A stretch of 64,000 nt of DNA, taken from Candidatus Kuenenia stuttgartensis (lineage in GTDB: Bacteria; Planctomycetota; Planctomycetia; Gemmatales; Gemmataceae). Under the pieces are notes generated by a model. That model saw nothing but the letters and a program-made list of their open reading frames with translations, did not search any database and was not told the origin of the DNA. The stretch is from contig CAMCLK010000012.1 of the NCBI GenBank assembly GCA_945875585.1, positions 1 through 64,000 on the forward strand. Direction: 5' to 3'. This document shows, piece by piece, positions 1 to 64,000 of the stretch. Numbering within the stretch: position 1 is the first letter of the stretch; each line of letters begins with the position of its first letter. The translations under genes and the position numbers were made by a program.

Positions 1-186
1 ATGCGCAGTGACGAAATCGAACGATCGTGGGCTATCATGGACCCCTTTATCAGGGCTTCTGAAGATACTCAATTACCAATGCCAGAAGGGTATGATGTTG
101 GGTCAGGTGGGCCTATATCTGGAGACGCCTTGCTCAAATCACAAGGTCACGATTGGGTAGGCCTTTACGCGGATCGTACCATTTGA
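1..186 (+). CDS. zwf: Glucose-6-phosphate 1-dehydrogenase, C-terminal fragment
   Basis: Only the last 61 codons are in the window; the gene begins to the left. The residues match the C-terminal tail of the Zwf family: a DEIERSW stretch, a DPF element, then a GSGGP turn followed by a conserved 'D-LL---GH-W' ending. Zwf oxidises glucose 6-phosphate to 6-phosphogluconolactone with NAD(P)+, the entry of the oxidative pentose phosphate pathway, in the cytoplasm. The catalytic region cannot be seen, so the call rests on the tail only. The small secreted-protein gene starts 14 bases after its stop. Confidence 0.8.
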   Translation: MRSDEIERSWAIMDPFIRASEDTQLPMPEGYDVGSGGPISGDALLKSQGHDWVGLYADRTI

Positions 187-199
187 GTCGAGGCCTCCC

Positions 200-589
200 A
201 TGCTTACACTTTTGATCATTGCTTTGGTGTGCTATCAGTCTCCTCCCGCTTCTCTGGAAGGATCATGGCAGGTAACGCGCCTTGTTGAGGCGGGAGAAGA
301 AGCGTCCAAAGCAAGAACGAAGGCGTCGATACTTGAAATTAAAGGCGATAAGTTTGTGTTTCGTGTCGCTGGGGATAGTGTCGAAGAAGGCACATTCAAA
401 CAAATCAACCGGGATGGCAGGACCTGCCTTCAAGTTATTTCAGGTAATGACAAACAGTGGGTACTCTACAAATTAGCAAACGATCGTTTGACCTTTTGCA
501 CTGGTAATGGCACGAACCCTCCTGAAACACTCGAAAGCAAACGAGGTACGGAAACCACCTTGGCGGAATTATCTCGCATTGGCAAGTAA
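200..589 (+). CDS. TIGR03067-like secreted small protein
   Basis: 129-residue protein with a short hydrophobic N-terminal signal-like segment (about residues 1-15, ending near SPPAS). The mature part begins with LEGSW and continues as a beta-rich domain with a late GTNPPETLESKRG stretch. This layout (signal, 'GxW', about 100 residues, 'P--F' or similar tail) is typical of the TIGR03067 family, which is expanded in planctomycetes and of unknown function. A GAGG ribosome site precedes the ATG. It sits alone between zwf and a DedA gene; no functional link is evident. Confidence 0.65.
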   Translation: MLTLLIIALVCYQSPPASLEGSWQVTRLVEAGEEASKARTKASILEIKGDKFVFRVAGDSVEEGTFKQINRDGRTCLQVISGNDKQWVLYKLANDRLTFCTGNGTNPPETLESKRGTETTLAELSRIGK

Positions 590-661
590 TCACGACTGGG
601 CTTGAGACTTATGTTGGAGATCGGGCACGATTAATACATCGCTGGCCTAAGGATACTCCTC

Positions 662-1381
662 ATGGAATGGTTAACGCTTTTCAGGCAGACTTTGCACGAG
701 ATGGTCAACGTCGAAAGCCTTCGAGTCTGGATGATTTCAGCTGGCCCGTGGTTTTATGCAACCATGCTCGCCATCATATTTTGCGAAACAGGTTTGATAA
801 TTCTGCCATTCTTGCCAGGTGACAGTTTATTGTTTGCACTTGGAGCTTTGGCGGCATTGGCGCCAGAAGTTAGTTTTCATTGGTTGCTGGCGGGTTTGTT
901 TTTAGCAGCAGTCGCAGGGGATGCTGTGAATTATGCTATTGGAGCTTGGGTGGGGCCTCGTGTTTTTAGGATAAAGCGTTCACGATTATTCAATCCGGAA
1001 CATTTGAAACGCGCATCGGATTTCTACCAATCTCACGGCCCAAAAACGATTGTCCTTGCTCGTTTTCTGCCAATAGTGCGCACATTTGCGCCATTTGTGG
1101 CTGGAGCTTGTGGCATGGATTACAGGACCTTCGCTGTTTACAACGTGTTTGGTGCGGCTGTTTGGGTGGGCCTTTGTTCAGGTGCTGGTTTCCTTTTTGG
1201 GAACATTCCAGTGGTGAAAAATAATTTTGAAGCTGTTGTTTTGGGAATCATTGCAGTCTCTGCTTTGCCACTTGTCATCGAATGGTTGTGGTCTTGGTGG
1301 AGCCGTAGAGGAATGAGTGGAACACATACATCTGCCGAATGTGCAGATGATCAATCTGTTGCCACGCCACCGGCGGCATGA
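662..1381 (+). CDS. DedA/SNARE-associated family membrane protein
   Basis: 239 residues. Hydrophobic segments at roughly 30-55, 60-90, 140-165, 170-190 and 195-215 fit the DedA fold. The family signature is visible: an ETG-----FLPGD stretch near residues 41-55 and a second R-FLP-VR---PF-AG stretch near residues 137-150. DedA proteins are integral inner-membrane proteins implicated in lipid (undecaprenyl phosphate or phospholipid) translocation and proton-motive-force maintenance; the substrate of this one cannot be told. The last 25 residues are hydrophilic and end in AATPPAA-like sequence. It stands alone with 72 bases before it and 233 after. Confidence 0.85.
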   Translation: MEWLTLFRQTLHEMVNVESLRVWMISAGPWFYATMLAIIFCETGLIILPFLPGDSLLFALGALAALAPEVSFHWLLAGLFLAAVAGDAVNYAIGAWVGPRVFRIKRSRLFNPEHLKRASDFYQSHGPKTIVLARFLPIVRTFAPFVAGACGMDYRTFAVYNVFGAAVWVGLCSGAGFLFGNIPVVKNNFEAVVLGIIAVSALPLVIEWLWSWWSRRGMSGTHTSAECADDQSVATPPAA

Positions 1382-1422
1382 ATGAACATGAATGTCTCGT
1401 CTCAACAGAAGATGATGAGAAC

Positions 1423-1453
1423 TACCTGGGCTAATTGTTCAGATGCCTAGGTA
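1423..1453 (+). other. Imperfect hairpin in the region upstream of ilvH
   Basis: TACCTGGGC (1423-1431) pairs with GCCTAGGTA (1445-1453), with one G-U pair and a 13-base loop. It is not followed by a T run, so it is a weak terminator candidate for the DedA gene or a leader structure for ilvH. I see no other feature in the 233-base gap 1382-1614 apart from a GGAAGAG ribosome site before ilvH. Confidence 0.3.
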
Positions 1454-1614
1454 ATTGATGCTGCCCATCAATCGGATAGTTAGCCAAATTGATTTAGCTT
1501 GCGTTCCTCAATGCCAAGTTGCGAAGATTATGGTGGTAGCATGTTCCCTGTGCCTTGGTGGCTCAGATCTGTAAGCTAATGTTGGGTCAATCAGTATATC
1601 GTCGGAAGAGTTGA

Positions 1615-2112
1615 ATGCGCCATTTACTATCTGCTCTTGTCCAAAACCAACCCGGTGTTTTGGCACATGTCTCAGGAATGTTGGCCAGTCGCGGGTATAA
1701 TATCGACAGCCTTGCGGTAGGTGAAACCGAGGATCCAAACTTCTCACGCATGACATTTGTAGTGCGAGGCGATGCTGGAACAATCGAGCAGGTAGGCAAG
1801 CAACTTCGCAAAATTGTGACGGTGGTTGCTGTTCAAAACATCAGCAGTGAAGATTTCGTGGAACGGGACTTGATGCTTGCTAAGGTAAAGGTTTCCCCAT
1901 CTCAACGTGTGGAAATCACGTTGCTGGTTGAAATGTTTCGTGGCAGGGTTGTTGATGTCTCTAACACCTCATTGATTGTTGAGATCAGTGGGACTGAAAC
2001 CAAAATCGAAGCGTTTATTGATTTAATGCGCCCGTACGGGATTCTAGAACTGGCGCGAACAGGCCGGATAGCCCTTGTCCGCGGTAATTCCAGCAAGGAG
2101 TCCGCTCCATGA
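1615..2112 (+). CDS. ilvH: Acetolactate synthase small (regulatory) subunit
   Basis: 165 residues, the usual length. The N-terminal ACT domain is clear: LVQNQPGVLAHVSGMLASRGYNI at residues 7-29, then FSRMTFVV, and a second ACT-like C-terminal domain from about residue 80 (ERDLMLAKVKV). IlvH binds valine and controls the thiamine-dependent large subunit IlvB in branched-chain amino acid synthesis. A GGAAGAG ribosome site lies 5-7 bases before the ATG. No ilvB is next to it in this window, although ilvB-ilvH is a common pair elsewhere. Its stop overlaps the start of the next small gene by four bases. Confidence 0.95.
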   Translation: MRHLLSALVQNQPGVLAHVSGMLASRGYNIDSLAVGETEDPNFSRMTFVVRGDAGTIEQVGKQLRKIVTVVAVQNISSEDFVERDLMLAKVKVSPSQRVEITLLVEMFRGRVVDVSNTSLIVEISGTETKIEAFIDLMRPYGILELARTGRIALVRGNSSKESAP

Positions 2113-2432
2113 GTCAGAACAAAAACAGTGCATCCACAGTAGGTCGTTCAGCAACTCGCGATTACACCGAGTTGGGTGTGCAATTGGCGGCACTTGTGCC
2201 TGGTGACCAGATCATAATACGCAAAACCTTGCGTATTAATAGTTTTCAGTCATGGGACCACACTCTTAATTGCACCTTTTCGCACGTAAACCACTTAAGC
2301 ACTGGCTTGGCAACTGACCGCGTGCCAGAAGACGACATTGTTTTGGTTTGTGTGCACTTCAGCAAGCAGAATGGTGAACTGGGAAGTATCATCCTTGATG
2401 ATCATACGAAGGTTGACAAAGTAACAGTTTGA
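2109..2432 (+). CDS. Small protein of unknown function, coupled to ilvH
   Basis: 107 residues, unrecognised. The start codon overlaps the ilvH stop (ATGA), which argues for translational coupling and for a real gene. There is no signal peptide or membrane segment. A stretch with ALVPGDQIIIRKTLRI and a later EDDIVLVCVHFSK suggests a small beta-rich fold; the N-terminal 15 residues are polar and probably disordered. A good intrinsic terminator follows 70 bases downstream, so ilvH and this gene probably form a two-gene unit. Nothing in the sequence proves a role in branched-chain amino acid control. Confidence 0.6.
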   Translation: MSQNKNSASTVGRSATRDYTELGVQLAALVPGDQIIIRKTLRINSFQSWDHTLNCTFSHVNHLSTGLATDRVPEDDIVLVCVHFSKQNGELGSIILDDHTKVDKVTV

Positions 2433-2501
2433 TCGTTTTCAGGGCACTGCTTGCTCAATCTGACCTTGTCTGCTGTGGACCAGTGGTCATAATGCCAATT
2501 C

Positions 2502-2538
2502 ACGTTTCCCTGGCTTACGCTCGAACGGGAAACGTTTT
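2502..2538 (+). terminator. Rho-independent terminator after ilvH and its partner
   Basis: ACGTTTCCC (2502-2510) pairs perfectly with GGGAAACGT (2527-2535) around a 16-base loop and is followed by TTTT. It lies 70 bases after the stop of the small protein and 41 bases before rplY, so it separates ilvH from the ribosomal/replication run. Confidence 0.75.
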
Positions 2539-2578
2539 AGTTCATTTGGTAGACGTAATTCAGGATCGGTGACCAGCC

Positions 2579-3199
2579 ATGGCGGAAACGCTGCTTAAGA
2601 TTGAACCCAGGTCAACCACGGGTAGTCGCGCTGCGCGCCTTCTCCGGAAGTCGAACCTTGTCCCCGGTGTAATTTATTCCCATGGTGAAACTGCCGAGAA
2701 TATCGCAGTAGATCCGAAGGAAATCCAAGCAGTTGTTCACGCTGGCAAAAGCGTGATCGACATTGAAACCGGCGGAAAAAAAGAAAAAGCCATTGTACGT
2801 GAAGTTCAGTGGTGCCATTTGGGCCGCGAAATTCTTCACGTGGACCTTGGTAGGGTGAAGGCCGACGAGAAGGTTCGCCTCCATGTTCCTGTTCAAACCA
2901 AGGGAATGTCGCCTGGTGTGAACAGTGGGGGCGTGCTTGAGCTTCCGTTGCACAGCCTTGACGTTGAATGTTTGGTGACCAATGCGCCAACAGCAATCAT
3001 TGTGAATATTAGCGAACTCCTGATCGGATCAGCGGTTCACGTCCGGGATTTGATTCTTCCCGAAGGCGTGAAGGTTCTTAACGAAGCTGAACTTGTTGTA
3101 GTTCACGTTGTTGAACGTCGCGATGAACCAGCACCATCGGCTGTTTTGGCGGAACCTGAAGTTGTCACCAAGAAGAAGGTAGACGAATCGAAGGAGTAA
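2579..3199 (+). CDS. rplY: 50S ribosomal protein L25, long CTC type
   Basis: 206 residues in two domains: an N-terminal L25 beta-barrel (about 1-95; KIEPRSTTGSRAARLLRKS, then PGVIYSHGE) that binds 5S rRNA, and a C-terminal TL5/CTC domain (about 100-185; HVPVQTKGMSPGVNSGGVL). The tail is charged and Lys/Glu rich. The domain pair and length match the CTC form rather than the short E. coli L25. The next gene, pth, begins 27 bases later; rplY-pth is a very common pair in bacteria and supports both calls. Confidence 0.95.
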   Translation: MAETLLKIEPRSTTGSRAARLLRKSNLVPGVIYSHGETAENIAVDPKEIQAVVHAGKSVIDIETGGKKEKAIVREVQWCHLGREILHVDLGRVKADEKVRLHVPVQTKGMSPGVNSGGVLELPLHSLDVECLVTNAPTAIIVNISELLIGSAVHVRDLILPEGVKVLNEAELVVVHVVERRDEPAPSAVLAEPEVVTKKKVDESKE

Positions 3200-3226
3200 C
3201 CTGATTATCAGGGGTGGTTCGATTTC

Positions 3227-3811
3227 ATGCGCCTTGTTGTTGGTTTGGGAAATCCCGGACGGGAATATGATGGGACCCGCCACAACGTAGGATTCGATCT
3301 CATTGATCGGATTTCGCGAAGTCTGAATGCCAGCTCTTTTCAGGCTCGAATGGAAGGATTGATCGCTGAATCTGGATCAGGTGAAGGGAAAGTTCTGCTC
3401 TTAAAACCGCAGACATTCATGAACCTGAGCGGCCGTTGTGTTTCCAAGGTGCTTCAATTTTACAAAATTGACATTGGAATGATGATGGTCGTGTGTGATG
3501 ACAAGGATTTGCCTCTAGGAAAACTCAGAATTCGTGCATCAGGCAGTCACGGGGGAAATAACGGACTGCGCAGTATTCAGGACCATATTGGCCCCGACTA
3601 TTCCCGACTTAAAGTGGGAATAGGTGAGCCAAAAAGAGGTGATGCTGTAGCACACGTTCTAGGCAGGTTTTCTGGATCGGAAAGAACCGAAATGGAGAAA
3701 GCCATGGAGCTAGGGACCATGGCTGTTGAAACTTGGCTGGCAGAAGGGTTGACGGTTTGCATGAATCGTTTCAATGCAGGCCCAGACAAGGGATCTCCTG
3801 GCCGGAGTTAA
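3227..3811 (+). CDS. pth: Peptidyl-tRNA hydrolase
   Basis: 194 residues, normal length. Pth releases the peptide from peptidyl-tRNA dropped by stalled ribosomes. Visible motifs: GLGNPGREYDGTRHNVGF near the N-terminus, with the substrate-binding Asn and the catalytic His of RHNVGF; PQTFMNLSG; DDKDLPLGK with the conserved Asp; and GSHGGNNGLRS. All catalytic positions known in the family are present. It sits directly downstream of rplY and 43 bases upstream of rpsF, in the same direction, and is probably co-transcribed with them. Confidence 0.97.
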   Translation: MRLVVGLGNPGREYDGTRHNVGFDLIDRISRSLNASSFQARMEGLIAESGSGEGKVLLLKPQTFMNLSGRCVSKVLQFYKIDIGMMMVVCDDKDLPLGKLRIRASGSHGGNNGLRSIQDHIGPDYSRLKVGIGEPKRGDAVAHVLGRFSGSERTEMEKAMELGTMAVETWLAEGLTVCMNRFNAGPDKGSPGRS

Positions 3812-3854
3812 CGTCAAACGGAAACGAATGGTTTAGTTGAGGAGTGAGGGAGTT

Positions 3855-4289
3855 ATGTCGGAAAAGATTTACGAAGGCATGTTTCTTTTGGATACGGGCA
3901 AGATGACCGGTGACATGAATGTCACTGCAGATCAGCTGATTGGCCTGATCCAAAAGCATGGCGGTGAGGTTTATACCCACCGTGTATGGGATGATCGCAA
4001 GCTGGCTTATGCTGTTAAAAAGCAAAAAAAAGCAGTGTATTTCATGATGCACTTCAAGCTAAACGGTCCAACAATTGCAACTCTGGGCAAAGATTTGGAT
4101 TTGGTAGAATATGTGCTCCGTTACATGTTTTTAGCTATCGAGCCAAAGTTGGTGAATAACCTTCTTGAAATCGGTCGCGATCCTCAAGCGGTGGCCTTGC
4201 AAACAGTTCAAATTCCACCTGATGAAGATCTTTACGACAGCCCACCCGATCGCAATCGACGCCGGCGTCCAGCGGAATCAAGGGACTGA
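3855..4289 (+). CDS. rpsF: 30S ribosomal protein S6
   Basis: 144 residues from the preferred ATG at 3855, which follows a GGAGTGAGGG ribosome site; an in-frame ATG 18 bases earlier is less likely. The S6 fold is clear: YEGMFLLDTGKM at the start, then VYTHRVWDDRKLAYAVKKQKKAVYFMMHF, and an EYVLRYMFL segment. The C-terminus carries an Arg-rich extension (RNRRRRP) beyond the usual 95-100 residues. It is followed by ssb and rplI. In many bacteria rpsR (S18) lies between these; here it is absent from the cluster. Confidence 0.95.
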   Translation: MSEKIYEGMFLLDTGKMTGDMNVTADQLIGLIQKHGGEVYTHRVWDDRKLAYAVKKQKKAVYFMMHFKLNGPTIATLGKDLDLVEYVLRYMFLAIEPKLVNNLLEIGRDPQAVALQTVQIPPDEDLYDSPPDRNRRRRPAESRD

Positions 4290-4371
4290 ACACTTGTCCA
4301 ATCGGGCTAAGGCAGATAGTATCAATTTGGTTTCGTCCCCGTGGTTAGGCTGATCTGCTTGGAGCGTATCC

Positions 4372-4866
4372 ATGGCCAACCTCAATAAGGTCATTTTGAT
4401 TGGTCGCCTTACACGTGACGTTGAAGTGCGTGCGTTCAGTAATGGCGGCAAAGTTGCTAAGTTCGGTTATGCGGTTAACAACCGTGTTAAGCGAGACAAC
4501 AATTGGGTAGATGACCCTGTGTACCTGAATGTGGAAGCGTTCAATCGTGGGGAAAGCGGACTCGCAGATAGATGTGAACGTTTTCTACGCAAAGGTTCGC
4601 AATGTTACATTGAAGGGCACCTTGTGCTTGATCAATGGACAGCCCAGTCAGGCGAAAAGCGCAGTGCCATCAAGGTGGTAATGGAAAGACTTGAATTGTT
4701 GGATGGTCGTCCTGGGGGTGCTGAAGGATCTTCCCCACCGTCGGCGACGTCATCGCGACGCCCTTCTTTTGAAGGTGATCAGGGCGGCGGCTCTTTTCAG
4801 GGTGGTGATTACGGTTCCGATCTTGGTGGTGAACCAGACGGTGCCAAATCTGACCTCCCCTTTTAA
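4372..4866 (+). CDS. ssb: Single-stranded DNA-binding protein
   Basis: 164 residues. An OB-fold covers roughly residues 1-110, beginning NKVILIGRLTRDVEVR and including an NNRVKRDNNWVDDPVYLNVEAF stretch and a KGSQCYIEGHLVLDQW strand. A Gly/Ser-rich linker follows (about 115-155), and the protein ends in an acidic tip, KSDLPF, the interaction tail that recruits repair and replication proteins. SSB coats single-stranded DNA at forks. The gene lies between rpsF and rplI and shortly before dnaB, the classic arrangement. Confidence 0.96.
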   Translation: MANLNKVILIGRLTRDVEVRAFSNGGKVAKFGYAVNNRVKRDNNWVDDPVYLNVEAFNRGESGLADRCERFLRKGSQCYIEGHLVLDQWTAQSGEKRSAIKVVMERLELLDGRPGGAEGSSPPSATSSRRPSFEGDQGGGSFQGGDYGSDLGGEPDGAKSDLPF

Positions 4867-4899
4867 TTTTTTGATAGACGGGTTGCGGAGTGCGGTATC

Positions 4900-5406
4900 A
4901 TGAGTAAGCAGTCTCGCGGGCATCTTGTTAAAGGTCGTAATGGCAACATCAAGTTGGTGCTGACCGAAGATGTTCTCCATTTGGGGCAGCAAGGCGAAGT
5001 TGTTGAAGTAAGGCCTGGCTACGCTCGGAACTATCTTGTTCCACGTGGTTTGGGAACTATTCCAACCGAACATAACTTGCGACTTCTTGATCGGTACAAG
5101 GTACGTGTGCTTCAAGCACGCGAAGCCCGTATCGCTGATATCAAGGCTCTTGCTGATCAGATCTCAAAGTTCTCTGGCATCACGATCGAATCGCGTGCCA
5201 ATGCTGAAAACCAGCTCTATGGGTCAGTTGGATCTGCTGAAATTGCCGCCGGCTTGAAAGCCAAAGGCTATCCGATCGAGGCAGAAATGGTGGTTCTTGA
5301 AGGAGCCATCCGTGAAACTGGTCTCTTCGGTGTTAAATTGAATCTTGGTTTCAGTATCGAAACTGAAGTCAAGGTGGCAGTTGTTTCTCTGGCTGATAAA
5401 CGCTGA
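4900..5406 (+). CDS. rplI: 50S ribosomal protein L9
   Basis: 168 residues. The N-terminal rRNA-binding domain is plain (KLVLTEDVLHLGQQGEVVEV, then GYARNYLVPRGL), followed by the long connecting helix (about 65-95) and the C-terminal domain with NQLYGSVGSAEIA and a closing KVAVV strand. The first dozen residues (MSKQSRGHLVKG) extend the N-terminus relative to L9 proteins that begin at MKVILL; a later start is not available with a good ribosome site. It precedes dnaB by 14 bases. Confidence 0.95.
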   Translation: MSKQSRGHLVKGRNGNIKLVLTEDVLHLGQQGEVVEVRPGYARNYLVPRGLGTIPTEHNLRLLDRYKVRVLQAREARIADIKALADQISKFSGITIESRANAENQLYGSVGSAEIAAGLKAKGYPIEAEMVVLEGAIRETGLFGVKLNLGFSIETEVKVAVVSLADKR

Positions 5407-5420
5407 CCAATGGGTGACCC

Positions 5421-6782
5421 ATGGCCAAGGATGGCAATGGTGTCGCGAATAGCAACAGGCCCCTGCCCCGCAGTCATGATGCGGAGCAGTCAGTGCTTGG
5501 CAGCATGCTTCGCGACAATCAGATTATTTCGGATGTCATAGTCGAACTGCGCGCGGAGCATCTTTTTTCTGATGCCCATCAGAGAATTTATAAGGCTATT
5601 CTGAAGCTTTTCGATACGGGGCGCCCGGTAGATCTCGTCACTCTTGCTGAAGAATTAGACTTAGAAAAAAATCTCGATGATATTGGTGGCGCTGCGTATC
5701 TCCTGGAAATTTGGGACCGCACTCCAACCGCCGCTAACGCCAAATTCTATGCGAAAATAGTTCGAGACCGTGCCACTATTCGTTCGGTAATTCACACATC
5801 CACAGAAGTTCTTGAAAGTGCCTACGGTGATTCGCAAGCCGCTGATGAGTTGATGCACGATGCGGTAGGTAAATTTCTCGCACTTGCAGACTTGGGCGTT
5901 CGTGGTGGTGTCGTCCCCTTGCAGGAAGCACTTCACGAAGCATATGACCGGATCGATGCCAGGAGTGCTGGCGACCTCTCGAGCATGAGCGGGTTGAGTA
6001 CTGGTTATCCGGACTTAGATGAGATCACAGCCGGATTTCAAGCTTCCGAAATGATTATCATCGCGGCGCGCCCGTCCGTGGGCAAAACAGCATTCGCATT
6101 GAATATCATCAGGAATATCATCACGCGCGAAAAAGCCCCGGTTTTGTTTTGCAGTCTTGAGCAGTCGAAAATTGAAATTGCCGAGCGATTGATGTGCAGT
6201 CATGGACGAGTGGACAGTCAAAAGCTACGTAAAGGTGCTCTTAATTCTGAAGAAATGGACAGATTGGTTCAGGCCGGTGGTGATCTGGTAACCGGGAATT
6301 TGTTCATTGATGATTCCCCGGCACAAAGCATGTTGCGAATTGCGTCCACAGCGCGCCGACTTTATCAGCGTTCGGGTTTGCGTCTTGTGGTGATTGATTA
6401 CCTGCAACTTATTGATCCTGAGAGCCGTCGTGATCCCCGTCAGGAACAGGTGGCGCAAATCAGTAGACGACTCAAAGGCTTGGCTCGAGAATTGAAAATT
6501 CCAGTCATTGCCTTGGCTCAGGTAAATCGTGCCAGTGAAGATCGGCAGGATCATCGTCCTCGACTATCAGATCTTCGGGAATCTGGCAGCATTGAACAAG
6601 ACGCGGATACCGTAATGCTGCTTCACCGGCCTGAAAGGTTTGAACCAGGCATGAATGAAGGATACATGGAAGTTATTATTGGCAAACAGCGTAATGGTCC
6701 AACCGGTCAAATTGCATTAAGTTATGTCAAGCAATTCATGAGATTTGAATCGACTACCATCGGTACACCATTTGATATTTAA
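5421..6782 (+). CDS. dnaB: Replicative DNA helicase DnaB
   Basis: 453 residues, full length. The N-terminal domain (about 15-120) begins PHDAEQSVLG-like (SHDAEQSVLGSML) and contains the conserved FSDAHQRIYKAI segment. The RecA-like C-terminal domain has the Walker A AARPSVGKTAF near residue 215, a Walker B VVIDYLQL near 325, and the arginine-finger region. DnaB is the hexameric helicase that unwinds DNA at the fork. No intein is present. It follows rplI and precedes ispF by 11 bases. Confidence 0.97.
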   Translation: MAKDGNGVANSNRPLPRSHDAEQSVLGSMLRDNQIISDVIVELRAEHLFSDAHQRIYKAILKLFDTGRPVDLVTLAEELDLEKNLDDIGGAAYLLEIWDRTPTAANAKFYAKIVRDRATIRSVIHTSTEVLESAYGDSQAADELMHDAVGKFLALADLGVRGGVVPLQEALHEAYDRIDARSAGDLSSMSGLSTGYPDLDEITAGFQASEMIIIAARPSVGKTAFALNIIRNIITREKAPVLFCSLEQSKIEIAERLMCSHGRVDSQKLRKGALNSEEMDRLVQAGGDLVTGNLFIDDSPAQSMLRIASTARRLYQRSGLRLVVIDYLQLIDPESRRDPRQEQVAQISRRLKGLARELKIPVIALAQVNRASEDRQDHRPRLSDLRESGSIEQDADTVMLLHRPERFEPGMNEGYMEVIIGKQRNGPTGQIALSYVKQFMRFESTTIGTPFDI

Positions 6783-6793
6783 GGGGAAATCCG

Positions 6794-7318
6794 ATGCATG
6801 ATCAGGTGGTTCCCAATACTGATAAGTATCGAGTTGGTATTGGCCACGACACTCATCGGCTGGTATCTGGCCGCGATCTCATATTGGGTGGTGTGAGAAT
6901 CGACCATGAAGTAGGTCTTGCTGGTCATAGCGATGCCGATATCGTTTTGCATGCGTTGACGGATGCAATACTGGGAGCGGCATCGCTTGGGGACATTGGT
7001 GATCATTTTCCAGACACGGATCCCGCCCATGCTGGCAGGGATAGTCGGGAATTCCTCCAAGAAGCGGTCAGGTTAGTATCAGCGCATTCATTTTCTGTTG
7101 TGAACGCGGATCTGATTATTCATGCCCAGCAACCTCGATTGAGTTCATATAAAACCGCCATTCGTGAAGTGATTGCTTCATTGTTGAATGTGGGAATTGA
7201 TAGGGTTAATGTTAAAGCCAAAACAGGCGAGCATGTCGGTCCAATTGGAAGGTGCGAGGCTATGTCGTGCCACGCGGTAGTGCTTCTGAGGTACAATTGT
7301 TCTGAGGACGAGATATGA
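6794..7318 (+). CDS. ispF: 2-C-methyl-D-erythritol 2,4-cyclodiphosphate synthase
   Basis: 174 residues. IspF forms the cyclic diphosphate of methylerythritol in the MEP isoprenoid pathway. The family motifs are GIGHDTHRL (residues 16-24, zinc-binding Asp and His), GHSDADIVLHALTDAILGA (third zinc His and phosphate contacts), GDIGDHFPDTDP, and a late VNVKAKTGEHVGPIGR. About 14 extra residues precede the usual start; MHDQVV is the ATG that fits the ribosome site AAGGGGA. The stop overlaps the cysS start by four bases. In this window it is the only MEP gene. Confidence 0.97.
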   Translation: MHDQVVPNTDKYRVGIGHDTHRLVSGRDLILGGVRIDHEVGLAGHSDADIVLHALTDAILGAASLGDIGDHFPDTDPAHAGRDSREFLQEAVRLVSAHSFSVVNADLIIHAQQPRLSSYKTAIREVIASLLNVGIDRVNVKAKTGEHVGPIGRCEAMSCHAVVLLRYNCSEDEI

Positions 7319-8766
7319 CTATCCGTGTATACAGCACATTGACACGTCGCAAGGAAGACCTCGTTCCTGTTGTGGCTGGCAAAATAAGCATGTATGTGTG
7401 CGGTCCAACAGTATACAAGCCAAGCCATGTGGGCCACATGGTTGGCCCGGTAATTTTTGACACAATCAAGAGGTTTCTTGTTCGATCTGGTTATGATGTC
7501 AAGTTTGTCATCAACATCACTGATATCGATGACAAATTAATCGTTGAATCCGCGCGCCGTGGCACATCTGTCCCTGCGTTGGCTGCCGAGGTGACGGCGG
7601 ATTACATGACATGTCTTGATTGCCTTGATGTGAATAGCGTTGACTCGTTTCCCCGCGCGACTGATCATATTCCAGAAATCCTCGCCATGATTTCCGGTCT
7701 GATTGACAAGGGGCATGCCTACGCTTCTGATGGTGATGTTTATTTTGATGTTGGTAGCGATCCTGACTATGGCAAGTTATGTAATCGTGATCCCGATCAG
7801 TTGGAAGCTGGCGCCAGAATTGAAATATCGAGTCGCAAGCGGAATCCGGGCGATTTCGCCTTGTGGAAAGGCGCGAAGCCAAGTGAGCCATTTTGGCCAT
7901 CCCCTTGGGGCAACGGTCGTCCTGGCTGGCATATTGAATGTTCTGCCATGAGCATGAAGCTTCTTGGCGAATCTATTGATATTCATGGTGGTGGCTTGGA
8001 TTTGCAGTTTCCTCACCATGAAAATGAACTTGCCCAGTCTGAATCATTTACTGGAAAACCTTTTGCCAAACTTTGGTTGCATAATGGTTTGATGAAAACC
8101 GGTGACCGGAAAATGTCCAAGAGTGAAGGTAATGAAATTGTTGTCGGGTTGCTTTTGAAAAAACACCGAGCTGAAACACTTCGTTGCCTTCTGCTTTCTT
8201 CGCATTATCGTAGTCCGATTGAGTATAGTGAAGATCGCTTACTGGAAGTTCAGCGCGGATTGGATGGATTTCATCGATTCTTCCAGCGCTTTGAACGAAT
8301 TGTTGGCGAATCATTTTATGGTTTACCAACTGGTCAATTTGAACTGGCTGATTCACATTTTGCCGCTTATGGCACTCGTTTTGTTGAACACATGGCGGAT
8401 GATTTCAACACCGGGGCAGCTTTGGGTGTTTTGCACGATCTACTAGGGGCGCTCAACAGATTTGTCGAAGTTTCACGCTTGGATCACCCTGCTCCTTCCG
8501 CGGTCGCAGTTTCTGATTTCAAGCGAAACACCCTTGTTTTGCGCGATCTTTCCAACATTCTTGGCCTTTTTCAAAGACCTATTTCTGTTGATACTGTTTC
8601 TCAAGATGATTTAGCCGGGCCTTTGGTTGAATTCCTGATTGAACTCCGTAACGATGCTCGGAAGAATAAGGACTTTGCTATGGCTGACCGTATCCGCAAG
8701 AAACTTGCGGATTTGAATGTCACTATCGAGGATCGTCCCGGAAGTAGTGGTTGGCGCCGTGGTTGA
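7315..8766 (+). CDS. cysS: Cysteinyl-tRNA synthetase
   Basis: 483 residues, the usual length. A class I synthetase: the HIGH motif appears as HVGHM in PTVYKPSHVGHMVG, with the zinc-binding Cys of MYVCGPTVY just before it; HIECSAM and GGGLDLQFPHHENE supply further zinc and cysteine contacts; KMSKSEGN is the KMSKS loop near residue 265. The C-terminal anticodon-binding helix bundle follows. It charges tRNA-Cys. The start overlaps ispF by four bases, and the 3' end overlaps or abuts ruvC. Confidence 0.97.
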   Translation: MTIRVYSTLTRRKEDLVPVVAGKISMYVCGPTVYKPSHVGHMVGPVIFDTIKRFLVRSGYDVKFVINITDIDDKLIVESARRGTSVPALAAEVTADYMTCLDCLDVNSVDSFPRATDHIPEILAMISGLIDKGHAYASDGDVYFDVGSDPDYGKLCNRDPDQLEAGARIEISSRKRNPGDFALWKGAKPSEPFWPSPWGNGRPGWHIECSAMSMKLLGESIDIHGGGLDLQFPHHENELAQSESFTGKPFAKLWLHNGLMKTGDRKMSKSEGNEIVVGLLLKKHRAETLRCLLLSSHYRSPIEYSEDRLLEVQRGLDGFHRFFQRFERIVGESFYGLPTGQFELADSHFAAYGTRFVEHMADDFNTGAALGVLHDLLGALNRFVEVSRLDHPAPSAVAVSDFKRNTLVLRDLSNILGLFQRPISVDTVSQDDLAGPLVEFLIELRNDARKNKDFAMADRIRKKLADLNVTIEDRPGSSGWRRG

Positions 8767-9268
8767 TGCTGAATTGCGGTTAATCGGGATTGATCCAGGT
8801 CTCAGGATTACTGGTTATGCTGTTTTGGTTTCAAGGGGGCGACAAGCCAGGGTTCTTGAGGCGGGAGTAATCAAAACCACAGCGAAATTATCGATGGGTG
8901 ATCGCCTTGTTGAATTACGAGATGGAATTGAGGAGGTTTTATCTCAATATCAACCCACCAGTATGGCTGTTGAACAGTTGTTTTCGCATTACAAGCACCC
9001 CCGAACGGCAATCGCCATGGGGCATGCCCGTGGAGTTCTTCTGGAAGCTGCAGCGCGGCGTGGAATCACTATTGAGTCAATTACTCCCAAACAAGCAAAG
9101 AAAACAATAACCGGATCCGGTGCGGCTGATAAGATTCAAATGCAGCGTGCCATAGTCTTTGAACTGGCACTTGATCGGATTCCTGAACCTGCTGACGTTG
9201 CTGATGCCATGGCCATTGCACTTTGTCTGCATCATCGGCGATGGACGACTCCTGAGGAAGTTCAATGA
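8759..9268 (+). CDS. ruvC: Holliday junction endonuclease RuvC
   Basis: RuvC resolves Holliday junctions pushed by RuvAB. The RNase H-like core starts IGIDPGLRITGYAV, with the first catalytic Asp in GIDPG, then VEQLFSHYKHPRTA with the catalytic Glu, KQAKKTITGSGAADK, and DVADAMAIALCHH-like ending with the last catalytic Asp. Start choice is uncertain: an ATG at 8717 would overlap cysS by 50 bases and add 14 residues before this GTG; a TTG at 8774 would give the shortest N-terminus, closest to family length. I list the GTG at 8759, which overlaps cysS by eight bases. Confidence 0.93.
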   Translation: MVDAELRLIGIDPGLRITGYAVLVSRGRQARVLEAGVIKTTAKLSMGDRLVELRDGIEEVLSQYQPTSMAVEQLFSHYKHPRTAIAMGHARGVLLEAAARRGITIESITPKQAKKTITGSGAADKIQMQRAIVFELALDRIPEPADVADAMAIALCLHHRRWTTPEEVQ

Positions 9269-9888
9269 TTACCCGGATGATTGGTATTGTCAATCGTGTG
9301 CTTGATGAAGAAATAAGGCTGCAAGTTGGTCCCTTTGAATATCAGGTTCTTATTCCCGAGGTGACCCGGAGATCTCTTCAGGAAAAGGTTGGTTTGGAAG
9401 TAGTTTTACATATTGTGGAATATTTGGAGGGGAACCAATCAGGCAGCAGGATGGTTCCCAGACGTATTGGTTTTCTAACGGAAGACGACCTCGAATTTTT
9501 TGAGCTATTTTGTACGGTTGACAAGATCGGTCCCAAAAAAGCCCTTAAAGCAATGGCTTGTCCCGTTCGGGATATTGCTAGGGCTATTGGTTCGCGTGAT
9601 GCCGCCTGGTTGACAACGCTCAATGGAGTTGGAAAGGCCGGCGCTGATACCATAATCGCCCAATTGCACCGAAAAGTGGCCCGATTTTCTGTTGTTGGAA
9701 ATCTGCAATCTGGAGCAGGTTCTGGCGCTTCCGTTTCTGGCGCTCTATTTGAAGAAGCCTACCTCGGTATGATTGCTTTGGGACTGTCTGGAATCGAGGC
9801 AAGAGCGCGACTCGATGCTGTCACTGCGCAAGGAACCCAGTTTTCTGATGTGGCGTCCCTCATTCAGGCTGCTTTTCAGCGTAATTGA
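9265..9888 (+). CDS. ruvA: Holliday junction branch migration protein RuvA
   Basis: 207 residues. RuvA forms the tetramer that holds the four-way junction. The N-terminal OB-fold (MIGIVNRVLDEEIRLQVGPFEYQV) is followed by the helix-hairpin-helix region, with FCTVDKIGPKKALKAM and LTTLNGVGKAGADTII as the two HhH motifs, and by a C-terminal three-helix domain (LGMIALGLSGIEARARLDAV) that contacts RuvB. The start is at ATG 9265 (overlap ATGA with ruvC) or the internal ATG at MIGIV. Co-translated with ruvC; ruvB follows 17 bases later. Confidence 0.95.
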   Translation: MITRMIGIVNRVLDEEIRLQVGPFEYQVLIPEVTRRSLQEKVGLEVVLHIVEYLEGNQSGSRMVPRRIGFLTEDDLEFFELFCTVDKIGPKKALKAMACPVRDIARAIGSRDAAWLTTLNGVGKAGADTIIAQLHRKVARFSVVGNLQSGAGSGASVSGALFEEAYLGMIALGLSGIEARARLDAVTAQGTQFSDVASLIQAAFQRN

Positions 9889-9905
9889 TCGTTTGGGAGA
9901 TTTAA

Positions 9906-10955
9906 ATGGCACGGGAAGCTGTGGTTGGTGGAGGAGAAATTGAGAATGAACTTCGCCACGATGCGGCTCTTCGCCCGCGTCGATTTTCAGATGTAATCGG
10001 CCAAAAACATGTCATTCAACGATTGACGATTGCGGTGAACGCGTGCCGCAAACTAGGTGAATCGATGCCTCATATTCTGTTCGATGGGCCACCCGGGTTG
10101 GGGAAGACAACGTTTGCTAATGTCCTTCCAGGCGAAATGGGCGGTGCGCTTCAAATCACTTCAGGCCCCGCGTTGACTCGTCCTGCTGATTTATTACCTT
10201 TTCTGACCAATGCTGAAGAAGGTGGTTTTCTGTTTATTGATGAGATCCACAGACTTCCTAGGATCGTTGAAGAATTCCTGTATCCCGCCATGGAAGATTT
10301 CAGGGTAGATATCGTTTTGGGCGAGGGCCTTGGTGCCCGGACTGTTTCGATGCGATTGAAACGATTCACTTTGATTGGCGCAACTACCAGAAGTGGAATG
10401 CTAAGCAGTCCCATGCGTGACCGATTCAAAATGCATGAGCATTTGGATTACTACGATGAGAATGATTTGGCAACAATCTTGCGTGCCAATGCAATTAAAT
10501 TGAAAACTCCATTGGAAGATTCTGCTGCACTTGAACTGGCAAGAAGAAGCCGGGGTACTCCGCGTATTGCAATTTCTCGGCTTTTTTGGGCAAGGCAGTT
10601 TTCAGCTAGTGAACGCGACGGCACAATTACTCTTGCCGTTGCTCGTGAAGCTTTGCATCTCGCGGAGGTTGACCATGCTGGTTTGGATAAACAGGATCGT
10701 CGGTATTTAGAGACTTTGACAGGTGTTTTTCAGGGTGGGCCGGCGGGCGTTGAAGCTATTGCTGCAACCATGAATTTGCCTTCCGATACGCTTTCTGATG
10801 AGGTTGAACCATATTTGTTGCGTGAGCAGTTTGTTCTGCGAACGGCTCGTGGGCGTATGGCAACTTCAAAAGCCTGGTCGCATATCGGGCGTATTCCTCC
10901 AGTTACGGAAAACCCAAATATTGGTCCCGATCTTTTCAGCAGTGCTGGAATTTGA
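9906..10955 (+). CDS. ruvB: Holliday junction branch migration helicase RuvB
   Basis: 349 residues. An AAA+ motor that drives branch migration on RuvA. Motifs in order: LRPRRFSDVIGQ at the start, Walker A DGPPGLGKTTFA (about 59-70), Walker B FLFIDEIHRL (about 108-117), sensor 1 IGATTRSGML, the arginine finger in SPMRDRF, and the C-terminal winged helix with ATSKAW. It completes a ruvC-ruvA-ruvB set, all in one direction. The gene ends three bases before the stop of the convergent moaA. Confidence 0.97.
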   Translation: MAREAVVGGGEIENELRHDAALRPRRFSDVIGQKHVIQRLTIAVNACRKLGESMPHILFDGPPGLGKTTFANVLPGEMGGALQITSGPALTRPADLLPFLTNAEEGGFLFIDEIHRLPRIVEEFLYPAMEDFRVDIVLGEGLGARTVSMRLKRFTLIGATTRSGMLSSPMRDRFKMHEHLDYYDENDLATILRANAIKLKTPLEDSAALELARRSRGTPRIAISRLFWARQFSASERDGTITLAVAREALHLAEVDHAGLDKQDRRYLETLTGVFQGGPAGVEAIAATMNLPSDTLSDEVEPYLLREQFVLRTARGRMATSKAWSHIGRIPPVTENPNIGPDLFSSAGI

Positions 10956-10958
10956 TTT

Positions 10959-11987
10959 TTATCCACCAATTGAATGCATGGTTCGAGTCGGTTTTACAAA
11001 AGAATTTGATGTGATTCCATGGCCGGGGCCCTTGTTCCAAACAGTTTGACGAATTGCCTGAATAAGACTTATTTGGTCTAAATTGGGGCGTAGAAATCCT
11101 TTTAAATCTGTTTCGTCAGTGGAAAACAAGCATGCTCGCAGATACCCGTCTGCTGTCAGGCGAAGGCGATTACATTGGCTGCAGAAGGGTTTTGTCACGG
11201 AGGCAATAATTCCAATCCGGCCACCATTTTTCACCTTCCAGGTTTCAGCAGGCGAAGCCTCGTCTGTGCGAGGTTCTGGTTCTAAAGGCCCTAATTTTGC
11301 TTCTAGGATGGAATGGATCTGGTCGGCACTTACCATGGCGGATTTATCCCAATCTTGTGCTCCAATAGGCATTGATTCGATATAGCGCATTTCCAGCCCG
11401 CGTTCGATTGCATAAGTTGCAAGCGGGACTACTTGGTCGTCATTAATATTCTTTAGAATTACCGCGTTCAGTTTGATTGAACCAAATTTTGCATTGATGG
11501 CTGAATCTATGCCAGCCAAGACGTATTGTAATCCATTGCGACGCGATAGGGTTTTGAACTGCGTGGGGTCTAGTGTGTCCAGACTAATATTGAGGCGGTC
11601 TAGCCCCGCTGTTCGCAGGTCGCTTGCAAGATCGGATAGAAGTAAACCGTTGGTTGTTAACGCCAAATCGGTTAATCCTTTTAGGCTGGATAGATCACGG
11701 GTCAGTTCAACTATATCTTTTCGAAGAAGCGGTTCCCCACCCGTTAAGCGTATTTTAGTTATTCCTGATTCGACAAGAATTCTTGCAAGGACTCCAAGTT
11801 CTTGTGATGTCAATATTTGTGATTGATTAACAAAAGTCGCATTTTCATCCATGCAGTATTGGCACCGCAGGTTACATTTGTCCGTCAAGCTTATTCTGCA
11901 ACTGGTATGAATTCGACCGTAGCTATCGATCAGATCGGTACCCATTGGCGCAGTGTGTAGGCTAGTAAGTGAAGGTAGCGGAATCAT
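10959..11987 (-). CDS. moaA: GTP 3',8-cyclase MoaA (molybdenum cofactor step 1)
   Basis: 342 residues. Radical-SAM enzyme that starts molybdopterin synthesis from GTP. The N-terminal cluster motif is CNLRCQYC within SLTDKCNLRCQYCMDE, the SAM-binding LTGGEPLLRKD follows, and the second cluster is CSQCNRLRLTADGYLRAC near the C-terminus. The protein ends in a Gly-Gly pair (SIGG), as active MoaA proteins do. It is the last gene of a minus-strand run folE - FAD/Fe-S oxidoreductase - moaD - moaE - moaA, overlapping moaE by four bases. The partner moaC is not in the window. Confidence 0.96.
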   Translation of the reverse strand: MIPLPSLTSLHTAPMGTDLIDSYGRIHTSCRISLTDKCNLRCQYCMDENATFVNQSQILTSQELGVLARILVESGITKIRLTGGEPLLRKDIVELTRDLSSLKGLTDLALTTNGLLLSDLASDLRTAGLDRLNISLDTLDPTQFKTLSRRNGLQYVLAGIDSAINAKFGSIKLNAVILKNINDDQVVPLATYAIERGLEMRYIESMPIGAQDWDKSAMVSADQIHSILEAKLGPLEPEPRTDEASPAETWKVKNGGRIGIIASVTKPFCSQCNRLRLTADGYLRACLFSTDETDLKGFLRPNLDQISLIQAIRQTVWNKGPGHGITSNSFVKPTRTMHSIGG

Positions 11988-12439
11988 CGATTGGTCCCCA
12001 ATTCATTTGTTTTAGGGTGTACCCAATTTGCAATGCCATCACTGTCTGTATTCTCTTTCCAGATGGGCACTATTCGCTTGATTTCATCCATCAGCCAAGA
12101 ACATGCTGCAAATGCTTCCGCACGATGTGGTGCTGCCGTAATCACAGCTACGGCAATATCACCTGGCAGGCATTTTCCTAATCTGTGCACGATGCTCACT
12201 GATCCTAATGACCATCGATTGATGGCATCATTAGAAATGAATTCCATTTTTGCTTTAGCCATTGGTTCATATGCTTCGTAAGTAAGTGCGATTGTGCGGT
12301 GCGTTCCTGTTATTTCCCTTACTGTTCCTGTAAAGGTCACCAATGCGCCGCAATCCAATCGTTTTGCGTCTTCAATCAGCGCTCCGATTTCAATTGAGCA
12401 GTGAGTTAGGTCAATCATTATTCTTGGATTGGCGGCCAT
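11984..12439 (-). CDS. moaE: Molybdopterin synthase large subunit MoaE
   Basis: 151 residues. MoaE with thiocarboxylated MoaD inserts the two sulfurs of molybdopterin. Visible family features: GALVTFTGTVREITG near residue 35, YEAYEPMAKAKMEF with the conserved catalytic-region lysines, VSIVHRLG, and AAPHRAEAFAACSWLMDEIKRIVPIWKKE-like ending (here WKENTDS). Start and stop overlap or nearly touch its neighbours: seven bases separate it from moaD, and its stop overlaps moaA. Confidence 0.95.
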   Translation of the reverse strand: MAANPRIMIDLTHCSIEIGALIEDAKRLDCGALVTFTGTVREITGTHRTIALTYEAYEPMAKAKMEFISNDAINRWSLGSVSIVHRLGKCLPGDIAVAVITAAPHRAEAFAACSWLMDEIKRIVPIWKENTDSDGIANWVHPKTNELGTNR

Positions 12440-12446
12440 GATTTAT

Positions 12447-12692
12447 TTATCCGCCACTGACGGGGGGGAGTAACGCGATTTCATCTGAGGCGTTGATTTT
12501 ATCTTCTGACTTGATGATTTCACCATTCCGTGACACTGAGCATCGTTGTGCCAATCCATTTAATTCTGGTCGCAATTGGATAACCACTTGAACCAATTCT
12601 GCAGCGGTCACCGGTTGTGAAAGGGTCAGGATTAGACGGTCCGAACCGGCTTTTTTACGTAGTTCTGCAAATAGTAAAACAACAAGTGTCAT
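12447..12692 (-). CDS. moaD: Molybdopterin synthase small subunit MoaD
   Basis: 81 residues with a ubiquitin-like beta-grasp layout: VVLLFAELRKKAGSDRL at the N-terminus, a central LRPELNGLAQRCSVSRNGE, then DEIALLPPVSGG. The C-terminal Gly-Gly is the site that MoeB adenylates and that carries the thiocarboxylate. The start overlaps the stop of the FAD/Fe-S oxidoreductase by four bases, indicating coupled translation. Confidence 0.95.
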   Translation of the reverse strand: MTLVVLLFAELRKKAGSDRLILTLSQPVTAAELVQVVIQLRPELNGLAQRCSVSRNGEIIKSEDKINASDEIALLPPVSGG

Positions 12693-15535
12693 TTGTGTTG
12701 TTTCCTGATTTTAGGCATGCCATCCAAGGACACAAGGCCCAGACTCCACGCAAGAAGTTGTACCGGGTGGCGCACTGGTCTGGAGGTAACGTGTTCCATT
12801 TGCAATCGGCACGAACTACATTCCGTACTTCCGTGTGTTGAGGAACTATTTTTCCAGAGCGATAGCATTGGCTCCCCAGCAGCCAAAGATGCCTCGTAAT
12901 TCGTTGCAAGCATGCCCCATGGACCAGCCATGCCTGAACATGATACATCAAGTGTTTCAACGTTAAATCCGCCACCTTTCACCAGAAGTTCCGGCCCTGC
13001 CGGCGATTTCCCCAAGGCCTTGATGTGGCAGGGGACATGGTGGGATACTGATATCGGATTATCAGTTGATTGTGTGCTCCAGTTGACAATCATTCCTAAT
13101 TCTGAAAGATAATGAGTGGCTTCAATGGTTTGAGATGCAATGATCCTTGAATCTTCGCCTGGCATAAGTTTTGGTAATTCTTTTTGAAGAAATAGTGCTG
13201 CTGTTGGTTCGGTACACACGATGGGATACCCTTCCCGTGCCAATTCGGAAAACACATGCACGTGGCGTTTACATGCTTCAATGGCTCCTTCGAAATCGCC
13301 CTGCACCAACGCATGCATGCCACTTCCTACCTGTTCAGGTGGAACGTGGATGTCAATACCCAAATGTTGGAGTAGACGAACGAAAGCCTCGCCAATGCTT
13401 GGGTCGTGTAGGTTGGCAAAAACATCAACAAAGTACGCGACTTTTTGTTTTGCAGATTTGATAGGTCGCGTCCATCCATTCCGGTTCGCAATTGCCAGAA
13501 AGGTGATCCCTGCAAATCGTGGTGGTTTGCGTTTCCGGGAAAGCCCAAATGTTTTTTCCAGAATCCACCTGAACGGTTTGCTGCGCATCAATGGATTGAT
13601 CAGTGGGGCAAATCGATTGGCCAGTGCCGATAGATGTTCAATTTGTCCAATGAGCCAAGTGGACCTATCCAATCCATGGCGGCGCACATGCTCCTTACGA
13701 ATGGCAAGCATCCAACTAGGTACATCGAGTGAAGCAGGACATTCAGATTCGCACATGCGACATTGAATGCATAGTTCGCTTATTTTCAAACTTTGGTCTG
13801 AACCAGGATCTGCTTTTGGATCTGTTGCAAGCCAATGAGCCAGCGCTGCTTTAGCGCGTGGCGTTGATTCTTCGGTGCCCATTACCCTGTTCATGGGGCA
13901 AAAACGACGTGTTCCAGTAACGGATCTACAATCACCACATCCCGTACATTTGGATGCTCCAGAAAGTTCATGAATGTTGGTTATGGATTGCTTGATTGGT
14001 GGTGAATATTCCGGCTCTTCGGGAGCATTGAGTGATGCTACGTTTTGATTCAGCAAGATAGGGAGTTCATTGTGGAATTGTTGCAGTTGTGGCGGGAGTA
14101 GTGACTTCCATGATTCCCGGGCTGGTCCAAGTCCATGATCGAGCCCGAAGCCACCTCCCATTCCTCGACATATGGCGGCGATTTCACGACCGGTTTCTGT
14201 AAGTACGGATATTGATTCATCACTGTCATCGCCTAATGATAGTGGCCAAAGGCGTAACCTTCCCCTGTTCAGGTGGACTTCCCAACCTGCGGTTATTTTT
14301 CTTTTTTTGAGAAGTTCGCCAATCGCTTCGATATTTTTTGACGTTAGTCCATAAGGAATTAAGAAATCTGTCCACCCGGCACGCCATGTTAAGGCTGATC
14401 CAGATCCCATGATTCCTTTACGGATATCGGTGATAGCTACATTTGGTGATGGCAACATGATCGAATCTGGAGCAAATATAATTTGTCGTGTCATCGATGA
14501 ATTGGAGGCTTGATTGGTGATCCAGTCTGCATGCACTGGATCTGAGCATTCAAAAAATACAAGGAGGGACCATTGCCCTTGATGGTCGCACCATGTTAAC
14601 CAAGGTTTATTACTTTGGGCACGCGCCAAGCGGATTGTGCGTCTATCGAGCAAGATAGAGTGTGTAGGTTTGAGGCCATTCAGCTTTTCAGCCTGTTCTT
14701 CTAAGTCCGCAAGTGATGTGCTCGATAGGAGCAGGGTTCGTATGTGTTCATGTCGCGGACGCGTTCGAACTATAAATTCGCTGCAAGCCCCACATTTTCC
14801 AAGAGTTCCAGCCAACCATGACCAGGGTCTTCCGTTTGTTGGAAATACCGAGGGCGATGGGCCAGGCATTTTGGAATTAGTAAATCGAATTGGTGAAAAA
14901 ATAGGTTCAATGGTGTTTAGCAGAGTATCAGGCCATGGATTCTGATTGTCATTTGTTGCGGGGGCAAGTTTTACCACTTGGCCAGAAGGCAGTATCCATG
15001 TCATTGAAGAAATCAGGTCGATAAAATTAGTTCCACTACTTGGTTCAACCGCTGGTTGTGAATTGAATAGACCACCTGCGGAACGGTTTTGAACGTGCAG
15101 ATCCAGCCCCAGTGTGCGTCCGCGGGGATTGAGTTCGTTTTCTATTTGGGAGATTGTTGTCGCTGCTCCAACACGAATTGTTGAGGCGTCTTCTGCTAAG
15201 TGAGTGTATCGGAAGTGCCGTTCTAGATTGACAACCAGTCCTTTTGTCAGTGCTGCTCCTGACTGCCCCGTGCCTCCTCCACGAACCGCCAGCGCGATCC
15301 CCCTGGTTGAGCACCATGCCATAACCATGGCTAGTTCGCCTTCGCTACCCGGGCATGCTATAGCTGAAGGGCGTTGCGTCATGCATGACCCGTCTCGTTC
15401 CATAAGAACAAGGTCATGAATATCTGAAAAACAGGGGATTCTGGTATCCCCTGTCAGTTCTTCGGCAATGTCCTTGATAGGCTGGACCAATCGATTGCCG
15501 CCAGTTGGTATTGGTTCAAAGCGTCCTTGAACCAT
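12689..15535 (-). CDS. FAD-linked oxidase with two 4Fe-4S motifs and a cysteine-rich domain (GlcD/GlcF-like fusion)
   Basis: About 948 residues from the ATG at 15535; an upstream ATG at 15598 would overlap folE by 83 bases. N-terminal FAD-binding PCMH domain (AIACPGSEGELAMVMAW, AVRGGGTGQSGAA), a C-terminal FAD-oxidase cap, then CTGCGDC near residue 528 and CIQCRMCESECP near 590, then a CCG-type region with CHIKALG near 836, SCSGMAG near 867 and TECSSCRLQME. This is the layout of fused D-lactate/glycolate-type dehydrogenases. The first CCG half reads VGSGMHAL where relatives have CCGMPAL, so its cysteines are missing. Substrate unknown. Tightly coupled between folE and moaD. Confidence 0.85.
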   Translation of the reverse strand: MVQGRFEPIPTGGNRLVQPIKDIAEELTGDTRIPCFSDIHDLVLMERDGSCMTQRPSAIACPGSEGELAMVMAWCSTRGIALAVRGGGTGQSGAALTKGLVVNLERHFRYTHLAEDASTIRVGAATTISQIENELNPRGRTLGLDLHVQNRSAGGLFNSQPAVEPSSGTNFIDLISSMTWILPSGQVVKLAPATNDNQNPWPDTLLNTIEPIFSPIRFTNSKMPGPSPSVFPTNGRPWSWLAGTLGKCGACSEFIVRTRPRHEHIRTLLLSSTSLADLEEQAEKLNGLKPTHSILLDRRTIRLARAQSNKPWLTWCDHQGQWSLLVFFECSDPVHADWITNQASNSSMTRQIIFAPDSIMLPSPNVAITDIRKGIMGSGSALTWRAGWTDFLIPYGLTSKNIEAIGELLKKRKITAGWEVHLNRGRLRLWPLSLGDDSDESISVLTETGREIAAICRGMGGGFGLDHGLGPARESWKSLLPPQLQQFHNELPILLNQNVASLNAPEEPEYSPPIKQSITNIHELSGASKCTGCGDCRSVTGTRRFCPMNRVMGTEESTPRAKAALAHWLATDPKADPGSDQSLKISELCIQCRMCESECPASLDVPSWMLAIRKEHVRRHGLDRSTWLIGQIEHLSALANRFAPLINPLMRSKPFRWILEKTFGLSRKRKPPRFAGITFLAIANRNGWTRPIKSAKQKVAYFVDVFANLHDPSIGEAFVRLLQHLGIDIHVPPEQVGSGMHALVQGDFEGAIEACKRHVHVFSELAREGYPIVCTEPTAALFLQKELPKLMPGEDSRIIASQTIEATHYLSELGMIVNWSTQSTDNPISVSHHVPCHIKALGKSPAGPELLVKGGGFNVETLDVSCSGMAGPWGMLATNYEASLAAGEPMLSLWKNSSSTHGSTECSSCRLQMEHVTSRPVRHPVQLLAWSLGLVSLDGMPKIRKQHK

Positions 15536-16187
15536 AGATGAGGGATAGTAATTCCTGACGGGAAGCGCTGTTTTCGCGGTATGTTCCGCGCATGGCACTG
15601 GTTGTGCAAAGGCTCCCCTGTTTACGGATTCCTCGAATTGTCATGCATGAGTGCGTTGCTTCAATCACAACACCGGCGCCACGGGCGTCTAGTTCGGACA
15701 TGATAAGGTCGGCTAGCTCTTCTGTCATCCGTTCCTGAACTTGGGGCCGTCTGGCAATACAATCAACTGCACGAGCGATTTTGCTCAGTCCAACGATTCT
15801 ACCATTTGGGAGATAACCTACGTGGGCTTTCCCTGTGAATGGGAGGAGGTGGTGCTCGCAGCAGCTAGAAAAGGTTATGTCGCGAACCAATACCATTTCA
15901 TCATATTTCTCTGCAAATGTTTTTTGCATATGCTTGCGTGGGTCTTCTCTCAATCCAGCAAAGATCTCCTCATACATTCGCGCCACGCGCGATGGCGTTT
16001 CGAGGAGGCCTTCACGGTCTGGATTTTCACCGACAGCACAAAGGATTTCACGGACTGCCGCTTCGATTCGAGCGTGGTCAACCTGAATCTTCGACGCTGA
16101 GTTGGATTTGGATCCCATAGCTAGTGACAATCCATCTAGAGCAGGAGGGGCGTACGGTCCATGGGAACTCCTGTTATTGTAACCCAT
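15516..16187 (-). CDS. folE: GTP cyclohydrolase I
   Basis: 223 residues, or 200 if the internal ATG at 16118 is used. FolE opens GTP to dihydroneopterin triphosphate, the first step to folate and pterins. Signature residues: ENPDREGLLETPSRVARMYEE, zinc and catalytic CCEHHLLPFTGKAHVGYLP, GLSKIARAVDCIARRPQVQER, and HSCMTIRGIRKQGS with the third zinc Cys. It is the first gene of the minus-strand pterin/molybdopterin run. No strong ribosome site is seen before either start. Confidence 0.96.
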   Translation of the reverse strand: MGYNNRSSHGPYAPPALDGLSLAMGSKSNSASKIQVDHARIEAAVREILCAVGENPDREGLLETPSRVARMYEEIFAGLREDPRKHMQKTFAEKYDEMVLVRDITFSSCCEHHLLPFTGKAHVGYLPNGRIVGLSKIARAVDCIARRPQVQERMTEELADLIMSELDARGAGVVIEATHSCMTIRGIRKQGSLCTTSAMRGTYRENSASRQELLSLIYGSRTL

Positions 16188-16275
16188 GGATCGAAATAGT
16201 CACGACACTATCAACCATTAGGTTGTTTCGGTCTGACGATTCCACAGATACTGGCGCACGGAGTGATTTATCGGC

Positions 16276-17445
16276 ATGGCAGACGTTACCGTGTTGATGA
16301 TTTTAAGGGGTGTAAACGCGGCCCGGCTTTCTTGGCACGGTAGTCCGTGGGTGGTTGCGCCATCGCTTGACCGATTTGCAGCCCAGGCGACTGTTTTGGA
16401 CCGTCATTATTCGCCAGTAATTGACAAAGATTCCGCTGTGTCGATCCTTTTGCCCACCAGCCTAATTCAATCTTTACATGACCGTGGCCACTCTCTTTTT
16501 TGGATCGCTAGCCACAATCAAATAGTTCCGGAACTATTCAAAAAAATTTCCATGGATTCAGTAGATGAAAAAGTGTGGTCGCAGGCATTTGCTGCAGTGC
16601 AATTAAGGTCGCGCGGGAAAAATGCCCTTATTGTGGTGGACTTGCCATTTGCCGAACCGCCATGGACGTTGAGAGTTAGGGAAAAGGATCTTTATTTTCC
16701 AGCCGCAACGCCTGAACCCACTGCCAGTGAGCCTGAGTCTGAAGGATGGGATGAATTCGAAGAACCATTGGAAAAGGTGGATGAGGGTACTTTTTCGGGT
16801 TCAACGGACGACTTTGTCGATGCCCTACCTTGGGAAGCAGAAATTCCAGAATCTGTTGGGTCTGAAGATGATCTAACCCACCTTCGACTTATCGAAACAC
16901 AGGCCGCTGCGATAGGCCATGTTGATGCCGTAGCAGGTGCCATTTTTGAACAAATTTCAGCGAACGTTGCTGTCATGGTTGTTGGTGACCGCGGTCTTGA
17001 ACTTGGAGACCATGGCGCCACCGGCTATTTTAATCCGCACCCTTGGATTTCGAGAGTAAACGTCCCTTGTATTTGGTATAATCCGGCTGGCGATGGTGTT
17101 GCGCGTCGTGTATTGACCCCTTCCTCACACCATGACGTGGCAGTCACACTCGCCAAAAGGTGTTTGGTGGAGCTCCCTGATTTTGACTTTGCGATGGACC
17201 TGACCGACCTATCGTTAGAAGACGCATCAGGAAATATCAACCGATCGATCGTGTCTATTGGAGACGACGGATTTCGCGCTATTCGCACCTCGGAATGGAG
17301 CCTAATGGTGGCGGATTGTGGTAAAACTTCGCTTTATAGCCTTCCAGATGACCCGTGGGAAGTTTTAGACCTAGCATCACAACGGGAGGATGAGGTGGCT
17401 GAACTGTTGCTCAAGCTTGAAAAGAATCAGTCAAGCCATTCGTGA
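16276..17445 (+). CDS. Alkaline-phosphatase/sulfatase-fold protein, probably inactive
   Basis: 389 residues. The frame of a sulfatase can be followed: an N-terminal strand VTVLMILRGVNAARLSWHG (7-22) followed by PSLDRFAAQATVLDRHY, and a C-terminal VVGDRGLELGDHG (about 236-248) with a later VNVPCIWYNP. But relatives have an Asp-Asp pair after the first strand where this has Leu-Arg, a CxPSR-type nucleophile motif where this has DKDSAVSILLPTS, and SDHG where this has GDRG. An acidic linker (about 150-205) replaces the middle. So it keeps the fold but lacks metal and nucleophile ligands. No signal peptide. Function unknown. Confidence 0.6.
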   Translation: MADVTVLMILRGVNAARLSWHGSPWVVAPSLDRFAAQATVLDRHYSPVIDKDSAVSILLPTSLIQSLHDRGHSLFWIASHNQIVPELFKKISMDSVDEKVWSQAFAAVQLRSRGKNALIVVDLPFAEPPWTLRVREKDLYFPAATPEPTASEPESEGWDEFEEPLEKVDEGTFSGSTDDFVDALPWEAEIPESVGSEDDLTHLRLIETQAAAIGHVDAVAGAIFEQISANVAVMVVGDRGLELGDHGATGYFNPHPWISRVNVPCIWYNPAGDGVARRVLTPSSHHDVAVTLAKRCLVELPDFDFAMDLTDLSLEDASGNINRSIVSIGDDGFRAIRTSEWSLMVADCGKTSLYSLPDDPWEVLDLASQREDEVAELLLKLEKNQSSHS

Positions 17446-17448
17446 AAT

Positions 17449-17793
17449 TCAACCGGGAGGCCACCCTAGTGCTCGGCCACCAAGCAGATGCATGTGCAGG
17501 TGCGGAACCGTTTGTCCCCCATCGGTATCGCAATTAATAACAATTCGGTAGCCTTGGTCTAAACCCAGATCTCGGGCCAATTGGCCTGCGACAAGGTTCA
17601 TGTGGCCGATCAGGCTGGTATCTTCCTGACGCAGTTCTGCGTGGGTTCGGATTACCTTGCGGGGGATGATCAAAATATGGACAGGCGCTTGAGGGTGAAT
17701 ATCGTGGAAGGCAAGACAGAGATCATCTTGGAAAGCAATGCGGGCAGGTATCGTGCCATCGAGAATTTTCAAAAACACGTTGTCAGCAAGCAT
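17449..17793 (-). CDS. HIT-family (HinT-like) nucleotide-binding protein
   Basis: 114 residues, the usual HinT length. N-terminal NVFLKILDGTIPARIAFQD, then LAFHDIHPQAPVHILIIPRK, and the histidine triad HLHMHLLGG near residues 98-106 preceded by GGQTVPHLH. Family members hydrolyse AMP-lysine or other nucleoside phosphoramidates. The gene ends three bases from the stop of the convergent sulfatase-like gene. Short proteins of this type are often called purine nucleoside phosphoramidase; the physiological substrate here is unknown. Confidence 0.93.
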   Translation of the reverse strand: MLADNVFLKILDGTIPARIAFQDDLCLAFHDIHPQAPVHILIIPRKVIRTHAELRQEDTSLIGHMNLVAGQLARDLGLDQGYRIVINCDTDGGQTVPHLHMHLLGGRALGWPPG

Positions 17794-17861
17794 AGTGCCA
17801 CTCCAAAGGATAACTTCTTCTTATCAGTCAGCATGGGTGAAGTCACCGAATTGGAGCAAAT

Positions 17862-18821
17862 ATGCGTTGGCGGGTAGGAATCGACGAAGCGGGGTATGGC
17901 CCTACATTGGGTCCACTGGTCATGGCGCTGACTGCTACTGGCTGGCCAGATGGGACTGATTTGCTGGAAGATGGGTGGTCAAGCCTTTCCCAGATCATTC
18001 AACCCGTAGCGGTCGGACGTTCCCGAACCAAGGATTCACGCCTCATTGTTGGAGACTCGAAAAAAATCAAAGTTTTAAGCGGTGGTCATCAACGATTGGG
18101 AGCACCATGGCGAACGCTGTTTCATACAGACCTGCCTGCTGAATTGTCAGCAGATGACTTTATTTCAAAGGTGGATTGCTTAGGGCGCGATGAACTGCTT
18201 GCTGAACCGTGGTGGCGCTGTGGCCATCCTGTTGTCTTGGTTGCCAATTGTGGGGCTAGCCAGCTAGGCAATAATTCGCAAATGAAACCACTCTTTCGAG
18301 CCATAATCCTTGTTGTTGCAGTGGAGCATTTTAATGCGATCTGCCGTCAATCAGGTTCGAAAGGAGCTGTGACAGGAAATGGGTGGATTTCCTTGTTGTC
18401 TCGTTTTTTGGGCACGGTGGCTGATGGCGATGTTGTGGAAGTGCTTGCTGATAAACAGGGGGGGCGGGATCGTTATGGATCCATGCTTCTGGAGGCCACA
18501 TCAGGTGCAGGTTGGGTTATTCCAGAGCGAGAAGGTGCAGCCGAAAGTATTTATCGCTGTACTGGTCTTCCTTACGATTTGCGTTTGAAGGTAACGCCAC
18601 GGGCAGAGGCATCTTGTCCAAATGTTGCCTTGGCATCTATGATTGCGAAGCATATGCGAGATACGACTATGGAAGTATTTCATTCTTTTTGGGCAGCATT
18701 AGTGCCCGGCTTGCAACCCACGGCAGGCTATCCAGGTGACGCGATTAGGTATATTGAAGCTATCCAGCCAGTCGCTGAACGTTTGGGGATCGCCATGAAC
18801 CGTCTGCGGAGGGAGCGTTAA
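17862..18821 (+). CDS. Divergent RNase HII-like protein
   Basis: 319 residues, well over the roughly 200 of ordinary RNase HII. It begins VGIDEAGYGPTLGPLV, matching the RNase HII active-site strand with Asp8 and Glu9. Later pieces align in order: VGDSKKI near residue 63 (cf. DSKKL), an Asp in LADKQGGRDRYG near 196, and SMIAKHMRDTTME near 257 (cf. ASIIAKVTRD). So the acidic set appears present, but spacing is stretched and the sequence between is unlike the standard enzyme. It may cleave RNA in hybrids or be a repurposed relative. Its 3' end overlaps the convergent pseudokinase gene by 62 bases. Confidence 0.65.
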   Translation: MRWRVGIDEAGYGPTLGPLVMALTATGWPDGTDLLEDGWSSLSQIIQPVAVGRSRTKDSRLIVGDSKKIKVLSGGHQRLGAPWRTLFHTDLPAELSADDFISKVDCLGRDELLAEPWWRCGHPVVLVANCGASQLGNNSQMKPLFRAIILVVAVEHFNAICRQSGSKGAVTGNGWISLLSRFLGTVADGDVVEVLADKQGGRDRYGSMLLEATSGAGWVIPEREGAAESIYRCTGLPYDLRLKVTPRAEASCPNVALASMIAKHMRDTTMEVFHSFWAALVPGLQPTAGYPGDAIRYIEAIQPVAERLGIAMNRLRRER

Positions 18822-19674
18822 TGGGTTCTCGCACTTGGATCCAACCTAGATAAGTAGCGCCCTGCTGTGCCAAAGCGTGCTGCCACCGTTCTACCTGTGC
18901 GTCTTCTCCTTCAGTAGCGGCAATGAAGACCCCGTCAGCGAATCCTAGCAATGTTGCAACTTCTGTCGACGGACCATTTTGTCGGGCGCCGGCAAGAATC
19001 AATTCGTGATCACGGCGAACCCTACGAAGTAAGCCAAGATAAGTTCGCGCCTGAAGTGACATGGTCTGGGTGCTTGCAGCATGACCACGTGGGAGCATGT
19101 TTACGTATTTGCTACCACCTTCATGAACAATATCAGGCAATTCTGCATGACCAGCTAGGTAGTCTGTTACTCCAGGTCCGATTGGCAAACCTGCAGGCAT
19201 CGGCAGAGCACCTGGGATTATCAGGGTGCCACACCCTTCTTTGCTGGAACTTCTTGCAGTATGCAGCAGCAGTCGACCTAGTACAGAGTCCTGAACAGTG
19301 TTGGTGGCCAAAATTACCACACACGCAGAACCATGTAATCGGCGGGAAACCATTTCAAGAACCGCGGGTACAACGGTTGCTTCAGGAGAATCATCCAATT
19401 CACTGGGCCAATTCCAAGATGGTTTTGTTTTGATTGGTTGTAATGGAGGTTTATCGAGTGGGGAAGCTTTTTTTGATTGTCGACGAAGTTCGGCCACATC
19501 CGGAGACGAATCGATGGCAATTCCGCCACCAACTTCGATGAATGGAAGGAATTCCGTTGGGGCTGCATCGGGTGGGGGGCTTGTGTGCCCAGAAGGAAGT
19601 TTATCTGTGGGCAATACAGGAGCGCGTCCGACTGGTTCGGGGGAGGATTGCAGTCGTTGCCAAAGTCGCGCCAT
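18760..19674 (-). CDS. BY-kinase/CpsD-like protein without a P-loop
   Basis: 304 residues. After a proline-rich N-terminus (1-95) comes a domain resembling bacterial tyrosine kinases of the Wzc/CapB/CpsD type: a strand ACVVILATNTV (117-126), a second strand TLIIPGALPMP (150-160) where DADLRRP would lie, then GLPIGPGVTDYLAG (162-175) matching the 'GL--GL-D-L-G' segment, and VNMLPRGHAA (191-200) matching the 'L--LPAG' segment. The Walker A (GxxGxGKS/T) is absent: the loop reads NTVQDSVLG. No tyrosine cluster at the C-terminus. It follows an ExeA-like ATPase by 35 bases on the same strand. Likely a scaffold or partner rather than a kinase; inference. Confidence 0.5.
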   Translation of the reverse strand: MARLWQRLQSSPEPVGRAPVLPTDKLPSGHTSPPPDAAPTEFLPFIEVGGGIAIDSSPDVAELRRQSKKASPLDKPPLQPIKTKPSWNWPSELDDSPEATVVPAVLEMVSRRLHGSACVVILATNTVQDSVLGRLLLHTARSSSKEGCGTLIIPGALPMPAGLPIGPGVTDYLAGHAELPDIVHEGGSKYVNMLPRGHAASTQTMSLQARTYLGLLRRVRRDHELILAGARQNGPSTEVATLLGFADGVFIAATEGEDAQVERWQHALAQQGATYLGWIQVREPINAPSADGSWRSPNVQRLAG

Positions 19675-19709
19675 GATATTGCAGTGCTGGACTGCTCCTG
19701 CTTGGTTCC

Positions 19710-20570
19710 TCAGGCAGATCGGCTATGCGCCATGGGAACGGTTTCCTGAGTTTCTGTTGCCAAATTCTCGGCGTTGTTCGTGTTTAGGGTGAGCATTTCC
19801 CGAGCTGAAAGGAATGTTTCGAGGTCCAAACTGTCCATTCCTGAGGATCTTGCCATTCGCCAAGACGCCCGCAATCCCTGCATCAGCCGACCGGGGTTGC
19901 CTTCACCCCATTCAATAAGTGCTTCTAGTGTTTCAATATCCAGAAGCCGGTCTGGATTGCCACCGGCTCTGCGAATCTGATGTCTGATGAAATCAGCAGA
20001 TTCGGTGGGATCCATCGATGCCAAGGTGTAAATTCCACCGATTCTATGTTTGAACCAAGCTGGATTCTGATCCATGAGGTGTTTTGTCAGAGCTTGGGTA
20101 CCTAAAAGTACCAGACAAACCGCAGGACCCCGTGCGCCTATTAAGCTGCACAAACCTTCTAAATCGGCTAGTGACTTATCACTAAGGGTTTGGCCGCCGT
20201 CGACAATGATCAGGCAGTGCCGCCTTTTGTCGTATCCCATCAGCACGTGTTGTTCCAAGCATGCCCGAACATTTAAGGTGCTTGGAGATATTTCGATATC
20301 CAACTCTACAGCTAAATCGCGTAGGAATGTATTTGCATCTTCATACCGTGTTTGAGGCATGAAAACCGCATCAAATTGTTCGCCTACCAGTTCAAGTAAC
20401 TTGGTGGCGAGGAAAGATTTTCCTGCTCCATTATCCCCAATAACAAGTTGGCATGGTTCGAGGTCTTCCAGACCAGCTTTGAGCATACCCAGTACATGCT
20501 CATGCGCCTGCGACGGATAATACGCCGATGGGTTGATGCTTACACCAAAGTGAAGGCCGGTAGCGGCCAT
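19710..20570 (-). CDS. ExeA-like AAA ATPase with altered Walker B
   Basis: 286 residues. Walker A GDNGAGKS at 45-52; the Walker B region reads CLIIVDGGQTL (119-129), where ExeA-type ATPases have VLLIDEAQNL, so the catalytic Glu after Asp124 is replaced by Gly. A sensor-like VLLGT (153-157) and a later ALIEWGEGNPGRL sensor-2-like segment fit the family. There is no membrane segment. ExeA/GspA-like ATPases act in secretion assembly or as regulators in exopolysaccharide (exosortase-linked) loci. Here it is in a minus-strand set with fabZ and trmB upstream and the P-loop-less BY-kinase-like protein downstream. It probably binds ATP; hydrolysis is uncertain. Confidence 0.65.
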   Translation of the reverse strand: MAATGLHFGVSINPSAYYPSQAHEHVLGMLKAGLEDLEPCQLVIGDNGAGKSFLATKLLELVGEQFDAVFMPQTRYEDANTFLRDLAVELDIEISPSTLNVRACLEQHVLMGYDKRRHCLIIVDGGQTLSDKSLADLEGLCSLIGARGPAVCLVLLGTQALTKHLMDQNPAWFKHRIGGIYTLASMDPTESADFIRHQIRRAGGNPDRLLDIETLEALIEWGEGNPGRLMQGLRASWRMARSSGMDSLDLETFLSAREMLTLNTNNAENLATETQETVPMAHSRSA

Positions 20571-20621
20571 TTCTGTTTCCTTGACAATGTTGATGGTTCC
20601 ATTGTCAATGTCGGCAGAAAA

Positions 20622-21287
20622 TCATTCAACCTTGATGTTTGAGCCTGAATGTTCAGCTTTGGTTGTTGCAATCAAACGAAAAACTGATCGACCTTGCGCA
20701 TGTGCCTTGCGTTCAAAGTTCGTCACAACGGCTTCTGGCGGCGGCATATCCCGGCAATGCCAAGCCTGTTGGAGTGAAAGGGACGAACAGTTTTCAAGCA
20801 ATTTCAGGGTGTTCAGAAAGTAATCTTCAACATCTGTGGCCATATGGAACGGGTGACCGGTTTTAAGGGCTTTGGATACAGCCAATAGGAAAGCTGGCGT
20901 CATGATCCGTCGTTTATGATGCCTCGTTTTCCACCAAGGATCGGGAAAGTACAGGTGAATTGCTGAAACCGATTGGGCTGGTATGTTCAGGGCCAATAGC
21001 CGTGAGCCATCGGCTGCAAATACCCGAGCATTGGTCAGTCCGCGTCGCGCTAGACGCGATGCTGCAAGAAATGCATATTTTCGTTCGTGTTCAACACCCA
21101 AAAAATTGACGTCGGAATGTTTTTCTGCACTTGCAACTAAAAACGCTCCTTTGCCAAAGCCTATTTCCAGTTCCACTGGACCTGGCTTTGGGAAAAATTG
21201 AGCCCAGTCTACCAATCCACCGGGTGGAGGTGGATCTGGTACCCAACTTGAGGCTTGTTCTGGTGTCAGTCGCTGTGGTTTTCGCAA
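20622..21287 (-). CDS. trmB: tRNA (guanine-N7-)-methyltransferase
   Basis: 221 residues. A class I SAM methyltransferase that makes m7G46 in tRNA. The SAM-binding motif is VELEIGFGKGAFLV (36-49), followed by FLGVEHERKYA, ARVFAADGSRLL, and the family hallmark YFPDPWWKTRHHKRRIM. It begins four bases after the fabZ stop and is likely co-transcribed with fabZ and the ATPase downstream. Confidence 0.96.
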   Translation of the reverse strand: MRKPQRLTPEQASSWVPDPPPPGGLVDWAQFFPKPGPVELEIGFGKGAFLVASAEKHSDVNFLGVEHERKYAFLAASRLARRGLTNARVFAADGSRLLALNIPAQSVSAIHLYFPDPWWKTRHHKRRIMTPAFLLAVSKALKTGHPFHMATDVEDYFLNTLKLLENCSSLSLQQAWHCRDMPPPEAVVTNFERKAHAQGRSVFRLIATTKAEHSGSNIKVE

Positions 21288-21291
21288 GGAT

Positions 21292-21813
21292 TCAAGCCTC
21301 CGCAGACACCAATGGTGTCGGCGAGGTTTCTGTTCGGAACAATGCTATGCCTGTAATGTTTGCGTTGAATACAAATGTTGTTTCGACAAACGCCTGCACG
21401 TTAAAAATAACAGATCGTCGAGTCACTTTTAAGGCTTTGCCAACAAGATAAAGGCGTTGACCAACCTTTACTGGCTGGCGAAAACGCACTTCTTCCATTC
21501 CGGCAAAACCAACGAAATCACCAGCAATCTGCTTGGTTGCGTAGCTGTAATATGATGAGAGTTGTGCGGCGGCCTCGCACATTAAAACACCGGGCATCAG
21601 TGGATATCCCGGCATATGGCCGCGCACCCAAAACTCATCGGGCCTTACATCTTTATACCCGACAATCAATTGCAACGTTGGATCCAACAGGACGATTCCA
21701 TCCAGTTGCTCCATTTCATAGCGCTGAGAGTTACCCTGACGTATTCCCTCCTTGTCCACAAGGAGTGGCATGGCGGGCAGTGTTGCAGGATCCAGATGCA
21801 GCGGCGGGGGCAT
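21292..21813 (-). CDS. fabZ: 3-hydroxyacyl-ACP dehydratase (FabZ-type hotdog)
   Basis: 173 residues from the ATG at 21813, chosen because GGAGAGG lies six bases upstream; an ATG at 21849 is in frame but lacks such a site. The active-site segment is GHMPGYPLMPGVLMCEAAAQL, with the catalytic His and Glu, and a VRFRQPVKVGQRL strand follows. FabZ dehydrates beta-hydroxyacyl-ACP in fatty acid elongation. The protein has about 40 residues more at the N-terminus than the shortest FabZ forms (LDPATLPAMPLLVDK...). It starts the minus-strand set towards trmB. Confidence 0.9.
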   Translation of the reverse strand: MPPPLHLDPATLPAMPLLVDKEGIRQGNSQRYEMEQLDGIVLLDPTLQLIVGYKDVRPDEFWVRGHMPGYPLMPGVLMCEAAAQLSSYYSYATKQIAGDFVGFAGMEEVRFRQPVKVGQRLYLVGKALKVTRRSVIFNVQAFVETTFVFNANITGIALFRTETSPTPLVSAEA

Positions 21814-21887
21814 AGCGAGCCTCTCCGATGAGCGACAAGTGACTATCATACCAATTCATTGCGATTTGGTGAGGGGAGTTGTAACCA

Positions 21888-22922
21888 GTGGCAGATTCCA
21901 CGACCCAGGTTTATGTTGTCGGTGCCGGTGGTATCGGTTGTATCGCCTCTTGGGTTCTGTCTGCCTCCGGTTACCGTGTTTGTGTTGTGGAAGCAGATTC
22001 ATGCCGACGTGAGTGGATCAGCCAGCATGGGATTCAGTTAAGTGGTTGGGGAACCGTTCGCCCGCTAATGATTGACCCAGCGAATTTCCAGCATCTGGAT
22101 GTCAATCGGGTTATTGTGTGCGTCAAGAGCTTTGACAATCCGACTGTTATTCCAATGGTTAAGCACTGTAAGTCTGTTTTGATGATTCAAAACGGTATCG
22201 ATCCCAGATTAAATGAAATTGCTCACCGAACAGACGGAATCGCTTCATTTATAGGTGAAGCCGAAAAGGGGACCGGTCGGGTTAGACTTTCTCGTTTAGG
22301 AGCATTGTATTTGGGCTGTGCGTTCAAAAATTCCACCAACGATGCATCGGCATTGTGGCTTCGAGATTTGTGTCCTGCTTTTCGTCGACTGGGTATTCGC
22401 GTTAGTGACGTTGGCGATATCTTGCCATACCGCAATATGAAGTTTGTTTACAATTGCGCTATCAGTCCATTGGCCTCGGCGGCGGGTATCGATAATGGCA
22501 AGCTTCTTTCTGATGCGTCGTTGAGGAAGCTGTTTTTGGGTCTGCTGAGCGAAAATATTGCCATCATGCGTGCTGGTGGTCATGCCTTGGCTAAAGTTGG
22601 GCCTTTCTCTCCTGATCGTGTTGCAGCCATTCTTTCTTCCCCTTGGTTGGCGCGCGTTCTTGGGTATTGGTTCGAGCGTTCTTTAAGGGGAACCTACTGT
22701 TCCATGTCTGATGATTTTATTTCAGGCCGTACCGAATTGCCGCAATATCTTGGATATTTGCTTGAAATTGCCGGCCCACTTCCCTGCCCTGTTAATCGAC
22801 TGCTTTATCAGGAGGTCCAGTCGCTGTTGGCGCGTGGATTTGGCCCCGAAATTGGAATCGTTGAGCGTCTGACTCATAAGCTGGATCAGAAGGGGTTGTG
22901 GGATCCCTTTCGCGCTGGGTGA
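21888..22922 (+). CDS. Ketopantoate reductase family protein
   Basis: 344 residues from a GTG with GAGGGGAG upstream. Rossmann start VYVVGAGGIGCIASWVLSASG gives the GxGxxG nucleotide site, and VIVCVKSFD, VLMIQNGID and KFVYNCAISPLASAAG match the PanE/ApbA family (the lysine of the K-xx-N motif is in MKFVYN). Family members reduce 2-dehydropantoate to pantoate with NADPH in CoA synthesis, but paralogues of unknown substrate are common. It is followed by a DUF971 gene after six bases. Confidence 0.85.
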   Translation: MADSTTQVYVVGAGGIGCIASWVLSASGYRVCVVEADSCRREWISQHGIQLSGWGTVRPLMIDPANFQHLDVNRVIVCVKSFDNPTVIPMVKHCKSVLMIQNGIDPRLNEIAHRTDGIASFIGEAEKGTGRVRLSRLGALYLGCAFKNSTNDASALWLRDLCPAFRRLGIRVSDVGDILPYRNMKFVYNCAISPLASAAGIDNGKLLSDASLRKLFLGLLSENIAIMRAGGHALAKVGPFSPDRVAAILSSPWLARVLGYWFERSLRGTYCSMSDDFISGRTELPQYLGYLLEIAGPLPCPVNRLLYQEVQSLLARGFGPEIGIVERLTHKLDQKGLWDPFRAG

Positions 22923-22928
22923 ACAGGA

Positions 22929-23249
22929 ATGATGACACCGACACGGATCCGGCTGGCCAGACCAGACCAATTAACCATCTTATGGCAAGATGGCCTGACA
23001 ACATGCCATCCACTTGAACGGCTTCGCAAGGCTTGCCCTTGCGCTTCTTGCCGTGAGGAATCAGGGCAGACCGCTGATCCATTCCGGGTGCTTAAGCCTG
23101 CTGAGCTGGAACCACTCCGCTTGGTCAAGATTGAACCTGTAGGCCATTATGCCTACAAGATCCTCTGGAGTGATGGCCACGACACGGGAATTTACAGTCT
23201 TGAATATTTACGTGGATTGGAAAAACCCGAACTGATTCCTACCACCTGA
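22929..23249 (+). CDS. DUF971 domain protein
   Basis: 106 residues. The DUF971 (GBBH-like N-terminal) fold is visible: LTILWQDGLTTCHPLERLRKACPCASCREE, with a Cys-x-Cys-xx-Cys group near residues 37-42, and YAYKILWSDGHDTGIYSLEYLR near the C-terminus, the standard ending. The domain is found at the start of gamma-butyrobetaine hydroxylases and as single proteins beside mrp genes, where it is suspected to assist iron-sulfur work. Here it lies 25 bases before an Mrp-type ATPase, which is consistent with that link. Confidence 0.9.
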   Translation: MMTPTRIRLARPDQLTILWQDGLTTCHPLERLRKACPCASCREESGQTADPFRVLKPAELEPLRLVKIEPVGHYAYKILWSDGHDTGIYSLEYLRGLEKPELIPTT

Positions 23250-23274
23250 TTTAATTATTTTATGGGAGTTCGTC

Positions 23275-24093
23275 ATGTCCAATGCTTCGATGCCCAAAAT
23301 TGAATTGCCTGGCATCCGTAATGTTTTGGCTGTTGCCAGCGGCAAAGGCGGCGTTGGCAAGTCAACGGTTGCTGTCAATATTGCTGTCGCATTGCAGATG
23401 CAGGGGCTGCGTGTGGGGCTATTGGATGCTGATATTTACGGTCCGAGCATTCCCCTCATGTTGGGAGTTCAAGGCCAAGTCGATCAGGCCACTACCCCTT
23501 TGCCGCTTGACCGGCACGGTTTAAAGGTCATGTCGATTGGTTTTCTTGTACCTCCGGAAAAGGCGGTCATTTGGCGCGGCCCAATGATTCACCGTGCTTT
23601 GACCCAATTTCTTACCCAGCTCGATTGGGGTGAATTGGATTTTCTCGTGATTGATCTTCCCCCTGGAACGGGCGATGCGCAACTGACCCTGACTCAAACG
23701 GTACCTTTATCCGCAGCAGTGGTTGTTACAACACCGCAAGAAGTTAGCCTGATTGATGCACGGAAAGGTCTGGAAATGTTCCGTGAAGTACGTGTGCCAG
23801 TGCTTGGTATCATTGAAAACATGAGCTATTTCATGGGTGATGATGGCAAAAAGTATGAGCCGTTTCGCTCTGGCGGCGGCGCGCGTCTTGCGCGTCATTG
23901 CAGTGTTCCATATCTGGGTGAAATCCCGATTGATGCCAGAGTTGCTGCTTCTGGTGATGAGGGCACCCCATTGGTAGCACGTCATCCAGACAGTCCGGCG
24001 GCTCAGGCTTTTGATCGTATTGCCAAAGTGGTTAGACGTGAGCTTGAATCAGCACCTGCCGCCAACCCATTGCCCGGATTGGAAATGACGTAA
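23275..24093 (+). CDS. Mrp/NBP35-type ATPase lacking the CxxC
   Basis: 272 residues. P-loop ASGKGGVGKSTVAVN (21-35, deviant Walker A with the signature Lys), DADIYGPSIP (51-60), FLVIDLPPGTGDAQLTLTQ (123-141) and IIENMSYF (179-186). These are the Mrp/ApbC/NBP35 hallmarks, proteins that bind and pass on 4Fe-4S clusters. The DUF59 N-terminal domain is missing, which is common. Unusually, the cluster-binding CPxC that normally follows ENMSYF is replaced by MGDDGKKY, and Cys209 is the only cysteine. It may not carry a cluster in the usual way. Preceded by DUF971. Confidence 0.88.
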   Translation: MSNASMPKIELPGIRNVLAVASGKGGVGKSTVAVNIAVALQMQGLRVGLLDADIYGPSIPLMLGVQGQVDQATTPLPLDRHGLKVMSIGFLVPPEKAVIWRGPMIHRALTQFLTQLDWGELDFLVIDLPPGTGDAQLTLTQTVPLSAAVVVTTPQEVSLIDARKGLEMFREVRVPVLGIIENMSYFMGDDGKKYEPFRSGGGARLARHCSVPYLGEIPIDARVAASGDEGTPLVARHPDSPAAQAFDRIAKVVRRELESAPAANPLPGLEMT

Positions 24094-24108
24094 TCAACAT
24101 ACTGGTTG

Positions 24109-25449
24109 TTAATTGTGGATAATTGCAACGGCAATATCTGCAACATTCGTACCAGTCCAGCCGGTATGCAAGTGGCTTTTCAGGGAAGACAAGGCGTGGT
24201 AACTGTCATGCCTTGTCAAGTATGTGTTGATATTTAAATTTTGATGAAGTGCGGAATCGAGTGTTAATTTATCGGCAAATCCGCCCGCGGCATCGGTGGG
24301 GCCATCTTCTCCATCTGTTCCTGCGCATAAAATTGTAATGCGTTCGAGTTCACTGGGTGTGAGCAACAGTGTCAACCTCAAGGCCAATTCCTGGTTGCGT
24401 CCTCCCAAACCACTTCCCGGAGGCACAATTACGGTTGGTTCCCCTCCCCAAAGAAGGCATTTCGCGGCTTTTTCCGTCAATATTTCCTTGCGTATATCCG
24501 AAACAATTCGATTTGCAACCAGATCTACGGGACCGGAAATAGCGGGTTCCAAGACGCGGCTTGCCAATCCAGTTTCTTCGGCAGCTTTGGCTGCATTTTT
24601 CAGGGCGAGCGCGTTGTTGCCGAGCAAATGATAGTGGATGTTACTATGCAGTGCCTTTGGTGTTTCTTGCTGATTGCCAGCACATCCAGCAAGCAAATGA
24701 GTTTTGACCGCTAGCGGGAACTGATCCGTCACATCAAGTCGCAGTAATGCCTTCCACGTTGATTCAAAGGTTGTTGGATCAGGAACGGTTGGCCCAGATC
24801 CAATGACTGATGGATCATCTCCGACCACATCGGATATGGCCAATGTGATTAATGGCCATCCTGCCTTTCCCGCTGGGGATTCAAGCCAAGAATTAGCAAG
24901 CCTACCGCCTTTGATTGCTGACAGATGTTTGCGCGTGGCATTTAATAACGTGATGTCTGCGCCGTTATCATGAAGAATCTTGGTAACGGCCAGTTTTTCT
25001 TCAAGTGTTATTGGGTAGCAGGGTAATGGCATCAACGCGGATGCTCCACCAGACAAAAGGCATAAACCCACGCACCCTACGGGTGCATTTTGTGCTAAGG
25101 CGATTTGTATGCGTGACCCACGCACCCCTGCTTCGGTGGGATGATTGCTTCCGGCAGGCCGAGCACCATGAAGAACTATGGGATGATTTCCAACCGCGGG
25201 AGCCGAATGGTCTTCTGGTACATTCAACAATCCATGCAGTCGGGCTGAAGTTGGTATTGAACGAACCAAAGCCTTTGCCATTGCGGCGCCGGCTTTACCA
25301 CCACCCAAAATCATCAGATCTTTGTGCTCTGGAGCTGCAATCAGAGCCGCTACTGCCGGAGGGATCACGCAGTCTGGATGAATTCCAGCCACACCACGTT
25401 GCCAAATTCTGGTGGCAACGTCTCTCCAGCTTGTAATGGATGGCGTCAT
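24109..25449 (-). CDS. Glycerate 2-kinase (MOFRL/DUF4147 family)
   Basis: 446 residues. N-terminal DUF4147 domain with LMILGGGKAGAAMAKAL near residue 45 and CLLSGGASALMPLPCYP near 125; C-terminal MOFRL domain with CLLWGGEPTVIVP and GTDGEDGPTDAAGGFAD near 400. The family phosphorylates D-glycerate at C2, feeding glycolysis from the serine/glyoxylate side. The start overlaps the class V aminotransferase stop by four bases, so the two are co-translated; an aminotransferase plus glycerate kinase is suggestive of serine/glyoxylate metabolism but not proof. Confidence 0.88.
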   Translation of the reverse strand: MTPSITSWRDVATRIWQRGVAGIHPDCVIPPAVAALIAAPEHKDLMILGGGKAGAAMAKALVRSIPTSARLHGLLNVPEDHSAPAVGNHPIVLHGARPAGSNHPTEAGVRGSRIQIALAQNAPVGCVGLCLLSGGASALMPLPCYPITLEEKLAVTKILHDNGADITLLNATRKHLSAIKGGRLANSWLESPAGKAGWPLITLAISDVVGDDPSVIGSGPTVPDPTTFESTWKALLRLDVTDQFPLAVKTHLLAGCAGNQQETPKALHSNIHYHLLGNNALALKNAAKAAEETGLASRVLEPAISGPVDLVANRIVSDIRKEILTEKAAKCLLWGGEPTVIVPPGSGLGGRNQELALRLTLLLTPSELERITILCAGTDGEDGPTDAAGGFADKLTLDSALHQNLNINTYLTRHDSYHALSSLKSHLHTGWTGTNVADIAVAIIHN

Positions 25450-26648
25450 GCAATGCCTCGGTTTTCTAGATCCAAAAGAGCAGCGGCCAGTTGCATGATT
25501 TCTTCATGTGTTGTGAAAAAGTGGCAAGAAATCCGCATCAGAAGTCCCAATGATTCGTGCTGGTTCAAGCCTATTTCAATCCGGTGATGGTCCCAAAGAA
25601 ACGCGCGAAGCTGGTCAAGCGTAATCGGTAAGATGACTTGGAAGGCGATCATTGGGCCAGACAGTGCTTCCTCATGCGGGGTTGCAGGAACCAGCCAAGA
25701 AAAACGCTGGAGCGTCTCTCGGGTAAAAGTAACCAGTGAGCGTTGGCGGTGTTGGATGGCTTGTGGACCCAATGATTTTTGGAAGGCAATAGCGTCTGGT
25801 ACAACCAACCAGGGGCATGGATCACGTGTGCCCTCGAATTCGAGTCGGCGTATATGGGGTGTGGATCCGAAAATATCATCGCTATCCGGGTCGGTATCGC
25901 CCAGATAGTACCCCCAGCTGACAACTAGGGGTTCGAGGTAACGTGCGAAGGAGGATTGAAAAGCAAGAAATCCTGAGCCCGTGGGCGCCCCCAACCACTT
26001 GTGAAGGTTTCCTCCGTAACAGTCTGCACCAATAGCCGTCAAATCGAGGTTGAGCGTGGCCACGGCATGGGCACCATCCACGACAGTTGAAATTCCGCGT
26101 TGGCGAGCCAACGAACAAAGATCAAATGCGGGCAGGACCAATCCAGTGGGGGACGTTACATGGCTGAAGAAAAGTATGCGGACAGGGGGAGCGAGGAATG
26201 GTTCAATGGAGTCGATAATTTGCTGTGGGTCCGATGCAAGGTGTGGAATTGTTGCGGTGATAATTCTTGCACCAGTCCGCTGTGCGACTCGTTCCCAAGC
26301 CCATCGCATGGCTCGATATTCGTGGTCGGTAACTAAAATTGCATCACCCGGTTGAAATCGCCAGGAATTGGCTATCAGATTGATTGCTGTTGATACATTA
26401 GTTGTGAAGATCAGCCCTTTGGAATCATGCCCGAGGTAATTGGCAAGTTCGGTTCGGGCTTTGGCTAATCGGGAAGGACTTGTGCGCAAGAAAAAGTCCA
26501 TGGGTTGGCTAGCCAGTTCGTAGCGTAGCTTGGTACATGCCTCAAATACCGCAATAGGTGTCGGCCCAAATGAGCCGCAATTGAGGTTGGTGGAATGAGG
26601 GTCCAGCAGGATGCGCGACCGGGCCCATTCCCAGTTGATTGTGTTCAT
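25446..26648 (-). CDS. Class V aminotransferase (isopenicillin-N-epimerase-like)
   Basis: 400 residues. PLP fold type I: FGPTPIAVFEA start, TTNVSTAINLIANS cofactor loop, VDGAHAV near residue 195 (the Asp and His that hold PLP), and YGGNLHKWLGAPTGSGFL with the Schiff-base lysine. The family includes cysteine desulfurases, serine-glyoxylate aminotransferases and isopenicillin-N-epimerase-like enzymes; the substrate cannot be told. It is upstream of and overlapping the glycerate kinase gene. Confidence 0.88.
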   Translation of the reverse strand: MNTINWEWARSRILLDPHSTNLNCGSFGPTPIAVFEACTKLRYELASQPMDFFLRTSPSRLAKARTELANYLGHDSKGLIFTTNVSTAINLIANSWRFQPGDAILVTDHEYRAMRWAWERVAQRTGARIITATIPHLASDPQQIIDSIEPFLAPPVRILFFSHVTSPTGLVLPAFDLCSLARQRGISTVVDGAHAVATLNLDLTAIGADCYGGNLHKWLGAPTGSGFLAFQSSFARYLEPLVVSWGYYLGDTDPDSDDIFGSTPHIRRLEFEGTRDPCPWLVVPDAIAFQKSLGPQAIQHRQRSLVTFTRETLQRFSWLVPATPHEEALSGPMIAFQVILPITLDQLRAFLWDHHRIEIGLNQHESLGLLMRISCHFFTTHEEIMQLAAALLDLENRGIA

Positions 26649-26851
26649 GTTTAATATGGTGGCTCATGGCGTTCAGGAAAAAAAGCCGAAGGAATGGAAA
26701 AATGGAACTTGCATTCGTTTCCAAACGTCATGAGTATTGGAAGTAATGAGTTGCGGAGATCGGGCGTTCCGAACCCCGTACACAAATTTAAGTTTTTCGT
26801 TTAGATCGAACGGTTGTCCTAGGTTCTGGAAATAATTGGGAGGAATGAGCG

Positions 26852-28168
26852 ATGAGCAGTTCACGTCGTCACTTCATGCAGCATGTGGCCGGTGCGTCAG
26901 CACTTGCCCTTCCAAGCTTGAACTTTCTTCACGGATTGAAGGCAGCAGAAGACAAGTTGAAGAAGGAAAGTAAAAGTCTGATTGTGTTCTGGATGGGCGG
27001 CGGACCCAGCCATATGGACCTCTGGGACCTTAAGCCCGGTGCTACCACCGGTGGCGAATTTAAGCCTATTGCAACCAATGCCAGTGGCGTTCAGATTTCT
27101 GAAGCACTGCCCACTGTTGCGAAGAATTTCAAGAATCTTGCCATCGTACGCTCACTTGTAACGAACGAAGGTAGCCATGAGCGTGGCACCACGTTGATGA
27201 ATACAGGTCGCCAGCCAAGCCCTGTTGTGCAGTATCCTGCAATAGGCTCTGTGGCGTCTTCCCTTCTCACCTCGAAAGAATTGGCACTGCCCGGTTTTAT
27301 CGGTGTGGGTGGTACTGCTCAGCGCATCGGGCCCGGGTTTTTGGGCATGATGTACGCTCCATTCAGCGTTCAGAATGCTGGCCAGCCACCAGCCAATATC
27401 AAGCCACCCGCCAGCCTTGGCAGTTCCCAGATGGAACAGGATGAGCGCCTTCGTCGTCGTCAGCGCCTCTTCTACACAGTTGAAGATCAGTTTGCTCAAG
27501 GCAACTTCCCTCACCTGATGAAGGCTGAAGACAGGGAAAATGCAGGTAGCTCTGCTCAGGCCCACGCTTCCATCTACAAGAAGGCGTTTGATCTGACCAT
27601 CTCGCCTTTGCGTAATGTGTTTGACATCTCGAAAGAGCCTACCAGTGTGATTGACGCTTATGGTGGCCGCGCCAACGGTTTTGGAATGGGTTGCCTTCTC
27701 GCCCGTAAACTGGTCGAACAGGGTGTAACCTGCGTTGAAATTGATCTGGGCGGTTGGGACAACCACGCCGGTATCTTCAACACCATCCGCACTGGAAATG
27801 GCCCACGCCTCGACAAGGGTATGGGCAACCTGATGAAAGAACTTGAGGAGCGTGGTCTTCTCAAGAACACAGTGGTCATGTGGATGGGCGAATTCGGTCG
27901 TACTCCACGGATCAACCAAAACGGCGGTCGCGATCACTGGGCCCGTTGCTGGTCGGTTGTCATTGGTGGCGGCGCCATCAAGGGCGGACAGGTTTACGGT
28001 GCTACCAGCGACGACGGTATGGATGTGAAGGATAATCCTTGCTCCATCGGCGACGTCTTTGCCACCGTGTTCAAGGGCCTTGGTGTTGATCCTGCAACTC
28101 AGGTTCGTGACAACATCGGTCGCCCTCTTGCTATTGCTGATGGTAAGCCCCTTAAGGGACTGATCTGA
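26852..28168 (+). CDS. DUF1501 Tat-exported protein
   Basis: 438 residues, strong GGGAGGA ribosome site seven bases upstream. The N-terminus SSSRRHFMQHVAGASALALPS is a twin-arginine signal (SRRHFM plus hydrophobic stretch). Mature part begins with IVFWMGGGPSHMDLWDLKPG, then NEGSHERGTTLMNTGRQP, VEIDLGGWDNHAG, and MGEFGRTPRINQNGGRDHW, all DUF1501 hallmarks. The family is expanded in planctomycetes, structurally related to sulfatases, and usually paired with a DUF1549/DUF1553 gene; none is adjacent here. Codon choice is visibly more biased than in neighbours, suggesting high expression. A strong terminator follows. Confidence 0.92.
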   Translation: MSSSRRHFMQHVAGASALALPSLNFLHGLKAAEDKLKKESKSLIVFWMGGGPSHMDLWDLKPGATTGGEFKPIATNASGVQISEALPTVAKNFKNLAIVRSLVTNEGSHERGTTLMNTGRQPSPVVQYPAIGSVASSLLTSKELALPGFIGVGGTAQRIGPGFLGMMYAPFSVQNAGQPPANIKPPASLGSSQMEQDERLRRRQRLFYTVEDQFAQGNFPHLMKAEDRENAGSSAQAHASIYKKAFDLTISPLRNVFDISKEPTSVIDAYGGRANGFGMGCLLARKLVEQGVTCVEIDLGGWDNHAGIFNTIRTGNGPRLDKGMGNLMKELEERGLLKNTVVMWMGEFGRTPRINQNGGRDHWARCWSVVIGGGAIKGGQVYGATSDDGMDVKDNPCSIGDVFATVFKGLGVDPATQVRDNIGRPLAIADGKPLKGLI

Positions 28169-28194
28169 TTTTTGAATCGAACTAAGAGTTACTG

Positions 28195-28225
28195 AAGAGG
28201 GCCGGCTTATTTAGCCGGCCCTCTT
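28195..28225 (+). terminator. Strong stem-loop terminator after the DUF1501 gene
   Basis: AAGAGGGCCGGCT (28195-28207) pairs perfectly with AGCCGGCCCTCTT (28213-28225), a 13-base-pair stem with a five-base loop, 26 bases after the DUF1501 stop. Only a short T-rich tail follows (TTGCATTTG), so U-tract strength is moderate. I see no gene in 28226-28408. Confidence 0.75.
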
Positions 28226-28408
28226 GCATTTGTCGTAACCAAATTTAATTGATTCCGAAAATTGTACGGTCAAACTTACCGAAACGAATAGCGATGTCCC
28301 TGCTGCGTTTTGGCTTCTGGTAGGTCAATATTGAACGATTGAATGAGTAGGTCTTAATCACAATGAAGCGTTCGCAGTAATTATTAAAGCCAGAAAATCG
28401 CTGACCAA

Positions 28409-30439
28409 TTATCCATGTTGATTCCATGGAACACCATTACGAAATGTCGGGCAATCTGGAAAGCAGGCGAGGAAACGTTCGCCATACCGCTTTGTAAGGA
28501 TTCTGGGATCTAGAATTGAAATAACGCCACAATCAATGGATGAGCGGATTAATCGTCCCCAGCCCTGCTTCATGCGTACCAAAGCCCTTGGAACTGAAAC
28601 TTCCATGAAGTACCGACTTCCTGATTCTTCTGCCAATGATGAGCGCGCGCGCGTGAGAGGATCGTTGGGCGATTCAAATGGCAGGCGGGTTACAATAACA
28701 CGCGACAACGCCGTGCCGCGAATATCGATACCCTGCCAAAAACTTTCAACTCCCAGCATTACTCCATTTCCAGCTTTGGAGAAATCATGGATCAGCGGCG
28801 CCATTGGCCCTTGTCCCTGAATAAGAAGTCTTCTTCGTAGTTCTTTGCAAGGGTAAACAAGTTTGGCATGACAATTCTTCATGGCGGCAATGCTGGTAAA
28901 CAGTATTAAGCATCCACCTTCGGTGTGCTGGATGCCGCGCACGATTTCTGGCAAGATTCCATTGATCCATGCATCGGTTGGAGTCATAGATGGGTCTGGA
29001 AGGTTGTCGTGAAGTTCAAGAGTCATTTGCTTGTGGTACTGAAACGGACTTTCAATTATTGATTTTTTGACATTAACAGTGTCGTCAATGCCAACGCGAG
29101 ACAGGAAGAAATCAAAAGAATTGTCAGTAGCAATGGTGGCACTCGTCATGATGACAGGCCTGCCTTTTTGGTACAAATGCTTACGCAGAATAGGTCCGAT
29201 ATCGAGCGGAGCACGCTTCATTTGGACAAAAGGCGATCCTTTTGAAGACATTTGTTCTTCAACCCAGCGAGCATATTCTTGCTGATCCACTGCAAACCAA
29301 GCACCCAGTTCGCTTCCCAGATCAAAAATTCTGTTTGCAAGTGAGTCGATTTCGTCAAGTATAGCATCTGGTGCGATGGTTTTGATTTCTTGGATTGCTG
29401 TTCCCAACTCCTTAATAGATTTACACAGTGGTTCTGTTTCGCATGGCCAGGTATCCAGCATCGCAAAGGCTTCCCTGCCTCTTTGCGCCTCAAACCAAGA
29501 ATCGATTGCTGAGAAAAAAAGTTCATTCTGGTGCCGGGCGGCCTCGATGGCTTTCATCAGGGCAATGGCTTCTGGTAGGCGAGGATCAATTCTGGGCAGT
29601 ATTCCCTTGTTTCCATCGGCGGCATTGTGGTCAATTCTTCGAAGAATACGTGTCAGACTGCGGTCGGAAAGGGTTTGGGAAAACTGCTCTGTGGCGATGT
29701 CCTCAATTTCGTGTGCTTCATCTAGAATAACCGAGGAAAAATCGATCGAGCCTTGAGCGCGGCGTCCTGAAAAAGCCAGGCGGGTGAAAAACAGTGCATG
29801 ATTGACAATTATGACTCCTGCTTTTGCCGCGGTGCGTGTTGCTTTGAAGTAAAAACAGTCCTTGTGATTGGGGCATTTTGTAAACCGGCAGTTCTGCCAA
29901 TCGCTTTGAGCCAATTCCCAAGCAGTGTCTCCTGTTTCAAACATAAGATCGGCGCGTTCGCCGGTCTGAGTGGTTGAAGCCCATGTGCGCAGGTTTTTCA
30001 AGTCGTTGCGGGCCTTTCCAGCCTCGTGAAAAAGCTGGGGTTGTTCGATGGCCAGTTTGAGGCGACGTAAGCTGAGATAATTGCTTCTTCCTTTCAGGGA
30101 AACAATCGCGCGTTTGGGATTCAGCAGTTCTCTGACCAGAGGGATATCTTTTTTGAGCAGTTGGTCCTGAAGTACAATAGTTTTTGTGGCGATGAAGATA
30201 TGTCGATTGGGATTAGCTTCGGCAAATAAAACGGCTGGAACAAGGTAAGCCAGGGTTTTCCCAGTGCCGGTGCCAGCTTCTGCAACTAGATTTCCCCCAG
30301 ATTCCAAAGATTCTGAAACCTTGAGAGCCAATTCAAGCTGCCCTAGCCTTGGTTCATGACCATCCAGTGCCTTTGACAGTGGGCCATCCGAGGCGAAAAA
30401 ACGCTTCACCTCATCGGCAAGGCCCATGATTTTGTCCAC
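28409..30439 (-). CDS. DinG/XPD-like ATP-dependent DNA helicase
   Basis: 676 residues, superfamily 2. Walker A AEAGTGTGKTLAYLVPA (54-69), DEAH box ILDEAHEIED (238-247), helicase motif VIMTSATIAT (about 420) and the C-terminal GVESFWQGIDIRGTAL and RMKQGWGRLIRS (motif VI). An iron-sulfur segment between Walker A and DEAH has Cys184, Cys189 and Cys195; the position of the first ligand, normally in GRSNYLC, is Ser123 here (GRSNYLSLRR). Helicases of this group unwind DNA 5' to 3' and may resolve R-loops or replication blocks. Transcribed next to sppA, one base between them. Confidence 0.92.
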   Translation of the reverse strand: MDKIMGLADEVKRFFASDGPLSKALDGHEPRLGQLELALKVSESLESGGNLVAEAGTGTGKTLAYLVPAVLFAEANPNRHIFIATKTIVLQDQLLKKDIPLVRELLNPKRAIVSLKGRSNYLSLRRLKLAIEQPQLFHEAGKARNDLKNLRTWASTTQTGERADLMFETGDTAWELAQSDWQNCRFTKCPNHKDCFYFKATRTAAKAGVIIVNHALFFTRLAFSGRRAQGSIDFSSVILDEAHEIEDIATEQFSQTLSDRSLTRILRRIDHNAADGNKGILPRIDPRLPEAIALMKAIEAARHQNELFFSAIDSWFEAQRGREAFAMLDTWPCETEPLCKSIKELGTAIQEIKTIAPDAILDEIDSLANRIFDLGSELGAWFAVDQQEYARWVEEQMSSKGSPFVQMKRAPLDIGPILRKHLYQKGRPVIMTSATIATDNSFDFFLSRVGIDDTVNVKKSIIESPFQYHKQMTLELHDNLPDPSMTPTDAWINGILPEIVRGIQHTEGGCLILFTSIAAMKNCHAKLVYPCKELRRRLLIQGQGPMAPLIHDFSKAGNGVMLGVESFWQGIDIRGTALSRVIVTRLPFESPNDPLTRARSSLAEESGSRYFMEVSVPRALVRMKQGWGRLIRSSIDCGVISILDPRILTKRYGERFLACFPDCPTFRNGVPWNQHG

Positions 30440-30440
30440 C

Positions 30441-32225
30441 CTAGCGAATGTTAAAAGGTTCCAAGGGAAGCATGAATACAGGTCCCCCTTTGAGTGTGGT
30501 CAATTGCAATGCTTGCAACAATGCAGCAGGAGGCTTTCCCTGAAATAAGAGGCGTTCCATAACATTTTGAAACGAAAAAGGAAGCCCAAACGCACCATCC
30601 ATTAGTTCGTCCAGCAATGGCCGAGATTTGGGTAAATCCAGAGTCTCAATGTTTTTATCACGTGGAAGATTGGCTTTTTCGCGCACCCAAGCGACAGCAT
30701 TTTTGAGGTCGCCCAATTCATCAACAAGTCCTTGTGTCAATGCTTGCCTACCTGTCCAAACTCTTCCGCCCGCGATTTTCAGTAGTGATTCACGGTTCAT
30801 GTCTTTACGCCCAGCAGCTTGCCTTCCTGCCAAAACCTTGTCAATAAATTGCTTGTATGTTTCATCGATCAGCAATTCCATGGCCAGACGTTCCGATGGC
30901 GAAAAGATGCGGTCTGTTGATAGAACTCCCGCATTGGCCCCTCGGGAAATCACTTCGCTTTTAAGGCCAACTTTGGCAAGGGCATCGCCAATGACAAGCT
31001 TGCCTCCAAATACACCGATTGATCCTGTGATACTTGATGGTTCTGCAAAAATTCGTGCCGATGGGGCGGCAATATAATACCCTCCACTTGCTGCAACATC
31101 GGACATGCTTACAGCCCAAGGTTTCTTGCATCTATTAAGGCGTTCCCAAATGAAATCGCTTGCACTTGCACTTCCACCGGGACTGTTGATGCGTAGTACA
31201 AAACCTTTTACAGTTGCGTCTTCTTCAGCTTGAGTGATGGCTTCAATAATTGTTTCGCTTCCAGCAACGGGTCCATTGAGACCAGAGCTACTTTTTCCCG
31301 TATCAATCGCACCATGAACATGAATAATCGCAATTTTTGCATCTTTGGAAGATTTGGTTTTCGGCCCAGACAACGCTTTAAGAAGCGCAAAAGGATTAGA
31401 CAGATCTAATTCTTCTGAATTGGGTTTGGCATAGTCTGGGACCATAATCGAGTCTTTACCTGCTAAAGCCAAAGCAGCGCTCTTGGCCTTTTCTTTGTAA
31501 CCAATGTCATGAATGAGCCCTTCTTGTTTGGCTGCACGGGCAGACATTGGGGCCTTGTCGATGATAGCCTTGGCATTTTCGGTTTTTATTCCTTTGCTTT
31601 TAGCGGATTCTGTCAGTGCAGCTACGATTGTGTTGTTGAATATGTCATCCAGCATTTCATTCATTTGACGACGCGCAGGCTCACTAAGAGTGTTGCGGGT
31701 GTATGGTTCTACGGCAGATTTGAAATCGCCAACTTTAAGAAAGTCTGCCCGAATACCCACGAGTTCGAATAAATCGCGGTACATGAAAACTTGTGAACGA
31801 ACCCCTACAAGCATCATCCAAGCTGATTCCGGCATCCATAATTGGTTGGCTGCTAAACCAATCAAGACGTCGTCAGAACTTCCTTCGTTCGTAAATGCGA
31901 CGATGCTTTTTCCGCCCGCTCGGATTGACGCCAAGGCATGGCGTAATTCTTCTGCTGTTGCGTGACCGCAATCGACGCCTCTCAGTTCAAGAAAAACGCA
32001 ATTGATGGCAGGATCTTTCGCTGCTTTTTCTAGACGTCCAAGAATTGACCCAAGCTTTTTGTCGATTCGCCCTTGCTCTGGGTGCGCAGGCCCATGATAA
32101 ACCTCGCCCGAAATTTGAATGTGTGCCACTTTGTTTGAGACCGCAACCGATTTAGGTTCCTCTGCTGCAGCAACCAAGCAGGCAATCAACAAGGCCGAAG
32201 GAGTGAAAATATATGAACATTTCAT
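30441..32225 (-). CDS. sppA: Signal peptide peptidase SppA, 67K-type
   Basis: About 594 residues from ATG 32225, which begins a signal peptide (KCSYIFTPSALLIACLVAAAEEP); an ATG at 32294 is possible but adds a non-signal leader. Two Clp-like halves: the first about 45-250, the second about 300-500 with VKGFVLRINSPGGSASASD, SDVAASGGYYIAAPSARIFAEP (nucleophile Ser in AASGG) and TGSIGVFGGK. SppA degrades cleaved signal peptides in the cell envelope. The length and the duplicated domain match the E. coli type. The divergent DUF11 gene begins about 160 bases away. Confidence 0.92.
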   Translation of the reverse strand: MKCSYIFTPSALLIACLVAAAEEPKSVAVSNKVAHIQISGEVYHGPAHPEQGRIDKKLGSILGRLEKAAKDPAINCVFLELRGVDCGHATAEELRHALASIRAGGKSIVAFTNEGSSDDVLIGLAANQLWMPESAWMMLVGVRSQVFMYRDLFELVGIRADFLKVGDFKSAVEPYTRNTLSEPARRQMNEMLDDIFNNTIVAALTESAKSKGIKTENAKAIIDKAPMSARAAKQEGLIHDIGYKEKAKSAALALAGKDSIMVPDYAKPNSEELDLSNPFALLKALSGPKTKSSKDAKIAIIHVHGAIDTGKSSSGLNGPVAGSETIIEAITQAEEDATVKGFVLRINSPGGSASASDFIWERLNRCKKPWAVSMSDVAASGGYYIAAPSARIFAEPSSITGSIGVFGGKLVIGDALAKVGLKSEVISRGANAGVLSTDRIFSPSERLAMELLIDETYKQFIDKVLAGRQAAGRKDMNRESLLKIAGGRVWTGRQALTQGLVDELGDLKNAVAWVREKANLPRDKNIETLDLPKSRPLLDELMDGAFGLPFSFQNVMERLLFQGKPPAALLQALQLTTLKGGPVFMLPLEPFNIR

Positions 32226-32386
32226 CAGTGGTTCCCTCTCATCTAGCCTTTGATTCATCAACAGATGGTAGGGTGCAAATACCAAAGCGGTCAAGGATTG
32301 ATGTAATTACGCCACTGAAGGGTTGCTCGACAGTGGCAAAAACACGAAGATAACCTTGTCAGTCAAGCCTGTCCGGGGTTGTTCCG

Positions 32387-33982
32387 ATGATTGCTGGGGT
32401 TCGAACAGTTGGTGTTCTTATATTTTTTGTGGCTTTTGCCCATTCGCAATCGGGTGGGGAGCCGCCACTTGCCGCTCCACCAATGGGTACACCGGTCCCG
32501 CGTGAACCAGCAAAAACTGCCATTCCATCTGCTCCCGGTGCGTTAGAACCCGGAATAGAATCTCAGGGCACATACAATCCGCAGGATCCACCCGCCCCGG
32601 TGGTTACTGTTCGGGTGCGCGTTCCTGCTGCGGTTTCTCCGGGTGGGGAGGCGATTTTCAAAATCCATGTCGATAACGTTTCATCAGCAATGGCGCACCG
32701 GGTTCGGGTTCGTAACCCAATTCCAGCCCATGCAAAGTTTGTCAGTGCAGACCCGAAGCCCGAGGTCGAGGGCCAAGAACTTGTTTGGTTATTCGGTTCA
32801 ATGAAACCCGGCGAGCAGCGTGTGATTACGATGGTGCTGCAAGCCGATGGGATGGGTGATCTCGAGAGTACCGCTAGGGTGGGATTTGAGCATGGCCAAA
32901 CCACGCGGACCCGTGTGGCATCCGCTGTGCGCATTACCAAAAAAGCTCCCGAGCGCGCATTGGTATTCGATTCATGGACTTACACGATTGATGTGTTCAA
33001 TACTGGCGCCGCTGCAATACCCGACGTTGTTGTTGTGGATACCGTTCCTGAAGGTTTGGAATTCCTGACAAGTAATCCATCTACAAAAGGTGAAAACCCC
33101 TTGACTTGGTCGATCGGCAAGATTGAAGCCGGACAGTCAAAACGCATTGAGTATCAAGTAGCCGCTAAAAAAGCGGGAGAATATGAAACACCAGTAAAAT
33201 TAACAGCGGCTGGAGGTATTTCCCGCGATGCAACGTGCCGAACAGTGGTGGGCGAATCGAAGTTGCGCATGTACAAATCAGGGCCTGATCGTCGGGCAGT
33301 TGGTCGCCCGGCAACATACCACATCACCTTGGAAAATGACGGAGCCACGCAGGTCAAGAATATTCGCGTTTCAAGCAAAATCGATCCAACTTTTGTAATG
33401 TTAGCGGCAAGCGGTGGTGGTCGTGTTGCTGGAGGCGAGGTTGTTTGGGATATCCCTTACCTTGATCCAAACCAGCGCAAGACATTGCAGTTGGTTGTTC
33501 GCGCAACGAAGCCAGGCGAATTGATCAGCCGTGCCGAGTGTATTGCCGAGAGGCTTGGGACCGGGATTCAAGGCGAGAAAAATACAGTATTTGAACAGAA
33601 AAAAGCGTTGGTCATAGAAATCGATAAAACGGTAGATCCGGTCGAGGTTGGTGAAAACGCGACATACACCATCAAGGTCGTTAATTTGGGAACTGCTCCC
33701 GTTGCCGCATCTTCCTTGCAGGTAACCTTGCCTCAAGATTGGAAGAACGCTTCTGGAAGGGGAAGTTCAGGGGTTGCAACTGTTGTGGGCACAACACTGA
33801 CATTTGCACAGGTTCCTGCAATTGACCCCGGCCGTGAGTATCAGTTTCAAGTGACTGGAGTTCCTGCAGGTCCCAGCAAGGGCCAAATCAAAGCAGACGT
33901 TGTTGTTGGCGGAGCAAGTGCGGCAACGACCACAGAGTCTGTGCAGGTTCTTTCTGCCGCTCGCCAAGGCAGTGTTCGGTAG
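32387..33982 (+). CDS. Exported multi-repeat DUF11-like surface protein
   Basis: 531 residues. A hydrophobic signal (VRTVGVLIFFVAFAHSQ) is followed by a proline-rich linker (about 27-75) and then about four repeats of an immunoglobulin-like DUF11 domain, each with the pattern AxFxIxVxNxGxxxAxxVxVxDxxPxGL: see IFKIHVDNVSSAMAHRVRV, TYTIDVFNTGAAAIPDVVVVDTVPEGLEF, TYHITLENDGATQVKNIRV and TYTIKVVNLGTAPVAAS. Such proteins in planctomycetes are cell-envelope or outer-membrane associated; function unknown. No cysteine-rich or anchor motif at the C-terminus. Confidence 0.8.
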   Translation: MIAGVRTVGVLIFFVAFAHSQSGGEPPLAAPPMGTPVPREPAKTAIPSAPGALEPGIESQGTYNPQDPPAPVVTVRVRVPAAVSPGGEAIFKIHVDNVSSAMAHRVRVRNPIPAHAKFVSADPKPEVEGQELVWLFGSMKPGEQRVITMVLQADGMGDLESTARVGFEHGQTTRTRVASAVRITKKAPERALVFDSWTYTIDVFNTGAAAIPDVVVVDTVPEGLEFLTSNPSTKGENPLTWSIGKIEAGQSKRIEYQVAAKKAGEYETPVKLTAAGGISRDATCRTVVGESKLRMYKSGPDRRAVGRPATYHITLENDGATQVKNIRVSSKIDPTFVMLAASGGGRVAGGEVVWDIPYLDPNQRKTLQLVVRATKPGELISRAECIAERLGTGIQGEKNTVFEQKKALVIEIDKTVDPVEVGENATYTIKVVNLGTAPVAASSLQVTLPQDWKNASGRGSSGVATVVGTTLTFAQVPAIDPGREYQFQVTGVPAGPSKGQIKADVVVGGASAATTTESVQVLSAARQGSVR

Positions 33983-33990
33983 GACAATCG

Positions 33991-34194
33991 TTAGCGTGCA
34001 AGAATAGCGCCACGCCAATGGGATGCGCGGCTTTCCAAATACCGATGACCTGCAGCGCTATTCAGGTGGTCGCGGTCTTCAATAACAGCAGTGATTTTTC
34101 CAGACGTTGGCGGGTTTGTGAACCCTTGAACTGTTGCCCAACCGCACAGACCAGCAGTCAAAGTTAAAGCAAGCCAGCAGAAATGAGCCACCAT
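33991..34194 (-). CDS. Small exported hypothetical protein
   Basis: 67 residues from the ATG at 34194, selected because GGAGGA lies six bases upstream; two earlier in-frame ATGs have worse spacing. Residues 1-20 (VAHFCWLALTLTAGLCGWATVQG) form a signal peptide or membrane anchor; the rest is polar (GKITAVIEDRDHLNSAAGHRYLESRASHW). No known family recognised. It converges on the DUF11-like gene with eight bases between stops. The excellent ribosome site is the main support. Confidence 0.5.
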   Translation of the reverse strand: MVAHFCWLALTLTAGLCGWATVQGFTNPPTSGKITAVIEDRDHLNSAAGHRYLESRASHWRGAILAR

Positions 34195-34351
34195 TTGCAT
34201 TCCTCCAGAATCGACTGGAGGAATCATAAGCAGTTATTGTGCCAAGAAAGCTTCAATGTTGATGATTTACTGTAACCCTAACTTGGAGAACAGGTTGAGT
34301 GGGTGTTGCGCAGTTTCGTAGAATTAGAAACCAAGTCACAAAGCTACATTT

Positions 34352-35497
34352 TTACAAACGGGTTGTACTTTTTTCCGGGTAAATTATCCAATGGCTTGTA
34401 GCGTGATCGCGCTTGGAAACGGCGACATCAACGGCAGAAAAGGCTTGGCGAATCCTATGTGCCAAAACGGGAATGGCCCCGGCTTCAGTAGCGTGATGGC
34501 CTGCAACAACAATTGAAATCCCGGCTTGGTGCGCCCAAAGTTGATCATGGTAGCGCATTTCCCCAGTTAGAAAGAGGTCCGCACCTTGCTTGTGGGCTTC
34601 CTTGACCCAATCGCCAGCTGCTCCGCAGCCAATGGCTATGGTTCGGATGGGGGAATCAAGAGATCCCATTACTTGTATCGCTTCGTACGGTAATCGAGAC
34701 GCTATACTGTTAGCCACGGTTCCTAAACTTTCAGGGGCAGGTAACGCCCCTATTCTGCCATCACCCTCCAGGCCAGCAGCAGTCGAGAGGGGATAAATAT
34801 CGAAAGCAGGTTCTTCGTAGGGATGGAATGCGCGTATTGTCGATTCCATTATTTTCTGATCTGACAGGCTAATTACGACTTCAAGGCGTATTTCATCAAC
34901 AATTTCCGCACGACCTGCTGTACCAATGGTTGGGTTGGTTCCTAAACCACCCAAAAATGTTCCAGTGCCTGTCGAGCGAAAGCTGCAGCCGCTGTAATTT
35001 CCGATGTTTCCCGCGCCCTTAGAAAATAGAGCGTGTGAAAGGGAATCTACGTGTGTTGAAGGAACAAAAACCACAAGCTTTGCAAGGCGAGTGCCAACTG
35101 TGGAAATCAATGGACGGATATTTGTCAAATCTAGATGATTGGCAAGTTGCTCATTGATACCGCCATGTGCTCCGTCATGGGATGTATGGGGAGAATAAAC
35201 AGCAATATTGTTCTGGCATAATCCTAAAAGTGATTTTCCTTCGAGAGAATCATAGGTTAGGTTTTGGATGGCTTTGAACATGACGGGATGGTGGCTGATA
35301 ACCAAATCGGCACCCATTTCAATTGCTTCATCCACAACTGGCAGAGTGACAGTAAGGCAGCACAATACACGCTTAGCCGGATTGATCTGATTACCAATTA
35401 GTAGGCCTGTGTTGTCCCAAGAAGCTGCCAAGTGACGGGGGAACCATTGGTCGAGTTGCTTTGTGATTTGACCAATGGTTGTTATTTGCTCGTTCAT
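34352..35497 (-). CDS. Nif3-like dinuclear metal-centre protein (DUF34)
   Basis: About 381 residues from ATG 35497. N-terminal Nif3 half: AASWDNTGLLIGN, LVISHHPVMFKAIQNLT with the metal His pair; an inserted PII/CutA-like domain of about 120 residues in the middle (KLVVFVPSTHVDSLSHALFSKGAGNIGNYSGCSF); C-terminal half with FLTGEMRYHDQLWAHQAG and VAGHHATEAGAI metal ligands. The long form with the insert is typical of bacterial members. Function remains debated (metal chaperone or GTP cyclohydrolase-like hydrolase). Confidence 0.93.
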   Translation of the reverse strand: MNEQITTIGQITKQLDQWFPRHLAASWDNTGLLIGNQINPAKRVLCCLTVTLPVVDEAIEMGADLVISHHPVMFKAIQNLTYDSLEGKSLLGLCQNNIAVYSPHTSHDGAHGGINEQLANHLDLTNIRPLISTVGTRLAKLVVFVPSTHVDSLSHALFSKGAGNIGNYSGCSFRSTGTGTFLGGLGTNPTIGTAGRAEIVDEIRLEVVISLSDQKIMESTIRAFHPYEEPAFDIYPLSTAAGLEGDGRIGALPAPESLGTVANSIASRLPYEAIQVMGSLDSPIRTIAIGCGAAGDWVKEAHKQGADLFLTGEMRYHDQLWAHQAGISIVVAGHHATEAGAIPVLAHRIRQAFSAVDVAVSKRDHATSHWIIYPEKSTTRL

Positions 35498-35568
35498 GAG
35501 GCAACCCTGTTGCTGTTTATGCAAGTATCAGGAAACGTTGAAACCAAAGAAATGAGCAATTTTGCAAG

Positions 35569-37182
35569 TTAGCGGCCTTGAAGCCCAATGACCTGGAACT
35601 CTGGTATGTTTAAGTCGACCAACAAAGCATCTTGTGTTTGAGCCACAGCAATGTTTCCTGCTTGGTCCTTGACAGTCAATTTCAGAAAAACTGCTGGCGG
35701 AACGTTTGCTGGCACCTGCCAAAGATAGCGACCCGTATTGGGGAGATCTGCACCCGCCACGTTGGTCCATGGGCCATCCCTTTGTTCTGCCCATTCAAGT
35801 ACTATCGGCTGGTTAGTAAGGTTTCTGTCACCGGCCTTCCATGTGAGAATAAGATTGTCACGCCGGACAGGGTCGGGTTGCGGGCTGAACAGTGTGGCTT
35901 CTGGATAAGTGGAATCAAGTTCCAATCGTAGGTTGGGAATATCGCCTCGTTGAGGAGCAGGTCTACCAAGGCCTGCTCGACTTTTCACAATCAACGTGAA
36001 TCCATGAACCAAACCTTCTTGGCTTACTGGCAAGTTAACGGACATTTTCTGGCCAGGGCCATTGCCGGGTGTTGGTGTTTCTGTTCCTGCCAGAGACCAT
36101 GTCAAGCCATCGTCATGGGTAGCCCAGACTTCAATAGAACCGATTCCTGAGGGGCCCATCCGCGTCACTTCAATATCTGCTCGTATTGGGCGTTTACCAA
36201 CGACTTGCACGACTGGAAGTGGCCCACGGTATTGGATTGGGGCATTGGAAGAGGCAGCTGGTGTGGGAGCGACCTGAACAGGTACGTTTGGTACAGGCAT
36301 GGCAGGGATACCGCGTGATACGTCGGTGTTATTGGCAGGAACACCTGCTGGAAGATTTGGAACGGGCATCATGGTGGGGGACGCTAAGGCTGTCGCAGCG
36401 TTTGGAACGCTAGGAATCGAAGCGGATGCAGGCGGAAGCGGTGGAATACCAGCAATGTTCGGTGTTGGGTCCGGTGGTGGTGGTTGCGACGGGGACGGCT
36501 GATCGTTGCGAGTCAGGGCAACTGGCGAAGCGTTCGCTGGAATAGCAGGCAAAATAGGCTGTGATTGAACGAGTGACTTACCTACGTCACGGATGGCTAC
36601 GGTTTGATTGCCTGCCTTATCTTGAATGATCAGTCTCACCACGCCTGTGGAATTAGCCGGTAATGGGAAATGCCCAGAACCTTTCAATCCAGGAATAATT
36701 TGAATGGGGATGGCAGCATCTGTGCCTTCAACCTGTAGTTCCATGCGCATGTTGGCTAAATCGGGATGCTCATCCTGACCATTCCACGTCAGGTGCACAA
36801 TTTGCCCTCGTTGCTCGCAATCCAATTGAAGTTCTGGCTTACTCGTATCGACAACAATCTTCTGGTCTACCCGAGCCCGGTAAATATCGCGTGGTTCCAT
36901 GGCGCCCTTGGAATCGATGACTGCCACGCTGAACCAATAAGAGCCATCATTGGTTGCCAGAAAAGGAAAACCATCCTGATTTGGTTTGATTCGGCTATGA
37001 AGGTCCCAAGATTTGCCTTTATTTCGCGAAACGAAAAGCAACACTTCTTTGACATCTGCTTGACGTTCAGGAGCAAGTGAGACTGGGATTGTGAACCTTG
37101 GAACCGATAGGTGTTTTTCCCCGTCATCGGCCAGAGCCAGCATCAGCAGACCAGCGATCGGTCCAGTGAACGCTTGCAACAT
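35569..37182 (-). CDS. Exported proline-rich hypothetical protein with beta-sandwich repeats
   Basis: 537 residues from ATG 37182, which has GGAGG seven bases upstream. N-terminal signal peptide (MLQAFTGPIAGLLMLALA). Then a beta-rich part ending in LIIQDKAGNQTVAIRDVG, a Pro/Ala-rich linker (about 215-310), a central VRADIEVTRMG-type domain with EVWATHDDGLTWSLAGT, and a last domain with WKAGDRNLTNQPIVLEWAEQ and LTVKDQAGNIAVAQ. The 'D-AGN' motif recurs and resembles planctomycete surface proteins of unknown role. No enzyme motif seen. Confidence 0.65.
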   Translation of the reverse strand: MLQAFTGPIAGLLMLALADDGEKHLSVPRFTIPVSLAPERQADVKEVLLFVSRNKGKSWDLHSRIKPNQDGFPFLATNDGSYWFSVAVIDSKGAMEPRDIYRARVDQKIVVDTSKPELQLDCEQRGQIVHLTWNGQDEHPDLANMRMELQVEGTDAAIPIQIIPGLKGSGHFPLPANSTGVVRLIIQDKAGNQTVAIRDVGKSLVQSQPILPAIPANASPVALTRNDQPSPSQPPPPDPTPNIAGIPPLPPASASIPSVPNAATALASPTMMPVPNLPAGVPANNTDVSRGIPAMPVPNVPVQVAPTPAASSNAPIQYRGPLPVVQVVGKRPIRADIEVTRMGPSGIGSIEVWATHDDGLTWSLAGTETPTPGNGPGQKMSVNLPVSQEGLVHGFTLIVKSRAGLGRPAPQRGDIPNLRLELDSTYPEATLFSPQPDPVRRDNLILTWKAGDRNLTNQPIVLEWAEQRDGPWTNVAGADLPNTGRYLWQVPANVPPAVFLKLTVKDQAGNIAVAQTQDALLVDLNIPEFQVIGLQGR

Positions 37183-37300
37183 GGCCGATCCTCCACGGGT
37201 GTGTACGCTACAGCGCCTCTCGGGCTGTACTAGCCCATACATCTTTCATTATCGGTTCAGGGTTGAAGGGATCTTGAAACAATTGTGGCGGCGGTGTCGA

Positions 37301-37972
37301 TTAAAACGGCAGCGAGCTAGTTAGATTGCAGAAGTAATCGAAATAATCTTCTTGGCTGCGGCGGATGACTTCGTATGCCTCGGCAACCCCATATGATTCG
37401 CCGTGCGTACATCTGGGCTCTTGAGCACCTGGTGCATCTTTGTACGTCAGAAAATAATGTTGGAGGCGTTGGAGCAGTTGGGTAGGAATGTCAGAAACGT
37501 CGCGCCAATGGCCATAAGCGGCATCATTTGCCATGACTGCCAGAATTTTATCGTCAGCTTCGTTCCCGTCGAGTAACCGCAAGCCACCTATGGGTCTGGC
37601 GCGCATGAGGAGATCGCCATGGGTAATGGTTTTCTCAGTAAAGACGCAAACATCCAACGGGTCGCCATCGCCTGACAAACCAGTCAGTCCGGTGTGTTTC
37701 ATGCAATATTCAGCAACTCGATTCCCGCAATACGTTTGTGGTAAGAGTCCATAAAGGGCTGGGCATACATTGGAATAACGTTGAGGCCTGTCAACTAGTA
37801 GCAGGCCTGTTTCTTTGTCGAGCTCGTATTTCACGGTGTCGGTTGGGACGATCTCTATGTACGCCGTGACAATTTTGGGTACTTCTGGCCCAAGTGAAAC
37901 CCCATGCCATGGATGGGCTTTGAAAACATAACGTAGTGAGGTTTCGCGAAATCCTGGAACAGTACTGCTCAT
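37301..37972 (-). CDS. ppa: Inorganic pyrophosphatase (soluble, family I)
   Basis: 223 residues from ATG 37972, with AAGGA about 10 bases upstream; the frame stays open further but the leader is not protein-like. Pyrophosphatase motifs: VTAYIEIVPTDTVKYELDKETGLLLVDRP (the E-x..K of the active site), then the core GDGDPLDVCVFTE (the D-xx-D metal site), and RPIGGLRLLDGNEADDKILAV with further metal Asp/Lys. Hydrolyses PPi to phosphate in the cytoplasm. The sequence HPWHGVSLGPEVPK at the start is characteristic of a longer bacterial subgroup. Confidence 0.92.
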   Translation of the reverse strand: MSSTVPGFRETSLRYVFKAHPWHGVSLGPEVPKIVTAYIEIVPTDTVKYELDKETGLLLVDRPQRYSNVCPALYGLLPQTYCGNRVAEYCMKHTGLTGLSGDGDPLDVCVFTEKTITHGDLLMRARPIGGLRLLDGNEADDKILAVMANDAAYGHWRDVSDIPTQLLQRLQHYFLTYKDAPGAQEPRCTHGESYGVAEAYEVIRRSQEDYFDYFCNLTSSLPF

Positions 37973-38137
37973 GATTGCCAGTCCTTGGCCTGTTGGGCTG
38001 ATGGTGTTGACATTAGAGCGTTTGTGCCCAAACGGAAAGGCGAAGGGGGCGGCTAACCTGCGCCTTCGGGAGATCTGTAACCGTGTGGCACTGCAGCAAA
38101 GGTAAATTTCTGGCAAATGATTTGGAAAGGAGAACTG

Positions 38138-38170
38138 ATGAACCGAAACAACGATTGCACCAAGGTCTGA
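38138..38170 (+). CDS. Possible 10-codon leader peptide
   Basis: ATG at 38138 follows AAAGGAGAACTG, a textbook ribosome site, and reads MNRNNDCTKV before a stop at 38170, 19 bases before the next gene. It is in a different frame from that gene. It may be a leader peptide or just a chance strong ribosome site. No Trp/His/Leu run or other attenuator pattern is seen. Confidence 0.3.
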   Translation: MNRNNDCTKV

Positions 38171-38189
38171 CACCACGGAGATACAACCC

Positions 38190-38675
38190 ATGAATGGCAT
38201 GGCATCCGCAATAGCGTTGTTGATGGTTTCGCAAAGCACCCTTCCCCAGCCAAAAACACCAGCGGTGCCACCAGCGGCCCCAATCTTTTCATTGCCACCA
38301 CCCACAACCACCTCGTACTACGCATCAGCATCTGGTCCATCGCGTCAGGTAGGGTGGCCAACGTCACTTTACGGTCCCGTCATGCCTCCTTCTGACCTGA
38401 GCTCTCCAGTTCCATCGTTCCTTGTTTATCAGGGGCGTATGGAGCCCGTTGGTAATGGTTGTGCCAACGGCACGTGTGGTCATAAGCGCGGCCTTTTTGG
38501 CAAAAAGCAGGGCTGTGATGCAGACATGAATGGATTGGGTTGCGGCAACTTCCGTACGGAAGCGACATTCCTGTTTGGCTCGTGCCGCGCATTTTTTGGA
38601 GAATCGTGTGTGCCCGGCCGTGCCTGTCCGACACCTTGGGATTTGCTCTACGGGACCAACCCGCCGCCGCAGTGA
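38190..38675 (+). CDS. Exported cysteine-containing hypothetical protein
   Basis: 161 residues with a signal peptide (MASAIALLMVSQS), a Pro/Ser-rich stretch (about 18-85), and a Cys-containing C-terminal part: NGCANGTCGHKRGLFGKKQGC, NGLGCGNFRTEATFLFGSCRAFFGE, SCVPGRACPTPWDLL. The 'GSCR-FFG' piece followed by 'C-P' resembles small planctomycete envelope proteins of unknown function. GGAG lies about nine bases before the ATG. Divergent from the pyrophosphatase gene, upstream of the copper-type ATPase. Confidence 0.6.
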   Translation: MNGMASAIALLMVSQSTLPQPKTPAVPPAAPIFSLPPPTTTSYYASASGPSRQVGWPTSLYGPVMPPSDLSSPVPSFLVYQGRMEPVGNGCANGTCGHKRGLFGKKQGCDADMNGLGCGNFRTEATFLFGSCRAFFGESCVPGRACPTPWDLLYGTNPPPQ

Positions 38676-38749
38676 CTCTATCCGAATTCCGTGCGCTCCC
38701 GAGCATTCACCATAAGATAATGTGTGAACTGCTTGGCGAGGGATGAGTG

Positions 38750-41092
38750 ATGCACAACGAAAGCGCTGGTTGCTGTGGAGGTATGGAACCCACTGCGACC
38801 AACCAGACTGTCAAAGACCCGGTTTGTGGAATGAATGTAAAGGTTGTGCCAGCGGCAATCACGGCCACTCATGCTGGCAGAACCATTTATTTTTGTGCGA
38901 CATTCTGCCGGGAACGATTTCTTCAGGATCCTGCCAAATATGAGGATTTGTCCCGCGCGCCAGTCCTTCCGGACATCAAAATTCCGCATGATGTTAAGGG
39001 GTATTATTGCCCGATGTGCCCTGAAGTTTTTCAGGCGGTTCCTGGCGCATGTCCGCGCTGTGGAATGGACCTTGAGTCGAATAGCCCAGATCTAGGCAAG
39101 CATTCCAGCGGTCCTTGGACATGGGCGCGAGCGGGCCTAGCGTTAGCTGCGACTGCTCCGATGATGATCGCACATTTGTTCCACGGATTCATACCGCATT
39201 CTGTTCATAATTTGCTGGTTTTTGTAGAGGCCATCAACTCAGGATTCGTTGTCTTTGTTCTAGGCATGCCCGTATTGGTCCGTGGAATGTCAAGCCTTTT
39301 GAGCCTTCGTGCCAATATGTTTGGATTGATTACGCTTTCTGTTCTTGTCGCCATATTTCAAGGGATTGGCACGATATTAAATCCGCAATTGTGGGGCACG
39401 ATTGCTCAATTTGATACGGCAGCCATGATCATGTCCTTGGTGCTGGTGGGGCAGGTCCTTGAGTCGGGAGCCAGATTTTCCAGTCGTTTGTCACTTCAAG
39501 ACCTGTTGGGGAATGTTCCTGGCAACGCCTTGCGTGTTGAATCTGGTGGACCAGACCGATCGGTTTTGATTTCAGATTTGAATATTGGTGATTTTATTCG
39601 TTTGAGACCGGGTGATGTTGTACCGGTAGACGGTACGGTGGTCGAAGGTTTTTCGTCAGTAGACGAGTCTCTGCTGACGGGAGAACCATTGCCTGTTGAA
39701 AAATCTGTGGGCTTCAATCTGCTTGCTGGTACTGTCAATCAGGCCGGGGCCTTGTTGGTACGCGTTGAACGGTCTGGAGATTCTAGTGCCCTGGCACGAT
39801 TGCAATCACTTGTTAATCAGGCTCGGTCTTCACGCCTGCCTCTTCAGAATACAGTCGATAAGATTGCCGCATGGTTTACCCCGTTGGTGGTTGTCTTAGC
39901 GATGCTCACTGGAATGGTGTGGTTGGCGTTGGAAGGGATTCCAGAAGGAATTCCCCATGCATTAACAAGGGCAATAGCGGTCCTTGTGGTGGCTTGTCCT
40001 TGCGCGTTGGGCCTTGCCACCCCACTTGCCGTGGTCTTGGCACTGGGTAAGGGGGCGCGTCGTGGGATTTATGTGAAAAACCCGGCTGCACTCGAGCACT
40101 TGGGCCGATCGAAAGTAATGGGCATCGATAAAACTGGAACATTGACGATTGGCCAGCCGCACATCGAAGAAATGATGGTTGCAGATGGAGTAGCTGAAGG
40201 TGATGTTTTGCGTTTGGCAGGTGCTGTTGAAAAAGGAAGCGCGCACCCATTAGCGCGTGCATTCGAAAAAGTAATTGCGGTTAAAGGCACAGTTGTGCCC
40301 GAAGCTGAAGAAATTGTGATGGTTCCCGGTAAAGGGGTTCAGGGAAGAGTCGAGGAGAACCTAATTCGGCTGGGAACATTGGAGTGGATTCGAGAGGCAT
40401 GCCAAACAAATTGGCCGGATCGTCTGACACAAGGAGCGATCGACTTGCGTCGTGTCGGCCGCACCGTGTTTTTTGTATCAAGAAATGATCATCCGCTTGG
40501 ATTGGTAGCAGTAGAAGATCCAATAAGAAGCACGTCGCAGTCTGCCATGACCGCGGTACAAAGGCTCGGGGTCGTACCAACGCTTATTTCAGGCGACAAC
40601 AGACTTACCGTGGAAACAGTGGCGCGCAGGGTCGGCATTACTCGCATTGAAGCCCAAATGACCCCAGACCAAAAACGGGATTGGGTCACGAAAGCGCGAC
40701 AAATATCCGGTGGTCCGGTTATTCTGGTGGGCGATGGGGCCAATGATGCTGCCGCCATGGCGCAAGCGGATGCTGGTATTGCCTTGATTGGTGGTAGCGA
40801 CCTTGCAACAACCAGTGCCGACATTCTCTTGATGCGCAAGGATCTAGGGGCCTTAGCAGAAGCAATCCTCTTGGGACGCTGGCTGATTGGCAGAATTCGT
40901 TTAAATCTGGTTCTTGCCTTCGGTTATAATATCGTAGCCCTACCTTTGGTGGCTGTTTTGGATGTGCATCCAGCAATTGCCGGAGCTGCCATGACAATGA
41001 GCTCACTCCTTTTGCTAGTAATAACCTTCCTGTCGGCAGGAGGTTCAAGCCCGCCTTCAAGATCTGCCCTGGATGGTCGCTATGGTGCTTGA
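38750..41092 (+). CDS. Copper-type P1B ATPase with YHS and metal-binding N-domains
   Basis: About 780 residues. The N-terminus has a Cys-rich [10 protein letters not shown], a YHS domain ([23 protein letters not shown]) and a heavy-metal-binding YHS-like motif ([23 protein letters not shown]). Then P-ATPase motifs: [12 protein letters not shown], the CPC in [20 protein letters not shown], the HP in GSAHPLARA, and [19 protein letters not shown]. The last helices carry YN and MSS, fitting Cu(I) transport. Exports copper to the periplasm. ATG 38750 and GTG 38747 both follow GAGGGA. Overlaps the NrnA-like gene by 20 bases. Confidence 0.92.
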
Positions 41093-42077
41093 TTGGTCTC
41101 CTCTCCGGAAGTTAATCGCGGAATGCTCAGACATTCTGGTGCTCACGCACATGAGGCCTGATGGCGATGCTGTGGGTTCATGCGTTGCCTTGGCACTCCT
41201 TCTTCAGGAAATGGGATGCCGTGTGAAGATTGGGCTCGATGGCCCTTGTCCAGCCAATCTCCAATTTCTCCAACCACAGGATTTCATCAGTTCTGTCTCT
41301 GAACTTGTCGTAGCCGAGGCAAGTGGAATTGTTGTTGTAGATACCGGTACCTGGAATCAGGTGGGGACTGCCGCACCCATCCTTCGAACTCCCGGTCGCA
41401 AGATTGTTGTGATTGACCACCACCGCACCCAGGACGATTTGGGCGGGGATCGCATTCTGGACGTTACAGCAGAAGCTGCTGCAGTTCTTGTGGCCCGTTT
41501 TTATGGAGCAGTTGAACGTGTTCCTTCGCCAGATGCGGCAACGGCGCTTTTTGTGGGTCTTGCCAGTGACACTGGCTGGTTTAGGCATCCTAATTGTGTT
41601 TCAACCTCTTTTGAAATGGCAGCGCGCCTGATGCGGGCGGGAGCTAATCCGTCCGCTATTCATGAAAAGCTCTACTCAGGCGAATCGCTGGCTCGGCAGC
41701 GGGTTAAAGGGCATATTCTTTCAACCATGAAAGTTCTTGCTGATGGCCGAGTGGGTGTCTTCAAAGTACTGCAATCAGACCTTGCTCGAATGGGGGCCAA
41801 TGCTGAAGAGGCGTTGGGGGGAATGGTTGATTTACCAAGGCAGGTTGCAGGCGTACGGGTTGCCGTAGCCCTGTATGAGCATTCGGATGGTGGAACCAGA
41901 GCTAGTTTGCGTAGCGATGGCACTGTGGATGTTGCCACTATTTGCGCAACCCATGGTGGCGGTGGGCATCGTCCTGCCGCTGGATGCACACTATCGGTAT
42001 CACCAGACAGGGCAGAAGAAATTCTGATGGCTGACTTGGTTTCAGTATTGGATCAAGATGCGAGGGTTACGCGATGA
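41073..42077 (+). CDS. DHH/DHHA1 phosphoesterase (NrnA-like oligoribonuclease)
   Basis: 334 residues. DHH domain: [13 protein letters not shown] (the first metal Asp-x-Asp), VVDTG, and [11 protein letters not shown] (the DHH motif) near residues 110-120; DHHA1 domain with a C-terminal [13 protein letters not shown] (GGGH). This layout is that of NrnA, which degrades nanoRNAs and pAp. It overlaps the P-type ATPase by 20 bases and its stop overlaps the next gene by four bases, so the three are probably one transcript, though no functional link is evident. Confidence 0.9.
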
Positions 42078-43291
42078 ATACATCCAAGGATTCTCCGGCA
42101 TTTTCTTTGGCTTCCGCATCGATGCCGCTACGGTTGGTTGTCGCCGTATTTTTGGCAAGCGTGGGGATTGGTTATTTTTCGGCTCTTGTAAATCTTCATT
42201 TTCAGGAGGCCAGCCCCGGGAATCCTCTCCCTGATGCCGCGGACGTGATCCGTGCTTACCACGGTGATTCAGCATCGAATCAAATTGCGAGGTTGCTTGT
42301 CGCACCGGACTCCATGCCGTTCAACGGTGCCGGAAGTATGCGTGGGGCATTCACAGAAAAGCGTAACCCGGGTGCCATAAAAACGGGAGCAGAAGAACTT
42401 TTAGCGCAACTCAAGGATGGTGGTTACAAGGATGATCCTGCCTTATCCGGGATTATACGGGAAGCCACTCGTACTTTTTTTGATTTTGAGAGATTGGCGC
42501 TTCTGGCTTGGGCCACGACTGGGCACGATCAAAAATCGTATCAGGAAGACCACTACGACCTGCCGGAGTCTCTTGCAAAAGATTACCGGGACTTTCGCAA
42601 GAAGCTGGTTGAACGATTAACGCCGTTGAGGCCCGTTCCACCTGGAGACTCTGTCGATCCAGCACAGCTTTCCCTCAACGATCTGCTTGAACTCGAAGAG
42701 GATGGCGTTGGTGTTTCGTCCCGTGTGCGTGGAATACTCGATGAACGATGTGTACGGTGCCACGATACCGGGAAATCGGTTAAATCTTATCCATTATCTA
42801 GATATGAGCATGTGCGTGTTTATCTGGAAGAAGACTTGGGCGCTGAAAAGGGAAAATCGTTGGCCAAATTGGCCCTTAGCACACACGTTCATCTTCTTGG
42901 ATTTTCGGTGCTCTATGGTTTGACAGGTCTATCGTTTGCCCTTTCCGCCTACCCGTTGTGGATGCGGATTATTTTGGCACCTGCCCCGCTTCTTTTACAG
43001 GTTGTGGATATTTCATTTTGGTGGCTTGCGCGCCTCGATGCACCGCTGGGTCCGCTTTTTGCTCAGGGAATCATGGGAACAGGTGGGCTCGTTGCCCTGA
43101 GCCTTGGCGCCCAGATTGTGCTGGGAATGCTTGGCCTCTTTCAAGGAAGAGCTCGCTTAGCCATGCTGGGGGTTTTCGCAATAGGAGGCTTGTTCGGCTT
43201 GGCACTGCTTGGTTTTGTAGTCTTGCCGCACTTGAAACATGAAAAAGAATCATCAAGCCCCGACCCATTAGCCATCACCGGGAAGCCGTAA
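42074..43291 (+). CDS. Membrane protein with cytochrome-c-type haem motif
   Basis: 405 residues. One N-terminal hydrophobic segment (LRLVVAVFLASVGIGYFSALV), a long soluble part, a single CVRCH (Cys226, Cys229, His230) in RGILDERCVRCHDTG, then four to five predicted membrane helices from about residue 275 (THVHLLGFSVLYGLTGLSF, IILAPAPLLLQVVDISFWW, GLVALSLGAQIVLGMLG, LAMLGVFAIGGLFGLALLGFVV). One haem-attachment site suggests a small membrane-bound electron carrier or a redox-sensing module. No known family recognised. Stop overlaps the convergent metalloprotease gene by 17 bases. Confidence 0.6.
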   Translation: MNTSKDSPAFSLASASMPLRLVVAVFLASVGIGYFSALVNLHFQEASPGNPLPDAADVIRAYHGDSASNQIARLLVAPDSMPFNGAGSMRGAFTEKRNPGAIKTGAEELLAQLKDGGYKDDPALSGIIREATRTFFDFERLALLAWATTGHDQKSYQEDHYDLPESLAKDYRDFRKKLVERLTPLRPVPPGDSVDPAQLSLNDLLELEEDGVGVSSRVRGILDERCVRCHDTGKSVKSYPLSRYEHVRVYLEEDLGAEKGKSLAKLALSTHVHLLGFSVLYGLTGLSFALSAYPLWMRIILAPAPLLLQVVDISFWWLARLDAPLGPLFAQGIMGTGGLVALSLGAQIVLGMLGLFQGRARLAMLGVFAIGGLFGLALLGFVVLPHLKHEKESSSPDPLAITGKP

Positions 43292-44876
43292 CCGCTATTT
43301 TTGCGGTGCTACCCTGTGAGCGCCATCCGGATTCAAGCTGTTCCCACGATGTTTGATAATGCTTCGACAGCGATTGGTCATAACTATGGTTAAGTCCATC
43401 TGCAAGAAAAGCAGCAAACACCCGTGGGCCCCGTAGTGCTGTCATGTATTGAACAACAGACACACTTTGGGCATAAAACGTTCCCATAAGCCGTGGTTCT
43501 GGATATTCTTGCTGCATCATGAGCGTTCTGATAGGGAAAAGACCTGTTTGGCCCGATAGTCTGGGCAGGTCTGAGATATGCCGGTCAATTCGATCGGAAG
43601 GTTCAGCAAGTACAGCCATGCCCTCATCGGCCCATCTCGGAACCATGTGATTTCCAAAACGCCCTGCGAGGACCGTATGTGTTGCCTCGTGAGGAAGAAC
43701 TCCAATACTCATATTCGGGTCGTCAGCATGAAGGTCGATTCGGCGGAGAACAATTCGTCCTCCTTCGACCTTGACAGTGCTGTGGCCCGGTGACGTCGCA
43801 GGAACTCCTGTAGCTGTGGCGTATTGTGCTGCTGTCGCATAGATAACGACCTCGCATGGCGGATTCCATGGTTCCGCTGCGGTGCCAAACCACTTTTCAA
43901 TTTGTGCAGTTCGCGTTGATTCCAGTTGCCGAGCTAGTGCTTCGCCTACCATTCTTTCAAGGTGGTGGTGTACTCGGAAAGATGGAGTTGCCGTGGTAGT
44001 CCATCCATTGGTTTCCTGATGTGTCGGCGCAGACTCAACGATGTTAGTTCGCGATAAAATGATTTTGAGTTCATCAGTTTGAGGTTTAAGGCGAGGAGCC
44101 ATTGTGGCAATGGATTGTAGTTCTTTGAGTGTTTCGGCGGCAGGCATACCAGTGATGCCTGATTGTGAGATCGTGTGCAAGCGGCTATAAGCCCAGCGTT
44201 CTTGGGCCGCGCGGTCGAGAGAAGGATCCTCTTGCCAAGCCTTGGCAAATGCCGCTGAGGCAGCTTTGTAGTCTTTTCGTGAGAAAGAGGCTTCAGCAGA
44301 TTGCCTTTGAGCGCGGCCTTGGTACTTTTGTTCTGAATTGTTCCATGAAAACGGATTCTGCAAAGCATTAGGAGCGTCTTCAATTTTCCCGCGAGCTGTA
44401 AGACCAGATTGCGTTACCGTTGTTGCCGCAACTGGTGTGATGACTCCCACGTTCACGACAGGAAGTTCTGCTGCGCTGTTCTTAGCTGGCTTGGCAGGTT
44501 CTTGTGTTGGTAACGGTTGAGTTTTCTGACCAGAACGAGCGGTTGTTGGGTCGAGAAATGCCAATCGTCGTTGATAGGTTGCCAGGTCGAAAGATTCGCC
44601 TTTGGATTCAAGTTCGCGAACCAAGCCTGAATATGCCAAGCGCAGCGTCTCTAGGTATGGTTTGTCGCCCTTGATGATTCCTAGGTTCTTTTCGAGTGTT
44701 GCAACGGCACGGTTGTAGTCGCTCTGTTCCAGATGGCCGCGTGCTTCCATCAACGTTTTTTCAATGAGCATTCGGCGCATGAAGGCGCTATCAGCAGGGT
44801 CTTGAGCAATAATTGAATGATTGATGCTAAAAGATATCGTCATGAAGATCGCTGAAATGCAGATAATGCGCCACAT
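43275..44876 (-). CDS. Exported HExxH metalloprotease-like protein with TPR-like N-terminal half
   Basis: 533 residues from ATG 44876, where AAGGAAA lies upstream and a signal peptide begins (MWRIICISAIFMTISFSIN). The N-terminal half (about 30-150) is helical, with ARGHLEQSDYNRAVATLEKN reminiscent of TPR repeats; the C-terminal half has CEVVIYATAAQYATATG, then LPHEATHTVLAGRF with HEATH at 396-400 and a possible third ligand in WADEGMAVLAE. This is the pattern of peptidase-MA-like (gluzincin, DUF1570-type) proteins in planctomycetes. Activity not proven. Divergent to the M2/M3-like peptidase across a hairpin. Confidence 0.65.
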   Translation of the reverse strand: MWRIICISAIFMTISFSINHSIIAQDPADSAFMRRMLIEKTLMEARGHLEQSDYNRAVATLEKNLGIIKGDKPYLETLRLAYSGLVRELESKGESFDLATYQRRLAFLDPTTARSGQKTQPLPTQEPAKPAKNSAAELPVVNVGVITPVAATTVTQSGLTARGKIEDAPNALQNPFSWNNSEQKYQGRAQRQSAEASFSRKDYKAASAAFAKAWQEDPSLDRAAQERWAYSRLHTISQSGITGMPAAETLKELQSIATMAPRLKPQTDELKIILSRTNIVESAPTHQETNGWTTTATPSFRVHHHLERMVGEALARQLESTRTAQIEKWFGTAAEPWNPPCEVVIYATAAQYATATGVPATSPGHSTVKVEGGRIVLRRIDLHADDPNMSIGVLPHEATHTVLAGRFGNHMVPRWADEGMAVLAEPSDRIDRHISDLPRLSGQTGLFPIRTLMMQQEYPEPRLMGTFYAQSVSVVQYMTALRGPRVFAAFLADGLNHSYDQSLSKHYQTSWEQLESGWRSQGSTAKIAVTASR

Positions 44877-44900
44877 GCGATGGTGTTTCCTTAGGGAAAA

Positions 44901-44934
44901 TGCCACGGTCCTGCTTCCGTGCCTGACCGTGGCA
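44901..44934. promoter_or_regulatory. 10-bp inverted repeat between two divergent protease genes
   Basis: TGCCACGGTC (44901-44910) and GACCGTGGCA (44925-44934) are perfect inverted copies separated by 14 bases, 25 bases upstream of one start and 174 of the other. It could be an operator, a 5'-UTR hairpin or a transcript end. No T run follows on either strand. Confidence 0.4.
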
Positions 44935-45107
44935 TGGATCTCCGCGCCACGCTTCCCTGCGGGCAAAGATTGGAATCGGAATCCCAACCCAAGGAGATGG
45001 CGGCGAACGATAGGTTCACACGTTCGCAAAAGCAACCCGAACCGTGGTTGCGGTACATGGGCGGAATCTGCACAATCAGGGCGATCCAAACAGTGAGGGA
45101 CCCGTTC

Positions 45108-46805
45108 ATGAAATACAAACAGATGGCTGGGGTTTTGCTGGCACGTTGGTTGGGGGGAGCGTTAATGGCATCTTCTGCTGTGACAGATGAGGCGCGCTTG
45201 GTTGTTCGAGAGCACGAGGCCCAGATAAAAGCTTTGGAGATCGAATCTGGTCTAGCTTGGTGGGAGGCGAATACCACTGGCAAACCTGAGGCTTTTGCAC
45301 GGAAGGAAGCTGCTCAGAATCGTATTGATCAGGCTATGGGAAACACCGTGCGGTTTGAAAGGCTCAAACGGTTGCGTGCCCAGAAGTCCGAGATTGATGA
45401 CAAAGACCTGAAACGTTGTGTCGAATTATTATATCTGCAATATCTTGAAAAGCAGGTGGACCCGGAAATCCTCAAAAAGATGGTCGCGATTTCAAACCGT
45501 GTCGAAAAGAATTTTAACACATTTCGTGCCAAAGTTGATGGCAAGGAAATGACTGAAAATGAAGTCCGTTCCGTACTTAAAAATTCAACTGATACTGGTC
45601 GGCGCAAGCAGGTGTGGGAAGCAAGCAAAGATGTGGGGCGTTTGTTGGAAGCGGATTTGCGCGAGCTTGTAAAACTTCGCAATGCGGCTGCAAAATCATT
45701 GGGATTCTCGTCGTTTCACGCTATGCAACTGTATCTCAATGAGCAAGACGGCGTTGAACTCCTGAAATTGTTTGACGACCTAGACCGCCTTACGCGTGCT
45801 CCTTTCCTCAAGGCCAAGGGTGAAATGGATGCTATATTGGCAAAAAAATGCCAGATTGGCGTCGATGAATTGCGCCCATGGCACTACCACGATCCCTTTT
45901 TTCAGGAAAGTCCGGCCATCTACCCTGCGGATCTAGATGCTCCTTTTCGAAAGGCTGATATTTTGGCGCTTTGCCGCGACTTCTATAAGGGAATCGGGTT
46001 GCCTATCGACAAGGTTCTGGCGCGAAGCGACTTGTATGAAAAACCCGGTAAAAGCCCGCATGCATTTTGTACGGATATCGATAGGTCAGGCGATGTTAGG
46101 GTTCTGGCCAATATCGCTCCCAATGAATATTGGGCTTCAACCATGCTCCATGAATTGGGGCACGCGGTTTACTCAAGTTTGAACATGTCTCAAGATCTAC
46201 CCTACCCCCTTCGTGGGGAGGCGCACATTCTCACGACTGAAGGAATTGCCATGCTTTTTGAAAGATTCTCGCGTAAAAGCGCGTTTCTGGAGCGCATGGG
46301 TGTTCATTTGGCAGACCCGGTGGCATTTGAATCGGCAGCATCCCGATCGTTGAAACTCCGGTTGTTGATTTTTTCAAGGTGGTGTCAGGTGATGCTGCGT
46401 TTTGAAAAAGCCATGTATGAAAACCCCGATCAGGATTTGAATGCGCTTTGGTGGGATCTGGTGGAGCGGTATCAGGGGCTGAAAAGGCCGGAAGGAAGGA
46501 ATGCACCTGATTTTGCTAGCAAGATTCACATTGTGAGCGCCCCTGTTTATTACCACAACTACATGATGGGAGAGCTTTTTGCCTCTCAGGTGCACCATGC
46601 TCTTTGTCGGGAACTGTACCCCGACAAAAAGATTGGTGAGGTCATTTACTGCGGTGACAGCCGTGTTGGGCGCTTTTTTCAGGAAAAGATTTTCAGCCAC
46701 GGGCGAAGGCTATCCTGGAACGACTTAACGCTGTCTGCTACTGGCAAACGGTTGAATCCCGAGGCGTTTGCAGCCGATTTTGAGGATACTTCAACCAAGC
46801 CCTGA
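45108..46805 (+). CDS. Zinc metallopeptidase, M2/M3 clan (peptidyl-dipeptidase or oligoendopeptidase-like)
   Basis: 565 residues from ATG 45108, which has GAGGGA seven bases upstream. N-terminal signal-like segment (MAGVLLARWLGGALMASSAV). Long helical body with EARLVVREHEAQIKALEIESGLAWWEAN at the start, then HELGH (348-352) with a further Glu in LTTEGIAMLFE (Glu378), the gluzincin layout. The N-terminal motif and length (about 565) fit angiotensin-converting-type M2 or related M3 enzymes. Its substrate is not known. Divergent from the HExxH protein on the other strand. Confidence 0.82.
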   Translation: MKYKQMAGVLLARWLGGALMASSAVTDEARLVVREHEAQIKALEIESGLAWWEANTTGKPEAFARKEAAQNRIDQAMGNTVRFERLKRLRAQKSEIDDKDLKRCVELLYLQYLEKQVDPEILKKMVAISNRVEKNFNTFRAKVDGKEMTENEVRSVLKNSTDTGRRKQVWEASKDVGRLLEADLRELVKLRNAAAKSLGFSSFHAMQLYLNEQDGVELLKLFDDLDRLTRAPFLKAKGEMDAILAKKCQIGVDELRPWHYHDPFFQESPAIYPADLDAPFRKADILALCRDFYKGIGLPIDKVLARSDLYEKPGKSPHAFCTDIDRSGDVRVLANIAPNEYWASTMLHELGHAVYSSLNMSQDLPYPLRGEAHILTTEGIAMLFERFSRKSAFLERMGVHLADPVAFESAASRSLKLRLLIFSRWCQVMLRFEKAMYENPDQDLNALWWDLVERYQGLKRPEGRNAPDFASKIHIVSAPVYYHNYMMGELFASQVHHALCRELYPDKKIGEVIYCGDSRVGRFFQEKIFSHGRRLSWNDLTLSATGKRLNPEAFAADFEDTSTKP

Positions 46806-46974
46806 GTTGATTCCGCGCCGCAATTTATTGGCTCTCTTGCTGGCGCTGCATTTTTTCATGGAATCCTGCTCTGCCGCAAACCAGTCGAAGCTGGTATCGC
46901 GGCATGGGATCGTGTGGATTAGGTTGCGTCTGATTTTTTGTTGCTCATCGAGCCAAATGGTTTCATTAGTTATT

Positions 46975-47008
46975 GGCGCTGGTATTCAAGCCGTTGAATA
47001 TCAGCGCC
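46975..47008 (+). other. 15-bp hairpin between the peptidase and the DHS-like gene
   Basis: GGCGCTGGTATTCAA (46975-46989) pairs with TTGAATATCAGCGCC (46994-47008), fourteen Watson-Crick pairs plus one G-U, with a GCCG tetraloop. A weaker GCCC...GGGC followed by TTTTGTTT lies just downstream (about 47017-47040). Together they may end the peptidase transcript. The rest of the 297-base gap 46806-47102 holds nothing I can identify. Confidence 0.55.
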
Positions 47009-47102
47009 TGAATCTGCCCAAGTGCCAACGGGCTTTTGTTTAAAACGTGATGTTGGCACACAGAGGGTTGCCAGTTTGCTTTCATTCGGCTAATCCTTCA
47101 GC

Positions 47103-48251
47103 ATGAAACACCATGAACATAACCGTCCGTGCCCCAAGGGCCCCGGCGCTACTATCGCTGCCATTACCCACAAGCGTATCGACCCGCCTGCGGTTTCGGC
47201 TGACATGTCGATTTCGGAGCTGCTGGACACGATTTTTTTGTCTTACAACGCAGGCAGACTGCGCGAGGCGGCACAACTGTTGGCGGGCAAAATGCTCGCC
47301 GACAATGTGACCCTTGGAGTTTCTTTGTCTGGGGCATTAACCCCAGCGGGTCTGGGTATCTCATGCCTAGTGCCTTTGATCGAGCACGGACTTATTGACT
47401 GGATCGTTTCGACTGGGGCCAACGTCTACCATGATGCCCACTTCGCATTGGGCATGGAGTTGCATCAGGGACGTCCCGGAATGGACGATCACCAGTTGCG
47501 TGACAACCAAGTTATACGTATTTATGACATCGTTTTTGATTATGAAAACTTGTTGGGTACAGATGCGTTCTTCCGGGCCATGGCGCGGAAGGAACCGTTC
47601 CAGCACACCATGGGCACTGCCGAATTTCATCACCTTGCCGGAAAATTTCTAGATGCTCGCGAACGGGAGCTTGGGCTTTCGGGCAAAAGTTTTCTGGCAG
47701 CAGCCTACAGGCATGGGGTCCCGGTTTTTACATCCTCTCCGGGTGACAGTTCCATTGGCATGAATCTGGCGGCACTTCAACTTGAAGGGGGCGCCTTGCA
47801 GATCGATCCATTGCGTGATGTGAATCAATCGGCTGCGATCGTTTGGTCCGCGAAACAGGCTGGAAAAAGTGCTGTCATGATTCTGGGTGGTGGTTCGCCA
47901 AAGAACTTTATTCTTCAGACGGAACCCCAAATTCAGGAAGTTTTGGGATTGGAGGAAAGCGGTCACGACTATTTCCTTCAGGTGACTGATGCCCGCCCAG
48001 ATACGGGTGGTTTGAGCGGAGCAACTCCTCAGGAAGCCATGACGTGGGGGAAAGTCGATCCGGAGCAACTGCCTGATACGGTCACCTGCTACCTCGACAC
48101 CACGGTCGCTCTTCCCCTTCTGGCAACTTATGCTGTTGCTCGTAAAGGAAAGCGCACACCACGCAGGTTGATGGATCGCCTTGCTGAATTAACTGAGAAA
48201 TTGAAAGATTCGTATTTGGAAAAGCTTAAACGCGAGGCTCATCGGGCCTGA
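47103..48251 (+). CDS. Deoxyhypusine-synthase-like protein
   Basis: 382 residues. The DHS fold is followed through [51 protein letters not shown] and [19 protein letters not shown], ending in [18 protein letters not shown] with the conserved active-site Lys (Lys317) in WGK. DHS transfers an aminobutyl group from spermidine; bacteria lack eIF5A, so bacterial members probably make polyamines such as homospermidine-related products. The N-terminal 15 residues are basic and non-conserved looking. Convergent 13-base overlap with the Cys/Met PLP enzyme. Exact product not known. Confidence 0.88.
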
Positions 48252-49402
48252 TTGACGGCGAGCATGCCTTTGGCGAACCCGGCTTGAATGATTTCAAACG
48301 ATTCGATCCCAGTGGATACCCGGAGCAATCCGGGGCCAATTCCCTCAGCTTCTCGTTCGCTGGCTGATAATCCACGATGAGACGTACCAGCTGGATAACT
48401 CAGCGTGGTTCCAGTATGGCCCAAGGATGGGCTGAGGGTGAATTCTTGGCAACCGCGGATGAAAGCTTGGGCTCCGCCGCGGCCACCTGCTAACTCAAAG
48501 GCCACAATATTGCAGCTTCCCATTGGCATGGTTCGAACCGTGAGAGAATGATCTGGATGTCCGGGAAGTGATGGATGGTGAACAGCCTCGACTCCCTGCT
48601 GCCCTGCAAGGAATGTGGCTAACTGGCATGCATTCGATTCGGCCGCCTTCACGCGTAATTCAAGGGTTTCCAACCCACGAGATGTCAGCCAGCAATCGAA
48701 AGGTGAGCTGTTGAGCCCATAAAGGCTGATGAAGGGATGAATTCGCGCCTTCAAGCTGCTGTGGCCCGCCACTAAGCCCAGTGTGGCATCACTATGGCCG
48801 TTAGCCAGCTTTGTGAGGCTTTCAATAACAATGGAAGCACCCATTTCAAGGGGACGAGCAAAAATGGGGGTTGCAAATGTATTGTCCACCGCGAGTGGTA
48901 CACCAGCGGTCTGGCATATATTCCCGAGGCGGCCAATATCGGCCACGCGGACCAGTGGATTTGAGACTGTTTCAACCAAAACCAAATGGGCAGGTTGTTC
49001 CAGTTCGCGTTCCAGATCTTCTGGGCAATCAGGAGTGAACCACGATACCTGAGTGCCGCGTGACTCTAAATCCCTGATGAGGACAATGGTTTTCCCGTAA
49101 AGCCACCGGCTGGCGACTATCCGCCGGCCAGGTCCCAATAGTCCAAGGAAAACCGCTGCGATCGAAGACATGCCCGAGGAAGTAATACTTGCCCAGTCGG
49201 CGTGCTCGAGTCGTGCAAGCCGACTGGCCAGATCGTCCGCATTAGGGTGGCCGTCCCGGGCGTAAAGGTATACTTGGTCCGACCCGGTAAAATACGACTC
49301 AAGATCATCAAGATCTGTGAAGTTGAAAACGCTGGACGGGTGGATTGAAGGGGCCAGTGGCCTGTGTGTTCCGTTCATGGTCGGTCTAGATTGAGAAGGC
49401 AT
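48239..49402 (-). CDS. Cys/Met metabolism PLP-dependent enzyme (cystathionine gamma-synthase/lyase group)
   Basis: About 387 residues from ATG 49402; an ATG at 49378 is a shorter alternative. PLP fold type [46 protein letters not shown], then the lysine site [18 protein letters not shown] and LGLVAG, and C-terminal [18 protein letters not shown]. The family includes MetB, MetC, MetZ and methionine gamma-lyase; the Arg/Ser details do not allow a choice by eye. It lies four bases after the lipoprotein gene stop on the same strand. Confidence 0.88.
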
Positions 49403-49406
49403 GGTT

Positions 49407-50345
49407 TCAACGACTGTTGGATAAACGTGAAATAGCCTGCTCCCAAGCCGGGTCGGCATTTTCGCGTCGATAGCCAAGTCTGGCGGCCTGCTCGCGTGCC
49501 TGAGTTTCGCTCAGGGTGAGGTACCGTGTGGCGTAAGCAATCCAAATGGCGCCTGTGCGGGTACCGTCCCGATCAAATAGGAATACAGGCCTACCATTGG
49601 CGGCTTGAATGTCGCGGTCCAAGGCTGCAAGAAGTGTCGCGTCGAGTGACTGCGCCGAAACTTCAAGAGATTTGTAAGTCATGTTTTGGCGTTCGACCAG
49701 TTGCCTACACGCGGAGATGTCTTCCGAAGGTTGGCGCAGTTGAATGACCGTGGAAAATCCAGCCTCTTTCAGCCAGTTGATTCCATCAGGAAATGGCTGC
49801 TGACCTCCGGCGATCTTGTCGGCCAACACAGCATATCCAGGAATATCAACTGGAAATGAAGATGCGCTGCCTGCCGAACGTGTTTGCGTTGGAGTTGGCG
49901 TCGTTTCGGGTGGACCAAGAATAATGGTTGAGGGAACGGGTACCTTGTTCGCTGTGACGGGGGCGGGTGGAGGTGGGGCCATACCAAGGCCTGGGCCAGA
50001 TGCGCCGATTGGTGGTGGATTCATGCCCAGCCCGGGGCCATTCTGAAAGGCAGGTGGAGCCATACCTGAGGCATTTCCCGGGTATGCAGGGCCTGCGCCA
50101 ACGGGAGGTGGGCCAAATGCTGGTGGCTGAGCGCCAAGCACAGGTGGTTGCGGGCCTGGGCCAGGCAAAGCACCTGGTGGTGGGCAGGTTGGGCAGTTGG
50201 ATGGTTTTTGCGTGGTGCCAAATAGCCTCTGACCCAAAGGGGCTTTGGGAGGTTTCTGGCCGGGTGCGCATGCAGTTGGACTGGTGGACTGGCAACCTGT
50301 AGCCAGTAACCCCAAGCACATGGTAAGCGAAAGATAGCGAATCAT
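49407..50345 (-). CDS. Lipoprotein with Pro/Gly-rich linker and degenerate phosphatase-like domain
   Basis: 312 residues from ATG 50345, with AGGA eight bases upstream. A lipobox LLATGC gives the lipidation Cys18. A long Pro/Gly/Ala-rich linker (about 30-150) with repeated GPGLGM and PPP pieces follows. The C-terminal domain (about 165-310) resembles a dual-specificity/DUF442-type phosphatase: GINWLKEAGFSTVIQLRQ, then FLFDRDGTRTGAIW where a catalytic HCxxGxxR would be. The Cys and His are not there, so it is probably inactive as a phosphatase. Anchored to a membrane by lipid; role unknown. Confidence 0.6.
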   Translation of the reverse strand: MIRYLSLTMCLGLLATGCQSTSPTACAPGQKPPKAPLGQRLFGTTQKPSNCPTCPPPGALPGPGPQPPVLGAQPPAFGPPPVGAGPAYPGNASGMAPPAFQNGPGLGMNPPPIGASGPGLGMAPPPPAPVTANKVPVPSTIILGPPETTPTPTQTRSAGSASSFPVDIPGYAVLADKIAGGQQPFPDGINWLKEAGFSTVIQLRQPSEDISACRQLVERQNMTYKSLEVSAQSLDATLLAALDRDIQAANGRPVFLFDRDGTRTGAIWIAYATRYLTLSETQAREQAARLGYRRENADPAWEQAISRLSNSR

Positions 50346-50580
50346 TGTCGTAGTCCTCATCACTACATTTATGCTACGTCCGGCGGCCCATGTCTTGACA
50401 TCGCGTTCTTGAGGAAAAATCCGGAAAACTGCGGAAGGCGAGTTCGGCCTTGACGATTGTTCCGTGTGAGCTTGCCGGATTTTCGATCAGAACTGATGCA
50501 TCTGACCGGATCTTGGCAAGTTTTACGGTGGCATTCTCGCTACCATGACATGGGTTCAGTCACCTTGGGAAGGCGCCACG

Positions 50581-51186
50581 ATGTCACAGGCCGATCTTGA
50601 TTCCATTCGCGAACAAAAAAAGGTTCTACGGGAGCAGGCGCACGAGCGCCGCAATGCCCAGCAGGACAAAGATGCCCTGAGTGAGCGCATCTGCGACAAG
50701 CTGATGGACACGCCTGAATATCAGGCAGCCAGCACGGTACTTTGGTACGTCGATGTTCGTAGTGAAGTCAGAACTAGACAGCATTTCCCCAAAGCACTGG
50801 AACAGGGCAAGACAATTGTTGTTCCCTACTGCGTTGATGGATTCCTGCACCTGTTTCACCTTGTAGACATGAACGAACTCGATTTGGGCAAGTATCGAAT
50901 TCTTGAGCCTAAGGTTGAACTGCGTGATCTTCCGCAGAAACGCATCGATCCATCAACCATTGATCTTGTTGTGGTGCCTGGAGTTGGTTTCGACCGCCGT
51001 GGCGCGCGCATGGGGCATGGATTTGGTTATTACGACAAGCTGCTGGAACACGTCCGTCCAGGAATTCCACTGATCGCCTTGGCATTTGATTGCCAGATTT
51101 TCAATGAAATTCCCGCCGCGCCCCACGACGTTTTCATGACCCGTGTTTTGACAGAATCAGCGGCATACCCCCTCCCTGTGGCCTGA
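50581..51186 (+). CDS. 5-formyltetrahydrofolate cyclo-ligase
   Basis: 201 residues from ATG 50581, with GGAAGG upstream; the ATG at 50545 is in frame but has no better site. Motifs: EQKKVLREQAHERRNA (N-terminal basic ATP region), VLWYVDVRSEVRT, PGVGFDRRGARMGHGFGYYDKLLE (the substrate and Mg/ATP signature). It converts 5-formyl-THF to methenyl-THF. It lies 18 bases before ftr, both dealing with formyl groups on C1 carriers; co-transcription is likely, and this linkage is worth noting. Confidence 0.92.
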   Translation: MSQADLDSIREQKKVLREQAHERRNAQQDKDALSERICDKLMDTPEYQAASTVLWYVDVRSEVRTRQHFPKALEQGKTIVVPYCVDGFLHLFHLVDMNELDLGKYRILEPKVELRDLPQKRIDPSTIDLVVVPGVGFDRRGARMGHGFGYYDKLLEHVRPGIPLIALAFDCQIFNEIPAAPHDVFMTRVLTESAAYPLPVA

Positions 51187-51204
51187 TTCCCGGAGTGCCG
51201 AGAA

Positions 51205-52134
51205 ATGTCTGCGATTGTAGACGATACCTATGCCGAAGCCTTCCGCAGCATATTCGCGGAGGTGTTGATCACTGCGCGCGACCGCACGTGGCTTGACCAT
51301 GCGGTGCGGGCAGCAACGGGAAATGCATCGAGCACAATATTGTGCGATTGCGAGGCAGGAATAGACCGCTATGTCGGTCCGGGCGGAGATACTTCCTTTA
51401 CGGTTCCAGATGGGCGACCCGGCGCATTGGTTCAGTTTCATGTGCCGCGGTTCCGCAAGGACCGGGTTGAAGCCATTGAACGTTCGTTGCTGGTACGTAT
51501 CAGCCAAAACGTGCTGACGTGCGCAACGGCCGCAGTGTTTTCAACGGATCCCACTGAAGGATGGGTCCCTTTGGGACGAAAAATTGCCTACTTTGGTGAT
51601 GGCCATCAATTTCGTGATACCCGTTTTGGTCGTCCGGTTTGGGTCATTCCCATCTTGGGCGGCGAGTTTACCATCGACCGCAGGTTTTATTATCGCGATG
51701 GCTTGATGGGTGGAAATCTTTGGTTCATGGGCGCATCAACCGACGCGGCCTTGTTGGCCGCCGAACGGGCACATGCCGCTGCTGCTGCAACGCCGGGCGT
51801 TATCTGCCCATTTCCGGGTGGTGTGGCAGCCAGTGGTTCCAAGGCTGGTAGCCGGTATAAGTTTGCCATTGCCAGTACTTTTGCCGAGTACTGTCCAACA
51901 CTGCGCGACAAGCCCGGGGTAGAAACCCGCTTGCCCGAAGGAGTTGCTTCGGTGATGGAGATCATCATCAATGGCCGTGACCTTCCGACATTAATAACAG
52001 CCACGCAGGCTGCGATTGCTGCTTCTCGTGAAACTCCGGGCCTGCTTCGCATCTCGGCGGGCAATTATGGTGGTAGACTTGGAAAGAGTTTCGTTTACCT
52101 TCATCCGGACAAGCAACCTCCGGTCCTTGCCTGA
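51205..52134 (+). CDS. fhcD: Formylmethanofuran:tetrahydromethanopterin formyltransferase
   Basis: 309 residues, close to Ftr (about 297). The chain begins DDTYAEAFRSIFAEVLITA and continues GNASSTILCDCEAGIDRYVGP, GDTSFTVPDGRPGALVQFHVP, RIPI-like GRPVWVIPILGGEFTIDRRF, VICPFPGGVAASGSKAGSRYKF and a final PGLLRISAGNYGGRLGKSFVYL, all hallmarks of Ftr. It moves a formyl group between methanofuran-type and tetrahydromethanopterin carriers in an archaeal-type C1 pathway that some Planctomycetes use for formaldehyde oxidation. Other H4MPT genes (mch, fae, mtdB) are not in this window. Confidence 0.95.
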   Translation: MSAIVDDTYAEAFRSIFAEVLITARDRTWLDHAVRAATGNASSTILCDCEAGIDRYVGPGGDTSFTVPDGRPGALVQFHVPRFRKDRVEAIERSLLVRISQNVLTCATAAVFSTDPTEGWVPLGRKIAYFGDGHQFRDTRFGRPVWVIPILGGEFTIDRRFYYRDGLMGGNLWFMGASTDAALLAAERAHAAAAATPGVICPFPGGVAASGSKAGSRYKFAIASTFAEYCPTLRDKPGVETRLPEGVASVMEIIINGRDLPTLITATQAAIAASRETPGLLRISAGNYGGRLGKSFVYLHPDKQPPVLA

Positions 52135-52141
52135 GTGAACC

Positions 52142-53074
52142 ATGCCTCCACGCGGTGGCCCAGACCCTGTTGCTTTAGCTGAAGACGTTGCGGCATTTCT
52201 GAATTACGTACGTGGGGAGAGGGCTTTGTCTCCCCATACCCAGATGGCGTACCGTCGGGACCTCGACCGTTTTTCAGAATGGTCTGTTGCTCATCGGATG
52301 GATCATCTTCATCCAAGGTCCCAAGAACTGCTCGACTTTGTTGAATACCTGCAGGGATTAGGACTGCAACCGCCCAGTGTCGCGCGGCATCTGGCATCAC
52401 TGCGTTCTTTTTACCGTTTTCTGAAACTCGATGAACGTGTCCGTGACACGGCAGTTGATTTGCTGGCCGCCCCTGCCCTGTGGGATCGCGTGCCGCATGT
52501 CTTGAGTCCAGAGGCTGTTGACCGATTGCTGTTGGGCCCTATACCACTCGATCGGTTAGCAATACGGGATCGCGCCTTGCTGGAAACCTTGTATGCCAGC
52601 GGCTGCAGGGCTTCAGAATCTTCCGGGCTGCTGATCAGTGATTTGAATCTTGATGGTGGTTATTGTCGGTGCCACGGCAAAGGAAACAAGCAACGAGTTA
52701 TTCCTTTGGGAAGTCGCGCCGTTGCGGCACTTCGAGCCTATTTGGAAGGACTGCGTCCTCGCATCATGGCTGATAAACCACCAGTTGGCCATGTGTTTGT
52801 TTCTGGCCGTGGAATTCCGCTGGAACGAACAACGGTTTGGAGAGTTGTCAAAAAGTATGTCGTGCGCCAAGGCATCCATGGCCGAGTCAGTCCACATACA
52901 CTGAGACATAGTTTTGCCACCCATCTCCTTACGGGTGGCGCGGAGTTGCGTGCTGTTCAGGAAATGCTGGGGCACGCTGGAATTGCCACCACTCAGAAAT
53001 ACACCCATGTCGATCGAGATCGACTACGGCAGTTGCACGCGAAGTTTCATCCGCGCGGTGGAACCGCGTCTTGA
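52142..53074 (+). CDS. xerD: Tyrosine recombinase XerC/XerD
   Basis: 310 residues. N-terminal SAM-like domain (DVAAFLNYVRGERALSPHTQMAYRRDL) and catalytic domain. The full active set is present: Arg156 in YASGCRASE, Lys180 in HGKGNKQR, His252 and Arg255 in SPHTLRHSFATHL, His278 in LGHAGIATTQ, and the nucleophile Tyr287 in QKYTHVD. XerC/D resolve chromosome dimers at dif. Length and sequence suit the chromosomal housekeeping pair rather than a phage integrase; XerC versus XerD cannot be told by eye. No dif-like site recognised nearby. Confidence 0.9.
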   Translation: MPPRGGPDPVALAEDVAAFLNYVRGERALSPHTQMAYRRDLDRFSEWSVAHRMDHLHPRSQELLDFVEYLQGLGLQPPSVARHLASLRSFYRFLKLDERVRDTAVDLLAAPALWDRVPHVLSPEAVDRLLLGPIPLDRLAIRDRALLETLYASGCRASESSGLLISDLNLDGGYCRCHGKGNKQRVIPLGSRAVAALRAYLEGLRPRIMADKPPVGHVFVSGRGIPLERTTVWRVVKKYVVRQGIHGRVSPHTLRHSFATHLLTGGAELRAVQEMLGHAGIATTQKYTHVDRDRLRQLHAKFHPRGGTAS

Positions 53075-53086
53075 ACCAAAGAAAAA

Positions 53087-53121
53087 GTTCCGGGGAGCAT
53101 CCGTGTCATGCTCCCCGGAAC
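53087..53121 (-). terminator. Strong stem-loop terminator, best for the minus strand
   Basis: GTTCCGGGGAGCAT (53087-53100) pairs perfectly with ATGCTCCCCGGAAC (53108-53121), 14 bp, seven-base loop. On the minus strand it is followed by TTTTTCTTT, so it ends the ygfZ/DUF2088 transcript; it can also stop xerD readthrough. Confidence 0.8.
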
Positions 53122-53175
53122 CAACTGACGCCATTTTTCAGGATTTCTGGAGCTTCGTTCATTACCGGGACGTTC

Positions 53176-53200
53176 GGGTGGGTAATCAAACACCCCACCC
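53176..53200. other. 7-bp hairpin between convergent xerD and ygfZ
   Basis: GGGTGGG (53176-53182) pairs with CCCACCC (53194-53200) around an 11-base loop. It adds to the terminator in the 200-base convergent gap 53075-53274. I see no gene there. Confidence 0.35.
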
Positions 53201-53274
53201 ACTAGTAAAGGCGAGAGCAGCGGGCATTGTGGTCCAGAAAATAATCATTTCCTGAACCAATAAAACCAGGTTCA

Positions 53275-54384
53275 TCATTGTGTTGGTGTGGTTTCGGCTT
53301 CCGGTCCTGCCTTAACCACCGTCTCACCGACTTGGCCATCTTTTCCGCGTACAGCCAAAACGGTGCCTGCTTCCCAGAATCCACGGCGGGTGAACGCCAA
53401 ACCGATCCTGCCGCCTGTAAGCTCGTGCCCCGTAACAGATGTTATTCGACCCACTTCGCGGTCCGCAGACCACAAAGTGTCTCCCGAAGCGCACGTGGCT
53501 GGGCAATGTGTAAGCATGGCGAGGCGCCGGTTGATTTGGCCACGGTCCCGCGCCATAACGATAGGCTCCTGCCCCAAGTAGCAACCTTTAGACCCGCTCA
53601 CCGCCACAGCATTTCGTCCCAATTCCGGTATGAAAACGTTTTCGTCAATTTCCTTGCCCTGTTCAGGAAGGCCCGCGGCAACCCTAAGGTTTTGCCACAT
53701 GCTAAAACCACCTGGAGTTGCTCCAGATTGATTGATTGTCTCCCAGACTGTTTTGGCATGTTTGACAAGAAACGCGATATCGTAACCGGGCTTTCCCAGC
53801 AAATCGATGCGACGGATATGGCAGACGGCGTCATGGCCGATTGTGCGCTCCATGTGTTGCCACAAATCGAGGTCTGGTATGTCGGTTTTAAGCGCGGAAG
53901 CGAGAATTGCCCGGGCTCGCGGACCTGTCAAATGTAGCTGGGCCAAATCAGACGTGCGGTCGCAGAATTCTGCTTGTTCACTGATCAGGTGCCTGTCCAA
54001 ATGCCTCAACAGCGTGTCTTCCAGGCCGGCTGGGAGGTCGATCCAGAATCCTTCACGGCCTCTGCTCAGAACAATATGGTAAATGTTGGCCCAAGCGACG
54101 GAGCGCGCACGCGCGTTGGCAAAAAAAGCTTCGCAACCGGCACCGACAGGCATTCCTACCATGTCATTGGTGCAGAGATTGTGCAGAAAAAGTGCTGCTT
54201 CCGGTCCCGTTACTTCAACTTTGCCGCGTAATGATTGATCAAAAACAACTGCGCCCTCAAGCCATGCTTTGGCAGCGTTGGAATTGTTGTCGGAGGTTTC
54301 CAGCACTTCAACGCCTTGCTGCTCTACCGGCACCAAACCACTGGCTAAAATCATGCCAGCTAAAGGCGATCGTGGGTTCATCAT
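53275..54384 (-). CDS. ygfZ: YgfZ/GcvT-like folate-binding iron-sulfur assembly factor
   Basis: 369 residues. The GcvT fold with the YgfZ hallmark KGCYLGQEP near residue 290 is present; other pieces: LRGKVEVTGPEAALFLHNLCTND in the N-terminal half, QLHLTGPRARAIL, and GGRIGLAFTRRG in the C-terminal domain. YgfZ acts with tetrahydrofolate in maintaining or repairing Fe-S enzymes. It starts right at the stop of the upstream DUF2088 gene (four-base overlap), so the two are co-translated. Confidence 0.88.
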   Translation of the reverse strand: MMNPRSPLAGMILASGLVPVEQQGVEVLETSDNNSNAAKAWLEGAVVFDQSLRGKVEVTGPEAALFLHNLCTNDMVGMPVGAGCEAFFANARARSVAWANIYHIVLSRGREGFWIDLPAGLEDTLLRHLDRHLISEQAEFCDRTSDLAQLHLTGPRARAILASALKTDIPDLDLWQHMERTIGHDAVCHIRRIDLLGKPGYDIAFLVKHAKTVWETINQSGATPGGFSMWQNLRVAAGLPEQGKEIDENVFIPELGRNAVAVSGSKGCYLGQEPIVMARDRGQINRRLAMLTHCPATCASGDTLWSADREVGRITSVTGHELTGGRIGLAFTRRGFWEAGTVLAVRGKDGQVGETVVKAGPEAETTPTQ

Positions 54385-55523
54385 GAATCTCCCAAAGTTT
54401 GCCAGGCCGGTTTGGCCATGGCGCGGTCTGCATCACCTATCAACAATATTGTTGTCGCCGCACTGGCTAGGCGTTGGATATTGGACAACCGATCAAGTCG
54501 ATGCGCCTGCAGGTCCTCGCATGTATCTGTTTCGAGTGAACTCAGAATAAAAATGGAGCCTTGCCTTAAAGCGCGCGACCAGCGCTTGAATGTCTTGGTA
54601 AATGATCCTGCAGAATGGCTAGTTTCTGAAGACTCCACGGCATCTAGGTAGGTGGATGCCATCGCCTGCCAATCGTCTGTGTCTGAAATTTCAGGACAAA
54701 CGATGACAAAGCGGCCACCCGGTTCCAAGCATGGGCGAAACCGTTCCAACGCTGTGGCCAAATTGGCAAATTCGCGTGGGCCACTCGATTTGGGCCAATT
54801 CAGAACGATTAATTCTACCGGTTCCTCCAAATCAAGATTCCAGATACTCCGGTGCAGATCCCGGGCGGCACGAAAAGCTTCCATCCTCCCGGCAAACCAG
54901 TGGGGGGCTTTGCCATTTGGACCCGGAACCGCTGTGATCAGGTAAGGTGCCCCCAAAAGATTCAGTACAGTACCGGCTTCGACTCCAGACAACACATCGC
55001 ACGCCATGCCTGGATAAATCAGGCTGGCAGGGCTTTGGTTCCCACCGCCAAGGCGTACTCCACTCACCACAATGGTCAGGTCGGCTTCAACCAAGCGGCG
55101 GTTCAAGTAGATCTGCCGGCCGTCGCGTGTGCCTCCCAGAATCATCCGTGCCATGGCATCGGCAGGGTTATGCCTTTCCACACTGCAACCGGCTGCTTCT
55201 TGCAAGATTTTGGCAAGGGATGTGTCTGAAGTCTGGGAAGGCAGAAGGATGGTTACTTGTCCTGCCGCGATCCCGGCTTTCTGCAAGCGTTCAAGAAGTA
55301 TCGCGAAGGAGAACCCAAGGGCCAATGTGCCTGGATCTAAAGCCACAACAACCCTATCGTCGGGGGTGGCGCATTGATCGAGTGGCGGAAAGTTGAAAGG
55401 AAACTCCAACGCCTCGGCAAAGCCTTTCCCCGTCCATGGGACGTTGCCATCGGGAAGTTGGGAAACGGTTTTGCTTGAATCCAGTTTCAGGTTGAGTGTT
55501 TCGTCGCCCCAATAAAGTTCCAT
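54381..55523 (-). CDS. LarA/DUF2088 family protein, divergent
   Basis: 380 residues. N-terminal LarA-like (DUF2088) pieces: PPLDQCATPDDRVVVALDPGT, QVTILLPSQTSDT, HNPADAMARMILGGTRDGRQIYLNRRLVEADLTIVV. Nickel-pincer lactate racemase LarA has a catalytic histidine/lysine segment (HYFAGFSGG and a nearby Lys) that is not here; instead SGVRLGGGNQSPASLIYPG. So it probably is not a LarA racemase. The protein lies before ygfZ. Function unknown; a related lactate/hydroxy-acid role is possible. Confidence 0.6.
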   Translation of the reverse strand: MELYWGDETLNLKLDSSKTVSQLPDGNVPWTGKGFAEALEFPFNFPPLDQCATPDDRVVVALDPGTLALGFSFAILLERLQKAGIAAGQVTILLPSQTSDTSLAKILQEAAGCSVERHNPADAMARMILGGTRDGRQIYLNRRLVEADLTIVVSGVRLGGGNQSPASLIYPGMACDVLSGVEAGTVLNLLGAPYLITAVPGPNGKAPHWFAGRMEAFRAARDLHRSIWNLDLEEPVELIVLNWPKSSGPREFANLATALERFRPCLEPGGRFVIVCPEISDTDDWQAMASTYLDAVESSETSHSAGSFTKTFKRWSRALRQGSIFILSSLETDTCEDLQAHRLDRLSNIQRLASAATTILLIGDADRAMAKPAWQTLGDS

Positions 55524-55648
55524 GACACCGTCCGTTTGATGCGCGTATGAGGAGTCTGAGAAGATAGTCTGGAAACCCTGACCATTTCCTTGCAGGATCT
55601 TATCGTGTCTTGGGGTGAGTTCACGAGGCCAGAAGAGAGTTTCAAATC

Positions 55649-56053
55649 ATGAAACAATGGGTTGCTGTGTTTGTTGCCGCATTTGTTTGCGTTGCGACGC
55701 TGGTTGCTGACGAGGCACCAGAGTTGAAGAGTCTGAGCGGAACCTGGTCGAAGCAGGCTGGCGAGTTTGAAGTGGAATTTGCCTTCAAGGGCGAAAAACT
55801 TGCCATCTCGCTCAAGCGTGGTTCAGACAAGCTGATTCTTGATTCCGATGTGGCCGTCAGCCGCGATGGCCGAGTTTTCGGTCGCGTCGCGGTTGTGACT
55901 GAAGATGGAATCGCGGGCGGTGGCGATAAGGGCGAACTGTTCACATTCAATGCCAAGGTTTCGGGAAAGAGTGTGACAGTATCGGAATTGCGCGGCACCA
56001 ACGTCAGCGACGACGCGCGTAAGCTGGTTGAAGGCGAATTCAAAAAGAAGTGA
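55649..56053 (+). CDS. Small exported lipocalin-like hypothetical protein
   Basis: 134 residues with a signal peptide (MKQWVAVFVAAFVCVATLVADEA). The mature region begins LKSLSGTWSKQ, then alternating strands (FEVEFAFKGEKLAISLKRGSDKLILDSDVAVSRDGRVFG) and a GELFTFNAKVSGKSVTVSELRGTN. It looks like the TIGR03067/lipocalin-type small secreted proteins common in planctomycetes. The codons are biased and the ribosome site is GAAGAGAG-like, suggesting good expression. It is followed by an intrinsic terminator lying in the convergent aroA. Confidence 0.65.
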   Translation: MKQWVAVFVAAFVCVATLVADEAPELKSLSGTWSKQAGEFEVEFAFKGEKLAISLKRGSDKLILDSDVAVSRDGRVFGRVAVVTEDGIAGGGDKGELFTFNAKVSGKSVTVSELRGTNVSDDARKLVEGEFKKK

Positions 56054-56055
56054 CT

Positions 56056-57372
56056 TTAGATCGATCGCTTTATAAGAGCGTCTAAATCGGTGAAGAACCC
56101 GGGGTATGTTTTGCTGACACACCCCGGGTTTTCTATTTCGATGTCTGGAATCCGCAAGCCGACAAGGGCCAGACTCATGGCCATGCGGTGATCGTTGTAA
56201 GTGTGAACGCGCGCCTTTTTCAAACTGCCCGGGTATATGGTGAGCGAGCTTTCCTTTTCCTCGACCCGCGCCCCGAGGCGTGTTAATTCTTTCGCCACCG
56301 CCGAAATCCGGTCTGTTTCCTTGTGGCGAATGTGGCCAATGCCGTGCATGGTTGTCGGCCCTTCAGCAAATAGCGCCACCACGGCGAGGGTCATCACGGT
56401 GTCGCTGATGGCGTTCATGTCGACATGAACGCCCCGGCTTGCGCGCCCGGATACCGTGATTCCTGAATGGTCAAAACGAACGTCGCAACCCATTTTCTCA
56501 AGCACATCAACAAATGCCACGTCTCCCTGAAGGCTTGAGCGACCAAGCCCGGGAATAGTAATGCTTCCACCAGTAATGGCTGCGGCGCCCCAGAAATAGC
56601 TGGCAGCCGAGGCATCTGGCTCCACGGAATACTCTTCCCTGTATGCCATGTCCGACGGTTCAACACGATAGCGGCCCGGGGCTTCCACCGTGACGTTCGC
56701 ACCCCATTGGCGAATCAACGCGATCGTCATGTCAACATATGGTTCGGAAACAAGCGACCCTTCAATCACAATTCGGATCGATTTTCCGCACCATGGGGCC
56801 GCCAACAGTAGTCCTGAAACAAACTGACTCGAAACTTCTCCGCCGACGGAGACTTCGGTAGCATTCCAGCCTGTGGATGTAATCACAACGGGTGGGCACC
56901 CGGGTTTCATGGGGCATTGCACATCCACACCCAGTTTTTTCAACGCTTCAATCATGTCTGCCAGTGGCCGTTCCCGCATGCGTTCAATGCCATCCAGAGT
57001 AAAACACCCTGTTCCCAGCGAGCAAAGCCCTGTCAGAAAACGCATGGTGGTGCCGGAATTCACAACATGAATACTGGCTTGCGATGCCGGTATAAGGCGA
57101 TCGAGCGGCGCCTTTGGCGACCTTTGAACCGTGATTTCGCCGGTATTCCACTGGGCATCAACGTGCCAGCCCAAGGCTTGCAAGCCTGCAACCATGACTT
57201 CGGTATCTTCACTGGCCAAGGCATGGTTAAGCCTGCACGGCCCGCGCCTCGATGCCAACGCGGCCAGTACCAAAGCCCGATTGGTCAAGCTCTTGCTGCC
57301 GGGAATTTGGCAGACGCCATTTAGCGGTCCGGGGGCCTGGGTTGTGGTGTGGATTTTTAATGCTGGATTCAT
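56056..57372 (-). CDS. aroA: 3-phosphoshikimate 1-carboxyvinyltransferase (EPSP synthase)
   Basis: 438 residues, full length. Shikimate-pathway step that joins PEP and shikimate 3-phosphate. Motifs: GSKSLTNRALVLAALAS near residue 24, VNSGTTMRFLTGL near 108, SSQFVSGLLLAAPWC near 182, HIRHKETDRISAVAKELTRLGA near 350 and YNDHRMAMSLA near 395. All catalytic and substrate residues recognised. The class is not assigned. Its start overlaps the truA stop by four bases. Confidence 0.96.
   Translation of the reverse strand: MNPALKIHTTTQAPGPLNGVCQIPGSKSLTNRALVLAALASRRGPCRLNHALASEDTEVMVAGLQALGWHVDAQWNTGEITVQRSPKAPLDRLIPASQASIHVVNSGTTMRFLTGLCSLGTGCFTLDGIERMRERPLADMIEALKKLGVDVQCPMKPGCPPVVITSTGWNATEVSVGGEVSSQFVSGLLLAAPWCGKSIRIVIEGSLVSEPYVDMTIALIRQWGANVTVEAPGRYRVEPSDMAYREEYSVEPDASAASYFWGAAAITGGSITIPGLGRSSLQGDVAFVDVLEKMGCDVRFDHSGITVSGRASRGVHVDMNAISDTVMTLAVVALFAEGPTTMHGIGHIRHKETDRISAVAKELTRLGARVEEKESSLTIYPGSLKKARVHTYNDHRMAMSLALVGLRIPDIEIENPGCVSKTYPGFFTDLDALIKRSI
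56096..56134 (+). terminator. Terminator hairpin embedded in the 3' end of aroA
   Basis: AACCCGGGGT (56096-56105) pairs perfectly with ACCCCGGGTT (56121-56130) and TTCT follows, 42 bases after the stop of the small exported protein. It lies inside the convergent aroA coding region (coding NPG and YPGFF on the minus strand), so it serves the plus-strand gene while encoding protein on the other. Confidence 0.65.
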
Positions 57373-58127
57373 GATGTGAACTCAAAAGGGGGCGGATAAA
57401 CCACACTCATCAGGCATAAACCTTTGGCGGGTGCTGTTGGCCCTGCCAAGCACCTAGAACCTGCCGTCAGGGCATCGTTCAGCGACGACACAGGGCGAAA
57501 ACCCCGGCCAATGTCGATCAGGGTGCCGGTTATGGCCCGAACCATATTGTAGAGAAAACCACCCGACTCAATTTCGAGCCACAGGTGCGGGCCGTTCTCT
57601 AAAAGCTCAATCCGGTAGATGGTTCGGATGCTGTGTTGTCGGTTAGGCCAGCGTGTTTCAAATGCGCGAAAATCGTGCGTTCCCAAGAGGGGAGGCAACG
57701 CTTTGCGCATGGAGTCAACATCGAGGCGGAATGGAACCTGATGGTGGTACCGTTTGGTGAAAACATCGATCGCGCCACCATGCAGAATGGAGTACCGGTA
57801 AGTCTTCCGACTGGCATGGCGAATGGCATCAAATTCTTCGGGCATGTCATCGATACGGTGCAGGTCGATGTCGTCGGGAAGGTGCGCTCTCAGTGCTTTC
57901 AGCAGTTGTCTGGCCGGTATTTCCACCGTTGTGCGCATGCTGGCCACTTGGCCGCGGGCATGCACGCCTTTATCCGTTCGCCCGCTACCTTTGGACGATC
58001 TTCCCGGATCTCCCAACAGCGCAAAGGCATCGTTCACGGCACCCTGAACCGTACGGAAGCCCGGCTGGAATTGCCATCCAGCAAAGTCCGTTCCGTCGTA
58101 GCCAAGAACCAGTCTCAGGGTTCTCAT
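57369..58127 (-). CDS. truA: tRNA pseudouridine(38-40) synthase
   Basis: 252 residues. TruA makes pseudouridine in the tRNA anticodon stem-loop. The hallmarks are LGYDGTDFAGWQFQPG at the N-terminus, SGRTDKGVHARGQVA with the catalytic Asp near residue 52, RKTYRYSI, FRAFETRWP, and FLYNMVRAITGTLIDIG near the C-terminus. Its start is 10 bases after the asd stop and its stop overlaps aroA; asd-truA-aroA thus form a tight minus-strand run. Confidence 0.95.
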   Translation of the reverse strand: MRTLRLVLGYDGTDFAGWQFQPGFRTVQGAVNDAFALLGDPGRSSKGSGRTDKGVHARGQVASMRTTVEIPARQLLKALRAHLPDDIDLHRIDDMPEEFDAIRHASRKTYRYSILHGGAIDVFTKRYHHQVPFRLDVDSMRKALPPLLGTHDFRAFETRWPNRQHSIRTIYRIELLENGPHLWLEIESGGFLYNMVRAITGTLIDIGRGFRPVSSLNDALTAGSRCLAGPTAPAKGLCLMSVVYPPPFEFTS

Positions 58128-58137
58128 GGAACCGGTT

Positions 58138-59163
58138 TCATCGCCTTTTGATATTGCCGGAACGGATCAACAAATCCGCTATCTGAACGGCATTGGTAGC
58201 GGCCCCTTTTCGCAGGTTGTCGGCAACAACCCACATATTGAGGCCATACGGTACGGTTGGGTCTGCGCGCAGACGGCCAACAAACACTTCATCGCGCCCT
58301 TCGCAGCCCAACGGTGTTGGTGCCGACTGCGTTCCAGGTGCATCTGCAAGAATGATTCCAGGAGCAGCAGCAAGCGCCCGACGGGCTTCTGCCACGGTGA
58401 TTGGCCTGTGGAACTCGACATTGATCGACTCGGAATGCCCCGTGCGCACGGGCACGCGAACCGTTGTGGCGCTGACCTGAATCGAGTCGTCACCCATGAT
58501 TTTTCTGGTTTCCCGAATCATTTTCCACTCTTCTTCACTGTTGTCGTCTTCACCGGGTTTCCAGTCGTGGGCCAGAACATTACCAGCCAATCGATCAATG
58601 TGGGCAGCAGCAGCAGGTACGGGGTGCCCTGCCCCCAAAGCCCGAACCTGCGCATCGAGGTCGGCCAACCCCGTGGCACCCTTGCCTGAACTTGCTTGAT
58701 AAGTGCTCACCACCACGCGCTTAATGCCCGCCAAATCGTGCAGAGGCTTCAAAGCCACAACCATCTGGATGGTGGAGCAATTGGGGTTAGCCACAATCCC
58801 CTTGGGGATGCGATCGAGGGCTTCAGGATTGACTTCGGGCACCACCAACGGCACTTCCGGGTCCATACGCCAAGCGCTGGAATTGTCCACAACTGTTGCG
58901 CCCGCTTCAGCGGCTACTGGGCTCCAGATTCGGCTGATGGTTGCAGGTGTGCTGGCAAGGACCAGATCAACATCCCTGAAGGCCTCGTTGGAGAGTGCAA
59001 GAACCGTGTGAGTCTGGTCCCCAAACCGAATCGGTTTTCCCGCACTGCGTTCAGAGGCCAAAAACCGAATCTCGCGGAATGGCAGGCGGCGCTCTATCAC
59101 TACCCGGCACATCAATTCGCCCACGGCACCGGTTGCACCAACGATCGCAATGACAGGATCCAT
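58138..59163 (-). CDS. asd: Aspartate-semialdehyde dehydrogenase
   Basis: 341 residues. Rossmann start VIAIVGATGAVGELMCRV, LASERSAGKPI, DNSSAWRMDPEVPLVVPEVN, the catalytic Cys in NPNCSTIQMVVALKPLHD near residue 135, and STYQASSGKGATG. The C-terminal end includes VRVPVRTGHSESINVEF. It reduces aspartyl phosphate for lysine, methionine and threonine. It begins the run asd-truA-aroA and is divergent from ribD. Confidence 0.96.
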   Translation of the reverse strand: MDPVIAIVGATGAVGELMCRVVIERRLPFREIRFLASERSAGKPIRFGDQTHTVLALSNEAFRDVDLVLASTPATISRIWSPVAAEAGATVVDNSSAWRMDPEVPLVVPEVNPEALDRIPKGIVANPNCSTIQMVVALKPLHDLAGIKRVVVSTYQASSGKGATGLADLDAQVRALGAGHPVPAAAAHIDRLAGNVLAHDWKPGEDDNSEEEWKMIRETRKIMGDDSIQVSATTVRVPVRTGHSESINVEFHRPITVAEARRALAAAPGIILADAPGTQSAPTPLGCEGRDEVFVGRLRADPTVPYGLNMWVVADNLRKGAATNAVQIADLLIRSGNIKRR

Positions 59164-59271
59164 GCTACACTCAAATCCAAAGAATTAAGCGGAATTGTAC
59201 GCCGCGCACGTCACGGCGGAACTCGTTCCATTACCATACCACGTCATCACGCAGGATGGACGACAACAGTC

Positions 59272-60357
59272 ATGATCTCTCACGCCGATAGCGACTGGAT
59301 GCGCAGATCATTGCGATTGGCGTACCGAGGCCTTGGAGCTGTGGAACCCAACCCCATGGTGGGAGCCGTGCTGGTACGAGATGGTCGCCTCATTGGCGAG
59401 GGCTGGCACGAACGCTTCGGCGGACCGCATGCCGAGATTCTGGCGCTGCGATCTGTTCAGGAAAATCCAGCGGGTTCCACACTTTATGTCACCCTGGAAC
59501 CGTGCTGCCATTTCGGAAAGACTCCCCCCTGCACCGACGCGCTGATCCGCGCCGGTATTCGAACAGTTTATATCGGCGTAAGGGATCCATTTCCCAAGGT
59601 CGATGGTGGCGGCATCAACCAACTGCGTGCCGCGGGCATAGACGTTTGGGAAGATGTGGCTGTGGAAGAGGCTTCCAGCCTTTTGGCTCCTTATTTGAAA
59701 CGTGTCAAAACCGGGTGCCCGTGGGTGATCGCCAAATCAGCTACCACCTTGGATGGCAAGATTGCCACATCCACCGGGCAATCGCGTTGGATTACCGGAG
59801 ATAGAGCCCGCAGCCATGTCCATGAGTGGCGGGGCCGTGTGGATGCCATTGCTGTTGGCATCGGCACGGCATTGGCCGATGATCCGATGCTGACGGCCCG
59901 GCCATCGGGGCCGCGTGTGGCCAACCGGGTTGTTTTTGACCGCACCGGCAAGCTGCCACTCACCAGCACAATGGTTCTTACTGCCCGGGAAGTTCCAGTG
60001 GTGGTAGTCACCTCCGCGGAGAGCCAAGAAGATTGGCGCAATCAGTTAACTGGTTTAGGCGTGGATGTTTGGGTTTTGGGTCGCAACAACATCACAGAAT
60101 TTCTGAACGAGGCGGGCCGACGCGGTTGGACCAGGGTGCTTATCGAGGGGGGCGGTTCCCTGTTGGGAGCATTCCTCGATGAGGATGCCGTCGATGAATT
60201 GCACCTCTATCAGGCACCAATTCTGGTAGGAGGCGCGCAATCCCGGTCTTCATTTGGTGGAGAAGGAAGATCCCTACTTACCAATGCCTGGCGCGGAAAA
60301 ATGGTGGAGGAATTATCGTTGGGCCATGACCGGTTTGTGCGCATGGTGCGAACATAG
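59272..60357 (+). CDS. ribD: Bifunctional riboflavin biosynthesis deaminase/reductase RibD
   Basis: 361 residues from ATG 59272; the frame is open further upstream but that part lies over asd and is not protein-like. N-terminal deaminase: HAEILALRS (zinc His and Glu) and TLYVTLEPCCHFGKTPPCTDAL (two zinc Cys); C-terminal reductase: WVIAKSATTLDGKIAT, SRWITGDRAR, AVGIGTALADDP, and IEGGGSLLGAFL. It catalyses deamination and reduction of the pyrimidine intermediate in FMN synthesis. The rest of the rib genes are not in the window. Confidence 0.95.
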   Translation: MISHADSDWMRRSLRLAYRGLGAVEPNPMVGAVLVRDGRLIGEGWHERFGGPHAEILALRSVQENPAGSTLYVTLEPCCHFGKTPPCTDALIRAGIRTVYIGVRDPFPKVDGGGINQLRAAGIDVWEDVAVEEASSLLAPYLKRVKTGCPWVIAKSATTLDGKIATSTGQSRWITGDRARSHVHEWRGRVDAIAVGIGTALADDPMLTARPSGPRVANRVVFDRTGKLPLTSTMVLTAREVPVVVVTSAESQEDWRNQLTGLGVDVWVLGRNNITEFLNEAGRRGWTRVLIEGGGSLLGAFLDEDAVDELHLYQAPILVGGAQSRSSFGGEGRSLLTNAWRGKMVEELSLGHDRFVRMVRT

Positions 60358-60640
60358 TTTGACTCGACCATGGTATGCCGAAGAGCCCCCCGCACACAGA
60401 TGACTGAAAGGCCACGTGGCAAGAAGCGGCATCTGGCGTGTTGTCCGTTGAATGAGATTGGTTTTCTGTAATGGGTAATTTCGTACGTCAACAATTAATG
60501 GCAAAATATTTGATGAATGGTGATTTGCATGGGTGTATAGAGGTGCAAACAGCATCGATGCAAATTGGAGTCCTTAAACCGTGGAACTACCAACTTGGTT
60601 GGCAGCGTGTGTGAATTTTTTCACAATAAAGTCAAATGAT

Positions 60641-61600
60641 ATGGATGTTTCGGTAAAGAAAGTGCCGCTACCGCCCTGGTTCGAAGGTAAAATCCCCACC
60701 GATCTCTTGCGTTTGGCGCGAGCTAACCGCGAAGAGCCTTTGCACCGCCAGATTCTTGCCGATTGGGTGGAGCGTTATGGCGCAGAAGAAGGTCGGTTGA
60801 TGTGCTGTTTTTTCAGGCGAGATCCTATTTTACGGGACGACGCAACCACATGGCAAACGCTGTCAGCAATGGAAGCCCGCTTGGTGGCACCATTTTCAGA
60901 TTTGGTGTTGGGAATTGGCGACCGGGCGGTATTGCCGCTGACGGAAACGCAGTCCATCACCATGGGTTGGGTGCCACCGGGCCAAAGCTGGTTGGGCGGT
61001 GGTGGTGGTAATGAAGGCACCCGGCCTTTCATACTTAAAAAGGGGCTATGGTGTGGTATTTACCCGGTCACGCAGGAACAGTGGTATGCGGTGATGGGTA
61101 ATAATCCGAGCCATTTTAACGGCAAACCCAAGAATCCTGTGGAACAGGTATCGTGGAACGATGTGCAGGAGTTTTTGCAGAAGCTGAATACCGCCAACAG
61201 CCGAAGTGGTTTTTTATATTGCTTGCCGACGGCCGATGAATGGGAATACATTATTCGGGGTGGACCAATTTCAAAAAAACATAGCCAATACCATACCTAT
61301 TTTGCCAGTAGTAAGTTTGACCTAACGATGGTGGCCAGCAATGAAAACTCTTCCTGGAACAATTTTGAATGTACCAGCGCCGTCGGGAATTACCTTCCTA
61401 ACCCGTTGGGGATTTTCGATATGCATGGCAATGTTTGGGAGTGGACGTCTTCCGAAGTGGGCTCGGACCGCGTAGACTGTGGCGGAAGTTGGGGCAGCAA
61501 TGTGACCCGTTGTACCGCGTCGTCCCGGAACGAATTCGGCCAAGAGGATTGCAGCAAATACATCGGATTCCGTCTTGTTGCTGTTCCGTTTGGGGAGTAA
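60641..61600 (+). CDS. Formylglycine-generating-enzyme-like (FGE-sulfatase) protein with N-terminal TIGR02996-like segment
   Basis: About 319 residues from ATG 60641; ATG 60581 is an alternative. N-terminal segment LLRLARANREEPLHRQILADWVERYG is the TIGR02996-type 'planctomycete' repeat motif. Then an FGE/SUMF1 domain: LKKGLWCGIYPVTQEQWYAVMGNNPS, NPVEQVSWNDVQEFLQKLN, LPTADEWEYIIRGG, GIFDMHGNVWEWTSS, and CSKYIGFRLV at the end. Such proteins in planctomycetes occur in large numbers and are mostly of unknown activity; the FGE Cys pair is not verified. No signal peptide. Confidence 0.8.
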   Translation: MDVSVKKVPLPPWFEGKIPTDLLRLARANREEPLHRQILADWVERYGAEEGRLMCCFFRRDPILRDDATTWQTLSAMEARLVAPFSDLVLGIGDRAVLPLTETQSITMGWVPPGQSWLGGGGGNEGTRPFILKKGLWCGIYPVTQEQWYAVMGNNPSHFNGKPKNPVEQVSWNDVQEFLQKLNTANSRSGFLYCLPTADEWEYIIRGGPISKKHSQYHTYFASSKFDLTMVASNENSSWNNFECTSAVGNYLPNPLGIFDMHGNVWEWTSSEVGSDRVDCGGSWGSNVTRCTASSRNEFGQEDCSKYIGFRLVAVPFGE

Positions 61601-61625
61601 GGCGGGTGGATCGAGGGGCAACGTG

Positions 61626-61714
61626 GCCCCTTACTCCGTTCGGGGCTCTTCGGCCCTGACGATTGGGGCGCGACCCTTGGCCGCGACGAAGAGCCCCTTA
61701 CTCCGTGCGGGGCT
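61626..61714. repeat. Pair of 22-bp palindromic units in the gap after the FGE-like gene
   Basis: GCCCCTTACTCCGTTCGGGGCT at 61626-61647 recurs with one mismatch at 61693-61714. Each unit can fold into a small hairpin (GCCCC with GGGGC). In addition GGGGCTCTTCG (61642-61652) is the exact inverse of CGAAGAGCCCC (61687-61697). This is a composite of direct and inverted repeats, of the kind dispersed in planctomycete genomes; it may also help terminate the two converging genes. Confidence 0.6.
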
Positions 61715-61783
61715 ACGCGCCAAACATCGGCATCTAACACCAATTTCACCTGTTTTTTCGACAGTATGTAATCGATTGCTGCG

Positions 61784-61996
61784 TCAGGTGCGGGCTTTTT
61801 CGCAGTCTTCAATCAGCTTGTCGAGAGCCTTCACTGCCGTGGCTGCGCCACGCTTGATTTCGTAAAGGAAATCCAGCTCGCTTTTGTCGATCTTTCCATC
61901 GGCGAACAGTTCCTTGCGGAGAATGCCGACTTCTTTTTCGTCGATATATCCGTCGCCCAATGCCAACGCCTTGGCCACCTTGCGCCATTCTGCCAT
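61784..61996 (-). CDS. TerB-like small protein
   Basis: 70 residues from ATG 61996, with GGAG nine bases upstream. The sequence WRKVAKALALGDGYIDEKEVGILRKELFADGKIDKSELDFL and onwards matches the short TerB-like acidic helical proteins that are common in planctomycetes (helix, D-G-x-I-D-x-x-E turn, repeated once). Two such turns (DGYIDEKE and DGKIDKSE) look like EF-hand-like loops, which could bind a metal; this is inference. Role unknown. Confidence 0.75.
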   Translation of the reverse strand: MAEWRKVAKALALGDGYIDEKEVGILRKELFADGKIDKSELDFLYEIKRGAATAVKALDKLIEDCEKART

Positions 61997-62354
61997 TGCT
62001 GAAGACTCCATCCTGGAATTGAAGTTGTGGATTCCTGTCCACCATAGACTGGAACCAATTAGAGCCTCGATCTTGTGCGGAATCGGGACGACTTGCAAGC
62101 CAAACAATCGCACATCTTTGGAATCTGCCAGACATTTGCATGGCCCGGTTTTTGGGGAACAGACGGTCAATTACCAAGGTTCATTCCGGTTGTTTGGCCG
62201 CCAGATCCTCTTGTTGCCGGTAACAGGCCCTCAATTTATTGGACGACCCAAGCGCCATGTGTACCATTAGAATGCTAAGGAAGCCGTTCGGTTTGTGCCG
62301 ATGGTGTAGAGGGACTGAATCGTTCAGGGTTGAATCGAACCGAGGTAATGAAAC
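61997..62354. other. Divergent intergenic region between the TerB-like gene and fdxA
   Basis: 358 bases with no gene I can support. A possible promoter for fdxA is TTGGAC (62239-62244) and TACCAT (62262-62267) with a 17-base spacer, a weak match to a sigma-70 site. No other conserved element is apparent. Confidence 0.3.
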
Positions 62355-62660
62355 ATGCCACATGTCGTGACCGAGCCGTGCCGGGATTGCAAGTACACCG
62401 ACTGCGTTACTGAGTGTCCTGTCGAGTGCTTTTACCAGGATGGCGACATGCTGGTGATTGATCCCAATGATTGCATCGACTGCGGTGCATGCATTCCTGC
62501 TTGTCCTGTTGAGGCGATTTACTCCGAAAGCAGTGTGCCTTCGCAGTGGCAGGGATACATCAACATCAATCTCGAACGCGCTGGCGTTCTGAAGGGCCAA
62601 GGCAAGCAACTCAGCAAGAAGCAGCCTCCGATGAAGGGCCCGAATTGCAAGGGTTCTTGA
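62355..62660 (+). CDS. fdxA: 7Fe-type ferredoxin
   Basis: 101 residues. N-terminal [22 protein letters not shown] carries the cluster cysteines of the 3Fe-4S site, and [20 protein letters not shown] the 4Fe-4S site, the FdxA pattern. The C-terminal tail is longer than a clostridial ferredoxin and lysine rich (KKQPPMKGP). It is a soluble electron carrier. A strong terminator follows, so it is probably a single-gene transcript. Confidence 0.95.
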
Positions 62661-62692
62661 TGTTTGCCTGAGTGCGCAACCTACACTGTAGG

Positions 62693-62724
62693 AAACCCAT
62701 CCGATTGCCGGGTGGGTTTTTTTT
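62693..62724 (+). terminator. Rho-independent terminator after fdxA
   Basis: AAACCCATCCG (62693-62703) pairs with CGGGTGGGTTT-type (62709-62719), 11 bp with one G-U pair and a five-base loop, followed by a T run (62717-62724). It sits between fdxA and hemH. Confidence 0.85.
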
Positions 62725-62745
62725 ATACTTGGCAAGGAAGAAACT

Positions 62746-63771
62746 GTGGCCGGTAAAGTTGGCATCTTGCTGTTACAACTGGGAACGCCCGATGCCCCCA
62801 CTGCTTGGGCCGTCAGGCGGTATCTGGGCCAGTTTTTGTCGGACCCGCGCGTGGTTGACTGGCCCAAGTGGATTTGGCGCCCAGTGCTCAACGCCATCAT
62901 CCTGACTTTCCGCCCCGCCAAATCTGCGGCCAAGTACAAACTGATCTGGGACGATACAACCGGCTCTCCGTTGATGATGCACTCAAAACGGCAGGTGGAA
63001 CTGCTTCAGGAACGCTTCCCAGAAGCCATTGTGGTGTTGGGAATGACCTACGGAAATCCCTCAGTCGACTCGGCGATCGATTCATTACGTGAAAAGGGAG
63101 TCGATCGCATCATTGCCGTGCCGATGTTCCCGCAATACTCCGCGACAACGACTGCAGCTGCCACTGATGCGCTTTTCCACAGTTTGTCGCGACATTCAGT
63201 AAAACGCGTTCCCGATGTGAGGACCGTTCCCGCTCATCCCACGGACCCGGGTTATATCGAAGCGTTGGCGGTTTCTGTGGAAGAAGACCTTGCCAAGCTC
63301 CCATGGAAGCCTGAGCGTTTTGTGATCAGCTTCCATGGCATACCGAAACGGTACTGCCAGCAGGGCGACATCTACGCGACGCATGTCAAGCAGACCACTT
63401 TAAAATTGGTTGAGCGACTTGGGTGGAAGCGTGGAGAGTGGCGGCAGACATTCCAGTCGCGTTTTGGACCGGAAACGTGGCTCAAGCCGTATACAGACGA
63501 CTACTTGAAGGAAATTGCTGAAGAGGGAGTTCGCAAGGTGTTTGTTGTGGCCCCGGGCTTTTCAGCCGACTGCCTCGAAACGATCGACGAAATCGGTCGG
63601 GAGTTCCTAGAAGAGTTCCATCATGCTGGTGGAGAAGACCTGCGCCTTTGCCCATGCTTGAACGATCATCCCCGCTGGATTGACGCGGTTGAAGCATTGA
63701 TCCGCGCTGAGGGAAATGGCTGGATAGTACCGAAATCAGCGGACCGATTCGAACCGGCACCAACCGCCTGA
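62746..63771 (+). CDS. hemH: Ferrochelatase
   Basis: 341 residues from a GTG with AAGGAAG upstream. Ferrochelatase inserts Fe2+ into protoporphyrin. Motifs: VGILLLQLGTPDAPTAWAVRRYL at the start, FVISFHGIPKRYCQQGD with the catalytic His near residue 195, and VAPGFSADCLETIDEI with the conserved Glu near residue 270. The C-terminal tail overlaps the stop of the converging vWA-like gene by 36 bases. The terminator just upstream means hemH has its own promoter. Confidence 0.95.
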   Translation: MAGKVGILLLQLGTPDAPTAWAVRRYLGQFLSDPRVVDWPKWIWRPVLNAIILTFRPAKSAAKYKLIWDDTTGSPLMMHSKRQVELLQERFPEAIVVLGMTYGNPSVDSAIDSLREKGVDRIIAVPMFPQYSATTTAAATDALFHSLSRHSVKRVPDVRTVPAHPTDPGYIEALAVSVEEDLAKLPWKPERFVISFHGIPKRYCQQGDIYATHVKQTTLKLVERLGWKRGEWRQTFQSRFGPETWLKPYTDDYLKEIAEEGVRKVFVVAPGFSADCLETIDEIGREFLEEFHHAGGEDLRLCPCLNDHPRWIDAVEALIRAEGNGWIVPKSADRFEPAPTA

Positions 63772-63999
63772 TTGACGGCATAAATCGCCGAGATTGTCCT
63801 CGCGCATCTGCTGGCCGAGCCGGATGGCGCATAATTTTGGTAGTGGCCTGCCGATGCGCCGCAGTGTTGTGGCAATGGCGCCCCAATCTCCAGAATGCAG
63901 GTCAGCATCGTCGCTGATGACAACAATTCGAGTAGCGCCGCGTAATGCAGCGGTTCGCAGGGCGTTTCCCAGATCGGTTGAACCACCCGGGCGCGCGTC
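63736..63999 (-). CDS. von Willebrand A-like protein, C-terminal fragment
   Basis: The 3' end of a gene whose start lies beyond the right edge; 87 codons read to a stop at 63736. The reading includes GGSTDLGNALRTAALRGATRIVVISDDADLHSGDW, where GSTDLG and VVISDDAD fit the MIDAS Thr and Asp loops of a vWA domain. The rest, including the DxSxS loop, is outside. Its last 36 bases overlap the end of hemH on the opposite strand. No further assignment possible. Confidence 0.6.
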   Translation of the reverse strand, partial: DARPGGSTDLGNALRTAALRGATRIVVISDDADLHSGDWGAIATTLRRIGRPLPKLCAIRLGQQMREDNLGDLCRQSGGWCRFESVR

Positions 64000-64000
64000 T

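Follow-up and report, generated by a model that had tools for sequence, protein, structure and literature searches.

The XrtA (PEP-CTERM) system provides the closest described counterpart of the pair analysed here, the same two protein families lying side by side: the XrtA-associated tyrosine autokinase (TIGR03018) and the XrtA/PEP-CTERM ATPase (TIGR03015). On a plasmid of Nitratidesulfovibrio (N. vulgaris) the genes were found in the order Wza, XrtA chain-length protein (PCP), XrtA kinase, XrtA ATPase, in agreement with an initial annotation of the present DNA, which had described exosortase-type loci as combining an active kinase with an ExeA-like ATPase. The order in Rhodobacterales was ATPase, PCP, CpsD. 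GspA/GspB (ExeA/ExeB) and MshM/MshN are comparable in that an ExeA-family ATPase has a dedicated partner; the MshN-like protein beside an MshM-like ATPase (names given from position beside mshL only) starts MSLLNEMLKDL. EcpK of Myxococcus xanthus and HfsB of Caulobacter are BY pseudokinases with no kinase motifs and no Tyr tail that scaffold PCP-2 proteins in polysaccharide pathways, according to the accessible part of the source (PMC12004946), in which an ExeA-like partner of EcpK is not described. No paper joining ExeA and a BY-kinase was found in a literature search.

The locus lies in a window of 64,000 nucleotides, the whole stretch of DNA analysed, from a Gemmatales genome (Table 1). Both open reading frames were intact, with the ATPase gene upstream and the pseudokinase gene downstream. 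At its 3' end (18760-18821) the pseudokinase gene shares 62 nt with the end of a gene running towards it (17862-18821, by eye RNase HII-like).

Table 1. Features of the pseudokinase/ATPase locus, in window coordinates
Feature	Position	Strand	Remark
BY-kinase-fold pseudokinase, 304 aa	18760..19674	-	without Walker A, A' or B motif; without Tyr tail
ExeA/XrtA-type AAA_22 ATPase, 286 aa	19710..20570	-	Walker A GDNGAGKS intact; Walker B IIVDGGQ without catalytic Glu
N-terminal helix MARLWQRLQ (pseudokinase residues 1-9)	19648..19674	-	diverged form of family motif M[GSA]RxxxxL
PFIEVG linear motif (pseudokinase residues 44-49)	19528..19545	-	in predicted disordered N-terminal tail
Lost Walker A position of pseudokinase (LATNTVQDSVLG)	19276..19311	-	
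Altered ATPase Walker B (IIVDGGQ)	20189..20209	-	
Intergenic gap, 35 nt, ATPase to pseudokinase	19675..19709	-	

Single-sequence searches with the 304-aa protein of the window gave no significant family match, and a match to BLUF was rejected as chance. A profile of its family matched the solved BY-kinase BceF best (1.2e-34) and also matched VpsO, CapB, Wzc and Etk. AlphaFold2 modelled the window protein with a pLDDT of 74 (most core blocks 77-93) and a well-conserved family member with a pLDDT of 80 (most of the core >90). Foldseek searches with the window model returned the BY-kinases CapA2B2, Etk and Wzc at E values of ~1e-9 to 1e-8, and structures of CapAB, Wzc and Etk likewise came top with the well-conserved member. 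On the evidence of profile and models the protein has a BY-kinase fold; the kinase reading, originally made by eye, was right because family profile and Foldseek both favour BY-kinases. The elements 'GL--GL-D-L-G' (GLPIGPGVTDYLAG) and 'LP-G' (MLPRG), also picked out by eye, are both loosely present.

In the window protein the Walker A position reads NTVQDSVLG, the Walker A' position IIPGAL and the Walker B position ILAGAR. The Walker A Lys is missing from all 75 pseudokinases whose sequence spans the motif, 50 of which have Thr in its place (typical form GTTTVLLNLA); canonical kinases with a readable motif all carry GK[ST]. Walker A' has Asp in 58 relatives and Glu in 16 more (Pro in the window), and the Walker B Asp is kept by 62 (Gly in the window). 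The last 40 residues hold 0-2 Tyr in all 78 pseudokinases, hence there is no C-terminal Tyr cluster. With neither the Walker A Lys nor a Tyr tail, the kinase-like partner is predicted from its motifs to be catalytically inactive. The lost P-loop and missing tail first noted in the window are therefore features of the family (Lys 0/75), and degeneracy of the kinase site is order-wide, but it mostly takes the GTTT form and not the complete erosion of the window member, which is an extreme case within the module.

The N-terminal tail of the pseudokinase is predicted to be mostly unstructured and holds two short motifs that are conserved: M[GSA]RxxxxL, with which it begins, and PFIEVG, in which the Glu is invariant (78/78). 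A typical Gemmatales start is MGRMLDALKR. M[GSA]RxxxxL was matched by 64/78 relatives against 17/659 neighbour genes, an enrichment that is partly circular because the regular expression was tuned on the pseudokinase family. The window helix narrowly fails this expression, and the AlphaFold2 model places a helix at residues 2-9 with low confidence. The N-terminus of the N. vulgaris XrtA kinase (MSRIEEALARAAREREA) has a helix, MSRIEEAL, similar to that of the pseudokinase, and the N-terminal helix of the MshN-like protein is similar too. The helix is read as a putative docking element for ExeA-type ATPases.

The window ATPase matched AAA_22 (Pfam, 4e-13) and TIGR03015 (1.3e-19; 70.7 bits, cut-off 324.5), and the two motifs that the annotation had picked out in it, GDNGAGKS and VDGGQ, are both present. 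TIGR03015 was the closest family for 26/26 ATPases and TIGR03018 for 26/28 pseudokinases, a family kinase member scoring 65 bits, below the curated TIGR03018 cut-off of 231. The Walker A P-loop is intact in all 78 ATPases, and the Walker B Glu is kept in 73. It is replaced by Gly in the window and in genome G026, by Gln in G016 and G100 and by Asp in G042; a partial ATPase gene in G105 also lacks it (Asp). The window, G016, G026, G100 and G105 have trmB beside the pair in common, and the loss is thus chiefly a feature of the window's group. Walker B loss is a minority trait (5/78), mostly of the window's lineage. The proposal that both key sites are degenerate thus describes the window but does not define the system. 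The window ATPase ends in RSA (19713-19721), and a C-terminal tripeptide of the [RK][ST]A type was seen in about two-thirds of 78 relatives.

The kinase-like protein was counted from the match list in 86 of 102 Gemmatales genomes, and 78 distinct loci were extracted, in every one of which the ATPase gene is the immediate upstream neighbour in the same orientation. The close spacing of the two minus-strand genes, 35 bases apart, had been the starting observation, and the annotation had asked whether the pair is conserved in other planctomycetes; within Gemmatales both adjacency and order recur. Among the class-wide matches listed, the high-scoring short form occurs only in Gemmatales, those elsewhere in the class being kinase domains that almost always belong to ORFs of at least 700 aa. 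In the tree, a branch with SH-aLRT support of 99 separates all pseudokinases from the canonical BY-kinases. Values of dN/dS for both genes were ~0.05-0.27 between pairs of relatives and were not raised in the fully degenerate genus g15; they are approximate because several pairs approach saturation at synonymous sites. The pair is a single-copy two-gene module conserved across the order Gemmatales and under purifying selection in the relatives, among which the conservation of the proteins is not in doubt.

No polysaccharide genes were recognised anywhere in the window's 64 kb (gene list by eye, ten genes domain-scanned), as the annotation had stated. On another contig the window genome encodes a separate canonical Wzc-type kinase, which has the GDGKS motif and a Tyr-rich tail and lies next to a Wza gene. 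The 78 loci yielded only lineage-specific conserved neighbours and none order-wide, in a survey whose gene calling recovered both core genes in 59/78 loci, and the pair sits in differing housekeeping contexts across the order. A block with gene names assigned by eye (L25-pth-S6-ssb-L9-dnaB-ispF-cysS-ruvC-A-B, 2579-10955) lies ~10 kb from the pair in the window and directly adjoins it in genera g20 and g29; its nearness in several genera suggests vertical inheritance of the locus. In 18 loci (e.g. L161:7730-7996) the pair is followed immediately downstream by a convergent gene for an ~88-aa protein (QQKIIKRYYxN).

A clade-specific Gemmatales PCP profile was built because PF02706 (Wzz) misses G012 and G033. 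In profile searches, nine genomes of three genera (G021, G106, G107, G108, G110, G111, G030, G093, G095) contained the pair and gave no match to a canonical BY-kinase, a PCP or an exosortase; absence from a draft genome proves nothing, although two of the nine, G021 and G030, are 99-100% complete, and a divergent PCP below threshold is possible in the nine. A short Poly_export-family match turned up in each of the 24 Gemmatales genomes examined, including those with no PCP or BY-kinase (e.g. G000:C49:28728-28937, inside L234), and was rejected as a linked partner as it had no consistent context. A role in anti-phage defence was also rejected, PADLOC giving no match for the window proteins.

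Set against the XrtA pair, the Gemmatales kinase is without the Walker A Lys and the Tyr tail, the gene order is reversed with the ATPase first, and no PCP, Wza or exosortase locus adjoins. The unit looks like the Wza/PCP-kinase-ATPase set minus the PCP; it is related to the XrtA kinase and ATPase, and we infer descent from such a pair. It differs from GspAB and MshMN in that the partner has a BY-kinase fold and not a GspB domain and that no secretin or pilus genes were recognised in linkage with the pair. The stand-alone fold without motifs or Tyr tail is shared with EcpK and HfsB (PMC12004946), but the Gemmatales protein is linked to an ExeA-like ATPase and is retained in genomes that gave no PCP match. 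The idea of an undescribed scaffold system consequently stands in one respect and falls in another: the pair is conserved and undescribed, but BY pseudokinase scaffolds as such are known.

We consider it likely that a catalytically dead BY-kinase has been kept as the non-enzymatic adaptor of an ExeA-type ATPase, the two descending from an XrtA-like pair. A motor with a non-enzymatic adaptor is the probable mode of working because both genes are selected even where no sugar-export machinery was found. The N-terminal amphipathic helix of the pseudokinase, and perhaps also PFIEVG in the disordered tail, would be where the ATPase binds; the BY-kinase fold would hold an envelope client; and the ATPase, by binding and hydrolysing ATP, would assemble or remodel that client. 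In the window lineage the ATPase is expected to go on binding ATP with little hydrolysis, and so to act as a slow switch or a static clamp. The physical interaction, the helix docking, the client and the envelope role are all putative, and no conserved neighbour across the loci names a client. A bolder form, offered tentatively and with slightly more doubt than belief, is that the XrtA-type pair became in Gemmatales an envelope-assembly machine free of phosphorylation, PCP and exosortase, that one lineage dispenses with hydrolysis, and that the helix is a general ExeA docking tag. As a real, order-wide and selected module the pair is firmly identified; its mechanism we infer. BY pseudokinases were named only recently, and until now solely as sugar-export helpers. 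Being order-wide, ATPase-tied and kept in genomes that yielded none of the usual export partners, the Gemmatales pseudokinase is a natural test of the BY-kinase fold minus phosphorylation, and the pair suggests a shared way for ExeA-type ATPases to recognise their partners.

The pair might instead assemble a secretin or type IV filament machine in the manner of GspAB or MshMN, the pseudokinase replacing GspB or MshN. Membership of the ATPase in the ExeA/MshM family and the resemblance of the helix to that of the MshN-like protein are consistent with this, as is a divergent TPR gene (product starting MSRTLTL), adjoining the ATPase gene in 31 loci, which recalls the TPR-like repeats of the MshN-like protein. 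Against it, the conserved neighbours of the pair included no recognisable secretin or pilus gene and a peptidoglycan-binding domain was absent from the Pfam matches of both proteins, and we regard this reading as unlikely. The TPR protein itself (~250-270 aa, C-terminal motif LPFVRV; L158:9897-10703 and 30 other loci; also L125:13308-14093) is a possible third component of the pair; its gene is 5 kb from the ATPase gene in Zavarzinella.

A role of the EcpK/HfsB type, in which the pseudokinase would bind the cytoplasmic tail of a kinase-less PCP-2 (Wzz-like) protein and guide assembly of exopolysaccharide export with the ATPase as an accessory, appears quite improbable. Proteins with the BY fold and neither motifs nor tail do act in this way (EcpK and HfsB; PMC12004946), the Rhodobacterales gene order ties ATPase, PCP and CpsD together, and canonical PCP-kinase fusions occur in many Gemmatales including the window genome. 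However, no PCP lies beside the pair, the Gemmatales PCP profile was unmatched in the nine pair-bearing genomes, the window genome gave a single PCP match, which belongs to a fusion with an active-type kinase, and the accessible part of PMC12004946 describes no ExeA-like protein with EcpK.

Decay in a single lineage, which would make the window pair a degenerating remnant without function, is a little harder still to credit. All kinase-like Walker motifs and the ATPase Glu are gone in the window, whose protein has a long branch in the tree (1.62 changes per column) on which relaxed constraint is possible, the dN/dS figures coming from relatives, none of which is close to the window. Two congeners, G001 and G002 (each 81% complete), have neither the pair nor the adjoining trmB orthologue, through either a shared deletion or missing contigs. 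Yet both window ORFs are intact, and G016, G100 and G099, whose motifs are equally and fully degenerate, are under strong purifying selection (dN/dS ~0.05-0.21). The pair as a whole is not single-genome decay, which the annotation had named as its own alternative, and the kinase Lys is lost order-wide.

Action as an exosortase/PEP-CTERM accessory far from its locus accords with the best-scoring families, the XrtA-associated kinase and ATPase, and with an exosortase in 86 of the 102 order genomes; it is already weakened, and now very improbable, as 13 genomes have the pseudokinase without a detectable exosortase, including the near-complete G021, G030 and G066. A MinD/ParA-type positioning protein is hardly credible, since the family profile does match MinD (5e-19) but BY-kinases rank above it in both profile and fold searches and there is no deviant Walker A KGGxGK.

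Elsewhere in the window, genes were found for an angiotensin-converting-enzyme-like peptidase (PF01401, 44919-46805) and a deoxyhypusine synthase family protein (PF01916, 47103-48251), both in a bacterium.
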